Positions 1 through 36,134 of a stretch of 36,134 nt of DNA are shown here, piece by piece. Within the stretch, counting starts at the first letter, position 1, and the number at the start of each line of letters is the position of its first letter. The notes beneath the pieces are model-generated. The model had not been told where the DNA came from. It made no database searches and was given only the letters and a program-made list of their open reading frames with translations. Both the position numbers and the translations under genes were made by a program. Source of the stretch: a virus; the IMG/VR virus record IMGVR_UViG_3300032265_000909, positions 1 through 36,134 of that record, one strand, 5' to 3'.

Positions 1-21
1 AACAAAGATGCAAAAAAGGGG

Positions 22-49
22 TTGCCAAGAGGGGGGTGTTGCTTATAAA
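22..49 (+). promoter_or_regulatory. Sigma70-like promoter for the terminase operon
   Basis: A -35 box TTGCCA (22-27) lies 16 bp from a -10 box TATAAA (44-49). Transcription would begin near position 56, while the terS start codon is at 58, and no Shine-Dalgarno sequence precedes that codon. The mRNA would therefore be nearly leaderless. The boxes are seen directly; promoter activity is inferred. Confidence 0.55.
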
Positions 50-57
50 CTACAGTC

Positions 58-528
58 ATGAATAAACTTCCTGTGGAACTCCACCTTGTGCATGGCACTA
101 AACCAGAGCATAGCCCGGTTGCATTGCCTGAAGCAGTTAAAAAGAGAATACCTGAAGCGGAGTGGATGAGCAATCCTACTCGTTGGGATAAAGCAACATT
201 TGTTGCCGAAACCGCTAACTATCTTTTTGATGTTTATGGCATTGGCACAGATCAGGACAAGCATACTTTGGCTATGCTGGCAGATCAAATAGACTTGTAT
301 GTGGCTTGCAATATGCAACTGGCTGGTAGCGATTTAGTTATATCAACAAATGATGGAAAGACACTTGCACCAAATCCAATCATATCAATTCGGAACAATG
401 CTTTGAAGCTGGTTATCCAATTAATGAATGAATTAGGGCTAACCCCTAGAGGTAGATTGAATAAGACAGAAGGCAATACCGATGACAACTCAGCGGTATC
501 CAAATTCCTAAGAGGACCAAAAGGATAA
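58..528 (+). CDS. terS: Terminase small subunit, P27-like
   Basis: This 156-residue protein is read as the DNA-recognition subunit of the packaging terminase, which binds the pac or cos site and presents DNA to the large subunit. The call rests on its place two bases before the large subunit, its length, and a C-terminal helical stretch followed by LGLTPRGRL (about residues 127-135), typical of the P27 small-terminase family. A predicted helical DNA-binding N-terminal half and a charged tail fit the family. The ATG at 58 has no clear ribosome-binding site and lies just after a good -10 box, suggesting leaderless translation. The next gene starts at 530, so the two are translationally coupled. 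Family assignment is by eye. Confidence 0.85.
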   Translation: MNKLPVELHLVHGTKPEHSPVALPEAVKKRIPEAEWMSNPTRWDKATFVAETANYLFDVYGIGTDQDKHTLAMLADQIDLYVACNMQLAGSDLVISTNDGKTLAPNPIISIRNNALKLVIQLMNELGLTPRGRLNKTEGNTDDNSAVSKFLRGPKG

Positions 529-529
529 A

Positions 530-2197
530 ATGAATTACCTAGATGGCATCCAGTATGCTAATCAGGTCGCCAAAGGTGAAATCGAAGTTTGCAGAAATGT
601 TCGGCTTGCCTGTCAGCGCTTCCTAAACCAGTTTGAAAACAAGGAATGGGAATGGGAGTTTGACCCAGATTATCCCAACCATGTCTTAGGATTTGCATCT
701 TTACTCAAGCATACCAAAGGGCATCAAGCCGGGCAAAATGTAGTCCTTGAGCCATTTCAGATATTTTTTATTTGTGCCATTTATGGCTTTCGGGCAAAGA
801 AAGATCATAGCCGCCGAATGGTTACAGATGTCATTTTGTATATTCCTAGAAAAGCTGGTAAGTCCACATTAACAAGTATTATTGCGCTTTATGAATTAGC
901 TTGTGGCGAAGCTGGTTCGGAAGTCTTTACCCTAGCAACAAACCGAGAACAGGCATCTATTGTTTTTGATGCATCTAAGGGATTTATTGAAACTGGACCA
1001 AAAGAGATTGCCAGCCTGTTTACTGTCAGCAAATATCAAATAGGCAAGTTTGGTGATAGTCAATCTATGTTTAAAGCCTTGAGCCGGGACACCAAAAAGA
1101 CAGGCGATGGTAAAAACCCATCTTGTGTAATTGTGGATGAAGCCGCCCAGATTATTGACCGCAACTCTATTGAGGTTTTGCACTCTGGTATGGTTGCCCG
1201 GCAAAACCCATTGCGGATATACATCACCACCGCCAGCTTTACCAAAGACACCAAGTTTTATGAAGATATGTCTATGCTGGAATCCATGCTTAATGGCGAA
1301 GCAACCGACAATCCCAGATGGTTTGGTTTGCTATATGCCCTAGACCCACAGGATGATTGGCGCAATCCTAAAACTTGGGCAAAAGCTAATCCTATGCATG
1401 GCATTAGCATTTTTGAAGATGCTATTGCTCAAAGAGCAGAAGAAGCCAAGAATAAGCCAGCGGCACTCAATGAGTTTCTTTGCAAAACCCTTAATATTTA
1501 TGTCAGCGCCCAGACAGCATGGGTAGATAGGGGACATTGGGATAAACCCGAATGTATTATTAAGGAAGATAGGGGCGAACCAGAGGCGACATTTATTGGA
1601 TTCGACTTAGCCGCCACAAGGGACTTAAATGCAGTTTGCACTTTAAAGCGCTATGGCGAATTAGATTATGAAGCAAGCTGGAAATTCTTTTTGCCTGAAG
1701 CTGGCTATGAGTTAATTCCAAAGCATTATCAAGATATATTTAGGGTTGCAGTAGATTCTGGCATTCTAAAATTAACCGAAGGTAATGTAATGGATGATAG
1801 GGAAATATCCGATTACATCAAAATGGAGTGCGAAAAATATAATGTCAAAGAGGTTGGATATGATGCCTATAATGCCGCATCCTTGGTGGCTCGATTATAT
1901 GATTCTGGAATACCAGTTAAAAAAGTGGGGCAGGGCATGGCAATATTATCTAATCCTTCTAAATATGTGGAAAAGTTAATAATGAATCAGCAAATCAAGC
2001 ATGATGGTAATCCCTTTGTAGGTTGGCAGTTAGGAAACTGTGAAGTTTATGAAGATGTAAATGGAAATATTAAAGTTCGCAAGAATGAAGCAGATAAATC
2101 GGCAAAAGTTGATGGCATTATTGCTATGATTATTGCGGCTCATTGCAGTTTGGATAATCCTTTTGTTTCAGATTCCTTTGGATTTAGAAGTTTCTGA
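530..2197 (+). CDS. terL: Terminase large subunit
   Basis: This 555-residue motor protein packages DNA into the prohead using ATP and cuts the concatemer. The N-terminal ATPase shows a Walker A-like PRKAGKST (106-113) and a Walker B VIVDEAA (200-206), with a coupling-type ITTAS at about 232-236. The C-terminal RNase H-like nuclease shows acidic residues in GFDLA (D359), GYDAYNA (D445) and KVDGIIA (D528), the expected three-aspartate metal site. The length is normal for the HK97/P27-associated terminases. No frameshift or inserted intein is seen. It follows terS by one base after the stop codon, giving tight co-translation. Confidence 0.96.
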   Translation: MNYLDGIQYANQVAKGEIEVCRNVRLACQRFLNQFENKEWEWEFDPDYPNHVLGFASLLKHTKGHQAGQNVVLEPFQIFFICAIYGFRAKKDHSRRMVTDVILYIPRKAGKSTLTSIIALYELACGEAGSEVFTLATNREQASIVFDASKGFIETGPKEIASLFTVSKYQIGKFGDSQSMFKALSRDTKKTGDGKNPSCVIVDEAAQIIDRNSIEVLHSGMVARQNPLRIYITTASFTKDTKFYEDMSMLESMLNGEATDNPRWFGLLYALDPQDDWRNPKTWAKANPMHGISIFEDAIAQRAEEAKNKPAALNEFLCKTLNIYVSAQTAWVDRGHWDKPECIIKEDRGEPEATFIGFDLAATRDLNAVCTLKRYGELDYEASWKFFLPEAGYELIPKHYQDIFRVAVDSGILKLTEGNVMDDREISDYIKMECEKYNVKEVGYDAYNAASLVARLYDSGIPVKKVGQGMAILSNPSKYVEKLIMNQQIKHDGNPFVGWQLGNCEVYEDVNGNIKVRKNEADKSAKVDGIIAMIIAAHCSLDNPFVSDSFGFRSF

Positions 2198-2236
2198 TAT
2201 AAAATAGAATAAAATCGGAAGAAATCGAGGAATAAT

Positions 2237-3679
2237 ATGGGTATTTTAGACATTTTCAGCAAGAAAAAAATTATCCAAAGGGAAAATAATACCCTTTTTG
2301 GACAAACCCAATTAGGCAACCAGATTGTTCGCCAGACCCAAGATGGCAAGGGCGGCGCAAACTTCCAGCTACTTTATGTAACTACATCATCCACAACCAA
2401 TGCTGGTCGCATTGTGGATATGTCAGTATTGACCAGAAACAGCACAATTATGTCTTGTGTTGGTGTTATTGCTAGAGCATTAGCGCAATGCAGTATTTCT
2501 GTAGTATCTAAAGATGACAATGGAATTTTTGTAGATGCTATTCAATCTTCCAAGGTTGGTAGCCGGGATAAGGCAAAAGCCAAACAAATTATTTCTCTTT
2601 TGCAAGAACCAAACAATTTCCAGAGCCAATATGAGTTTTGGTATCAATGGTGTATGTGGTATTTGCTATCTGGCGAAACTTTTACTTTGCTTTTTCGCAA
2701 AGATCAAAAAGATGCAATGCAAACCCCAATTGAACTCTATAACCTAGATTCAACCCTAATTACTACCCAGATGAACCCTGCTAGATACCCAACTTATCGG
2801 TTATCTACCCCTTCTTATGGTTTTAATCGGGATGAGCCATTAGATTCTCATCAAGTTATTCATATTTCTGAAGCCGCATGGCAAGGTTCTGCTGGTTTTA
2901 ACAAAGGTATTTTGGCTACTGAGTTAGTCGCATTAGATCAAGATATTGACCTATATGCTAACTATGTAATGCAAAATGGCGCTAAACCATCTGGTATTTT
3001 CAGCACAACTTCTGTAATTCCTGATGCTAAATTTAAAGAAGTAGCCGCCAGAATTAAAGAAGCATGGTCAAGCATGACTGGAAGCAAGCCTACAGACCTA
3101 TCTAAACCGGGTCAAGGTATGTTGCTAGACCAAGGCATGACATACAGCCCAATTAATATGCTTACTTTGCAAGATGCAGATGCCGCAAAGCTAAAAGAGC
3201 AAACCACCAAGCGCATTTGCGCCCTATTTGGTGTACCGCCTCAAATGCTTGGTTTGGATATTGGTAAATTTAACAATACCCAGACATTATTGGATGAGTT
3301 TTACAAAACCACTATGTATCCAATGATTATTGCTATTGAGCAAAAATTCAAAATGGGATTATTGAAGGGTTATCCAAATTTAGTTATTCGATTTGATACT
3401 AAAGACTTCTTAAAAGGTGCGGCATTAGATCAAATGAATTTTGTTAATGCTGGTGTTGCTGGCGGCATTATGACCCCTAATGAAGCCAGAGAATATTTGA
3501 ATATGGCTAACATTGATGGCGGTGATGATTTATTATCTGTAAATACAAAAGCAATACAATCAACAAATGTTCCAATTGGCAGTAAAACAGCTAAAGTAGA
3601 GCCATTACCCGGCACAAGTCCACAAGATACTGGTGGCGGTGGTGGTAATCAAACTAAGAAAATGAATATAGGAAAATAA
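2237..3679 (+). CDS. Portal protein, HK97-like
   Basis: This 480-residue protein is the probable dodecameric portal at one capsid vertex, through which DNA enters and leaves. It sits between terL and the prohead protease, the fixed place of the portal in HK97-type phages. The centre and C-terminal half resemble the family: an NGAKPSGI stretch (residues 247-254), a long helical region, and RICALFGVPPQMLGL (about 326-340), which is characteristic of phage portals. The C-terminus ends in a Gly-rich, basic tail. A good ribosome-binding site, GAGGA, precedes the ATG. The 39-base gap from terL is AT-rich and may hold a weak promoter, but I could not define one. Confidence 0.93.
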   Translation: MGILDIFSKKKIIQRENNTLFGQTQLGNQIVRQTQDGKGGANFQLLYVTTSSTTNAGRIVDMSVLTRNSTIMSCVGVIARALAQCSISVVSKDDNGIFVDAIQSSKVGSRDKAKAKQIISLLQEPNNFQSQYEFWYQWCMWYLLSGETFTLLFRKDQKDAMQTPIELYNLDSTLITTQMNPARYPTYRLSTPSYGFNRDEPLDSHQVIHISEAAWQGSAGFNKGILATELVALDQDIDLYANYVMQNGAKPSGIFSTTSVIPDAKFKEVAARIKEAWSSMTGSKPTDLSKPGQGMLLDQGMTYSPINMLTLQDADAAKLKEQTTKRICALFGVPPQMLGLDIGKFNNTQTLLDEFYKTTMYPMIIAIEQKFKMGLLKGYPNLVIRFDTKDFLKGAALDQMNFVNAGVAGGIMTPNEAREYLNMANIDGGDDLLSVNTKAIQSTNVPIGSKTAKVEPLPGTSPQDTGGGGGNQTKKMNIGK

Positions 3680-3682
3680 AAA

Positions 3683-3901
3683 ATGGAAAAGATTAATAAA
3701 GTTCTTCAAATTTTCGGTTATCAGTTACATAAAAATAATGTTAAACTACCAGTAAAATCTGTAAAATCCCCTAAAATACAAGATAATAATCAATCTATTA
3801 AGAATGGGATTATCAATGAATCAGAGCCTAAATTTCCTGTGCGAAGCAAAACTAAGCCTAAGCCAATCCTCAAAAGACAAGTTACCAAGCGGAAAGATTG
3901 A
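3683..3901 (+). CDS. Small basic protein overlapping the protease gene
   Basis: A 72-residue reading frame begins three bases after the portal stop codon with a usable ribosome-binding site (AGGAAAAT). The product is lysine-rich with few acidic residues and no recognisable domain. Its last 98 bases overlap the start of the protease gene in another frame. It could be a genuine small protein, or its only role may be to carry ribosomes into the protease gene, which lacks a strong ribosome-binding site of its own. A +1 frameshift joining it to the protease is also possible. I do not recognise a family. Confidence 0.45.
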   Translation: MEKINKVLQIFGYQLHKNNVKLPVKSVKSPKIQDNNQSIKNGIINESEPKFPVRSKTKPKPILKRQVTKRKD

Positions 3902-4616
3902 AGCTAGAGTAACTTCTTGGGGCGCTAGAGAAGGCGCTGATGGTCGCCGCTTTAACTATCAGCCAGAAGGTTTCCAAGATTGGGCGAATGAGTTTGCCGC
4001 AATGGGCAAACCGCTTCCTATGTTTTTGAATCACAATGATATGGGTATGCCAGTAGGTCAATGGACAGAATTTAACTTTGACAAAAAAGGCATGGTTGCA
4101 TCCGGTGAGTTATTTATGAACACCACCGCTGGTTCTGATCTTTATGAAGTATTAAGAAATTCACCAAATCTTTTTGGCGGTGTTTCTGTTGGCGCTTATG
4201 CCGATGAAGCACAAATGGTTGATGAAGCTGGCAATCCAGTAGCCGAAGATGATATGAATGGTGAAGAATATTTCCAAATTACTAAAGGCGGTTTGAGAGA
4301 AGTTTCTGTTGTTATGTATCCAAACAATCCAGCGGCAGAAATTCAAAAGCTGGAATACTTTGATACAGAAGGCGCACCAAATCCCCGAAATATCGAAAAA
4401 GCCTTGCGAGATGCAGGACTTTCCCGAAAAGATGCGACCACCGCATCTTCAATCCTGAAAAAACTACTTGAACAGCGAGATGTTGTTGAGCCAGTCAATC
4501 AGGTAGCCCCTACTCAGAGTGAGCCTGAAGCGGTGGTCGAAAGCGAAGCTGATGATATTCTCAAAGCCCTAGAGGAAAGAGAACTTTTGAAGCAATTATC
4601 TAATCGTAATAAATAA
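3804..4616 (+). CDS. Prohead maturation protease, HK97 (S78-like)
   Basis: This 270-residue serine protease is expected to cut the scaffold part off the capsid protein and then itself during head maturation. Motifs visible are LNHND with the probable catalytic His77, GGVSVGAY with probable nucleophile Ser128, and REVSVVMYPNNPAA (about 165-178), the conserved end of the catalytic core in this family. The C-terminal third is helical and charged, with a GLSRKDA motif often seen after this protease. The start is uncertain: ATG at 3804 or 3816, both inside the overlapping small frame and both with poor ribosome-binding sites. It sits between portal and capsid genes as expected. Confidence 0.92.
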   Translation: MGLSMNQSLNFLCEAKLSLSQSSKDKLPSGKIEARVTSWGAREGADGRRFNYQPEGFQDWANEFAAMGKPLPMFLNHNDMGMPVGQWTEFNFDKKGMVASGELFMNTTAGSDLYEVLRNSPNLFGGVSVGAYADEAQMVDEAGNPVAEDDMNGEEYFQITKGGLREVSVVMYPNNPAAEIQKLEYFDTEGAPNPRNIEKALRDAGLSRKDATTASSILKKLLEQRDVVEPVNQVAPTQSEPEAVVESEADDILKALEERELLKQLSNRNK

Positions 4617-4625
4617 GGAAAAATC

Positions 4626-5987
4626 ATGTCTGAAAAGATTATTGAAAAACTTGATTTGATTGAAGCCGAATCAATGGCTAAGATTGAAGAAGTTAAATTG
4701 GAAGCAGTAGCCGCTGTTGAAGCCGCTAAAGCAGAAATGACTGAAAAGGTTGTTGCTTTAGAAGCTAAGATTTCTGCTATTCAAGCACCAGAAGTAATGC
4801 GCACTCCTGCCAAGTCTGTTAAACAAGATGTAAACCGCAAAGTTAAAGAGCAGTTAGCTAAGATGGTTAAAAAAGGTTCAATGGGCGGCAAAGAGTTTGA
4901 AATGTTTGCTGATGAATCTGAATATCAAGCATATTTGAAGGAAGATGGTTCACAAATTGGTAATCCTGCTGGTTATGGTGGCGGTTACAATGTCGGTGGT
5001 CGTACTGCCTATGATCCTGTATTCCACAAAATGCGCTTGGTTAATCCACTTAGAGGTGTTAGCCGCAATGTAACTACTGATGGTTCTGTATATCAGTTCA
5101 GAGCAAAAACTGGCAATGCTGGCGCACAATTTGGCTATCAAATTCAGAACAATGGCGCACCAACAACTGAAAACACAAATATTTGGCAAACAGTATTGCA
5201 AGATATGAACTGCCAATTCCCAATCCGTACAGCCGCACTTGATGATATTGATGGTTTGGAATCTAATGTAGTGGATGATATGTTGTTAGAATTTAGCCAA
5301 TTAGAAGGTTTGGCTATGATTCAAAATGATAATCAAGTATCCCCAACAGGCAATCCTACTGGTGGTTCTAATGGTATTATTGGTTTGGATCAATATGGTG
5401 GTGCTAATGGTTCTTATACTGGTGGCACAATTTCTACAGCCGCTTTCGGTTCTTCTGGGACAGCATCTACTGATGGCTTGCATAGCATTGCTACTTATGA
5501 CCAAATTACAACCAATGGCTCTACTGCTGGTGCAAACAATGTAACTTTTGATGACATTATCAACTTCTTACATTTCTTGCCACAGGAATATTGGACACCA
5601 GATGCAAAGATTATCGTTAGCCCATTCTTCTTGGCACAAATTCGTGGCTTGAAGGATACTAATGGCACTCCAATTTTTGATCGTATGACACCATTGATTA
5701 CTGATGGTATTGTTGGTCAAATTGCTGGTTTTGATGTTGTTGTGAATAAGTATGTAGATCAACCATATCAAACAAGTGGCAACACCCATGCTAACCTTTA
5801 TCCAATGTATTTTGGACAATGGTCAAGATTCCACACAATCGTGGATCGCTTGAACATGGTTCTGCGCCGCTATGACCAGACATTGCCCGGCTTTATCACC
5901 TTCTTTGGTGAGAAGCGCTTGGCAACTTCTGTTGTTGATCCATTTAGTGCAATCCGCTATCGTTCAACTGCAACTGCAACTGATTGA
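4626..5987 (+). CDS. Major capsid protein 1, HK97 fold with delta domain
   Basis: This 453-residue protein is a probable HK97-fold capsid subunit. Residues 1-55 are a glutamate- and alanine-rich coiled coil, and the stretch to about residue 105 resembles the scaffold-like delta domain removed by the protease. The shell domain follows, with NPLRGV (141-146), MLLEFSQLEGLAM (about 219-231) and a C-terminal block ending LPGFITFFGEKR. The glycine-rich middle is probably surface loops. A strong ribosome-binding site (AAGGA) precedes the ATG. The next gene encodes a paralogue of the shell domain, and a terminator hairpin lies between them, so this copy may be produced in larger amount. Confidence 0.93.
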   Translation: MSEKIIEKLDLIEAESMAKIEEVKLEAVAAVEAAKAEMTEKVVALEAKISAIQAPEVMRTPAKSVKQDVNRKVKEQLAKMVKKGSMGGKEFEMFADESEYQAYLKEDGSQIGNPAGYGGGYNVGGRTAYDPVFHKMRLVNPLRGVSRNVTTDGSVYQFRAKTGNAGAQFGYQIQNNGAPTTENTNIWQTVLQDMNCQFPIRTAALDDIDGLESNVVDDMLLEFSQLEGLAMIQNDNQVSPTGNPTGGSNGIIGLDQYGGANGSYTGGTISTAAFGSSGTASTDGLHSIATYDQITTNGSTAGANNVTFDDIINFLHFLPQEYWTPDAKIIVSPFFLAQIRGLKDTNGTPIFDRMTPLITDGIVGQIAGFDVVVNKYVDQPYQTSGNTHANLYPMYFGQWSRFHTIVDRLNMVLRRYDQTLPGFITFFGEKRLATSVVDPFSAIRYRSTATATD

Positions 5988-5993
5988 TAAAGA

Positions 5994-6030
5994 TGGGGGG
6001 TCAAAAGCCCCCCACTTTTAATTTTTTATA
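5994..6030 (+). terminator. Strong intrinsic terminator or attenuator between capsid genes
   Basis: A perfect hairpin T-GGGGGG, loop TCAAAAG, CCCCCC-A spans 5994-6014 and is followed by a T-rich stretch (ACTTTTAATTTTTT). This is a textbook intrinsic terminator shape, lying seven bases after the first capsid stop codon. The second capsid gene starts only 30 bases after the stem and I see no good promoter between them, so read-through must supply it, and the hairpin probably sets the ratio of the two capsid products. Confidence 0.85.
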
Positions 6031-6044
6031 TACTTGGAAATAAA

Positions 6045-7094
6045 ATGGCTAATCTAATTCTTGAAGCAGTCCAAACCGCCCTTAAAGAAGGCGAAGCTAC
6101 AGTAAACCTAAAAGAAGCATCAGCACTTACTGGCTCTGGTTCAGGGGTCGGTGGTCAAATTGTATTTGATGATGCATTTGCATCTTTGCGCCAAAACAAT
6201 CCTATTCGTAATGCTGGCGCTAGAGTAATCGAAACTATTGGATCAGATGAGGGATTCGTAGTTAAAACTGGTAATATTACCAATGTCCAACAAGGTTCTA
6301 CATATAACCCTTGGGGATACCCAATTAACAATAACAATGCTCATGGTTCAACCGGCATTGCTACTTCTTTCTGGCAATTGCCAGTTCGTGCCATCAATGC
6401 TGTAGTTCCAGTTCGTAATGCTGTGATGGGCGATATTAATGGTATTAATGAAGCCATTGTTGGCGACATCATGCTTGAATTTGCACAGCAAGAAGCGCTG
6501 TCAATGATGTATAACAATGACCAAGCAGGATCAACAACCTATAACTATGGCGCTACCCAAGGCTTGCGGGGCTTAAATAGCTATCCCGGCTCTACATCAG
6601 CCGCCGCTTTTGGTTCTAATGGTCCAGCAATTACTAATGGTCGCCATACTGTATTGCAAGTATCTCAAACTTCTGCATCTGCTGTTAGCTACAATGATTT
6701 AGCTAATTTGGCTGGTGCATTGCCCCCACAATATTGGACAGACCCATCTACTTGCTGGATGATGCACCCAACCACTATTAAACTATTGCGGGAATTAGTA
6801 ACTACTACTTCTGGCATTCCTTATTTCTTGGAAGTAGGCGATGAAGATGGCGGCGCTGTAGTTCATTTGTTTGGTTTCCCAGTATGCGCTAACCCTTATA
6901 TGCAATTAGCTGGTTCTGGTAACTATCCAGTTTATTTGGCGGCATGGAATCGCTTTGTAACTGTTGCTGATAATGAACTAATGTCTATCAAGGCATTTGA
7001 ACAAACTCAGCCCGGTTTCACAACTCTATTCTGTGAAAAGCGGGTAGTTTCAACTATTCGGGATGTATTTGCTGGTGTTAGATTGGTAGGCTAA
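6045..7094 (+). CDS. Second HK97-fold capsid protein, no delta domain
   Basis: This 349-residue protein appears to be a paralogue of the preceding capsid protein. Matching blocks in the same order are NPIRNA against NPLRGV, DIMLEFAQQEALSMM against DMLLEFSQLEGLAMI, LPPQYWTD against LPQEYWTP, and QPGFTTLFCEKR against LPGFITFFGEKR. It lacks the coiled-coil scaffold part and starts near where the mature form of the first protein would start. It could form pentons or minor shell positions, as T4 gp24 does beside gp23, or it could be the true major protein. The terminator upstream suggests lower expression. Its ribosome-binding site is weak (GGAAATAAA). Capsid fold is strongly supported; the role is inferred. 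Confidence 0.85.
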   Translation: MANLILEAVQTALKEGEATVNLKEASALTGSGSGVGGQIVFDDAFASLRQNNPIRNAGARVIETIGSDEGFVVKTGNITNVQQGSTYNPWGYPINNNNAHGSTGIATSFWQLPVRAINAVVPVRNAVMGDINGINEAIVGDIMLEFAQQEALSMMYNNDQAGSTTYNYGATQGLRGLNSYPGSTSAAAFGSNGPAITNGRHTVLQVSQTSASAVSYNDLANLAGALPPQYWTDPSTCWMMHPTTIKLLRELVTTTSGIPYFLEVGDEDGGAVVHLFGFPVCANPYMQLAGSGNYPVYLAAWNRFVTVADNELMSIKAFEQTQPGFTTLFCEKRVVSTIRDVFAGVRLVG

Positions 7095-7095
7095 T

Positions 7096-7764
7096 ATGCC
7101 ATTAGATAGTTTAACTAATGGTCCTTTTTTAGGGACTACTAGGAATCCATTTAGTTATGAAAAGATTGAGCAAATCAGCCGGGATTTACAAACTGGCTGG
7201 CTTACTCTTGACCAGATTACCCAACAACTAAATTTATTTGAAGATACCAGTCAAGATAACTATCTTGCTGGGCTTGAATTGGCGACCCGCATGGCGATTG
7301 AGGACTACTTAGGTATGTCCATATTCCCAATCACTTATAAGGTCTATTATGGGGTTTATAATGGCATGACAGGCACTCAAATGAGCCTAGACTTGCCAGA
7401 AGTAAGCCAAAGTAGCCAAAACAGGGCTGGAGTAGTAATTAATGAAGTAGCTTATTATTCTGGTGCTACACCGCCTGTATATACAGTTCTTCCAGCATCT
7501 AGCTATTACTATGATCCAACTGGCAACAAGGTTATTGTTACTGGAATCCCTGATTCTGCCAGCCAGATCATGTCTAACCCAATTGTTTGCACTTACACAA
7601 CCAATGCAAATCCTTTAGCTCAATATCCAGTAATTCAACAAGCTGGCTTATTGCTTTTGACCCATTTATACAATAATCGTAGCAATACTTTTAATGGCAA
7701 GCTAGATGAAATCCCATTTGGTGTAGCCCAGCTACTTAGACCTTACAAGCCTTTGGTGATGTAA
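7096..7764 (+). CDS. Head-tail connector, gp6-like
   Basis: This 222-residue protein is probably the adaptor ring that docks under the portal. The N-terminal part shows the helical pattern of the HK97 gp6 / SPP1 gp15 group: LTLDQITQQLNL, a short acidic turn, then a helix with LATRMAIEDYLG (about residues 62-73). The remainder is beta-rich with many Tyr and Pro. It begins one base after the capsid stop and shares a base with the next gene, which fits a head-completion operon. Assignment is by position and helix pattern; sequence in this family varies greatly. Confidence 0.78.
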   Translation: MPLDSLTNGPFLGTTRNPFSYEKIEQISRDLQTGWLTLDQITQQLNLFEDTSQDNYLAGLELATRMAIEDYLGMSIFPITYKVYYGVYNGMTGTQMSLDLPEVSQSSQNRAGVVINEVAYYSGATPPVYTVLPASSYYYDPTGNKVIVTGIPDSASQIMSNPIVCTYTTNANPLAQYPVIQQAGLLLLTHLYNNRSNTFNGKLDEIPFGVAQLLRPYKPLVM

Positions 7765-8108
7765 TGGCTATTGCTCGTTATGAACAAATTGAAGTAAACC
7801 ATGTAACCAATTCTGTAGATGATTTGGGGCAATACACCACTACTATTACTCCTTGGTTTGCTACTAGGGCTAGAGTGCAAGATGTTCACAATAATCTACA
7901 AATAAACAAAGAAACCCGAATTTATGCAGACTTTGTAAAACTTGTATTAAATTACACCCCAAATACAAGGCTTATGGTGGACAATCAGCCGCTTTATTCT
8001 ATTACTTATAGAGATAAAGATTGGCGAATTACTGATTGTTTTGAATCGAATGATCGCATGAATGTTACATTCCTGTGCTATAGAAATGATCCGACTGCCC
8101 CAGTATGA
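7764..8108 (+). CDS. Head-tail joining or head-closure protein
   Basis: This 114-residue protein matches the size, position and beta-rich composition of the SPP1 gp16 / HK97 gp7 head-closure group, which plugs the connector and gives the tail its docking surface. Visible pattern: an N-terminal strand pair with YEQIEVNHVTN, a middle tract RARVQDVHN, and a C-terminal YRDKDWRITDC that resembles the closing strand motif of the family. It starts on the last base of the upstream stop codon and its end overlaps the next start by four bases. No catalytic motif is expected or seen. Confidence 0.72.
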   Translation: MAIARYEQIEVNHVTNSVDDLGQYTTTITPWFATRARVQDVHNNLQINKETRIYADFVKLVLNYTPNTRLMVDNQPLYSITYRDKDWRITDCFESNDRMNVTFLCYRNDPTAPV

Positions 8109-8518
8109 GCCAACAAAATCCAGTCAATTATGCCAAGGCTATTCAATACCAACTTAAAAGTATTGTTAATCCTGTGCCTGTGTATGCTAATTTTAATAGA
8201 AACTTTGCTTCTGAGCCTAAGTTTATTACTTGGCAATTAAGGAATGTTCATCAGCCTGTATATACTGGTGTTAATCAAAATAATAAGGGCATTGACCGCC
8301 CGGTTTTTCAAATGTCCATTTATGCTCAAGATATGGGCGATGCTTTTAATATAGCAAATTCCATATTACAATCATTACATGGATATAATGGTCAATTTGG
8401 CGGTATTGATGGTTTTTATATTGCCAAAGCCGATGTAATCATGCTATATAATACATACGATAATACTGTAGGTTTGCAACAGATAACAATGGATTGCACC
8501 TTAGATATTCCAACATAA
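8105..8518 (+). CDS. Tail terminator or tail completion protein
   Basis: This 137-residue protein probably caps the tail tube and joins it to the head (lambda gpU / DUF3168-like role). Its N-terminus is a helix of the kind that opens this family (residues 6-18), followed by strands containing RPVFQMSIYAQD and a helix FNIANSILQSLHG, the expected alpha-beta layout. It lies directly before the tail tube gene. The 31 bases after its stop are AT-rich with no gene. Assignment depends on position plus fold pattern rather than a diagnostic motif. Confidence 0.65.
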   Translation: MSQQNPVNYAKAIQYQLKSIVNPVPVYANFNRNFASEPKFITWQLRNVHQPVYTGVNQNNKGIDRPVFQMSIYAQDMGDAFNIANSILQSLHGYNGQFGGIDGFYIAKADVIMLYNTYDNTVGLQQITMDCTLDIPT

Positions 8519-8549
8519 GAATTTATTAATTATTTTTTAAGGAATCAAA

Positions 8550-9071
8550 ATGGCTCTTCCAAATCAAGTTTTACCCGGATTCTCGGCATCGCTATGGTGT
8601 CAGACTAGTGCAACTCCTACAGCATTAACTATTTCCCAACTTTCCACTTGGACAGCAGAAGTGGCTGATATTGTTGGCACAGCCGCTAATGGAACTGGCT
8701 CTGCTGGCGAACAGTTAAATGTTGAAGCTATCCCTGCTTTTGGTCAAGATGATGCATCTGCATCATTTATGGTTGCTGGTAGCCGCCAATCGGATCAAAT
8801 TCCTACACAAAGCAAACCAACTTCAATGACTATTGTTGCTCCTTGGAATCCAAGCGATGCAGGATTGTTGTTAATGAGAGGTGATGCTTATAGTGGCATT
8901 ATTGATCGTACATTTGTGGTAGCGGCTGTATCTGGTTCTGATACTGTTGCTTATGCATTTAATGGTCGTGTAAGTGAGTTCAAGATTGATGCCGCACCCG
9001 GCAAAGAAGCAACTTGCACTTTCACAGTTCATCCTAGGGGCAATCAGTATGGCTGGTCAAACAATACTTAA
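8550..9071 (+). CDS. Major tail tube protein
   Basis: This 173-residue protein is the likely building block of the tail tube, forming stacked hexameric rings around the tape measure protein. It is beta-rich with small residues, a central loop with SRQSDQIPTQ (about residues 78-87), and a closing strand KEATCTFTVHPRG, consistent with tube proteins of long-tailed phages. It has a strong ribosome-binding site (AAGGAA) and its own small upstream gap, consistent with high expression. It is followed by chaperone-type small genes and the tape measure gene, which is the standard order. Confidence 0.82.
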   Translation: MALPNQVLPGFSASLWCQTSATPTALTISQLSTWTAEVADIVGTAANGTGSAGEQLNVEAIPAFGQDDASASFMVAGSRQSDQIPTQSKPTSMTIVAPWNPSDAGLLLMRGDAYSGIIDRTFVVAAVSGSDTVAYAFNGRVSEFKIDAAPGKEATCTFTVHPRGNQYGWSNNT

Positions 9072-9076
9072 TCTAA

Positions 9077-9253
9077 ATGATTAAAGTTAAGTTTGCCAAT
9101 GGCAAAGTCTATGAAGCAGGGCATATTGATGAAGCTATCAAATTATGCCTTGCTGATAGACATGATCCATTTAAGCCTGTTGTAATTCCAGAACAACCTA
9201 AACAGAAAAAGATTAAGAAAGCAGAAGAAGATGAATATAGAGAGCAGTTCTGA
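9077..9253 (+). CDS. Small charged protein after the tail tube gene
   Basis: A 58-residue frame starts five bases after the tail tube stop codon. It begins MIKVKFANGKVYEAG and ends in a run rich in Lys and Glu (residues 40-56). The start resembles a short beta-hairpin; the rest is probably a charged helix. It overlaps the next gene by 23 bases. The tight fit between two structural genes supports it being real, but I recognise no family. It could be a small tail-assembly factor. Confidence 0.6.
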   Translation: MIKVKFANGKVYEAGHIDEAIKLCLADRHDPFKPVVIPEQPKQKKIKKAEEDEYREQF

Positions 9254-9461
9254 TCTTTTAAGCTATTTATTAAGTCAAGCCAATTCTGGTGTAAAAAATT
9301 GGTTTGGTTTTGCCCAACAGCGCATTACAGGCATTTATTTGGCGCATGAAATGGCTAAATATCATGCCGATAAATTTACCCCTGATGAAATAACTGATTA
9401 TGTAATTAAGTTAAATAATTCCATATATCAAAAGTTAATCAAGGGCGATGGAAATGGCTGA
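9231..9461 (+). CDS. Small helical protein in the tail operon
   Basis: This 76-residue protein overlaps the small gene before it by 23 bases and the next gene by 14. It appears mainly helical, with aromatic residues in VKNWFGFAQQR (21-31) and a DEITDYVIKLNNSIYQK stretch near the C-terminus. There is no signal peptide or obvious membrane span. Its place between the tail tube and gp10-like genes suggests an accessory in head-tail joining, but no family is recognised. Confidence 0.6.
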   Translation: MNIESSSDLLSYLLSQANSGVKNWFGFAQQRITGIYLAHEMAKYHADKFTPDEITDYVIKLNNSIYQKLIKGDGNG

Positions 9462-9996
9462 ATCCTCAGTTAAATTCAAGCTAGAAGGCATGGAAGAATT
9501 GCTTGAGGTATTCAATCAGATTCAAGATGATTTTGGCGATAAAGATGCCAATAAGATTTTAAAAACAGCGGTTCATGCATCTATGCAACCAGTCTTGATG
9601 ATGGCTAAATCATTAGCCCCTGTAGATACAGGCGCATTGGCGGCATCCCTTAGAATTGAAGCTCGGCGACCTACCGCAAAAGATAAGCGGTCTAGATATA
9701 TCAAAACCACCGATACAGTTATTGGCACAGTTACTACTGCTCCGGGCAATGTTTTAAAAAATAGGTCATTTCGCAATCTTCATGCTCCGGCAGGGCAAAG
9801 AATTAAACAAATTGGCATCCCAAGCGATGCAAGGGCAAATGTCCAAGAGTTTGGCTCATACAAGATGGCGGCTCATCCATTTATGCGCCCTGCATTAGAA
9901 TCTCAAAGTTTACAAGTAGCACAAAGTTTAGGCAGGACTTTAGGAATTGCTTTAGATAAATACAAAGCAAAACAATATAGAAAAGGTAAATTATGA
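9448..9996 (+). CDS. HK97 gp10-like tail component
   Basis: This 182-residue protein matches the HK97 gp10 family, head-tail or tail-joining proteins near the tail tube. The diagnostic features are an opening SSVKFKLEGMEELLEVF (about residues 5-21), then AKSLAPVDTGALAASLRIEA (54-73), whose VDTGAL core is the family signature, and a C-terminal HPFMRPALES (about 142-151). It could start at ATG 9448 or 9454; the first has AAGGG at short spacing. Its position after rather than before the tail tube gene is unusual compared with HK97. Confidence 0.85.
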   Translation: MEMAESSVKFKLEGMEELLEVFNQIQDDFGDKDANKILKTAVHASMQPVLMMAKSLAPVDTGALAASLRIEARRPTAKDKRSRYIKTTDTVIGTVTTAPGNVLKNRSFRNLHAPAGQRIKQIGIPSDARANVQEFGSYKMAAHPFMRPALESQSLQVAQSLGRTLGIALDKYKAKQYRKGKL

Positions 9997-10478
9997 ATCA
10001 ATTTGCAAATGCTTTAGGTAAATCATTTAACAAAGATTCGCTTAGAATCCGATCATTTGAATTGGGCGGGCATACTTTTAAAGTAAAAGTGCCATTAACC
10101 GCTGAATATGAGAATATGCTCGAATCAGTAAAGATTATTGATGATAATAAAGTCAATAAATATTATGATGAATTATCTAAAGAATTTATTAATAATAAAG
10201 CTGAATTTGAAAAGCAAGAAGATGTAATATTTACAGATAATGATATTTTATTAAAAGGCACTTCATTAAGAGAAACTGCCAAAAATAAAGCCATTCTTGA
10301 AAATCGAATTTTGTCATTAATTAAATTAATAGTGCCAGAAGAAGAAGGCTTTGATATGTCCACTATTACTTATGACATGATTGAAGAATTATTTCCATTT
10401 TCCATTCAAATTCAGTTAATTGAAGAAATTAGCCTTGTTATTTCCCCATCCTATAAAACAACAAAGGGAAAGTCCTAG
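9993..10478 (+). CDS. Tail assembly chaperone, gpG-like
   Basis: This 161-residue protein occupies the place of lambda gpG, directly upstream of the tape measure gene, where gpG and gpGT guide tail-shaft assembly. The N-terminus (residues 1-37) has a short beta-rich start with RIRSFELGGHTFKVKVPLT, similar to many tail chaperones; the rest is a helical, Lys/Glu-rich protein. Near its end lies GGGAAAG, the slippery heptamer used in lambda, and the downstream -1 frame is open to 10825. A minor fraction of ribosomes should therefore make the longer gpGT form. Confidence 0.85.
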   Translation: MNQFANALGKSFNKDSLRIRSFELGGHTFKVKVPLTAEYENMLESVKIIDDNKVNKYYDELSKEFINNKAEFEKQEDVIFTDNDILLKGTSLRETAKNKAILENRILSLIKLIVPEEEGFDMSTITYDMIEELFPFSIQIQLIEEISLVISPSYKTTKGKS

Positions 10479-10825
10479 GATCAGTCCGGCGGCAAGTTAA
10501 AGGATATTTAATTGCTCATGGTACTGATCCAGCAGAAATAAGCGAAGAAACTTTTAATGACATCTGCTTAATGTATTCAGATGGATTAATTGGAAATAAT
10601 AGGATTATAGAAACCCTAGGCAATTTAACAGCAGGGGTTTATAATTATATGCGAAGTGCTAATGCACCCCCATATAAGCTACAAGATATTATTCCTACAG
10701 TTTACGATTATTTATATCCACCATTGTCGGAAGAAGAAAAGAAAGATGCGGCAAGTAAACAATTAATAGCCTTTGCATTAATGCATCCGGGCGCACCAAA
10801 AGAGTTATTGGAAAGATATAAATGA
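9993..10825 (+). CDS. Tail assembly chaperone fusion, gpGT-like, by -1 frameshift
   Basis: The expected product is 277 residues: 160 from the gpG frame (9993-10472) and 117 from the -1 frame (10472-10825). The T part begins VLGSVRRQVKGYLIAHG and is open without interruption through an internal ATG at 10571, so the downstream frame has no convincing independent start. The T part is helical, with a tyrosine- and proline-rich centre, and ends four bases into the tape measure gene. In lambda, gpGT binds the tape measure protein and recruits tail tube subunits; the same role is inferred here. The total length is close to that of lambda gpGT. Confidence 0.85.
10466..10472 (+). other. Programmed -1 frameshift site GGGAAAG
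   Basis: In the gpG frame the codons read AAG GGA AAG TCC TAG. The heptamer G GGA AAG has the X XXY YYZ form and is identical to the lambda G-T slippery sequence. It lies three bases before the TAG stop. Slipping back one base continues as GTC CTA GGA and stays open for 117 more codons. An overlapping A AAG GGA also fits the slippery form. Confidence 0.88.
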
Positions 10826-12702
10826 GTAATAATATCGCTAGACTGGGTGTAGTAATGGGGTTAGATACCGCTGAGTTCACTACTGGACTTCAAGCGGTAG
10901 AAAAGAAGTTAGATAACTTCAAAGACAAATTAATGGAATTTGCTAGTGTTGCCGCATTTGTGGAAATGACCCGCAAGGCAATGGAATATGCAGATACCAT
11001 TACTACCACAGCTAAAGCTAATGATGTTACTACTGCATCTGTTTTAGAGCTTTCCAAAGCATTAGAAGAAAATGGTGGAAATGCCGAAGAAACTGGGCGC
11101 ATTTATTCTGGGTTCAACCAAAAGGTAGAAACAGCCGCTTTAGGTAGCGCCAAAGCCCAAGAATCCTTTGCCCGGCTTGGAGTGTCATTAAATGACATTA
11201 AAACCCTTTCATCTCAAGATTTATTTGCAAAAACTATTACTGGTTTATCAAAAATTGAAGATTCAGTAACTCGAAATGGTTTGGCTTTCCAAACTTTAGG
11301 AAAAGCCATTCGAGGTGTAGATATTGTCGGATTGGCTCATACCCTAGAAGAATCTAGGGGCGAAATGGACAAGTATGCTTATGCTGTAGAAAAAGCGCAT
11401 GAGCTACATCTTGAAATGGAAGCATCTGGCAGAAAACTAACTTTAATGTTTACCGATGCAGTCATTCCTACTTTAAAAGTGGTATATGATGATTTAACCA
11501 AAAATGGCGGTGCTTTAGAAACTTTTATGAATGGCTTTAAGTTATTTTTTGAAGGCTTAGGTATTCTTTATGCCGCCATTAAAGTAGATGTCTTTTATAT
11601 CATTGACACAATTAAAATGATTGCCAATGTAGTAAATGATGTATTGACATTGAGTATTGATAAAGCAATTGCTCATCTTAAAAATGGCTTAAATGAAATT
11701 AAATTAGATACTGTTGCATATCAGCAGACATTAGAAAAAATCAGGCAAGCAAATACAGCCGGAACACCTACAGGCGGCGATGAAGGCAAATCAAACAGAG
11801 ATATTATTAATGCCAATGCTTCAAAACTAAACTCTGCCAAAGGTTTGACCGATGAATATAAGCGCCATTCTGATTTAACTTTAAAAATGGCTTTGCAAGC
11901 TAGAGAATTATTAACTTTAACCAAAGATCAACAATCTGTGCAAATTGCAATCAATAAAGTTATTGATGACAATGCAAAAGCTGTAGATGCTATTGATAAG
12001 CAAATAGCCGCCGCTAGAGGTACTCAAGGCGGTGCGGCTTTAATTAAAGAATATGAAAAACAAAAAGCCGCTATTTTAGATTTAAAGCAAACTTATATTA
12101 ATGCTACAAAAGAACAAGTTCAAGCAACTGTTGATTTTCAAAGAACTTACAGTTTTGGTTGGAATAAAGCATTTAACCAATTTAAAGAAGATGCTAATAA
12201 TAATGCCAAAGTAGTTACCGATATGTTTAATGCAACTTTAAGTAGTATGAATAGTGCTATTGACACTTTTGTAACAACAGGTAAATTAAGTTTTGCAGAT
12301 TTAGCAAAAAGTATTTTGGCTGATTTAGAAAAAATTATTCTTAAATCTTTATTAATGCGATCTATTTCTGGTATTGGTGGATTGTTTGGGGCTGGTGAAA
12401 CTGCTGGTGTAGCGGTTGCCGCATTTGCTGGTGGCGGTGATCCACCAGTAGGTGTTCCATCTTTGGTTGGTGAAAATGGTCCAGAACTATTTATTCCAAG
12501 ACGAGCTGGGACTGTTATTCCTAATAATCAAATTAGTAATTTTATGGGTGGTGGTGGTCAAACCATAAATTACAATGCGCCATATATCAACAGTATGTCT
12601 GCTATTGATACTCAATCCGCTATGCAATTTTTGTCGCAAAACAAGATGGGAATCTGGGCATCCTATCAATCTGCCGCTAAATCATTGCCTGTATCGAGAT
12701 AA
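10822..12702 (+). CDS. Tape measure protein
   Basis: This 626-residue protein sets tail length; at about 0.15 nm per residue the tail would be near 90 nm. The N-terminal half is helical and alanine-rich with coiled-coil character (residues 20-130), a hydrophobic segment lies around residues 230-290, and the C-terminal part is glycine-rich. The stretch VGVPSLVGENGPELFIPRRA (about 535-554) is typical of lambda gpH-like tape measure C-termini. It follows the frameshifted chaperone pair with a four-base overlap, as expected. It has no recognisable peptidoglycan hydrolase insert. Confidence 0.93.
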   Translation: MSNNIARLGVVMGLDTAEFTTGLQAVEKKLDNFKDKLMEFASVAAFVEMTRKAMEYADTITTTAKANDVTTASVLELSKALEENGGNAEETGRIYSGFNQKVETAALGSAKAQESFARLGVSLNDIKTLSSQDLFAKTITGLSKIEDSVTRNGLAFQTLGKAIRGVDIVGLAHTLEESRGEMDKYAYAVEKAHELHLEMEASGRKLTLMFTDAVIPTLKVVYDDLTKNGGALETFMNGFKLFFEGLGILYAAIKVDVFYIIDTIKMIANVVNDVLTLSIDKAIAHLKNGLNEIKLDTVAYQQTLEKIRQANTAGTPTGGDEGKSNRDIINANASKLNSAKGLTDEYKRHSDLTLKMALQARELLTLTKDQQSVQIAINKVIDDNAKAVDAIDKQIAAARGTQGGAALIKEYEKQKAAILDLKQTYINATKEQVQATVDFQRTYSFGWNKAFNQFKEDANNNAKVVTDMFNATLSSMNSAIDTFVTTGKLSFADLAKSILADLEKIILKSLLMRSISGIGGLFGAGETAGVAVAAFAGGGDPPVGVPSLVGENGPELFIPRRAGTVIPNNQISNFMGGGGQTINYNAPYINSMSAIDTQSAMQFLSQNKMGIWASYQSAAKSLPVSR

Positions 12703-12704
12703 TT

Positions 12705-13403
12705 ATGTCCTTAAATCAAATTCTAGCCATTAGCGAATCAGTCGGGATTAATGATCACCGCTTTATTGGCACAATGATTAGCCGCAACCAGCGCATTAGC
12801 ACTTCAGAAATTATGACTGTAGTGCCATTTAGTTTTGATATGAAGCCAATGAATTATTTGCTTTATAGTAAAAATCGCACTTTGCTTAATTCTTTGCGAA
12901 TTCCAGATATGGCTTTAGAGCAATATTTAAACTTTGGCACAACTGGCTGGGCAAATTATATTTATTATCAAGGCGATATGACAGGAAGCCAATGCGCTAC
13001 TTGTCAATATCAAACATCCACAACTTTGGGAACAAAAAATATTATTTTAGGCAATTTGCCTAGTATTAGTTCTACAGCTTATGTAGTGCGCCAAGGCGAC
13101 TTTTTGCAAATAGATCGATATGCTTATATTGCAACTGCCGATGTTTTAAGAGGTTCTGGCACTACAGTTACTATTCCTGTGCATAGAAATATTTTGACAC
13201 AATTGGCTTCACCAGAAAATGCAGTAATTGGACAATATGGCACTACCATTAGTTTAGGCGGATTAACTTATACAGGAATTACCTTTTGTGTAATTCTTAG
13301 GGCTTACCCTACCTATACTTTATTGCCAATTACTGATGACAGCTTTATACAATGGTCAGGCGCATTTACCGCTTTTGAAAATGTATTACCAGCGACATCA
13401 TGA
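12705..13403 (+). CDS. Minor tail or distal tail protein
   Basis: This 232-residue protein directly follows the tape measure gene and resembles the first tail-tip protein of lambda-like phages (M or distal-tail position). It is beta-rich, with Ile/Thr/Ser-rich strands, an SFDMKPMNYLLY segment (about residues 43-54), and no catalytic motif. Its start is two bases after the tape measure stop and its end overlaps the next gene by four bases, so it is part of a tip operon. The exact family is not recognised; the role comes from gene order. Confidence 0.65.
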   Translation: MSLNQILAISESVGINDHRFIGTMISRNQRISTSEIMTVVPFSFDMKPMNYLLYSKNRTLLNSLRIPDMALEQYLNFGTTGWANYIYYQGDMTGSQCATCQYQTSTTLGTKNIILGNLPSISSTAYVVRQGDFLQIDRYAYIATADVLRGSGTTVTIPVHRNILTQLASPENAVIGQYGTTISLGGLTYTGITFCVILRAYPTYTLLPITDDSFIQWSGAFTAFENVLPATS

Positions 13404-13993
13404 ACAATATAACACCAGTCCAAAATACCAATAATATTCGCATAGCGGATTTTGTAAGGGTAACTACCCCTACAGCAACTTATAGATTTTCTACTGCTCC
13501 AACAGTATTGACTATCCCTGCTGTGGATTCTGTGCCTTTTTCAGCGGTTGGTTCTCTAGTAAGTATTGGTAATGTCCAGCGGGATATTAAATCTACTGGC
13601 AATGACACTACAGTTACTTTTATTGGTTTAGATACCGCTTTGCTTGGTTGGGTGCTTTCTCAAAATGTCAAAGGCAGTCAAATTGAAATGTGGCATGGAT
13701 TTTTTAATACTGATGGCACTTTGATTACTTCTGGTGGCACAGGCGGCTTATATCAATTTTTTAATGGGTATGTCCATGCTTTTGCTATTTCAGAACAATG
13801 GATGGAGCAAGTGCGCCAGTTTGTTGGAACAATTACTATTACAGCATCTAATATTCAGACAATTTTGAATAACCGAATTGCTGGAAGATATACCAATGAC
13901 AATTCATGGCAATTTTTTACACCCAATGATACTTCTATGAATAGGGTTGCTTTTATTTCAACCATTAATTATTTGTTTGGAAAAACTGCATGA
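13400..13993 (+). CDS. Minor tail protein, tail-tip
   Basis: This 197-residue protein occupies the place of lambda gpL or DUF2163-type tip proteins. It is beta-rich: IRIADFVRVTTPTATYRFST near the N-terminus, then a segment IGLDTALLGWVLSQNVKGSQ (about residues 75-94) and an FNGYVHAFAIS strand. The layout of short beta-strand domains with an aromatic centre suggests a hub-ring protein. No cysteines suited for an iron-sulphur cluster are seen. It is coupled by four-base overlaps to both neighbours. Confidence 0.62.
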   Translation: MNNITPVQNTNNIRIADFVRVTTPTATYRFSTAPTVLTIPAVDSVPFSAVGSLVSIGNVQRDIKSTGNDTTVTFIGLDTALLGWVLSQNVKGSQIEMWHGFFNTDGTLITSGGTGGLYQFFNGYVHAFAISEQWMEQVRQFVGTITITASNIQTILNNRIAGRYTNDNSWQFFTPNDTSMNRVAFISTINYLFGKTA

Positions 13994-14424
13994 TAAGACA
14001 GGCTACAAAATTTGATAAGACAGAAATAATAGAAATGATGAAGCAGTTTCGATTAGAAGCTGATTTGCCTGAATATATAGGCGAAGAAAATGAAGAATAT
14101 TGGAATCTGTTGTTAGATACCATATTGGTTGGTAAAGGTGTAGTTTTCCTAAAGGAAGGAAAAGGGCTTTTAATGGCTTTAATTCATCCTACAATTTGGG
14201 ATAATAGAATTAATACTATGCAAGAATTAGCATGGTATGTAAAGCCTGAGTTTAGGCATACTACTGTTGGATATAGATTATTAAAAGCATATATTGAATA
14301 TGGTGATGAATTAAAAGAAGATGGCAGAATCAAGTTTTATTCTGTCAGCAAAATGGATACAAGCCCCGATATAAAGTATCAAAAATTTGGGTTTCGGAAA
14401 AAAGATGAGAATTGGATTAAATAA
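13990..14424 (+). CDS. GNAT-family acetyltransferase-like protein in tail operon
   Basis: This 144-residue protein has the pattern of the GNAT fold: an N-terminal MIRQATKFDKTEIIEMMKQF (residues 1-20), a central pair of strands, ELAWYVKPEFRHTTVGYRLL (about 78-97) where the acetyl-CoA pyrophosphate loop should lie, and a closing YQKFGFRKKDENW. The usual R/Q-x-x-G-x-G/A is degenerate here (RHTTVG). GNAT proteins act on amines using acetyl-CoA, but the target is unknown. It sits where lambda has its tail-tip peptidase gene K, and overlaps the upstream gene by four bases, so it is translated with the tail tip. Confidence 0.78.
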   Translation: MIRQATKFDKTEIIEMMKQFRLEADLPEYIGEENEEYWNLLLDTILVGKGVVFLKEGKGLLMALIHPTIWDNRINTMQELAWYVKPEFRHTTVGYRLLKAYIEYGDELKEDGRIKFYSVSKMDTSPDIKYQKFGFRKKDENWIK

Positions 14425-17400
14425 ATGCCAGCAGTCATAGCCGCCTATTTGGTAATGGAACTTGCAGTAGATTATGCTGTAGCTATTACTATTGCTGAAG
14501 TAATGACCCTTGCAGTTTCAATGGTGGCTTCATCTATCATTGCAAAGGCTTTCTTTAATCAAGGTCAGCCCGGATCATCCTATGGTTCTGGTGGTAGTCA
14601 AAATCCCGGCAACCCACAGCAAGTACCACCAGCAACAAATAACAAACTTCCTGTAGTGTATGGCTCTGCCTATGTAGGCGGCATTATTACAGACCTAAGC
14701 ATTACTTCAGATAACCAACAACTTTATTATGTAATGTCTTTGTCAGAAGTAACCAATACTAATTCTGGTCAAACACCAGATAATTTTACTTTTGGCAATA
14801 TTTATTATGGTGGCAAATTAGTTCAATTCCAAAGTGATGGATATACTGTATCTGGTTTATTAGATGAATCTACAGGAATTGTAGATACCAAAATAGCAGG
14901 ATTAATTCAAATCTATTTGTATAACAATGGATCAAATAGCCCAGTTAATTCTAGTCAATCTGCCATTTCTGTAATGCAAGCATCTGGGCTTATTTATACT
15001 TGGGATGATACTAAATTAATGACTAATTGTGCTTTTGCAATTATTCATCTTTCTTATAATTCATCTGCTGGTGTAACTGGTATTCAACAAACTCAATTTC
15101 AAGTAATTAATCCAAGATATGCTCCCGGCGATTGTATGCTGGATTACTTTACAAATACCAGATATGGTGCGGCTATTCCATTATCACAAATTGATACATC
15201 AACCTTAACTGCATTAAATGTCTATTCAGCACAAAGTTTTAATGGTCAGCAAAGATTTCAATTTAATGGGGTTGTGGATACTACTCAGACCATATTAAGC
15301 AACTTGCAAGACATGGCAAATTGCACAGATTCTTTGATTAAATACAATGAAATTACAGCAAAATGGGGTGTCATTGTGCAAACTCCATCTTATTCTGTCG
15401 CTATGGACATTAATGATAGCAATATGATTAGCGCTATTAGTGTTAGTCCATTGGATGTATCTAGTTCATACAATATTGCTGAAGTAAAGTTTCCAGACAA
15501 AGCAAATCGAGATACTTTTAATACCGCCACTTTTGATTTGGCACAAATTGATCCGGGCTTGTTGTTTCCAAATGAGCCAATTAACAAACAATCTTTTTCT
15601 TTGCCATATACAGATAACAGCATTTCTGCTCAATATCTTGCCATTCGGTTTTTAAAATCCGCTAGAGAAGATTTACAGCTTCAGGTAAGTATTAATTTTG
15701 TAGGATTGCAATTAGAAGCTGGTGATGTAGTAACTGTTACTAATACCAATTATGGTTGGTCGGCTAAATTGTTTAGGGTGTCTAAAGTTATTCAGACATT
15801 CCAAAATGATGGAGTTATTAAAGCAGATTTAACTTTGATGGAATATAACCCATCTGTTTATGATGATTTAAGCATTACTGCTTTTACTCCTAGCCCTAAT
15901 TCTGGTTTTGGCGATCCAATAAACTTTGGCATTTTATATGCTCCTTCTGTAACTGGAAGTCAGCCCACAGCGGCAAATCCATCATTCCAAGTAGTAGCAG
16001 AATCTAGTAGCTCTGGTATTACTCAATATGCAGAAATTTGGTATTCAGCATTTAGCAATCCATCTATGTCGCAAATGATGTTTGCTGGAACTACAGCAAT
16101 TCAATCTAATGGTATTCCCTATAATCCATCTACTATTTTGCCAGCAGTAACTTTAACCAATATTCCATCTGGTAATTGGTATTTCTTTAGTCGAATGGTC
16201 AATAGTCTTGGTTCATCAAACTTTAGCTCTGCAAGCTCGGTATTCGTATGGCGACCAACTACTTTTCAATATAGTCAAAGATATTTATCTGTTGCCTATG
16301 CTGATGATGCTTCTGGCGGTGGTTTTAGCCTAAGCCCAAGAGGTAAAGCCTACTATGGATTGTTTAATCAGTCTGGAACTGCACCTAGCACCACTCCTTC
16401 TGATTATGTCTGGTATCAACCTAGAGTAAATTTTGGAACTAATGAATATTTGCTATATACCAATAGAACAGGCAGAAAATTTAGTTTTGATGAAGGTTTT
16501 GCTGGATATGCTTCTGGCACAGCATCTTTTGTTCCAACTCAAACAGTAACTTTTGATCCTTCTATTTGGGCGGCATTGTCTGATGGGACTAATGTTATAG
16601 ATTTAGATTTGCGAACTGGACAATTAACTCAAGTCGGAACAACTACAGTAGGCACAGGACAAATTGGTATTACAAACAATCCAGATGGTACTGTTGTGGC
16701 ATCTTTGCAACAGTATTTAGATTTTGGTGGTCCATATACAAAAACTTCCGCTGTAGCTACTTTAACCATTGATGTGTATGGTCGGGTTGTCGGTTTTTCA
16801 ACTCCAGATGATTTTGATTACACAGCAACAGCCTTTACCGCAACCGCTGGTCAAACTGTATTTCATCAAACCAGAGCATCAACTTATATTTCTGGACAAT
16901 GTTGGGTATTGCAAAATGGCTGTTTATTAGACCCATCAGAATATACAGATACCGCTGGCTCTACAGGAAATGTAACTTTAGCTACTGGCGCAACTGCTGG
17001 GGATATTGTTACCATTATTTCATTTAGATCAGTTAATTCTTCTACTGGTGTTTATGCATCATTTAGCAGAAATTCAACAACCTTAACCAATCAAGCAACT
17101 TATACAGTATCAGGGTTTACCCTAAATGATGGTTATGAATTGCTTTTCCTTAATGGAACTGTAGTAAATGCTCAAGATTACAATTTATCTGGGCAAACCA
17201 TTAACTTTATTCAAAATGTATCTGGCGACCTTCAAGTAATTCAATGGTCGCAAAATAACCTTGGGGTAGCTAATGGAACTCCAGTAAATGTGGATACATA
17301 TACAGTAATTGGGCAAACTATTTACCCATTTAGTTTTAACTCACAAGCATTTAATTTGTATAATAATGGGGTATTATTGTTGCAAGGGACTGATTACACT

Positions 17401-17493
17401 ATTGGAACTGGCACTTATACTTTAACTACAGCACCAACAACCATTTTGAATATTTTAGTCCAACAAACTTTTGCAAGAACTGGAGCAGTTTAA
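14425..17493 (+). CDS. Tail tip / central hub protein, J-like
   Basis: This 1022-residue protein is probably the central tail hub and receptor-contact protein. Residues 1-45 are hydrophobic helices, followed by a Gly/Pro-rich linker and LPVVYGSAYVGGIITDLSI (about 75-93), typical of J-like hubs in aquatic phages. The middle contains fibronectin-like and hub beta domains. From about residue 795 to the end there are three similar beta modules of the pattern Phe or Tyr, GQT, a strand, NG, and a YT or YN turn. It begins immediately after the GNAT gene stop. The host-binding part is likely at the C-terminal modules; this is inferred. Confidence 0.85.
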   Translation: MPAVIAAYLVMELAVDYAVAITIAEVMTLAVSMVASSIIAKAFFNQGQPGSSYGSGGSQNPGNPQQVPPATNNKLPVVYGSAYVGGIITDLSITSDNQQLYYVMSLSEVTNTNSGQTPDNFTFGNIYYGGKLVQFQSDGYTVSGLLDESTGIVDTKIAGLIQIYLYNNGSNSPVNSSQSAISVMQASGLIYTWDDTKLMTNCAFAIIHLSYNSSAGVTGIQQTQFQVINPRYAPGDCMLDYFTNTRYGAAIPLSQIDTSTLTALNVYSAQSFNGQQRFQFNGVVDTTQTILSNLQDMANCTDSLIKYNEITAKWGVIVQTPSYSVAMDINDSNMISAISVSPLDVSSSYNIAEVKFPDKANRDTFNTATFDLAQIDPGLLFPNEPINKQSFSLPYTDNSISAQYLAIRFLKSAREDLQLQVSINFVGLQLEAGDVVTVTNTNYGWSAKLFRVSKVIQTFQNDGVIKADLTLMEYNPSVYDDLSITAFTPSPNSGFGDPINFGILYAPSVTGSQPTAANPSFQVVAESSSSGITQYAEIWYSAFSNPSMSQMMFAGTTAIQSNGIPYNPSTILPAVTLTNIPSGNWYFFSRMVNSLGSSNFSSASSVFVWRPTTFQYSQRYLSVAYADDASGGGFSLSPRGKAYYGLFNQSGTAPSTTPSDYVWYQPRVNFGTNEYLLYTNRTGRKFSFDEGFAGYASGTASFVPTQTVTFDPSIWAALSDGTNVIDLDLRTGQLTQVGTTTVGTGQIGITNNPDGTVVASLQQYLDFGGPYTKTSAVATLTIDVYGRVVGFSTPDDFDYTATAFTATAGQTVFHQTRASTYISGQCWVLQNGCLLDPSEYTDTAGSTGNVTLATGATAGDIVTIISFRSVNSSTGVYASFSRNSTTLTNQATYTVSGFTLNDGYELLFLNGTVVNAQDYNLSGQTINFIQNVSGDLQVIQWSQNNLGVANGTPVNVDTYTVIGQTIYPFSFNSQAFNLYNNGVLLLQGTDYTIGTGTYTLTTAPTTILNILVQQTFARTGAV

Positions 17494-17494
17494 T

Positions 17495-18088
17495 ATGACA
17501 CAGGCACTTAATTTAGCTAACTTTGCTAATAACTTAAATACTTCTGGAGCAACCAGCAATACAGGACTACAAAATAGTTCTGTAACTGTATCCGCTGGAA
17601 CTGGTATGTCAGGCGGTGGCGCAGTAGCATTGGGTTCATCTGTAACTCTTAATAATGCTGGAGTTACATCTGTTTCCGCTGGTACTGGTATTTCAGTATC
17701 AGGCTCTACTGGTGCGGTAACTATTTCTGCTTCTGGCTCTGGTACAGTAACTTCTGTTGCTACTGGTAACGGATTATCAGGTGGAACAATTACTACTACT
17801 GGAACTTTAGTTATTGCCGCCCCTACTGCCGCTTCTATCGGTGCTTATACAGTAGCTGGCTCAAATGGTGGAGTATATACTGCTGGCTCAACAATAGCTG
17901 GAAGTAGTTTATATTATGTTAGTTTTGGTAAAAATGGAGGTAGTATGGGTGGTGACAACCAAAGTGGTTGTGTGCTTTTTAGTAAAAGTGGAGCATTATC
18001 TGGAACTTGGCGATGCATGGCATATCAAGCTACTTATGATCCTTGTGGTCCAAGTTCTTATGCAACTTTATGGTGCAGAGTTTCTTAA
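17495..18088 (+). CDS. Tail fibre protein with Thr/Ser/Gly beta repeats
   Basis: This 197-residue protein starts at ATG 17495, one base after the hub gene stop. Its first 120 residues form imperfect repeats such as VTSVSAGTGISVSGSTGAVT, which suggest a trimeric beta-rich fibre stalk. The C-terminal part contains four cysteines (in SGCV, WRCM, DPCG and LWCRVS) and may be a globular tip. An upstream TTG at 17471 in the same frame exists, but the ATG fits the gene junction better. A role in host contact is inferred from repeats and place. Confidence 0.72.
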   Translation: MTQALNLANFANNLNTSGATSNTGLQNSSVTVSAGTGMSGGGAVALGSSVTLNNAGVTSVSAGTGISVSGSTGAVTISASGSGTVTSVATGNGLSGGTITTTGTLVIAAPTAASIGAYTVAGSNGGVYTAGSTIAGSSLYYVSFGKNGGSMGGDNQSGCVLFSKSGALSGTWRCMAYQATYDPCGPSSYATLWCRVS

Positions 18089-18100
18089 TAAGGAAAAATT

Positions 18101-18346
18101 ATGTTTACTTTAGAATCAGCAACAAATCCAAAATATGTAAATGCAGAAGGAACTGCTATTGAATTACAAGTTAAATTTGCAGAATTTTCTGAAGCGATGC
18201 CTTTTGGCGCAACAAGTTATGATGTTGAACCTCATGGTGTAGATATTTATAATCGTGCAAAAGCTGGAGAATTTGGTAAAGTTGCTCCTTATGTTGATTT
18301 AAAAAATCAAACAGAACCATCTACTACTGGAACACAATCTGCATAA
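18101..18346 (+). CDS. Small tail-fibre-associated protein
   Basis: This 81-residue protein has a good ribosome-binding site (AAGGAAA) and begins MFTLESATNPKYVNAEGTAI, followed by FAEFSEAMPFGATS and IYNRAKAGEFGKV. I recall similar small proteins after tail-fibre genes in other phages, where they have been treated as accessory or assembly proteins. There is no signal peptide, membrane span or catalytic motif. It ends one base into the next gene. The role is uncertain. Confidence 0.65.
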   Translation: MFTLESATNPKYVNAEGTAIELQVKFAEFSEAMPFGATSYDVEPHGVDIYNRAKAGEFGKVAPYVDLKNQTEPSTTGTQSA

Positions 18347-18528
18347 TGGAATATTACAAAGGCAGAATTTATCCTAATTCTTCTCCTGAATTTCGACATC
18401 TACAAAAAAATGATGGGACAGTAGAGATGCAAATAAGGTATATAAATCAACCAATGAATTATATAAGTAAATGGATGTTAATTCAGACGGAAAAAGAAAA
18501 TGACAATACAAGTCAGTCCAAAGCATAA
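18346..18528 (+). CDS. Short protein of unknown function
   Basis: This 60-residue frame starts on the last base of the upstream stop codon (TAATG) and overlaps the following cupin gene by 29 bases. It begins MEYYKGRIYPNSSPEFRHL and is rich in Tyr, Lys and Asn, with an acidic and polar C-terminal tail. No family is recognised. The tight coupling to both neighbours supports it as a real gene. Confidence 0.55.
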   Translation: MEYYKGRIYPNSSPEFRHLQKNDGTVEMQIRYINQPMNYISKWMLIQTEKENDNTSQSKA

Positions 18529-18781
18529 TTTTATTTATGATGGCGCACAGTTAAATATTTATCATGCAGATAAAGGACAGGGCTTATCAAAACATGAGCA
18601 TACTTTTTCTCATGCAACTATATGCAATGCTGGTTCTTGTTTAGTAAGTTTAGAAGGTCGCAGTTATACCATAGACAAAAACTCACAGCCGTTAAACCTG
18701 CCTGCTGGCGAATGGCATGAAATTGAGGCTTTGGAAGATGGCACAGTATTTGTAAATGTATTTGCTGAAGGTAAGTATTAA
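18500..18781 (+). CDS. Small cupin-like protein
   Basis: This 93-residue protein carries a cupin fold signature. Motif 1 is seen as GLSKHEHTFSHA with His32, His34 and His38, and motif 2 as LPAGEWHEI with Pro68, Gly70 and His73, a plausible metal site. It is a single compact beta-barrel of minimal size. Cupins can be enzymes, sugar isomerases or sugar-binding modules; the substrate here is unknown. Its position between tail fibre genes suggests work on fibre or receptor chemistry, but that is inference. A possible promoter for the next gene overlaps its 3-prime end. Confidence 0.75.
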   Translation: MTIQVSPKHNFIYDGAQLNIYHADKGQGLSKHEHTFSHATICNAGSCLVSLEGRSYTIDKNSQPLNLPAGEWHEIEALEDGTVFVNVFAEGKY

Positions 18782-18789
18782 GGTAAAAT
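18762..18789 (+). promoter_or_regulatory. Possible promoter for the fibre gene cluster
   Basis: TTGCTG (18762-18767) and TAAAAT (18784-18789) are separated by 16 bp. The site overlaps the end of the cupin gene and precedes an 80-base gap before the adaptor and fibre genes. Promoter function is inferred from the boxes only. Confidence 0.4.
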
Positions 18790-18814
18790 AACAAAAAAAT
18801 AAGACATGATTTGG

Positions 18815-18837
18815 GGCTAAGTGGAGTGCCACTTGCC
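18815..18837 (+). other. Hairpin in the leader of the fibre cluster
   Basis: AAGTGG, loop AGTG, CCACTT form a perfect 6-bp stem, extended by GGC and GCC with one bulged T. No T-run follows, so it is not a standard terminator. It lies 24 bases upstream of the next start codon and may stabilise the message or act as an attenuator. The whole gap 18782-18860 contains no gene that I can support. Confidence 0.5.
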
Positions 18838-18860
18838 ATTAACCGAGAAATGGAAAAATC

Positions 18861-19346
18861 ATGGCAGTCTTTAACAAAAATACCTTAACTCAGGTATCGG
18901 GTTTTGATAACCAAATTATTGCTGGCGAACTGGTCTATAACCAAAAAACTTTTTGGAATTTAGCATTAGTAGCCTCAGATCAAACCCCATTAAATTTAAC
19001 TGGCGCAACTATTGATGCACAGATTATCCGCAGAAAATTATCCAATGTTAAAGATACCCGCTATGGTTTATCTTTTGATATTAGCGACTACACTCCAACC
19101 CCAACCCCAGTAACTTTGAGCATTGTTAATCTAAATGAAACAAATGGCTCTTTTACTCTTGTTATTGATGAATCTGCATGGGATTTGGTGGCTAATGATC
19201 CTGATTTAGATATTGCCTATATCAATGGCGCTGGTTATTCTGGTCGAATCAAAATTAGTTTTCCAGCCAGCGGAAGCAATCCAGCAAATGATTTAATCAT
19301 TTTTTTGCTATTCATTGTGCGCTCTGATGCAATTGTAAATAATTAA
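18861..19346 (+). CDS. Fibre adaptor-like structural protein
   Basis: This 161-residue protein looks like a beta-sandwich. It has PLNLTGATIDAQIIRRKLS (about residues 45-63), a strand-rich middle, GSFTLVIDESAWDL (about 96-109) and a closing strand ending near DLIIFLLFIVRSD. This resembles the N-terminal BppU-like adaptor modules that attach receptor-binding fibres to tails, and it lies right before the long fibre gene. Ribosome-binding signal is moderate (GAGAAATGG). The family assignment is tentative; attachment of the fibre to the tail is inferred from order. Confidence 0.6.
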   Translation: MAVFNKNTLTQVSGFDNQIIAGELVYNQKTFWNLALVASDQTPLNLTGATIDAQIIRRKLSNVKDTRYGLSFDISDYTPTPTPVTLSIVNLNETNGSFTLVIDESAWDLVANDPDLDIAYINGAGYSGRIKISFPASGSNPANDLIIFLLFIVRSDAIVNN

Positions 19347-19354
19347 GGCTTGCC

Positions 19355-22300
19355 ATGACAGATATTACTTTAACAGCGGCAATAGGCAATGCCATTACTT
19401 TGGTTGTAGATCAGGGCTACTTTGGTCCATCTGGATATAGTGGAACTTCTGGATACTCTGGCTATTCTGGAGCATCTGGTCAATCGGGTTTTAGCGGTTA
19501 TTCCGGGCAAAATGGTACATCTGGGTACAATGGTCAATCTGGTTATTCTGGTTACTCAGGTTATAGTGGCTCTGGCATTTCTGGCTACTCTGGCTATTCA
19601 GGAAGTGGCAGAAGTGGCTACAGCGGTTATAGTGGCTTTTCTGGACAGTCTGGAGCATCTACATCAGGCTATAGCGGATACAGCGGTATAAGCGGTTTTA
19701 GTGGCTTTAGCGGTCAAGATGGTGCATCTGGAATATCTGGTTTTTCTGGTGATTCAGGAATTAGTGGCTATAGCGGTTTTTCAGGATATAGTGGTCAGCA
19801 AGGCACTTCTATTAATGTAAAAGGAACTGTCCCTACTGTTGCTGATTTGCCAGCAATAGGCAACCTTCCAAATGATGCTTATATTGTTTCAGCAGATGGC
19901 GACCTATATGTATGGGATGGGCTAGTTTGGAACAATGTTGGTCCTATTGTTGGTCCATCCGGACAAAGCGGTATAAGTGGTTTTAGCGGATATAGCGGAT
20001 TCTCAGGTGATTCTGGTATTAGCGGTTTCTCTGGGCAAGATGGTCAATCGGGTTACTCTGGGCAAGATGGACAAAGTGGCTACTCTGGCTATTCTGGCGA
20101 CAGCGGTATTTCGGGCTACAGCGGATATTCTGGGGATTCAGGAATAAGTGGCTGGTCAGGTGATAGTGGCATTAGTGGCTACTCTGGATTTAGCGGGGAT
20201 AGTGGAATTAGTGGTTTTTCTGGTGATTCTGGAATATCAGGATTTTCAGGTTATTCGGGCATAGGTTTATATTTTGAAGGTGTTTGGAATTACAATTCTG
20301 CTTATATTACAAATTCTATTGTTATTTATGATGGCAATACTTATATTGCAATTATTGATGTCCCCCCTTATAACGACCAACCAAATATAAATCCTACTTA
20401 TTGGTCTTTATTTGTTCCACAAGGCATAAGTGGTTATAGCGGTTTTTCTGGTTACAGCGGTGATTCTGGAATTAGCGGTTTTTCTGGATATTCTGGCGAT
20501 TCTGGCATTTCAGGTTTTAGTGGTGATTCTGGCATAAGTGGCTTTAGTGGATATTCAGGCGATTCAGGAATTAGTGGTTATTCTGGCGATAGTGGCATTA
20601 GTGGATTTTCTGGTTACTCTGGCGACAGCGGCATTTCTGGTTATTCAGGCGATAGTGGAATATCTGGTTTTTCAGGTCAAGATGGATTAAGTGGCTATTC
20701 AGGCGATAGCGGTATATCTGGCTATAGCGGTTATTCAGGATTGGATGGACAAAGTGGATATTCTGGCGCAAGTGGCATTTCTGGATATAGTGGCTTTAGC
20801 GGCATTTCTGGCTATAGTGGTTCTGGTGTTTCTGGCTATTCTGGATTCTCAGGGGCTTCCGGTATTTCTGGTTTTAGCGGTTATTCTGGTATTTCTGGTT
20901 TCAGCGGAATTGATGGGGCATCTGGAATATCTGGGTATTCTGGTGCATCGGGCATAAGTGGTTGGTCTGGCGCATCTGGTATTTCTGGGTTTAGCGGCAT
21001 TAGCGGTTTTTCTGGAATAAATGGATTAAGTGGTTATTCTGGACAAAATGGAGCATCTGGAATATCAGGTTATAGTGGTATTTCTGGATATTCTGGTGCA
21101 ATAGGAAATTCTGGAATTAGTGGTTATTCTGGAGCATCTGGAATATCAGGTTTTAGTGGTTACTCTGGATATTCAGGATTTTCTGGAACAGCAGGATCAT
21201 CTTCTAGTTCATTTTTATTTAAAGTTAATTCAACTCAATATACTGGGCAACCAGCCGCCGGGTATTTAATTTATAACAATGCAACTCAAACAAGTGCTAC
21301 TTTAATTAGTGTCGATCATTTAGATCAAACTGGCACAGACATTGATATTTTCTTGGCGCTTTTAAATGTTGGCGAAAACTTTACTATTCAAGATAGAAAT
21401 ACAAGTGGCAATTATCAGGTTTGGACAATAACAAGCACACCAACTAATGTTAATCCAAATACTGCAAATAGTTATTGGACTTATCCTGTTTCACTTGTTT
21501 CATCTGCTGGAACTGGAACAACTGGATTTGCAAATAATACTTCAGTAATTTTTGCTACCACAAAAGGTGTATCTGGATATTCAGGCTATTCTGGTTATTC
21601 AGGATTTAGTGGTGCAATAGGCACAAGCGGATTTTCTGGTTTTAGTGGAGCATCTGGCATTAGCGGATATAGTGGCATTTCTGGATATTCTGGATCAGGA
21701 GTATCAGGATATTCAGGTTATTCTGGAATTAATGGCGCATCTGGTATTAGCGGATTTTCTGGTGCAAATGGAGCATCAGGTTATTCTGGATTTAGTGGAA
21801 GTGGTGTAAGTGGTTATAGTGGATATAGTGGCATTAGCGGTTATTCCGGTACAAGCGGTTATAGTGGTTCTGGTGTATCTGGATATTCAGGTTACAGCGG
21901 TTCTGGTGTAAGCGGATATAGCGGTTATTCTGGTGCTGTTGGCGCATCTGGAATTTCTGGCTACTCTGGATACAGCGGAGCAGTAGGCGCATCAGGTATA
22001 TCCGGCTACAGCGGTTATTCTGGTTCTGGAGTTTCTGGATACTCTGGTTATAGCGGATCAGGCATTAGTGGCTATAGTGGTTATAGCGGCACAAATGGTA
22101 CTAATGGAGCATCTGGAATTTCTGGTTACTCAGGCTATTCTGGTTCTGGAATTTCAGGTTACAGCGGCTATAGCGGTGCAGTAGGCACAAGCGGTTATAG
22201 TGGTTATTCTGGAACTAATGGCACTAATGGCGCATCAGGCATTAGCGGATATTCAGGTTATTCAGGATCAGGAATTAGTGGATACTCTGGTTACAGCGGT

Positions 22301-22561
22301 TCTGGCTTTAGTGGTTATTCTGGTTTTTCTGGATATAGTGGTGCTGGTGGCGGTGTAATGACTTATGATTCATTTACTGCTACAGCCAGCCAAACAAGTT
22401 TTACTACATCAACCACTTATACATCAGGTAAGATTGAAGTATTTGTTAATGGTTGTAAAGTAAAAAATGGCACAGATGTTACAGTAACAAGTGGCACAAG
22501 CATTGTATTTGGAACAGGATTAACAGTAGGTATGATTGTGGATGCTGTCTATCCGCACTAA
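19355..22561 (+). CDS. Long Gly-x-Ser (collagen-like) fibre protein
   Basis: This 1068-residue protein is mostly Gly-x-Ser triplets, where x is Tyr, Phe, Ile, Asp, Ala or Gln, broken at intervals by Gly-Ser-Gly. The repeats are almost proline-free. Three non-repetitive inserts interrupt them: about residues 151-199 (ending in a YVWDGLVWNNVG motif), about 303-355 (aromatic, with GVWNYNSAY and PTYWSLF, like small carbohydrate-binding modules), and about 612-737 (beta-rich). Residues 998-1068 form a C-terminal beta module with VFVNGCKV that resembles the repeated module at the end of the tail hub. The protein is probably a trimeric, extended receptor-binding or surface fibre. Codons vary widely between equivalent repeats. 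Confidence 0.85.
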   Translation: MTDITLTAAIGNAITLVVDQGYFGPSGYSGTSGYSGYSGASGQSGFSGYSGQNGTSGYNGQSGYSGYSGYSGSGISGYSGYSGSGRSGYSGYSGFSGQSGASTSGYSGYSGISGFSGFSGQDGASGISGFSGDSGISGYSGFSGYSGQQGTSINVKGTVPTVADLPAIGNLPNDAYIVSADGDLYVWDGLVWNNVGPIVGPSGQSGISGFSGYSGFSGDSGISGFSGQDGQSGYSGQDGQSGYSGYSGDSGISGYSGYSGDSGISGWSGDSGISGYSGFSGDSGISGFSGDSGISGFSGYSGIGLYFEGVWNYNSAYITNSIVIYDGNTYIAIIDVPPYNDQPNINPTYWSLFVPQGISGYSGFSGYSGDSGISGFSGYSGDSGISGFSGDSGISGFSGYSGDSGISGYSGDSGISGFSGYSGDSGISGYSGDSGISGFSGQDGLSGYSGDSGISGYSGYSGLDGQSGYSGASGISGYSGFSGISGYSGSGVSGYSGFSGASGISGFSGYSGISGFSGIDGASGISGYSGASGISGWSGASGISGFSGISGFSGINGLSGYSGQNGASGISGYSGISGYSGAIGNSGISGYSGASGISGFSGYSGYSGFSGTAGSSSSSFLFKVNSTQYTGQPAAGYLIYNNATQTSATLISVDHLDQTGTDIDIFLALLNVGENFTIQDRNTSGNYQVWTITSTPTNVNPNTANSYWTYPVSLVSSAGTGTTGFANNTSVIFATTKGVSGYSGYSGYSGFSGAIGTSGFSGFSGASGISGYSGISGYSGSGVSGYSGYSGINGASGISGFSGANGASGYSGFSGSGVSGYSGYSGISGYSGTSGYSGSGVSGYSGYSGSGVSGYSGYSGAVGASGISGYSGYSGAVGASGISGYSGYSGSGVSGYSGYSGSGISGYSGYSGTNGTNGASGISGYSGYSGSGISGYSGYSGAVGTSGYSGYSGTNGTNGASGISGYSGYSGSGISGYSGYSGSGFSGYSGFSGYSGAGGGVMTYDSFTATASQTSFTTSTTYTSGKIEVFVNGCKVKNGTDVTVTSGTSIVFGTGLTVGMIVDAVYPH
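19421..22350 (+). repeat. Coding repeat region, Gly-x-Ser triplets
   Basis: Nine-base units encoding Gly-x-Ser recur through the fibre gene, organised into longer units such as GDSGISGFSGYS and GYSGYSGSGVS. At DNA level serine is written with both TCN and AGY codons and glycine with several, so the protein repeat is far more regular than the DNA repeat. The region is interrupted by three unique inserts described under the gene. Confidence 0.9.
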
Positions 22562-22564
22562 TAT
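22536..22564 (+). promoter_or_regulatory. Possible promoter for methyltransferase and glycosyltransferase genes
   Basis: TTGTGG (22536-22541), a 17-bp spacer and TAATAT (22559-22564) form a good sigma70-like pair. It overlaps the end of the fibre gene; transcription would start near 22571, about 13 bases before the methyltransferase ATG at 22584. Activity is inferred. Confidence 0.5.
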
Positions 22565-22583
22565 AAGGACAATATAAGATAAG

Positions 22584-23249
22584 ATGACTACAGTATATGG
22601 ATTAGATGTAGCGACACAATGGGAACAGATTTTAGAGCTTCATGTCTTAAATCTAGCAAAGGAATATCACCCTGATTGGTATCGGTGGCGGCTAACCAAT
22701 AATTATGAAAGGGCGGTATTCCTTAAAGGCGACCCAGTATTTCCTAGAGAAACTACCCGGTATCTTTGGGCAAATCAAAACCTATATGGCAATTCCATTT
22801 TAGAAATTGGTTGTTCAACTGGTTATGGATGCCAATTCTTTCCTGCCGATATGAAATATTATGGGGTCGATTATGATCCTATTATTATTTCTGTTGCAAA
22901 AGAGCAACAATGGGGCGACAACAAATTCTTTTTTCAAGCTGATATTAATCAGATGCAAATGGAAAAGCATGATACTGTCATTGCTTTTGAGGTCATTGAG
23001 CATCTTAATAATGGTTTAGATGTTGTGAAAAAACTACAAAATGCTTGCAAGCGGCTATTAATTACTGTGCCGCACAATGAACCAAAAGGATTTTGGGGTG
23101 AGCATCATAAACTGCATGGGCTAACCGAAGCAGATTTCCCCGGATTTACTTTTGCTTATATCAATGAAGCTGGTCATGTATCCGATCAGATGCAACCAGT
23201 ATCCGAAACCAATCGATGCAATCTAATGCTGTGCCGATATGATGCCTAA
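22584..23249 (+). CDS. SAM-dependent methyltransferase, class I
   Basis: This 221-residue protein has the class I fold: motif I ILEIGCSTGYG (72-82), the acidic end of strand two in YYGVDYD (D96), QADI with Asp120 after strand three, and VIAFEVIEHL (132-141), typical of methyltransferases acting on small molecules, lipids or sugars rather than DNA. No DNA-methyltransferase DPPY motif is present. The N-terminal 70 residues include a tryptophan-rich helix pair. It overlaps the glycosyltransferase gene by 11 bases, so the products are likely to act in one pathway, perhaps methylating a sugar or the fibre. The substrate is unknown. Confidence 0.85.
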   Translation: MTTVYGLDVATQWEQILELHVLNLAKEYHPDWYRWRLTNNYERAVFLKGDPVFPRETTRYLWANQNLYGNSILEIGCSTGYGCQFFPADMKYYGVDYDPIIISVAKEQQWGDNKFFFQADINQMQMEKHDTVIAFEVIEHLNNGLDVVKKLQNACKRLLITVPHNEPKGFWGEHHKLHGLTEADFPGFTFAYINEAGHVSDQMQPVSETNRCNLMLCRYDA

Positions 23250-24210
23250 AGTCTTATGCTCGGTAGCTACCAGAGGTAGATATTTCACTACTTTACCGCT
23301 GGTGCTAAATGCCATCATGAATCAAACCAAATTGCCAGATAAGCTGGTCATATTTGATGACAATGATGAGCCACAAGATATGAGAAATGTAGCAATGTAT
23401 CAACATTTTTTTCAAATTCTTGATTACAAAAAGATTGCTTGGGAATGGCTATATGCCGACAAAAAAGGACAGCACCATATTCACCAAAAAGCCAATGAAA
23501 TGGGCTATGAATGGGTTTGGCGGGTAGATGATGATGCTATACCAGAGCCTAATGTCTTAGAAGAATTGTATTGGTCCACAGCTAATAATGTTGGCGCTGT
23601 TGGTGGCTCAATTCTTACTATGCCAAATATCTTTAATACAGCCAAATCTACAGGCAAACTTGCCGACATAGACAAAGAACCTAATATTCAATGGGGCAAC
23701 ATAACTGATACTAAACAAGTCGAACATTTGCATTGCTCATTTCTGTATCGGGCTGGAGTGCATGACTATAACCTTGGGCTGTCCAGAGTAGCGCACAGGG
23801 AAGAAACCTTGTTTACCTATGGTTTGTATCAAAAAGGATACAAAATTTTAACTATACCCAATGCAGTTACTTGGCATTTTAAAAATCCAGAAGGGGGCAT
23901 CCGAAGTGAAACCAAACAAGAAATGTTCGCCCATGATGAAGCTATTTTTAGAAATATTGTTGGATTTTCTGATTCAACCATTGTTGTTCTTAATTGTGGT
24001 GCTGGAGATCATATTGTTTTCAGCCATATACTTTCTGAGATTCCTAATCCTGTCATTTTTACTTGTTATCCTGAGATTGTTCCCGGCAAATCAATAGCAG
24101 AAGCCCAAGCCCTATTTGGCAACCTAGACCAATGGAATATATATAAAAAGATGGCGCAATGGAACTGGAAAGGCAGTTTAGAAGATGCCTATAGGAATAT
24201 GTACCTATGA
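23239..24210 (+). CDS. GT2-type glycosyltransferase with extra GT-B-like lobe
   Basis: This 323-residue protein has two parts. Residues 1-235 look like a family 2 glycosyltransferase (GT-A fold): VLCSVATRGR at the start, IFDDND (38-43), and VWRVDDDAIPEP (93-104), which holds the metal-binding Asp cluster 97-99. Residues 247-323 form a separate alpha-beta unit with VVLNCGAGDHIVFSHIL (249-265), resembling the N-terminal lobe of GT-B heptosyltransferase-like enzymes. The next gene supplies what looks like the C-terminal lobe. Starts at 23239 and 23242 are both possible. It is coupled to both neighbours by overlaps. The sugar donor and acceptor are unknown. Confidence 0.8.
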   Translation: MMPKVLCSVATRGRYFTTLPLVLNAIMNQTKLPDKLVIFDDNDEPQDMRNVAMYQHFFQILDYKKIAWEWLYADKKGQHHIHQKANEMGYEWVWRVDDDAIPEPNVLEELYWSTANNVGAVGGSILTMPNIFNTAKSTGKLADIDKEPNIQWGNITDTKQVEHLHCSFLYRAGVHDYNLGLSRVAHREETLFTYGLYQKGYKILTIPNAVTWHFKNPEGGIRSETKQEMFAHDEAIFRNIVGFSDSTIVVLNCGAGDHIVFSHILSEIPNPVIFTCYPEIVPGKSIAEAQALFGNLDQWNIYKKMAQWNWKGSLEDAYRNMYL

Positions 24211-24635
24211 TTATCATTTCCCCTTTTGCCAAGCCGCTTCAAAATGGCAAACAAAACCCTAAAAATTATGCTTATTGGAAAGAATTAATTGCGCTAATTA
24301 AAGAGCCAATTGTCCAAGTAGGTGTTGAAGGTGAAGAACAACTTGTAAAAGATTTTAGAAAAAATTTGCCCATGTTTGAATTAACAAATTTGTTAAATCA
24401 ATGCCGCACTTGGATTGGTGTAGATAGTTTCTTTCAGCATCTTGCATGGAAAATTGGCAAACCCGGCATTGTTTTATGGTCAGTATCAGACCCTATTATT
24501 TATGGACATCCTGAAAATACTAATTTATTAAAAAACAGAGATTATCTGGCTGATAATCAGTTTTTATGGTGGGATTTCACCGAATATAATGCTGATGCCT
24601 TTGTTTTACCAGAAGAAGTGGTAAAATTCTTATAA
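24207..24635 (+). CDS. GT9-like (heptosyltransferase) C-terminal half
   Basis: This 142-residue protein resembles the C-terminal nucleotide-sugar lobe of GT-B, family 9 glycosyltransferases: an opening strand IIISPFAKPL, a PIVQVGVEGEEQL segment, and CRTWIGVDSFFQHLAWKIGK (85-104), where the family usually has a conserved D-S-x-x-x-H-x-A. The N-terminal lobe is missing, but a matching lobe is fused to the end of the upstream protein. The two genes overlap by four bases. Likely the two chains fold together as one split enzyme, or the gene was broken from a longer ancestor. This is inference from motif order. Confidence 0.72.
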   Translation: MIIISPFAKPLQNGKQNPKNYAYWKELIALIKEPIVQVGVEGEEQLVKDFRKNLPMFELTNLLNQCRTWIGVDSFFQHLAWKIGKPGIVLWSVSDPIIYGHPENTNLLKNRDYLADNQFLWWDFTEYNADAFVLPEEVVKFL

Positions 24636-24677
24636 CCAGATAAGATAAAATTGATTAATTAATAACCTATTATCTGG
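24636..24677 (+). other. Inverted repeat before the lysis genes
   Basis: CCAGATAA (24636-24643) pairs with TTATCTGG (24670-24677) across a 26-base AT-rich loop. The right arm ends seven bases before the ATG at 24685 and adjoins the GGGG that would serve as ribosome-binding site, so folding could limit translation of the first lysis gene. The loop contains TATTAT, a possible -10 box that lacks a good -35. No terminator T-run follows. Confidence 0.5.
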
Positions 24678-24684
24678 GGTTGCT

Positions 24685-24924
24685 ATGGCTTTTGAATTTG
24701 ATAAAGAAGAATTAAAGACATTTTTAAAAGAAGTTATTGCAGAAGCGGCGCATCCATTATCTGATGATGAAATTAAATGGGTTCGCCTAGCAATTGAAGC
24801 TGAAGCAAAAAAAGCCGCATTTAGACAAGCTGTAATTGATAAAACCCTTATTGGTTTATTAAGTTCTGGTGTTATTGGGCTTATATATTTTTGTATTGAT
24901 GCTTTTAAAAATCATTGGAAATGA
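24685..24924 (+). CDS. Small membrane protein, first lysis-cassette gene
   Basis: This 79-residue protein has a charged, helical N-terminal half (KEELKTFLKEVIAEAA and a Lys/Ala-rich helix) and one hydrophobic segment at about residues 55-71 (GLLSSGVIGLIYFCI), ending in a short basic tail. One membrane span with an N-terminal amphipathic domain would fit a holin accessory or antiholin. Its stop overlaps the holin start. I do not recognise a named family; the role comes from position next to holin, spanin and endolysin genes. Confidence 0.6.
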   Translation: MAFEFDKEELKTFLKEVIAEAAHPLSDDEIKWVRLAIEAEAKKAAFRQAVIDKTLIGLLSSGVIGLIYFCIDAFKNHWK

Positions 24925-25124
24925 ATAAAGTAATGCATGGGGCTATAAAGTCCCGAACAATGTGGTTTTCTGTAGCATTAGCTATTTTAGGGGCTATATT
25001 TGATAACCTTTCATATATCCAGCCATTTCTTGATCCTAAGACTTATGGAATTGGGCTTATGGTTATTGCCATTTGCATTGCTATTCTTAGGGTTACTACT
25101 ACTTCTTCATTGGATGAAAAATGA
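24921..25124 (+). CDS. Holin-like protein
   Basis: This 67-residue protein starts at ATG 24921, overlapping the upstream stop (ATGA). It has two hydrophobic stretches, around MWFSVALAILGAIFDNL (14-30) and YGIGLMVIAICIAILRV (43-59), separated by YIQPFLDPK, and a charged C-terminus. That two-span layout and the LSYIQPFLDPKTYG turn are familiar from small phage holins that open the inner membrane at lysis time. An in-frame TTG six bases upstream is less likely. Holin function is inferred; no pore assay can be read from sequence. Confidence 0.78.
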   Translation: MNKVMHGAIKSRTMWFSVALAILGAIFDNLSYIQPFLDPKTYGIGLMVIAICIAILRVTTTSSLDEK

Positions 25125-25519
25125 TTGATTATGTCAAAATTTCAATTATTGCTGGGATATGTGCTATTGCTTTTGGCTCTGGCTGGTGGATGGGCTATTC
25201 ACGATATATTGAATATAAAAAGTCGGTTGAAATTGCCGCCAAAGAGCAAGAAGTTAAAGTCGAATCAATCCAAAAACAACATGAATTAGTCAAAAAAGGT
25301 ATCCAAGATGAATATGATGCGAAACTTAATTTATTGCGCCAGTATTACTCTAATGGGGTGCGCCAGCCCGATTCCGGCAAGCTGTCCGGCTTATCCACAA
25401 CCGCCAGCATCGCTAATGCAACCGCCGCCTACAATGGACTTGCTCAAGCCTGTTCAGTAACAACTTTGCAATTGGTAGAACTTCAGAAATTTATTGTGGA
25501 AGCCTATTCTGTAAAATGA
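25121..25519 (+). CDS. Inner-membrane spanin, Rz-like
   Basis: This 132-residue protein has one N-terminal membrane span (about residues 7-25, ending GWWMGYS), then a charged coiled-coil region (33-75) and a C-terminal segment with LAQACSVTTLQLVELQKFI that resembles the end of Rz proteins. With a partner lipoprotein, Rz fuses the inner and outer membranes in the last step of lysis of Gram-negative hosts. I see no partner lipoprotein with a cysteine lipobox inside or after it. A 52-residue hydrophobic frame exists in the +1 frame at 25131-25289 but lacks a cysteine. It overlaps both neighbours by four bases. Confidence 0.72.
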   Translation: MIDYVKISIIAGICAIAFGSGWWMGYSRYIEYKKSVEIAAKEQEVKVESIQKQHELVKKGIQDEYDAKLNLLRQYYSNGVRQPDSGKLSGLSTTASIANATAAYNGLAQACSVTTLQLVELQKFIVEAYSVK

Positions 25520-25737
25520 ATAAAGAACAATTATCAGCCTATGTAACTCTTATAGCGACAATAACTTTAACCATTATTCTTTTGTCTATGGTTGTTGTTT
25601 TGCTTATTGGTTTATTTGACCCCAAAATAGACAATACAGAAATATTTAAAGCTATTACACCAACTTTTCAAATGGTGGCAGGAGCATTTGTGGGGTTGGT
25701 TGCTGGTGTAAAAATAGGTTCAAATGATGACAAGTGA
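25516..25737 (+). CDS. Small two-span membrane protein, lysis cassette
   Basis: This 73-residue protein contains a strong hydrophobic segment at about residues 10-33 (rich in Ile, Leu, Thr and Val) and a second, glycine-rich one at about 50-67 (MVAGAFVGLVAGVKIG), joined by a polar loop with DPKIDNTE. It lies between the spanin and endolysin genes and overlaps both, so it is probably a second holin, antiholin or pinholin-like protein. No signal-arrest-release motif can be asserted. The family is not recognised. Confidence 0.62.
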   Translation: MNKEQLSAYVTLIATITLTIILLSMVVVLLIGLFDPKIDNTEIFKAITPTFQMVAGAFVGLVAGVKIGSNDDK

Positions 25738-26323
25738 ACAATTATCAAAACTAGGTATAAACCCTGATTGGTTGCCTTGGTTACAAAAGACTTGTGATAA
25801 ATACTCTATAGACAATACAAACCGCCAAGCGGCATTTCTTGGTCAATGTATGCATGAATCTGGAAATTTTAAGATTCTTCAAGAAAACTTACATTACTCA
25901 GCAAATGGTTTAAAAACTGTATGGGGATCAAGATTTCCTACAGATGAGATTGCCAATAAGTATGCCAATCATCCAGATATGATAGCTAACAAGGTATATG
26001 CCAACCGCATGGGTAATGGTGATGAAGAATCTGGTGAGGGTTGGAAATACCGGGGCAGGGGAATCATACAATGCACAGGCAAAGACTTATATAAGACCTT
26101 ATCTGATGCGCTTAATATCGATTTAGTCAATGATCCAGATATGCTGTTGCAGATGCCTTATGCCGCTATGTCGGCTGGCTGGTTCTGGAATAAAAAAGGG
26201 CTAAATGCTTTGGCAGATATGCGGGACTACAAAGAAATGACTAAGCGAATCAATGGTGGGTTTAATGGTTTAGATGATCGCATTGCTAAGATTGAGCAAG
26301 CAAGAAAAGTATTGACAGCCTGA
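25724..26323 (+). CDS. Endolysin, glycoside hydrolase family 19
   Basis: This 199-residue enzyme should cut the glycan strands of peptidoglycan to release progeny. GH19 features are AAFLGQCMHESGNF (36-49) with the likely catalytic Glu45, a second acidic stretch GNGDEESGEGWKYRGRGIIQ (98-117), which matches the phage GH19 signature, and SAGWFW further on. There is no signal peptide, so export depends on the holin. Start may be ATG 25724 or 25727. It overlaps the upstream membrane protein gene by 14 bases. Confidence 0.93.
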   Translation: MMTSEQLSKLGINPDWLPWLQKTCDKYSIDNTNRQAAFLGQCMHESGNFKILQENLHYSANGLKTVWGSRFPTDEIANKYANHPDMIANKVYANRMGNGDEESGEGWKYRGRGIIQCTGKDLYKTLSDALNIDLVNDPDMLLQMPYAAMSAGWFWNKKGLNALADMRDYKEMTKRINGGFNGLDDRIAKIEQARKVLTA

Positions 26324-26342
26324 TAGGATATTCTGGGCTGTC
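26314..26342. other. Hairpin between convergent endolysin and SSB-like genes
   Basis: GACAGCC (26314-26320) and GGCTGTC (26336-26342) form a perfect 7-bp stem around a 15-base loop, overlapping the endolysin stop codon. A second pair, GATAGGA (26322-26328) with TCCTATC (26364-26370), crosses it and could make a pseudoknot. Neither has a T-run, but the site lies where + and - transcription meet, so it may separate them. The gap 26324-26382 has no gene. Confidence 0.4.
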
Positions 26343-26382
26343 GGCAGAATCGTGAAGTATTAGTCCTATCTGCTAATTTCCT

Positions 26383-26625
26383 TTAAAAAGGTACAGCATC
26401 ATCTTCTATATGATTTCCTGATGCAACTGGAGCATTTTCCTTTGGTTTAGGCTCTGCTAAAGAAATCCAACCATCCCAAACTACTGGAATAGTTTCTAAC
26501 TTAACAGCCAAACCACCTTGTTTGGTTTCGACACAAACTCCAATCTTTTGCCAGCGGTTCTTTTCATTGCCGCTTTTGTCGGTATAAGTGCCATTTTTGA
26601 CGATACAGTCATATTTAATGCCCAT
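26383..26625 (-). CDS. Small SSB-like protein with acidic tip
   Basis: This 80-residue protein has a short beta-barrel-like body with KNRWQKIGVCVETKQGGLAV (22-41), WDGWISLAEPK (50-60), and a flexible linker ending in EDDAVPF. The last residues match the acidic C-terminal tip of bacterial single-stranded DNA-binding proteins (DDxIPF-like), by which SSB contacts repair and replication proteins. It lies last in an operon containing an annealing protein and an exonuclease, fitting a recombination role. DNA binding by the short body is inferred, since a full OB fold would be larger. Confidence 0.72.
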   Translation of the reverse strand: MGIKYDCIVKNGTYTDKSGNEKNRWQKIGVCVETKQGGLAVKLETIPVVWDGWISLAEPKPKENAPVASGNHIEDDAVPF

Positions 26626-27343
26626 TATTTCTCTCTTTCAATTGTGTATAAACTTGTTTAACTTCTGATAAAAACTGCTTAACTTCTTCTTCTATTTGCT
26701 GGATATATGCATCATCCCTATCCAAGCGCACTACAAGCAACTGCAAATCTTCTGGTAGCCTAGGGTCAAATGATACAAAATCACACCATTTAGCCCCTGT
26801 GCAAGCCATCTGTGTCTGCATTTGTGGGACATACTTTGCCGGGGGAACTCCAGCCAATAGATACTCTATATGGGTAGCAGTATTAGGGCATTTGATTTCT
26901 AACAGCCCTTCACCAATCAAACCATCTGGGCTACACCCAAACCATTCAATAGTCGGATGGTTACAAAAAGGAACCTGATCCACAAATACCCCAGAAAAGG
27001 CTTCATAAGCCATTCTAGCCAGCGGTTCTGTTTCTGTACCCCAAGCCATTGCTGGGCTGGTAAAACCGCTTGTGGGGATGTTTGTGAGCCTTTCTACTAC
27101 CAAATCCATCTTATAGTTTTTCCGACTAGCGGATTCCCCAGATTTAATCTTGCTCATGACATCAGAAACCCGGCTGGCTGTTACCTTGCCCAGCCGAAGT
27201 TTCTTCCATTCTTCTGTACCCTGTTGAATGGTTAAATCAACCATCCCGGCAAATGGGATTGGCTCTACTGAAAAAGTCGCACCCTTGCCACTAATGGTAA
27301 TTGATTGGGCTTCTACCCTATCCTCTGTTGTGAATGTTGTCAT
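26615..27343 (-). CDS. YqaJ / lambda-type exonuclease
   Basis: This 242-residue protein is a probable 5-prime to 3-prime double-strand exonuclease of the YqaJ family. Visible are QQGTEEWKKLRLGKVTASRV (40-59), the usual W-x-x-x-R start, WGTETEPLAR (101-110), CSPDGLI (137-143) with Asp140, and LLEIKCP (147-153) with Glu149 and Lys151, the metal-binding core. It creates 3-prime tails for the annealing protein coded upstream in the same operon. The overlap with the SSB-like gene is 11 bases. It is close to the usual length for the family and has no missing core residue. Confidence 0.92.
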   Translation of the reverse strand: MTTFTTEDRVEAQSITISGKGATFSVEPIPFAGMVDLTIQQGTEEWKKLRLGKVTASRVSDVMSKIKSGESASRKNYKMDLVVERLTNIPTSGFTSPAMAWGTETEPLARMAYEAFSGVFVDQVPFCNHPTIEWFGCSPDGLIGEGLLEIKCPNTATHIEYLLAGVPPAKYVPQMQTQMACTGAKWCDFVSFDPRLPEDLQLLVVRLDRDDAYIQQIEEEVKQFLSEVKQVYTQLKERNNGH

Positions 27344-27500
27344 ATTGTTTTATGGTGTCCTGTAATTGTTTTGCATAAATTGATGCCGCTTCTGCCGCTT
27401 TGCTTGCTCCCTGCCAATCACTTTTTAAACAAAGCAAATGACAGTTTTTGATTGCTAATTGGGTGTCTAGATACAATTCTGAATAATCTTTAGTTTGCAT
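27318..27500 (-). CDS. Small helical protein in recombination operon
   Basis: This 60-residue protein starts at an ATG with TAGGAA seven bases upstream. It appears to be helical (YLDTQLAIKNCHLLCL and AAEAASIYAKQLQDTIKQYD), with two cysteines and no membrane span. It overlaps the exonuclease by 26 bases and the gene before it by 34. No family is recognised. The good ribosome-binding site and operon fit support it. Confidence 0.62.
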   Translation of the reverse strand: MQTKDYSELYLDTQLAIKNCHLLCLKSDWQGASKAAEAASIYAKQLQDTIKQYDNIHNRG

Positions 27501-27700
27501 GGTTTCCTACTATTGGTTGAAAGGTAAATTGCTTCTTGAGGTTTGCATCTATCTTGTTTTTGCATTTCCATTGAATACTTTGGATCGCAATCATCACAGA
27601 CCGAAACAACTTCATGGGCATAATTTCTTGCTTCTATCCATGATTGATATTTCTTTCTTGATTCAAAACAAACTGGATACCATTCATTCAGCTTCATCAT
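27467..27700 (-). CDS. Small cysteine-containing protein
   Basis: This 77-residue protein contains SVCDDCDP (about 33-40) and a further DRCKP (about 50-54), suggesting a metal site with C35, C38 and C52. Comparable small proteins, with C-x-x-C near a Met-Gln-rich stretch and an RC, are familiar from the early regions of phages of Gram-negative bacteria, where they are named hypothetical. A DNA- or protein-contact role is possible. Starts at 27700 or 27697 are equivalent. It overlaps both neighbours. Confidence 0.65.
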   Translation of the reverse strand: MMKLNEWYPVCFESRKKYQSWIEARNYAHEVVSVCDDCDPKYSMEMQKQDRCKPQEAIYLSTNSRKPCKLKIIQNCI

Positions 27701-27905
27701 CTGGCATTGGGATATGTTGGTGTTGATGAATCAATTGAGTATCTTCCAACTCTGATTGCTCCCATTTAGTCATAAATTCCTTGGATAAAGCATTAATAGC
27801 CGCCATCCAACCCATTTCAAAATATTCTTCAGGCGCATAAACAGCCTTTGGTATCTTGTCAAATTCCTTTTGTGCAAATGGATTCATACTTTTTGCTTTC
27901 GCCAA
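27684..27905 (-). CDS. Hypothetical early protein
   Basis: This 73-residue protein begins MAKAKSMNPFAQKEFDKIPK and ends with an acidic tail (PMPDDEAE). A centre YFEMGWMAAINALSK looks helical. There are no cysteines and no membrane span. It overlaps the neighbours by 17 and 22 bases. I recognise no family; acidic C-terminus and small size would fit a protein that binds a host factor, but that is speculation. Confidence 0.62.
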   Translation of the reverse strand: MAKAKSMNPFAQKEFDKIPKAVYAPEEYFEMGWMAAINALSKEFMTKWEQSELEDTQLIHQHQHIPMPDDEAE

Positions 27906-28093
27906 ATTTGTTGCACTTTAGGATCGATAAATATAGCATCAGAATCATCAAGTGTCCTGTTGAATAATGCTTTAAAATCAGCCCATTTCTTTTTATAAAA
28001 TTGTTGTTCACTTGCTGGAACATAGCCATAAATCTTGCGCCACCGAACAGTAATATCGGTGCTGGCTGGTGTATAGATATAATCATTATCCAT
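27884..28093 (-). CDS. Small basic early protein
   Basis: This 69-residue protein starts at an ATG preceded by TAGGAG. It begins MDNDYIYTPASTDITVRWRK and contains GYVPASEQQFYKKKW, a pattern recalling short phage proteins of the form YIYTP and PSEQ seen next to recombination genes. Aromatic and basic residues suggest nucleic acid contact. An alternative frame at 27859-28086 overlaps but has no good ribosome-binding site, so this frame is preferred. Function unknown. Confidence 0.7.
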   Translation of the reverse strand: MDNDYIYTPASTDITVRWRKIYGYVPASEQQFYKKKWADFKALFNRTLDDSDAIFIDPKVQQIWRKQKV

Positions 28094-28235
28094 TTTTTTT
28101 ACTCCTATATTGTTGATCGGATTGCCTTTTTATACAAACTGCACACTTCCAAACTTTTATCTTATTTCTAGTTACTAACTTAAAGCCTTTTGCATCTCTT
28201 TCTACTTGACAACTAACACAAAACTTCTTTTCCAT
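28086..28235 (-). CDS. Zinc-finger microprotein
   Basis: This 49-residue frame starts with MEKKFCVSCQVERDAKGF and contains a second pair in WKCAVCIKRQ, so C6-x-x-C9 and C31-x-x-C34 form a likely zinc site. The basic remainder and C-terminal KK tail suggest nucleic acid binding. AGG lies seven bases before the start. It overlaps the genes on both sides by 8 and 23 bases, filling what would otherwise be a 119-base gap. Short four-cysteine proteins like this are common in phage early regions. Confidence 0.75.
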   Translation of the reverse strand: MEKKFCVSCQVERDAKGFKLVTRNKIKVWKCAVCIKRQSDQQYRSKKNG

Positions 28236-28410
28236 CCCAACCTACTTTCAAATACTTATATTCAGCCGCATCAATTACAGCAGTTAATTTGTTGCATACA
28301 TCGCAATGGTCAAGCCAGACCCGGTAATCATGATATTTAGGTTTTTCTTGACCCCATTTAGTTCCGCAATCAAAACAAACATTATCCGGCTGTTCTTGGG
28401 CTAGTCGCAT
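28213..28410 (-). CDS. Zinc-binding small protein
   Basis: This 65-residue protein contains NVCFDCGTKWG (10-20) and HCDVCNKLTAV (35-45), giving a C12/C15/C36/C39 zinc site. It opens MRLAQEQPDN, a start I recall from hypothetical phage proteins of this type. It probably binds nucleic acid or a protein. It overlaps the annealing-protein gene by 29 bases and the following microprotein by 23. No catalytic motif is seen. Confidence 0.75.
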   Translation of the reverse strand: MRLAQEQPDNVCFDCGTKWGQEKPKYHDYRVWLDHCDVCNKLTAVIDAAEYKYLKVGWDGKEVLC

Positions 28411-28933
28411 TTAGTTCTGCCTTTTTCTTTTCATAGATTGGTTGAATTTGCTCTTTTTGTTTTTTAGTTTTCAACTCAGACCATGCTAAACCAAAGACAG
28501 TTTTAAGTTCATCTGCTGTTTTGCAATTTTCCAATTGAGCAATTATCTTATCTGCTGATGATTCTTCTGGTTCATCCCAAAATTCATCCCCTGCATACAA
28601 GGATAATCCAATTCCTGTGCAAATGGCAATACACTTTACAAGACATCTTTTCATTGCTGAATTAACTTGCATTGCGGTAGGATTTGTAATTGCTTTGTTT
28701 GCGCCATCTAATACTGGTAACCATTCAGTCATTGTTTTGTTAAAAGCAGTAACAGAACAACCAACCATCAAAGTACCGCTATATTCAACTGGTTCTGTAT
28801 AAAACCAATTTGCTTCTGGATCATGTATCAACAATGTATCTACAGCATAAGTCCAAGGTAAATAAGTAAATCGACCCTTTTTCTTGGTTTCGCCAGATAC
28901 ATCTATAGTTCTAAGTTCTTTATATTTACTCAT
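28382..28933 (-). CDS. Single-strand annealing protein, DUF1071 / Sak-like
   Basis: This 183-residue protein matches the DUF1071 group of Rad52-like annealing proteins. Features are RFTYLPWTYAVD (21-32), TEWLPVLDGANKAI (69-82), MQVNSAMKRCLVKCIA (88-103) and GLSLYAGDE (109-117), in the family order. Such proteins coat single-stranded DNA and anneal it to complementary strands. The exonuclease coded at 26615-27343 and the SSB-like protein at the operon end complete a phage recombination set. The tail after residue 120 is helical and charged. The start at 28933 lies in an ATGA overlap with the microprotein upstream. Confidence 0.9.
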   Translation of the reverse strand: MSKYKELRTIDVSGETKKKGRFTYLPWTYAVDTLLIHDPEANWFYTEPVEYSGTLMVGCSVTAFNKTMTEWLPVLDGANKAITNPTAMQVNSAMKRCLVKCIAICTGIGLSLYAGDEFWDEPEESSADKIIAQLENCKTADELKTVFGLAWSELKTKKQKEQIQPIYEKKKAELNATSPRTAG

Positions 28934-29049
28934 GTCATATCCCTACAAAATTTTAGGAAATTAGTAAATGCAACCATAGCAAACAAAATCCACCATATCC
29001 AGCTTGCATCGCCATAAAAGAAAAAGAAAGCAACAAGTAGCATCATCAT
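28930..29049 (-). CDS. 39-residue membrane microprotein
   Basis: This frame begins with three Met codons and is almost entirely hydrophobic: LLVAFFFFYG, then WIWWILFAMVAF, with a short basic end KFCRDMT. It overlaps the stop of the upstream gene (ATGA) and the start of the annealing-protein gene (ATGA) so that it fills the gap exactly. Two short membrane spans, or one bent span, are likely. Perfect coupling at both ends supports translation. No family is recognised; a role in early host take-over or membrane interference is only a guess. Confidence 0.68.
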   Translation of the reverse strand: MMMLLVAFFFFYGDASWIWWILFAMVAFTNFLKFCRDMT

Positions 29050-29315
29050 GGGCGGCAATCACTTTCTGCCCGGTGTTCCCAATATTCATATATGCAAGTA
29101 GAAACAAGCAACCCAATTAAAGGCTTATCATTTTTTTGTATTGCTTCTACTAAGGTATCCCAATGTTCGCCAAACAAAGCATCATCTAAAATTGCCGCTT
29201 GAATATTCTCTGGCAAATCAGGGTTATAGTCGCCATTAAGCAATTCGGTTATTTGTTCTTCAAAATCTTCATCATCTTCTGGCTCATAATAGCGATCTTC
29301 CATAGACATTCCCAT
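29046..29315 (-). CDS. Acidic small protein
   Basis: This 89-residue protein has a highly acidic N-terminal third (about residues 6-25 hold 12 Asp or Glu) followed by a helical middle and the stretch PLIGLLVSTCIYEYWEHRAE, a possible amphipathic helix. Acidic phage proteins of this size sometimes mimic DNA or bind a host protein, but nothing in the sequence proves this. It is coupled to microproteins on both sides. Confidence 0.65.
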   Translation of the reverse strand: MGMSMEDRYYEPEDDEDFEEQITELLNGDYNPDLPENIQAAILDDALFGEHWDTLVEAIQKNDKPLIGLLVSTCIYEYWEHRAESDCRP

Positions 29316-29317
29316 GA

Positions 29318-29398
29318 TTAGAATCCCCAGCCAAACATAGTGCCAAGCAAAATACCCAAAAGAATTACACCAACTATTTCAATAATTATGGTTTTCAT
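29318..29398 (-). CDS. 26-residue membrane microprotein
   Basis: The frame reads a short charged start (MKTIIIE) followed by one hydrophobic helix of about 18 residues (IVGVILLGILLGTMFGWG). It starts one base after the upstream stop and ends two bases before the next start, so it fills the space between two genes. Single-span peptides like this can act on membrane proteins. Translation is inferred from placement; the length is at the limit of what can be called. Confidence 0.5.
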   Translation of the reverse strand: MKTIIIEIVGVILLGILLGTMFGWGF

Positions 29399-29399
29399 A

Positions 29400-29663
29400 T
29401 TAGCCCTTGTATGCATATTTAGAAAAAGGAATGCCAAAAATTCTTCTATCTTCAAATACTATTTTGTTTTTAGTCTTATCCAAATAAGCATAAGTATTAA
29501 AAGCAAAAGGCGCTTCTTGATGCAACTCTAGCAAGACCATATTGATTCGATCTGCAAAAGCATTACTAGCCGCCAAAGTTAATTCGCTAAACTGCTCAGT
29601 AGTTAAACCGCTGGATGCGGCTTTTAACTTGGCTTGTTGTTCTGGTGTTAAAGGGTTTTTCAT
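29400..29663 (-). CDS. Hypothetical early protein
   Basis: This 87-residue protein begins MKNPLTPEQQAKLKAASSGL and has an alanine-rich helical first half, then a beta-like end with IVFEDRRIFGIPFSKYAY. There are no cysteines and no membrane segment. A weak ribosome-binding site (AGAGAA) precedes it. The gene lies in the leftward early operon between the 52-residue and 26-residue genes. No family recognised. Confidence 0.62.
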   Translation of the reverse strand: MKNPLTPEQQAKLKAASSGLTTEQFSELTLAASNAFADRINMVLLELHQEAPFAFNTYAYLDKTKNKIVFEDRRIFGIPFSKYAYKG

Positions 29664-29699
29664 ATTTTCTCTTATGTAAATGCTCCGAAGGGCGGTTAA

Positions 29700-29858
29700 T
29701 TATTTTGCTTCTAATTTTGCAATAAGCTGTAACAAAGCATTTGCATGATCTTGCCATTGTTTTTTTTCTGCTTTTGATTCAACTCTTGCAATCATATATT
29801 TTGCATCTATTACACCAGCCATTAAATTTAAGGCTTTTTGTTTATTTGCTTTAGTCAT
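29700..29858 (-). CDS. 52-residue early protein, first gene of the leftward operon
   Basis: This frame begins MTKANKQKALNLMAGVIDAK and continues as a lysine- and glutamate-rich helix to QLIAKLEAK. A good ribosome-binding site (AAGGAA) lies six bases before the ATG, and the transcript should begin at about 29884 from the nearby promoter, so it is the first gene translated. It probably forms a small helical bundle or coiled coil. No family recognised. A gap of 36 bases separates it from the next gene and holds nothing clear. Confidence 0.68.
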   Translation of the reverse strand: MTKANKQKALNLMAGVIDAKYMIARVESKAEKKQWQDHANALLQLIAKLEAK

Positions 29859-29890
29859 TTGTAATTCCTTGTGGTTGTTGATGTAGTTAC

Positions 29891-29918
29891 TTTATGCTTG
29901 GTTTTTTACAAAGTAAAC
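29891..29918 (-). promoter_or_regulatory. Leftward early promoter
   Basis: On the - strand, GTTTAC (29918-29913) and CATAAA (29896-29891) are 16 bp apart, with a start expected near 29884, about 26 bases before the first leftward gene. The -35 box is part of a symmetric TTTAC-AAA-GTAAA element (29905-29917), a likely regulator site. The same GTTTAC core is used in the rightward promoters. Confidence 0.5.
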
Positions 29919-29968
29919 AAAAATCGACATAGGACTTTCCCTAGTGTCAAAAAAGCAACAATGTTTCT

Positions 29969-29993
29969 CAAAGTTTACCGATCAGGAAATTTG
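29969..29993 (+). repeat. 25-bp direct repeat, copy 1, with promoter
   Basis: Copy 1 of a 25-base repeat (24 of 25 identical to 30018-30042). It holds the -35 box GTTTAC (29973-29978) and nearly all of a 17-bp spacer; the -10 box TAATAT follows at 29996-30001. The repeat may carry an operator for a regulator that overlaps the promoter. Sequence seen directly; promoter and operator roles inferred. Confidence 0.7.
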
Positions 29994-30017
29994 TTTAATA
30001 TATGCTACATTTTTAAG

Positions 30018-30042
30018 CAAAGTTTACCAATCAGGAAATTTG
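30018..30042 (+). repeat. 25-bp direct repeat, copy 2, with promoter
   Basis: Copy 2, starting 49 bases after copy 1. GTTTAC (30022-30027), a 16-bp spacer and TATCAT (30044-30049) form a second promoter. Its expected start, near 30056, coincides with the ATG at 30055, so the transcript would be leaderless. The one difference between the copies is G or A at repeat position 12. Confidence 0.7.
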
Positions 30043-30054
30043 GTATCATTTAGC

Positions 30055-30366
30055 ATGACTAGCTTAAACCAGCGAACAGTTGCACTTCTAAAAGATCGGG
30101 GCTACCAATGCGATGTAGTCGAAAGCTACAATGCCTTTACCAAAAGAAAAAAAGACCTATTTGGAATATTCGATATATTAGCTATTGGGTCAGGCGAAAC
30201 TTTAGGCATCCAAATTACTTCCAAGAGCAATATATCAGCCCGGATAAAAAAAATAGAAGAATCTGAGTATTTACCCCTATTGCTTGCCGCTGGTTGGCGC
30301 ATTATTGTTTTTGGTTGGTTTAAAAAAGACAATGGAAGATATGATTACAAGGAATTTGAGTTTTAG
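30055..30366 (+). CDS. Restriction-fold (PD-D/ExK-like) nuclease candidate
   Basis: This 103-residue protein begins MTSLNQRTVALLKDRGY and has KKDLFGIFDILAI (32-44) followed by LGIQITSKSN (50-59). The Asp40 ... Gln53-x-Thr55 layout resembles the PD-(D/E)xK core in which E and K are replaced, as in a phage group with R-x-DLFG-x-D and Q-x-T. A helical region and FGWFK motif follow. It may bind or cut branched DNA; activity is uncertain with Gln and Thr at the core. The ATG at 30055 is preferred over a GTG at 29944, since the longer frame would run through both repeat copies in different phases. Confidence 0.7.
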   Translation: MTSLNQRTVALLKDRGYQCDVVESYNAFTKRKKDLFGIFDILAIGSGETLGIQITSKSNISARIKKIEESEYLPLLLAAGWRIIVFGWFKKDNGRYDYKEFEF

Positions 30367-30478
30367 TAGTAAAATCTATGGACAGGCTAGTTTTCTGGGT
30401 AGCACCCAGTTAGCGAAAAGGAACTTAGTCAATTCCCTGCCAAGTCCACCTTTTGACTACCTTTGACAAAGGCGAAGT
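30367..30478 (+). promoter_or_regulatory. Structured leader before the replication gene
   Basis: This 112-base gap contains a hairpin CTGGGT-AGC-ACCCAG (30395-30409), extendable by GCTA and TAGC, and a second hairpin CCTTT-GAC-AAAGG (30460-30472) whose right arm holds the probable ribosome-binding site of the next gene. An 11-codon frame (30378-30413, ATG to TAG) spans the first hairpin and could be a leader peptide. The near copies CCTTTTGAC and CCTTTGAC precede the site. Translational control is inferred. Confidence 0.5.
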
Positions 30479-31240
30479 ATGAATTTTTACCCCTTCCATA
30501 TCGGCGATTATGCCGCCCATACAAGGCATCTAAGTCTTATAGAGGACTTAGCATACCGAAGATTAATTGATAGTTATTATCTTGCAGAAGCGCCATTTTT
30601 AGGTGCGCCAGAGTTTATTGCCCGAAGAATAGGTATGAAGGAATATGCGGAAGAAGTGGCATATATCCTTGCAACCTTTTTTGAAGAAACCGATCTTGGC
30701 TGGATAAACAAGCGGTGCGATGAAGAAATAGCCAAATATCATGCTAAGGCAGATAGCGCCAGAAATGCCAACAGGATCAAATTAGAGAAGAAATCAGTTC
30801 TGAAACCAGTTCTGAAATCAGAAACCGATCAGACCCTAACCAATAACCAAGAACCAATAACCAAGAACCATATAAAAACAATAACCCCTGCCGGGGTTTC
30901 TGAATCTATTTTTAAAGATTATATGGATGTCAGGAAAGCCAAAAAAGCCAAGTGGACAGAAACAGCTTTAAAAGGACTTATAAGGGAATCAGAAAAAGCC
31001 AACATATCTTTGCAAGAAGCAATGCAAATCTGTTGTGAAAGAGGTTGGATAGGATTCAAAGCGGATTGGATACAGCAAGAAGCTAAAAAATCTCAAGAAA
31101 TGCCTTTAAGAACTAATGAGCAGATAGAACAAGCATATAGGATGGAATGTGGCAAAGACCCGGCACAGGCTCGATTTAATAGCTATTTTGATATGAGGGA
31201 TTACATCATTAAATTTAGAGAGCAAAGGGCAAGAGCATGA
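30479..31240 (+). CDS. YdaU-like (DUF1376) replication protein
   Basis: This 253-residue protein has the DUF1376 start: NFYPFHIGDYAAHTRHLSLI (2-21), then EDLAYRRLIDSYYLAEAP (22-39), a winged-helix-type domain found in phage primosome or replisome-organiser proteins. A polar Asn/Gln/Thr/Lys-rich linker lies at about 115-137, and the rest is a helical domain with MDVRKAKKAKW. It probably loads or recruits the host helicase at the phage origin. It is the only replication protein visible, so polymerase and helicase come from the host. The linker may be disordered. It overlaps the next gene by four bases. Confidence 0.85.
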   Translation: MNFYPFHIGDYAAHTRHLSLIEDLAYRRLIDSYYLAEAPFLGAPEFIARRIGMKEYAEEVAYILATFFEETDLGWINKRCDEEIAKYHAKADSARNANRIKLEKKSVLKPVLKSETDQTLTNNQEPITKNHIKTITPAGVSESIFKDYMDVRKAKKAKWTETALKGLIRESEKANISLQEAMQICCERGWIGFKADWIQQEAKKSQEMPLRTNEQIEQAYRMECGKDPAQARFNSYFDMRDYIIKFREQRARA

Positions 31241-31779
31241 TCCGGCTGGCTACTTTGCTGGATGTGCCATATATTGTTAATCTTGCCAAAAAAGAAACTT
31301 TTTGCCTTGGGTTTATTCCTAAGATGGCATACGAAGCCGCAATTACTGGAATCAAAACTGGCAAGCGCTGGTCAAATACTTGCAATGACAAAATGTTTGT
31401 TTGTGAAGAAAATGGCGATTTAGTGGGATTTGTGTTGTTTTCTTATGGCAACCCAGCCAAATGCAATCAGATTTGCATACAAGAAGATGCCAGAATGATT
31501 GAAAGAGGACAAGCATTATTGTCGGCGGCAATTTCTCATGGCAATCTTAGGGGAATTGAAGATTTTGCTTGCGGATGTGCGGATGATTTGCCAAGCAATG
31601 TATTTTGGTACAAAATGGGCTGGGTAAAGGTAGGGCATAGGCAGGGCATTAGCCATAAAAATACTTGGAAGGAAAGTAGTCAAAGAAAAGTAAATATTTA
31701 TCGCTATCAAACAAACAGTCTTTTTATTAATGAATTTGGCATGATATTGCCAAAAGAGAATGTGGAGTTAGCGATATGA
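31237..31779 (+). CDS. GNAT-family acetyltransferase-like protein
   Basis: This 180-residue protein shows GNAT elements: MIRLATLLDVPYIVNLAKK (1-19), VCEENGDLVGFVLFSYGNP (about 55-73), then QICIQEDARMIERGQALLSA (about 78-97) in the place of the acetyl-CoA loop, and FWYKMGWVKVGHRQG (about 125-139). The loop is R-x-x-x-x-G-x-A-like, not the perfect R-x-x-G-x-G. The substrate is unknown. It is a second, diverged GNAT protein in this genome, in the early operon between the YdaU-like and nuclease-like genes with four-base overlaps on both sides. Confidence 0.75.
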   Translation: MIRLATLLDVPYIVNLAKKETFCLGFIPKMAYEAAITGIKTGKRWSNTCNDKMFVCEENGDLVGFVLFSYGNPAKCNQICIQEDARMIERGQALLSAAISHGNLRGIEDFACGCADDLPSNVFWYKMGWVKVGHRQGISHKNTWKESSQRKVNIYRYQTNSLFINEFGMILPKENVELAI

Positions 31780-32237
31780 ATACAGGAAATCATAGCTATG
31801 CCGAAAGAATCCAAGGCACTAATCTAGGTGAAGAACTATTTGAAACCTATTGTGAATCTAAGGGTTTTCACTTAACCAGATTAGGATTTGACCAACATAA
31901 AGCAACTGTGCCTAATTTCTTTAGACTAAATCCATATATTCGTAATATTCCAGATTATATTGTTAATACAGAAAATGGCACTTTTGTAGTAAATGTCAAA
32001 GGCACAGACAACTTTAAACAATCTGAATACAATTTATTACCTGAATTTGGTGAATGGTTTAGTACCAAAAAAGCTCCATTAGTTTATGCTTTTTGTTTTA
32101 GGGATTGTATTAAACCTTTGTTGATTTATCCTGAAAAAATCATTAGATTGTATGAAGAAGCCAAAATAGACCAACAATGGAGTGATGGAGTAGTTTATCG
32201 ATGTCTGAATTTAAGAAATCCGAAGCATGGAAGCTAG
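31776..32237 (+). CDS. Restriction-fold nuclease candidate, resolvase-like
   Basis: This 153-residue protein shows an N-terminal helix GTNLGEELFETYCESKGF (14-31), RNIPDYIV (56-63) and a strand with FVVNVKGTDN (70-79). The helix Glu, Asp60 and Asn73-x-Lys75 line up as a PD-(D/E)xK metal site in which Asn replaces the Glu or Gln of the core. This resembles Holliday-junction or flap nucleases. It could be inactive or an unusual variant. It overlaps the following gene by 37 bases. Confidence 0.65.
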   Translation: MNTGNHSYAERIQGTNLGEELFETYCESKGFHLTRLGFDQHKATVPNFFRLNPYIRNIPDYIVNTENGTFVVNVKGTDNFKQSEYNLLPEFGEWFSTKKAPLVYAFCFRDCIKPLLIYPEKIIRLYEEAKIDQQWSDGVVYRCLNLRNPKHGS

Positions 32238-32419
32238 AGTGCGAAGCAAGGGAATTATTAAGCTGGAAATTGAAAGACAGAAGAAAGCAATTAGCATTAG
32301 TTTGGGAAAAAAGGGGCGCTGAAGGCGCAATTAAACTACAAGAGGAAATGACAAGATTATGGAAAATACAGAAGAATCAGCAAACCGGGCAAGAAAATTT
32401 ATTTATGAAAAATCAGTAG
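32201..32419 (+). CDS. Small helical phage protein
   Basis: This 72-residue protein begins MSEFKKSEAWKLECEAREL and has a helix-rich, basic sequence ending ENLFMKNQ. The SEAW-x-LECEAR start with a following RR-x-x-LALVW is a pattern I recall from small proteins in recombination regions of Gram-negative phages, listed as a domain of unknown function. It overlaps the nuclease candidate by 37 bases and the next gene by 61. No catalytic residue is evident. Confidence 0.65.
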   Translation: MSEFKKSEAWKLECEARELLSWKLKDRRKQLALVWEKRGAEGAIKLQEEMTRLWKIQKNQQTGQENLFMKNQ

Positions 32420-32691
32420 ATTTTGCCCAAGCCAAAGCTAACCGCATCTATTTGGAGCAATTTTTAAAGTCTAAAGCGGCTTTATTGCAGTCAGAATCAA
32501 CTGAAACTACTATGGCTGGCAAAGAAGTTTATGCTAAAGCCCACCCAGAGTATATAGCATTGCTATATGGCTTAAAAGAAGCAGTAAAAATAGAAGAAGA
32601 ATTAAAATGGAAGCTAATATCTGCTCAACTGGCTGTAGAAATATATAGGACAGAAAGTGCAAACAATCGTGCAATTGATAAGGCTGTGTAG
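32359..32691 (+). CDS. Helical phage protein of unknown function
   Basis: This 110-residue protein is entirely helical by appearance: FAQAKANRIYLEQFLKSKAA (22-41), an AHPEYIALLYGLKEAV segment (about 60-75), and IEEELKWKLISAQLAVEIYR. The AQAKANR, LKSKAALL and HPEY pattern is familiar from a common family of small phage proteins of unknown role, often next to Ref-like or HNH genes. It may be a DNA- or protein-binding coiled-coil dimer. It ends at 32691, directly before a membrane microprotein. Confidence 0.68.
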   Translation: MENTEESANRARKFIYEKSVDFAQAKANRIYLEQFLKSKAALLQSESTETTMAGKEVYAKAHPEYIALLYGLKEAVKIEEELKWKLISAQLAVEIYRTESANNRAIDKAV

Positions 32692-32769
32692 ATGGGTGAT
32701 CTTCCTTACTATTTTGGTATCCTTGTTTTCATTATCATTATCTTTTCTTTATGGATTAATATTAAATGA
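32692..32769 (+). CDS. 25-residue membrane microprotein
   Basis: The frame starts on the base after the upstream TAG stop codon and has one hydrophobic span (YFGILVFIIIIFSLWI) followed by a short basic end. It ends in an ATGA overlap with the next gene. No separate ribosome-binding site is needed if coupled. Tight linkage supports translation but the short length limits certainty. Confidence 0.5.
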   Translation: MGDLPYYFGILVFIIIIFSLWINIK

Positions 32770-32912
32770 GTTCTTGGTTAATAGCTGTAACTGGTTGTAT
32801 ATACTTTTATATATTTGTTGAGCAGTTATTTAAAGGTGATTTTGGTTTAGCCTGTATGTATGCTGGCTATTGTTTTGCCAATTATGGCGCTTATCTTATT
32901 GCTACTAAATGA
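32766..32912 (+). CDS. 48-residue two-span membrane microprotein
   Basis: It starts in an ATGA overlap with the 25-residue gene and ends in an ATGA overlap with the Ref-like gene. The N-terminal part (SWLIAVTGCIYFYIFVEQL) and the C-terminal part (LACMYAGYCFANYGAYLIA) each look like a membrane span, joined by FKGDFG. Precise fitting on both sides supports it as a gene. Function unknown; a membrane-acting early product is plausible. Confidence 0.6.
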   Translation: MSSWLIAVTGCIYFYIFVEQLFKGDFGLACMYAGYCFANYGAYLIATK

Positions 32913-33196
32913 CTAAAAATGAAAAGATCGCACTTAACAAGATTGCAGAACTCGGATGTATTCTCTGCTCCGAAGTCCTTGGGATTGAAGGCACAGCGGC
33001 AGAACTCCATCATGTGCGCCGATTTGGAGCTAAACGGGCTACATCCCCTGTCTTGCCTTTATGCCCAGAACATCATAGGGGAAACTCTGGTGTTCACGGA
33101 TTGGGTACAAGAAATTTTGAAATTCAATGGCAAATTACCTATGAGAAGCTCTTGGAGAGAGTCAATCAAAAACTTGGAAAGCGAATTGAGAAATGA
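32909..33196 (+). CDS. Ref-like HNH endonuclease
   Basis: This 95-residue protein shows the Ref (RecA-dependent nuclease) family pattern: GCILCSEV (16-23) with C17 and C20, AELHHVRRFG (31-40) with His34 and His35, PLCPEHHRG (50-58) with C52, His55 and His56, then SGVHGLGTRNFE (60-71). Zn and catalytic His residues are intact. Phage P1 Ref cuts single-stranded DNA at RecA-made displacement loops; a similar role in recombination or repair is inferred. It overlaps microproteins on both sides by four bases. Confidence 0.88.
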   Translation: MTKNEKIALNKIAELGCILCSEVLGIEGTAAELHHVRRFGAKRATSPVLPLCPEHHRGNSGVHGLGTRNFEIQWQITYEKLLERVNQKLGKRIEK

Positions 33197-33270
33197 CACA
33201 ATTTGAAGATGAAGTAATTAAATTGCTGGAAGAAATATTAGCATTATTGAAAGCTAAAAATGACCGATAG
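33193..33270 (+). CDS. 25-residue helical microprotein
   Basis: Begins in a four-base overlap with the Ref-like gene and reads MTQFEDEVIKLLEEILALLK then a short basic end. It appears to be a single amphipathic helix with leucine and isoleucine repeats, able to dimerise. It ends 11 bases into the next gene. Support is placement only, and it may serve mainly as a translational bridge. Confidence 0.42.
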   Translation: MTQFEDEVIKLLEEILALLKAKNDR

Positions 33271-33499
33271 ACCAATAAAAACCTATACTGGTGGCAAACC
33301 CAATTATGTAGTAGGTGGTAGCAAAATCCATGAAATCATAGATCATTTAAATGATTTATTTATGGGTAAAGCTATGACAAATGATGAAATGCGACTTTTA
33401 CAGCATATTGTGAATGACATTTGCGAAATGTCTAATGAGAATCAATTACTTAAAATATACAATCAAGAACAAATTAAACCTTATGCAAGCAATCATTAA
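33260..33499 (+). CDS. Hypothetical protein ending the rightward early operon
   Basis: This 79-residue protein begins MTDRPIKTYTGGKPNYVVGG and has two predicted helices, KIHEIIDHLNDLF and DEMRLLQHIVNDICEM. There is one cysteine and no membrane span. It is the last gene of the rightward set before a convergent pair. Function unknown. After it, 33500-33612 holds no gene that I can support, only a bipartite inverted repeat (GCAGT...TGGGT / ACCCA...ACTGC) that may mark the transcription boundary. Confidence 0.58.
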   Translation: MTDRPIKTYTGGKPNYVVGGSKIHEIIDHLNDLFMGKAMTNDEMRLLQHIVNDICEMSNENQLLKIYNQEQIKPYASNH

Positions 33500-33612
33500 A
33501 ATGTGTATTTAAATATATATTGGGGCTGTATTTGGCAGTTATTAGCAATGGGTGAGAAAGCCGCAAAATGACCCAATTACTGCATCCTACAATGGCGGCT
33601 TAACACCCCAAG

Positions 33613-33966
33613 TTACAATTCTAAATGATCTAGACCAAGAGATATACCAACAAGGGTACAGCGCCGCCGAAATTCTTTACCATGATGCAACCATTTATCA
33701 CCTTTTTGCCTATGAAATGAACAATGGACCATTTCATGTGCCAAGGTAGATAACATAGTCATGTAAAAGGCGCATCTAGCGGATGATATGGTAATAATAT
33801 GCTCAAAATCGCCACCAGTATCTAGCTGATATGTACCAAGAGCATCAACATCATAAATGATTTGAAAATCCACTTCCTCTGGCAAAGGCATTTTCCATTT
33901 AGTAAATGGGTATGCACAGCTAAGACTAGCATAAGCATGGCGCACAATTTCAGGATTTAATTTCAT
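33613..33966 (-). CDS. SprT-like zinc metalloprotein
   Basis: This 117-residue protein has a clear metallopeptidase signature: LAHEMVHCSF (75-84), HExxH with His77, Glu78 and His81, and HHGKEFRRRC (94-103) with a probable third ligand, His95. This is the SprT-like arrangement, found in proteases that clear DNA-protein crosslinks. It is shorter than SPRTN proteins and lacks a visible zinc ribbon. The start overlaps the upstream exonuclease stop by four bases. Targets are unknown; repair or head maturation are possible. Confidence 0.86.
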   Translation of the reverse strand: MKLNPEIVRHAYASLSCAYPFTKWKMPLPEEVDFQIIYDVDALGTYQLDTGGDFEHIITISSARCAFYMTMLSTLAHEMVHCSFHRQKGDKWLHHGKEFRRRCTLVGISLGLDHLEL

Positions 33967-34709
33967 GATAAATGCTTAAGTTTGGTATGGGGAATTACTG
34001 TTCTAGTATCTGTAGAATAGCTACCACAAGCCTTGCATTGATAGCGCTGATAAGCCCCGGTAGTAGTATATCTAAAGCCTTTGCTAATAATTGATGCTTT
34101 GCCGCAAGTAGGGCAATTAAAGCCATCCCTATCTTTTTTCATTAAATTAATATTAATTGGCTGTTTAACCCAAGGCAATAGTTTGTTATATAGCTTTTCA
34201 AGCAATATCACATCTTGAATATTGTAACTTTCCATTGTTGCCCAAGCCTTTTTGTCCCCATTCATGCATTTAATCCACAATGTATGCCCTTCATGGTCTT
34301 TTTTCTTGCCTAAACCTAACCGCTGGGCTACATAATCTAGTTTATTGCTGGGAAATCTAAATTGGCTTTTAACTACTCTAAGTAAGTCAATTTGCTTAAT
34401 TGGCGGCGGCGGTGGCAGTTTATGTATTAGAAATTCTTTATTGAGTGTTGGCATATCAAACTTTGTGCCATTGTAATGAACCACAGCATCAGCATCTTCA
34501 AGCAATCCATGTATTCCTTCTAGCATAGACTGTGATGTGCTTTTTTGGACAGAATCAAAGTAAATCTGTTTTTCGCCTAACCATTTGGCTGAGTAGCACA
34601 TGGTATATGATGATTCAAGAAGCTGGTTTAAAGATACATTCTGTTGCCACAAACCCCAGACATGGGCTGTATTAGGTGAGGTTTCTATGTCAAGCAACAG
34701 TATCTTCAC
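33963..34709 (-). CDS. DEDDy 3-prime exonuclease with C-terminal zinc ribbon
   Basis: This 248-residue protein starts best at a GTG at 34709, preceded by AGGGAA. Exonuclease motifs of the DnaQ-like DEDDy type are LLLDIETSP with Asp7 and Glu9, VVHYNGTKFDMP with Asp85, and SYNIQDVILLEKLY (161-174) with Tyr162 and Asp166. Residues 198-229 hold CPTCG and CKACG, a zinc ribbon for DNA binding. Such enzymes degrade 3-prime ends for proofreading or recombination. It is coupled to the SprT-like gene. A PPPPP tract at 99-103 lies in a linker loop. Confidence 0.88.
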   Translation of the reverse strand: MKILLLDIETSPNTAHVWGLWQQNVSLNQLLESSYTMCYSAKWLGEKQIYFDSVQKSTSQSMLEGIHGLLEDADAVVHYNGTKFDMPTLNKEFLIHKLPPPPPIKQIDLLRVVKSQFRFPSNKLDYVAQRLGLGKKKDHEGHTLWIKCMNGDKKAWATMESYNIQDVILLEKLYNKLLPWVKQPININLMKKDRDGFNCPTCGKASIISKGFRYTTTGAYQRYQCKACGSYSTDTRTVIPHTKLKHLS

Positions 34710-34740
34710 AATATTCCCTATAATCAACAAGTTAATGCAT

Positions 34741-34768
34741 ATATTAAATGAATTGTATTAAAAAACAA
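34741..34768 (-). promoter_or_regulatory. Leftward promoter for exonuclease and SprT-like genes
   Basis: On the - strand, TTGTTT (34768-34763) and TAATAT (34746-34741) are separated by 16 bp. A transcript start near 34734 would give a 25-base leader with the AGGGAA ribosome-binding site before the GTG start at 34709. The site just touches the start codon of the + strand zinc microprotein. Inferred from boxes. Confidence 0.5.
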
Positions 34769-34920
34769 TGATTTATGAAAAATACATCCAAAAGTTAAAT
34801 GTTTATAGTTTGAGAGTTTGTTCAATATGTAAATTGAAAAACAAGACAAATGAAGGATATTTTCAACTTTACAATAAAGGATTGAATGAGAGATTTATCT
34901 GCAAATCTTGTAAAAGATAG
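34768..34920 (+). CDS. 50-residue zinc-ribbon microprotein
   Basis: The frame contains RVCSICKLKN (16-25) and FICKSCKR at the C-terminus, giving C18-x-x-C21 and C45-x-x-C48, a plausible zinc site in a basic protein. It lies in the 200-base space between divergent genes. No good ribosome-binding site precedes the ATG. The four-cysteine spacing and clean end before the next gene support it, but translation is inferred. Confidence 0.6.
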   Translation: MIYEKYIQKLNVYSLRVCSICKLKNKTNEGYFQLYNKGLNERFICKSCKR

Positions 34921-34932
34921 TAAAATAAGAAA

Positions 34933-35361
34933 ATGCCATATACAAAAACAGACAAAGGTTGGATGTGGGGTTCAAAAGGACCATTCGACACCAAAGCCAA
35001 AGCCATGCAAGTAGCTAGAGCCGCTTATGCTTCTGGATTCATGGAAGAAAAGCGAGAAAAGAATTTAACTGTTGCCCTCGATTATCACAATACATATTCA
35101 GCCGACCCTAAGTTTTGGGACACTTTTATCTATATGTGCTGGATGCGAAAATGGGATGTTTATTGTGTAACCCATCATGTCGGCGAAAAGCAAAATCAAA
35201 AGCTAATGGACAGTATTGGCAAAGTGTTACCTATTGATTGCATCATATTTACTATTGGCAAAGCCAAAGAAGAATATTGCAAATCTATTGGTTTAGACAT
35301 TGACATCTGGATTGACAACAACCCAATCCACATCATTCAAGACCCAGACACAGAACAATGA
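34933..35361 (+). CDS. HAD-like protein with N-terminal phage module
   Basis: This 142-residue protein has two parts. Residues 1-38 (MPYTKTDKGWMWGSKGPFDT and a following helix) resemble a small module found in many phage proteins. Residues 44-142 resemble a HAD phosphatase-like fold: TVALDYHNTYS (46-56) with Asp50, VYCVTHH (77-83), a GKAKEEY stretch with a possible Lys motif, and DIWIDNNP (124-131) with Asp128. The second Asp of the usual D-x-D-x-T is His52, so ordinary phosphatase activity is doubtful. The start has no strong ribosome-binding site. It overlaps the next gene by four bases. Confidence 0.7.
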   Translation: MPYTKTDKGWMWGSKGPFDTKAKAMQVARAAYASGFMEEKREKNLTVALDYHNTYSADPKFWDTFIYMCWMRKWDVYCVTHHVGEKQNQKLMDSIGKVLPIDCIIFTIGKAKEEYCKSIGLDIDIWIDNNPIHIIQDPDTEQ

Positions 35362-35582
35362 CTTGGAATATCCGGGTAGTTAAATACTTAGAAGAAGGCG
35401 AACCAGTCTTGGCATTGGCTGAAGTTTTTTATAATACTCAGGGTAAACCCTGTGGCTTTATTACAGCATCAGCAGTAGATGAATCAATCGACAATTTGCA
35501 TACTTATGTGGATTGGATGAAAGAAGCATTGGCATATCCAATTATTGAATTTGAAACCCAGTTTGTTGATTGGGACAAATAG
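35358..35582 (+). CDS. Small conserved-looking phage protein
   Basis: This 74-residue protein begins MTWNIRVVKYLEEGEPVLAL and has a compact alpha-beta pattern: AEVFYNTQGKPCGFITAS, a helix with LHTYVDWMKEALAYPII, and FETQFVDW at the end. The MTWN-x-R-V start is familiar from many small phage proteins of unknown function near terminase or replication genes. It overlaps the HAD-like gene by four bases. Function unknown. Confidence 0.65.
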   Translation: MTWNIRVVKYLEEGEPVLALAEVFYNTQGKPCGFITASAVDESIDNLHTYVDWMKEALAYPIIEFETQFVDWDK

Positions 35583-35600
35583 TGTTGTGCGAAAGCAACA
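35583..35600 (+). terminator. Hairpin with GAAA loop, possible weak terminator
   Basis: TGTTG-T-GC, GAAA tetraloop, GC-AACA form a stem with one bulged T, directly after the stop codon at 35582 and followed by TTTAT. The tail is short, so termination would be weak at best. The remaining bases to 35629 show no gene and no clear ribosome-binding site for the HNH gene. Confidence 0.35.
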
Positions 35601-35629
35601 TTTATCAGCTGTGAATTACCAAACAACCC

Positions 35630-36088
35630 ATGCCTAGTTTGCCAACTTATACTAAGTGCGCCAGTTTAGGTTGCAAGAATACCAAGAGCAAACTAAACAG
35701 CTATTGCTCAGAGCATGGCGGCAAAGAATGGATAGACACAGAAGATAGAAAACAATTCAATTCTATGTATCAGTCTGCATTTTGGCGGCAAAAGCGAATG
35801 ACCCAGCTATCGATTCAGCCATTGTGCCAAGCCTGTCTGTCTGAGGGTCGCATAGGAAGCGCCCAGCATATAGACCATGTGTTCGCATGGAAAGCAATTG
35901 GCAAACAAGCCTTTACTCACAACCTATTCCAATCCCTATGTGCAGAACACCATAGCCATAAGACAGCACTTGAACAGCAGGGCATATACAGGCATTACAG
36001 CAATCCAATCAAAGACTATGGGGTGGCGGACTATAGATATGTCATTGGCTCGGCTGAAGCTGATCTAGACCCCATGCCAGCCTTCTAG
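35630..36088 (+). CDS. HNH endonuclease next to terminase genes
   Basis: This 152-residue protein has an N-terminal zinc site (C10, C15, C26, H29) and an HNH domain: PLCQACLSEGRIG (64-76), HIDHVFAWKA (80-89), FTHNLFQSLCAEHHSHKT (95-112), with His80, Asp82, His83, Asn98 and the second CxxxH. HNH proteins placed just before terS work with the terminase in DNA packaging and cos cutting in HK97-like phages. Its neighbours are terS and terL if the ends of the window are joined. The start has no strong ribosome-binding site. Confidence 0.9.
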   Translation: MPSLPTYTKCASLGCKNTKSKLNSYCSEHGGKEWIDTEDRKQFNSMYQSAFWRQKRMTQLSIQPLCQACLSEGRIGSAQHIDHVFAWKAIGKQAFTHNLFQSLCAEHHSHKTALEQQGIYRHYSNPIKDYGVADYRYVIGSAEADLDPMPAF

Positions 36089-36134
36089 AAAGCTATCGGC
36101 TAGAAACTTAAACTTTATTGAACAGTTTTTGAAG
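36085..36134 (+). other. Non-coding end, possible part of a packaging site
   Basis: After the HNH stop codon the sequence has CTAGAAA twice (36085-36091 and 36100-36106, 15 bases apart). With the first 57 bases of the window this would form a roughly 100-base gap between HNH and terS, the usual place of a cos or pac site. The G-rich run at 31-36 lies in the same gap. The packaging role is inferred from position. Confidence 0.4.

Follow-up and report, generated by a model that had tools for sequence, protein, structure and literature searches.

The viral DNA analysed here (hereafter the window) is a stretch of 36,134 nucleotides (IMG/VR record IMGVR_UViG_3300032265_000909, positions 1 to 36,134) carrying two adjoining genes for HK97-fold capsid proteins, MCP1 and MCP2, of which only the first bears a putative delta-type scaffold domain. 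The best reading of this arrangement is a two-protein capsid in which the two proteins occur in unequal amounts, because they are HK97-fold paralogues, a single scaffold domain is present between them, the hairpin separating their genes is conserved and the genes form an obligate pair in the relatives read. In most studied tailed phages, a single capsid protein fills both hexons and pentons, T4 being the textbook exception. In the lineage of the window, MCP1 probably forms the hexons and provides the scaffolding, with MCP2 serving as a scarcer vertex protein similar to T4 gp24.

Two Capsid Paralogues in an HK97-Type Head Operon

The genes and elements of the head operon are as follows (positions in the window).

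530..2197, + strand: terminase large subunit (PF20441, E 5.8e-41; PF03354, E 6.8e-25; 72.6% identity to TerL of phage P19250A)
2237..3679, + strand: portal protein, HK97 type (PF04860, E 4.4e-62; TIGR01537, above cut-off)
3804..4616, + strand: prohead protease, S78 type (PF04586, E 8.3e-10, above cut-off)
4626..5987, + strand: MCP1, HK97-fold major capsid protein with N-terminal delta-type scaffold domain at about residues 1-103 (PF05065, E 8.3e-24; TIGR01554, E 3.2e-29; fold match to the RcGTA capsid)
4626..4934, + strand: putative delta-type domain of MCP1, absent from MCP2 (long helices predicted at residues 2-51 and 65-82, low confidence)
5994..6014, + strand: GC-rich hairpin TGGGGGGTCAAAAGCCCCCCA followed by the U-rich tail CTTTTAATTTTTT, intrinsic-terminator-like (strong fold at the same place in relatives)
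6045..7094, + strand: MCP2, HK97-fold capsid paralogue without a delta domain, proposed vertex (penton) subunit (PF05065, E 1.7e-17; model fold match to the RcGTA capsid)
7096..7764, + strand: head-tail adaptor (phrog_442, E 9e-10)

The pair is thus surrounded by an HK97-type head operon, with the adaptor and tail genes 3' of MCP2. HK97, mEp235 and RcGTA have in common with the window the order TerL-portal-protease-MCP-adaptor, a delta-type domain on the MCP and the fold matches. HK97 and RcGTA have one MCP each, and the head operon of mEp235 likewise differs from that of the window in containing one MCP gene. Farther downstream, positions 19355-22561 encode a 1068-residue protein in which GYSG/GFSG/GISG repeats predominate and which is probably collagen-like, serving as a tail or fibre protein, and methyltransferase-like and glycosyltransferase-like reading frames (recognised by eye only) lie past the fibre genes at 22584-24210.

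A preliminary description of this DNA had proposed two HK97-fold paralogues in tandem, and its coordinates and lengths for the two reading frames (453 aa for MCP1 and 349 aa for MCP2) were exact. Both products score above the curated cut-offs of PF05065 (84.9 bits for MCP1 and 64.2 for MCP2; cut-off 24.2) and TIGR01554 (102.2 and 59.2 bits; cut-off 27.5; E 3e-29 and 4e-16), and a genome-wide search yielded exactly two PF05065 matches, MCP1 and MCP2. In BLASTP the two proteins align over 361 columns with 34% identity (174 bits, E 4e-55), and a self-search of the genome also pairs them (E 5.4e-49), so that the family matches and the alignment bear out the proposal and the sequence likeness of the paralogues far exceeds chance. 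A chance likeness or a recent tandem copy is ruled out by this E value together with the single old duplication described below, and a frameshifted or split gene is ruled out because neither frame is truncated and the entire fold is encoded in each.

Structure prediction, named in the preliminary description as a check, agrees with this assignment in that each model matches whole solved HK97-fold capsid proteins. The MCP2 model (pLDDT 75) best matches the RcGTA capsid (Z 23.2, rmsd 4.2 A over 251 residues) and also matches HK97 prohead I (Z 18.3, rmsd 3.9 A over 249 residues); the low-confidence MCP1 model (pLDDT 57) likewise best matches the RcGTA capsid (Z 18.2, rmsd 4.6 A over 246 residues). 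The alignments behind these models consisted of window and contig sequences only. Both proteins are predicted to be complete HK97 folds, in the case of MCP1 from the low-confidence model. Hexon or penton assignment by fold match was uninformative, as HK97 chains from different positions score alike against both models.

A Predicted Scaffold Domain on One Paralogue and a Proposed Common Protease Junction

The alignment of MCP2 to MCP1 starts at about MCP1 residue 97, and the first 85-100 residues of MCP1 are absent from MCP2, confirming the earlier observation that only one paralogue carries a scaffold domain. In MCP1, the N-terminus is modelled, at low confidence, as helical, as expected for a delta-type scaffold domain, and the protease gene adjoins, as is characteristic of HK97-type MCPs. 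Among the MCP1 relatives this domain has full occupancy, yet it is the least conserved part of the protein.

Just ahead of the fold, the motif KEASALTGSGxGVGGR is common to both proteins in most relatives (the junction stretch in the window's MCP1 is LKEDGSQIGNPAGYGGGYNVGGR), and is preceded by about 100 residues in MCP1 and about 24 in MCP2. Judging from HK97, cleavage by the protease would be expected near this motif, and occurrence of the motif on both proteins fits a single protease acting on both. A short propeptide on MCP2 is possible because about 24 residues are retained before the common junction; cleavage of both proteins, if it occurs, would release propeptides of about 100 residues from MCP1 and 24 from MCP2.

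In T4, 65 N-terminal residues are lost from the hexon protein gp23 and only 10 from its paralogue, the vertex protein gp24, which forms 11 pentamers and probably originated by gene duplication (PMC9958956). The T4 proteins resemble what is proposed for the window pair in being HK97-fold paralogues of one head, with a long and a short propeptide and with one protein far more abundant (PMC9958956). MCP2, too, is a paralogue of the proposed hexon protein by gene duplication, as indicated by the tree below and the E value of 4e-55. In contrast, T4, a large myophage, has a prolate head, a separate scaffold core and a gp23-gp24 identity of only ~20%, whereas the window pair, with its proposed vertex protein, belongs to an HK97/GTA-like phage of ~36-39 kb and consists of paralogues that are 34% identical, one of them fused to the scaffold. 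A PDB sequence search with MCP2 gave no T4 match, and the fold alone is common to both.

A Conserved Hairpin Between the Capsid Genes

In 150 distinct relatives, the median folding energy over the 50 bases past the MCP1 stop is -19.5 kcal/mol. Energies below -10 kcal/mol were found after MCP1 in 146 of 150 cases, compared with 52 of 145 cases after MCP2 and, for randomly chosen sites, 142 of 450; folding energy was used for this comparison in place of a strict perfect-stem scan, which missed 38 of 152 hairpins, most of them with a mismatch or a G-T pair. At least 78 distinct perfect stem-loops occur at the site, indicating that the stem is retained while its sequence changes. The GC-rich stem, the following U-run and the conserved position are those of a predicted intrinsic terminator, and the hairpin fits an intrinsic terminator or mRNA-end structure that would lower expression of MCP2 and the downstream genes. 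An Rfam search of the window gave no match.

HK97-like mEp235 resembles the window in having an annotated terminator at the same place, immediately 3' of its single MCP gene. The hairpin thus fits high MCP1 output and is not specific to paired capsids, and a terminator alone is no argument for a controlled ratio of shell proteins because a phage with one MCP has it too. Of the suggestion in the preliminary description that the hairpin sets such a ratio, the element itself is supported, as it lies between the genes in 146 of 150 distinct relatives, and its effect on the ratio is putative. The wider proposal of a mixed capsid in which one protein scaffolds both is partly supported: the paralogy, the one-sided scaffold domain, the hairpin and the obligate pairing speak for a capsid of two proteins.

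Conservation and Divergence of the Pair

Relatives were collected by protein-based scans of viral contigs and one scan of genome contigs, and have 48-99% identity. Both genes are present in the same order in 245 of the 263 loci read, a count of loci and not of independent phages, as some come from the same contig; the gene pair that the preliminary description had proposed to seek in related genomes is therefore found there in fixed order. Among the 263 loci, none of the lineage has MCP1 without MCP2 despite downstream room, the sole exception being the added distant outgroup ctOK67, and the MCP2-only loci of the lineage are truncated near the contig or locus start. Among the relatives read, the two genes are obligate partners. 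For the distant outgroups (ctOK67, Javan124 and mEp235), the stretch read contains one capsid gene each, identified by annotation or by a match.

Methylophilaceae phage P19250A (KX815270) and IMG/VR relatives have the same pair, order and hairpin, the P19250A products being 58.7% identical to MCP1 and 52.7% to MCP2; this phage represents a homologous lineage, not a separate system. P19250A is described as a siphovirus of LD28, a clade of freshwater methylotrophs, and synteny with it is reported for Venkman, a marine OM43 phage (PMC8163748). Among the GenBank phages searched for relatives, only P19250A was found, and Venkman was not found in that collection. A lineage phage contig (L177, JAHEYD010000010.1) is binned in a metagenome-assembled genome of the archaeon Candidatus Nitrosotalea, where it is probably misbinned.

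In a tree of 33 pairs and the three outgroups, all MCP1 proteins group together (support 98/99), as do all MCP2 proteins (90/84); the tree therefore shows one duplication before the lineage diversified, with a root that is less sure as the outgroup branches are long. Sixty positions are conserved in both proteins, 54 in MCP1 only and 9 in MCP2 only, and the roles of the two have therefore diverged. Both genes are under purifying selection (dN/dS 0.09-0.19 in close comparisons).

These data bear on whether MCP2 is a shell protein of the virion at all. In P19250A, the first gene is annotated as a gene transfer agent capsid protein and the second is deposited as a hypothetical protein, and MCP2 is the more variable of the two (mean pairwise difference 0.41, compared with 0.32 for MCP1), as might be expected of a duplicate in decay or of a protein that serves another purpose. 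However, MCP2 is intact in the complete loci read, is under purifying selection, lies within the head operon and stems from one old duplication, making either reading very improbable.

In four loci, an extra reading frame lies precisely between MCP1 and MCP2. Those at L166:5345-5986, L219:2253-2861 and L250:2822-3464 encode a ~200-residue protein that resembles a GIY-YIG endonuclease by eye (a Pfam scan of one gave no match), and that at L111:2078-2421 encodes an HNH endonuclease (PF01844, E 3.7e-05). These inserts are likely homing endonucleases.

In ten related loci (L057:5692-5994, L059, L060, L061, L063, L065, L067, L068, L069 and L070), MCP2 has an additional N-terminal domain of ~101 residues (phrog_2859-like), which is absent from the window. 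This domain also stands at the N-terminus of long capsid proteins in two phages, Roseobacter phage CRP-821 and Synechococcus phage S-CBS1, and in a Vibrio phage it begins a coil-containing protein encoded upstream of the MCP. The presence of the domain supports MCP2 as a true prohead component. It also indicates that MCP2 can bear an extra prohead function, and the complete HK97 fold of both proteins leaves position unfixed; MCP2 might thus occupy a special non-vertex place, such as a portal ring or part of the hexons, or build an alternative smaller shell. An HK97-fold paralogue in such a position was, however, not found in the open-access papers searched, nor is one known to us, and this placement is considered quite improbable.

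Probable Partner Exchange and the Proposed Composition of the Shell

The MCP1 and MCP2 trees conflict in places and the correlation of pairwise distances is only r 0.57, suggesting that MCP1 and MCP2 genes are exchanged between phages. In a close relative of window positions 4626-7094 (L012/L083), MCP1 is 99% identical and MCP2 only about 90%, suggesting exchange or faster change of MCP2 alone. Such partial exchange of partners between lineages would suit a mixed shell without fixed places, as literally proposed in the preliminary description, in which MCP2 replaces MCP1 anywhere and in variable proportion, using the delta domains of its neighbours. Two-component Family 2B encapsulins offer a precedent, as two HK97-fold shell proteins co-assemble there with variable composition and irregular tiling (PMC12407261); they differ from the window pair in being bacterial cargo compartments with no genome packaging, portal or protease. 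A free substitute should, however, be lost or replaced in some lineages, and the strict pairing, deep divergence and differing conserved positions suggest distinct fixed roles for the two proteins, so that free mixing is held to be unlikely.

The vertex assignment of MCP2 is preferred here as the probable one. Points against it are that the pairing of partners seems looser than tight interfaces would predict, that no feature evident in the sequences singles out five-fold positions, that mEp235 has a terminator after its single MCP gene and that the MCP1 model is of low confidence.

The following course of assembly is proposed. Two HK97-fold shell proteins derived from one old duplication would build the head. 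MCP1, encoded 5' of the terminator and probably abundant, would carry the delta-type scaffold and form the hexons; MCP2, encoded 3' of the terminator, would probably be scarcer and has a short N-terminal segment. MCP2 would co-assemble under the MCP1 scaffold and take the pentameric vertices in the manner of T4 gp24. The S78 protease would then cut at the common KEASALTG junction, freeing MCP1 of its delta domain and perhaps MCP2 of its ~24 N-terminal residues. For a T=7 head with 11 pentameric vertices, the expected numbers would be 55 copies of MCP2 and 360 copies of MCP1.

Implications

A widespread lineage of small freshwater phages has two adjoining shell genes, with a scaffold built into the first only. 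No description of an HK97-like siphophage with two HK97-fold shell paralogues was found in the open-access literature searched. The chances are about even that this small-siphophage lineage evolved, independently of T4, a scaffold-less vertex protein that relies in trans on the fused scaffold of its paralogue. If so, hexon-penton specialisation arose more than once, here in a small and simple HK97-like lineage. The findings also correct how a gene conserved across this widespread group of freshwater phages is annotated. The pair would permit tests of how a fused scaffold serves subunits that have none, and of specialised vertices in relation to stability; as the isolate P19250A exists, the question is directly testable.

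Follow-up and report, generated by a model that had tools for sequence, protein, structure and literature searches.

A collagen-like Gly-x-Ser phage fibre inherited together with a methyltransferase, a GT2-like glycosyltransferase and a split GT9 enzyme: a probable fibre self-glycosylation cassette

The window analysed here, that is, the whole stretch of 36,134 nucleotides of the IMG/VR virus record IMGVR_UViG_3300032265_000909, carries on its plus strand a tail fibre gene followed by three enzyme genes. Directly upstream of the fibre gene lies an ORF (18861..19346) for a protein of 161 aa, to which no function is assigned (phrog_1084, E 1e-4). The fibre gene (19355..22561) encodes a collagen-like Gly-x-Ser protein of 1068 aa, identified by Pfam Collagen (E 5e-90), a PHROG tail fibre match and its composition. 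The fibre ends in a non-collagen domain of 67 aa (22358..22561), which with 61–70% identity also terminates seven fibres of another shaft class, the Thr/Gln type, that are not accompanied by the enzymes. Because the same end domain caps these enzyme-free fibres, the enzymes follow the shaft and not the tip.

The gene of a class I methyltransferase (221 aa, 22584..23249; Pfam Methyltransf_12/11, above the cut-off) starts 22 bases after the fibre stop. The next ORF (323 aa, 23239..24210) was assigned by Pfam, alignment and a structural model to a GT-A (GT2-like) glycosyltransferase carrying a predicted GT9 N-terminal lobe at its C-terminus; this mini-lobe of ~88 aa (23944..24210) was recognised by a profile match to natural GT2–GT9 fusions. 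The last ORF (142 aa, 24207..24635) matches Pfam Glyco_transf_9 and encodes a putative separate GT9 C-terminal lobe. The ORFs and Pfam matches thus confirmed the order given in the first-pass annotation, in which a Ser-rich fibre was followed after 22 bases by a methyltransferase, a GT2 enzyme with an added lobe and a GT9-like half. The coupling of the three enzyme genes by overlaps was likewise borne out: the methyltransferase and GT2-like ORFs overlap by 11 bp, and the GT2-like and GT9-like ORFs by 4 bp (ATGA), an overlap present at 71 of the 80 distinct junctions between GT2–GT9N and the GT9 C-lobe. Meanwhile, the promoter suspected where the fibre gene ends was not supported, since positions 18300–25000 contained 23 promoter-like sites and shuffled sequence 23.4 (sd 4.8), which is the chance level. 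The dN/dS values (0.03–0.14) show purifying selection.

The fibre contains 237 Gly-x-y triplets, counted in runs of five or more, and such long runs, together with the Pfam match, make it a member of the collagen-like proteins. Ser occupies the third position in 202 of these triplets, and the second position is filled mainly by Tyr (75), Ile (44) and Phe (33). The whole protein has 256 Ser, 101 Tyr and 16 Pro residues; aromatic residues are numerous within the triplets, and Pro occurs there only twice. The same pattern was seen when the Gly-x-Ser fibres were pooled (15,624 triplets), with Tyr at 31%, Ile at 18% and Phe at 16% of the second positions and Ser at 84% of the third. It had been proposed that the regularly spaced Ser and Tyr residues would both be acceptors. 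As Ser fills the third position while Tyr swaps with Phe and Ile, Ser would be the regular candidate acceptor, and only this half of the proposal was retained; from the same alternation, Tyr was discarded as a main site of attachment.

The GT2-like ORF matched Pfam Glycos_transf_2 with an E value of 6e-4 and 20.1 bits, which is under the curated cut-off of 23.3. The alignment of relatives showed that DD40-41, DDD97-99 and REET187-190 are invariant, and the AlphaFold2 model of the protein reached a pLDDT of 94.2. Judged by this model and the invariant DDD97-99, the domain is predicted to have a GT-A fold with a DxD-type metal site. In the fold search with the GT2 model, Z was at least 16.5 for all 50 matches listed. 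The top match was a polypeptide O-GalNAc transferase of family GT27 (Z 18.6, rmsd 4.0, 245 aligned), tied with a mannosyltransferase (18.4); in this search and in that with the fusion model, many unrelated GT-A enzymes lay within 1–2 Z of the protein O-glycosyltransferases. The matches listed from the viral fold library were only GT-A glycosyltransferases and unnamed proteins. In relatives, the methyltransferase is often part of a fusion, either with an additional GT2 domain or with the product of the next gene, and sometimes it is missing.

The first-pass annotation had noted a GT-B-like lobe and a GT9-like half. Both are present, but their sequences indicate that they are not separate things: the added lobe and the 142-aa protein are best read as the two lobes, N then C, of one GT9 enzyme. 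This reading as one enzyme in two pieces is drawn from two other phages (L275 and L410), which make GT2–GT9 as a single chain. Both lobes of these natural fusions aligned with E. coli WaaF (hhalign probability 96.6, E 6e-10, 224 columns). With these fusions, the N-lobe profile of the window's family gave a probability of 97.4; the N-lobe alone gave no significant match to WaaF (0.7). A search with L275 for further natural fusions returned L275 itself only. The 142-aa ORF matched positions 175–218 of the 247 of Glyco_transf_9 (E 2.8e-5, 24 bits, cut-off 22), and its relative in L004 scored 27.3 bits. Against PDB sequences, the C-lobe profile matched only WaaC-type chains (E 0.017–0.018), and the A1 profile had no match at 0.1. 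No GT9 entry was among the matches listed for the fusion model; as the GT-A part filled this list, the GT9 part was barely probed in three dimensions. Gly256-Asp257-His258 of the N-lobe is invariant in alignments of 28 and 53 rows, and its GD aligns, weakly, with a GD of WaaF. By analogy with the catalytic Asp of WaaC, we take the Asp of this motif to be the putative catalytic residue. For TibC, Asp-110 has been named as the candidate catalytic base (PMC4358343). A GT9 enzyme divided between its lobes and held so by an ATGA overlap would be unusual.

The joint gain and loss of fibre and enzymes was examined in relatives. For this, the gene of the 161-aa protein, which is found with several fibre types, was used as a fibre-neutral anchor. 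The enzymes were present in all 38 informative Gly-x-Ser groups of the same family and in none of the 42 groups with other fibres (24/24 versus 0/42 for loci recruited via the neighbouring gene alone), so the two are indeed gained and lost together. The whole records of the 42 other-fibre groups also lacked a GT2–GT9N protein (0/42), and the positive control was detected. The neighbouring-gene tree contained seven concordant switches, and since only three of them fall on well supported branches, the sign test is not significant. Among 84 distinct GT2–GT9N groups, we saw no case of the enzymes without a Gly-x-Ser fibre: 72 had a Gly-x-Ser protein in the examined stretch, seven were in records picked by such a fibre and five were too short to judge. 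One isolate, the Methylophilaceae phage P19250A with accession KX815270 and fibre P19250A_0023, was found to carry the cassette; five queries of 50,697 phage records yielded no other cultured relative. When genome contigs were scanned with two peptide patterns, 43 stretches came up, three of them encoding a relative. One of these, L412, encodes the phage neighbour gene, the fibre and the enzymes; it probably represents a phage contig inside an archaeal MAG. A cellular source of the cassette was not supported by this search, which with two patterns was a weak one.

Unrelated phages were sampled by a Gly-Tyr-Ser DNA pattern and, as the control, a Gly-Pro-Thr DNA pattern. Where 2.5 kb downstream was available, the enzymes stood beside 19 of the 27 Gly-x-Ser fibres versus none of 51 other collagen fibres. 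In whole records, GT2–GT9N was found in 13/29 with Gly-x-Ser fibres (one match being weak and partial) versus 0/40 controls. Counted by shaft, the GT2–GT9 enzymes accompanied 60 of 77 Ser shafts and none of 79 Thr-type collagen shafts. A GT2-TPR enzyme similar to GmaR showed the reverse distribution (19/79 Thr shafts, 0/77 Ser shafts), the majority of the Thr shafts (60/79) having no such neighbour; BLASTP detected no relationship between this enzyme and the window's GT2 (E 0.12). PF00535 alone does not discriminate (7/17 Gly-x-Ser records versus 17/33 controls), and PF01075 was matched in 3/17, one under the cut-off, versus 0/33. As several of the 16/29 Gly-x-Ser records without a GT2–GT9N match are large and uncut at the fibre (L491–L495), a Gly-x-Ser shaft can do without the cassette. 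In one cassette-free phage, the Gly-x-Ser fibre is followed ~0.75 kb further on by a GT8–GT9 fusion.

The linked enzyme set, which together with its Ser-rich collagen-like fibre occurs in many freshwater phages, was never met beside a fibre of a different type. This points to a phage that adds sugars to its own fibre, as the first-pass annotation had supposed. We consider it likely that the fibre gene and the three enzyme genes work as one fibre-making cassette whose products O-glycosylate the shaft, probably on the third-position Ser. During infection, the two transferases, GT2 and the split GT9, in an order and with a sugar that we can only infer, would attach a short glycan to the shaft, probably O-linked to the Ser of the Gly-x-Ser triplets. 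The GT9 N-lobe on the GT2 protein and the C-lobe from the next gene would be made by stop–start coupled translation and assemble in trans, and in phages that have the methyltransferase, this enzyme would probably cap the sugar. Since the triplets are almost free of proline, the collagen-like shaft may owe to the sugar the stiffness that proline or hydroxyproline would otherwise give; the sugar could also shield the shaft. A wider scheme is offered tentatively, as somewhat too bold to be called probable: each acceptor type of shaft would have a cognate enzyme (GT2 with split GT9 for Ser, the GmaR-like GT2-TPR for Thr), the sugar would replace proline or hydroxyproline on the proline-free Ser shaft, and the GT9 would work as two chains from coupled genes.

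It is unlikely, though the strongest of the alternatives, that the enzymes alter the host surface sugars that serve as the fibre receptor and so block superinfection, being linked to the fibre since fibre and receptor belong together. Phage enzymes of such a kind are known, and LPS heptosyltransferases belong to GT9. This role was proposed for glycosyltransferases adjoining the tail fibres of pelagimyophages (PMC7029224) and as one option for Nanopelagicales phages (PMC10202952). However, the enzymes follow the third residue of the shaft and not the end domain common to enzyme-free fibres, the enzymes found with Ser shafts are not those found with Thr shafts and neither kind occurs with the other shaft, and same-family phages with other fibres have no enzymes. 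The three enzyme proteins also have no long hydrophobic segment, although LPS core enzymes are not known to have one either. It is quite improbable that the enzymes glycosylate a virion protein other than the fibre, such as the capsid, the tail tube or the 161-aa protein, and hitch-hike with the shaft in the tail module. Mycobacteriophages do add sugars to their capsid and tail tube (cited in PMC12619734), but the 161-aa neighbour is present with or without the enzymes, and records from 16 to 494 kb long repeatedly show the cassette either adjoining a Gly-x-Ser fibre or elsewhere in the record that encodes one. DNA modification, a frequent role of phage glycosyltransferases, is highly improbable here: an extra domain of the relative L188 weakly matches a TET-associated glycosyltransferase, under the cut-off, but Pfam and PHROG scans of window proteins revealed no base-modifying enzyme, and the genes are located in the tail module and track the shaft type.

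If self-glycosylation of the shaft is true, a large freshwater phage group, one member being an isolate, builds its own glycosylated collagen-like fibre with adjoining enzymes. It would offer a testable answer to what holds proline-poor collagen-like fibres together and a natural enzyme–substrate pair from which glycosylated collagen-like material could be produced. It would also assign a role to fibre-adjoining glycosyltransferases, for which the cited papers propose host LPS or phage DNA as the target. A literature search for the cassette or the fibre repeat strings, with most subscription papers outside its range, found no report.

Several known systems resemble parts of this cassette. Heptosyltransferase genes of the TibC/Aah type adjoin the adhesin gene. 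Their products are WaaC-like GT-B enzymes that hyperglycosylate serines of a repetitive autotransporter adhesin (PMC4358343). The likeness lies in a GT-B enzyme paired with a Ser-bearing repetitive surface protein; here, in contrast, the GT9 would be spread over two genes, with its N-lobe fused to GT2, and its substrate would be a phage collagen-like fibre. BclA of Bacillus, a protein of the spore, is built of Gly-Pro-Thr triplets. The sugars of this glycosylated collagen-like filament are believed to aid a hydration network and stability (PMC8968730). The window's protein differs in being a phage fibre with Ser triplets and nearly no Pro. Mycobacteriophages also decorate their virions with phage glycosyltransferases, but on the C-termini of the capsid and tail tube proteins (cited in PMC12619734), whereas here the fibre shaft would be modified. 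As in phage virion glycosylation, the enzyme genes are linked to their presumed target (38/38 versus 0/42; 60/77 versus 0/79). GmaR is a GT2-TPR enzyme that moves GlcNAc onto flagellin, a filament protein (PMC9638930); it is kin to the Thr-shaft enzyme, which itself has no detectable relation to the window's GT2. The division of the GT9 recalls another system as well. Alg13/Alg14 is a GT-B glycosyltransferase split by lobe over two chains, but it is eukaryotic and of another GT family, whereas the window's enzyme would be a viral GT9 whose N-lobe shares a chain with a second glycosyltransferase.

The window is the 36 kb record of a tailed phage, whose left part holds the genes for terminase, portal, protease, major head protein and tape measure. 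In its tail region, the gene of a 1068-aa collagen-like fibre (19355-22561) is followed 22 bases later by a class I methyltransferase gene. The gene of a GT2-like protein (323 aa) overlaps the latter by 11 bp and is itself overlapped by 4 bp by that of a GT9-like protein (142 aa). The gene order is identical in the nearest sequenced phage, Methylophilaceae phage P19250A (KX815270), in which all three enzymes are annotated as hypothetical, the Gly-x-Ser fibre (L002:15753-19355) is labelled a tape-measure protein and another gene upstream is labelled a PE family protein. The host of P19250A is given as Methylopumilus planktonicus in PMC7678222. Two further genes of the window were recorded. One, in the replication region (31237-31779), encodes a protein resembling GNAT acetyltransferases; the other (18500-18781) encodes a 93-aa protein whose FdtA/WxcM-like match is weak (E 0.0019, below the cut-off). 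Since FdtA-type enzymes act on nucleotide sugars, a link between the 93-aa protein and the cassette is possible.

The first-pass annotation had proposed that the enzymes decorate the fibre, so that both should be gained and lost together. For the comparison of relatives, we used as an anchor the 161-aa protein encoded just 5' of the fibre and downstream of the 93-aa protein (18861-19346), which is independent of both fibre and enzymes. Two anchor scans were made (80 loci kept of 216 relatives and 80 of 84), and all loci, including those fetched by their enzymes, were pooled into 196 anchor genes in 121 contig groups; a group was informative if the enzymes were seen or at least 5.5 kb lay beyond the anchor. 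In this pool, the enzymes were present in 38 and absent in none of the Gly-x-Ser fibre groups (8 too short), present in none and absent in 27 of the groups with other collagen fibres (12 too short), and present in none and absent in 15 of those without collagen (21 too short). The expected joint gain and loss was thus borne out among anchor relatives (38/38 Gly-x-Ser groups vs. 0/42 other groups). The kept loci of the anchor scans alone gave 24 Gly-x-Ser fibres with and 0 without enzymes (7 short), and 0 with and 42 without among the remaining fibres (32 short; Fisher p 1.6e-18). When a single 7 kb distance rule was applied to both sides, the ratio was 16/17 vs. 0/33, the enzymes of the sole Gly-x-Ser miss sitting past that distance. 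GT2-GT9N, the GT2-like protein with an added C-terminal lobe, was not found in the whole records of the 42 negative groups (0/42; the positive control record matched), nor in five Gly-x-Ser records that had been too short. A quick tree built from the anchor protein shows seven switches of both traits and no informative group that departs from the rule; since good branch support is limited to three independent pairs, the independence of these switches is indicated, not proven.

The same association was seen in unrelated phages. For this, viral contigs were scanned with DNA patterns for repeats of Gly-Tyr-Ser and, as a control, of Gly-Pro-Thr, and complete fibres with at least 2.5 kb downstream were counted, excluding four groups of mixed composition, all without enzymes. 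Among the matches listed, the enzymes accompanied 19/27 Gly-x-Ser fibre groups vs. 0/51 other collagen groups (p 3e-12). In a whole-record search of 29 Gly-x-Ser records, chosen because the stretch near the fibre had shown no enzymes, 13 records of 16 to 494 kb matched GT2-GT9N (12 strongly, one weakly and partially), as did 0/40 control collagen records. Conversely, a Gly-x-Ser protein was visible in 72 of the 84 distinct GT2-GT9N groups; of the remaining 12, seven come from records found by such a fibre and five are too short to tell. The case named beforehand as refuting, enzymes without a Gly-x-Ser fibre, therefore has no example among these 84 groups. GT2-GT9N relatives also occur in MAGs labelled as archaeal and as Mucilaginibacter (L412 and L413); the L412 contig carries the phage anchor gene and a fibre and is therefore probably misbinned phage DNA.

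The shaft of the window fibre has 237 Gly-X-Y triplets, counting runs of at least five, with Ser third in 202 and with Tyr (75), Ile (44) and Phe (33) second; only two Pro fall within triplets. All collected Gly-x-Ser fibres pooled (15,624 triplets) have Ser third in 84% and Tyr, Ile and Phe second in 31%, 18% and 16%; in the other collagen fibres collected alongside them (12,764 triplets), Pro is second in 33% and Thr or Gln third in 46% and 24%. As a collagen, the Gly-x-Ser shaft is thus unusual: nearly free of imino acids, rich in aromatics and with Ser in most triplets.

A rival explanation is that the enzymes change the host receptor and not the fibre; the glycosyltransferases of aquatic phages are assigned to host LPS or phage DNA in PMC7029224 and PMC10202952, and virion glycosylation is raised as a possibility in PMC12619734. 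The strongest point against this comes from the C-terminal 67-aa domain of the window fibre, which recurs with 61-70% identity on seven fibres of the other shaft class without GT2-GT9. The enzymes thus go with the residue that stands third in the shaft triplets and not with the tip. The argument is softened by the possibility that the shared end domain serves trimer formation instead of receptor binding.

GT2-GT9N of the window has a confident AlphaFold2 model (pLDDT 94.2), which begins with a GT-A fold. Polypeptide GalNAc transferases headed the fold search (Z 18.6, rmsd 4.0, 245 aligned), tied with a mannosyltransferase (Z 18.4) and many others. Natural fusions, in which a single chain comprises GT2 and both GT9 lobes (L275, 570 aa; L410, 590 aa), identify the added C-terminal lobe as a GT9 N-lobe and the product of the next gene as its C-lobe. 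Both lobes of the post-GT2 part of these fusions align with E. coli WaaF (probability 96.6, E 6e-10, 224 columns), and the fusions are also matched by the family N-lobe profile (probability 97.4, E 1.4e-11); the alignment of the N-lobe by itself with WaaF was not significant. The L410 model has a pLDDT of 85.2, and the two lobes would form a closed GT-B. A Gly-Asp-His motif of the N-lobe is invariant in two alignments of 28 and 53 rows, and the two genes join at ATGA in 71/80 distinct loci. Comparison of the window with three relatives gave a dN/dS of 0.03-0.14 over the three genes, with medians among close pairs of 0.10 for GT2 (93 pairs) and 0.085 for the GT9 C-lobe (251 pairs); the cassette genes are therefore under strong purifying selection. 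The variable part is the methyltransferase, which is separate in 62, fused to GT2 in 6 and not seen in 16 of 84 distinct loci; an extra GT2 or FkbM-type domain is present in some.

Sixteen of the 29 Gly-x-Ser records searched whole gave no GT2-GT9N match, several of them ending at or near the fibre. No cassette relative was found in the stretches near the fibre in five records of 43 to 141 kb (L491 to L495); the first has four consecutive Gly-x-Ser fibre genes (L491:4546-12576) with no related transferase close by, and a radical SAM protein with an intein domain upstream (L491:1458-3119). The shaft therefore does not always require the cassette; the cassette, in turn, apparently requires the shaft. 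Other enzymes were noted beside such fibres. A record without the cassette (L496) encodes about 0.75 kb 3' of its fibre a GT8-GT9 fusion (5911-7509, minus strand), a similar GT-A and GT9 pairing from another family. UDP-galactopyranose mutase and a sulfotransferase lie beside one fibre (L190), and a 2OG-Fe(II) oxygenase (L209:390-968, minus strand) lies downstream of a 2307-aa fibre; as a hydroxylase, it might modify that shaft instead.

A general GT2 search of the 42 negative records returned a different GT2 in 11, five above the cut-off. Of five such records examined, four (L113, L116, L152 and L099) share one protein family of 347-354 aa, whose gene starts between 3 bases and 2.3 kb past the fibre on its downstream side; it was not seen in the listed stretch of the fifth (L139). 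Its genes follow Thr-type collagen fibres at L113:5772-6812, L116:12450-13490 and L152:6652-7713. The proteins have GT2 and TPR domains (Pfam) and no detectable relation to the window's GT2 (BLASTP E 0.12), and their GT domain matches GmaR (E 2e-4), described in PMC9638930 as transferring GlcNAc to flagellin with a TPR domain that may hold the substrate. Relatives with about 27-33% identity occur in large Pseudomonas, Erwinia and Dickeya phages.

We then counted both enzymes over all collagen fibres with at least 1.5 kb downstream. Ser shafts had GT2-GT9 in 60/77 groups and GT2-TPR in 0/77, Thr shafts 0/79 and 19/79, and other shafts 0/18 and 1/18 (p 5e-28 for GT2-GT9, p 1e-6 for GT2-TPR). Loci retrieved through the GT2-GT9 protein are part of this pool and inflate 60/77, yet they could have had Thr shafts and had none. 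Some of the 17 Ser groups without a downstream GT2-GT9 have the enzymes upstream (L199, L264) and others outside the stretch examined (L237, L261). Most Thr shafts (60/79) lack a GT2-TPR neighbour.

In the proposed mechanism of fibre glycosylation, GT2 and the two-chain GT9 would act in the cytoplasm, on shafts that are still unfolded or just folding, and would build a short glycan on their third-position Ser; a methyltransferase, if present, would cap it. The sugar would be a natural stabilising solution where the shaft lacks imino acids; according to PMC8968730, collagen-like proteins are believed to be stabilised by their sugars, and PMC3368898 cites the classical studies of glycosylated Thr. 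Our literature searches returned no report of this cassette. A known enzyme, TibC, is described in PMC4358343 as a WaaC-like GT-B enzyme hyperglycosylating Ser of a repetitive adhesin. Phage-encoded modification of a virion protein is known; new, as far as our literature searches show, are the enzyme arrangement, with GT2 and a GT9 split between its lobes, the proposed target class, a Pro-free Gly-x-Ser shaft, and the partner system on Thr shafts.
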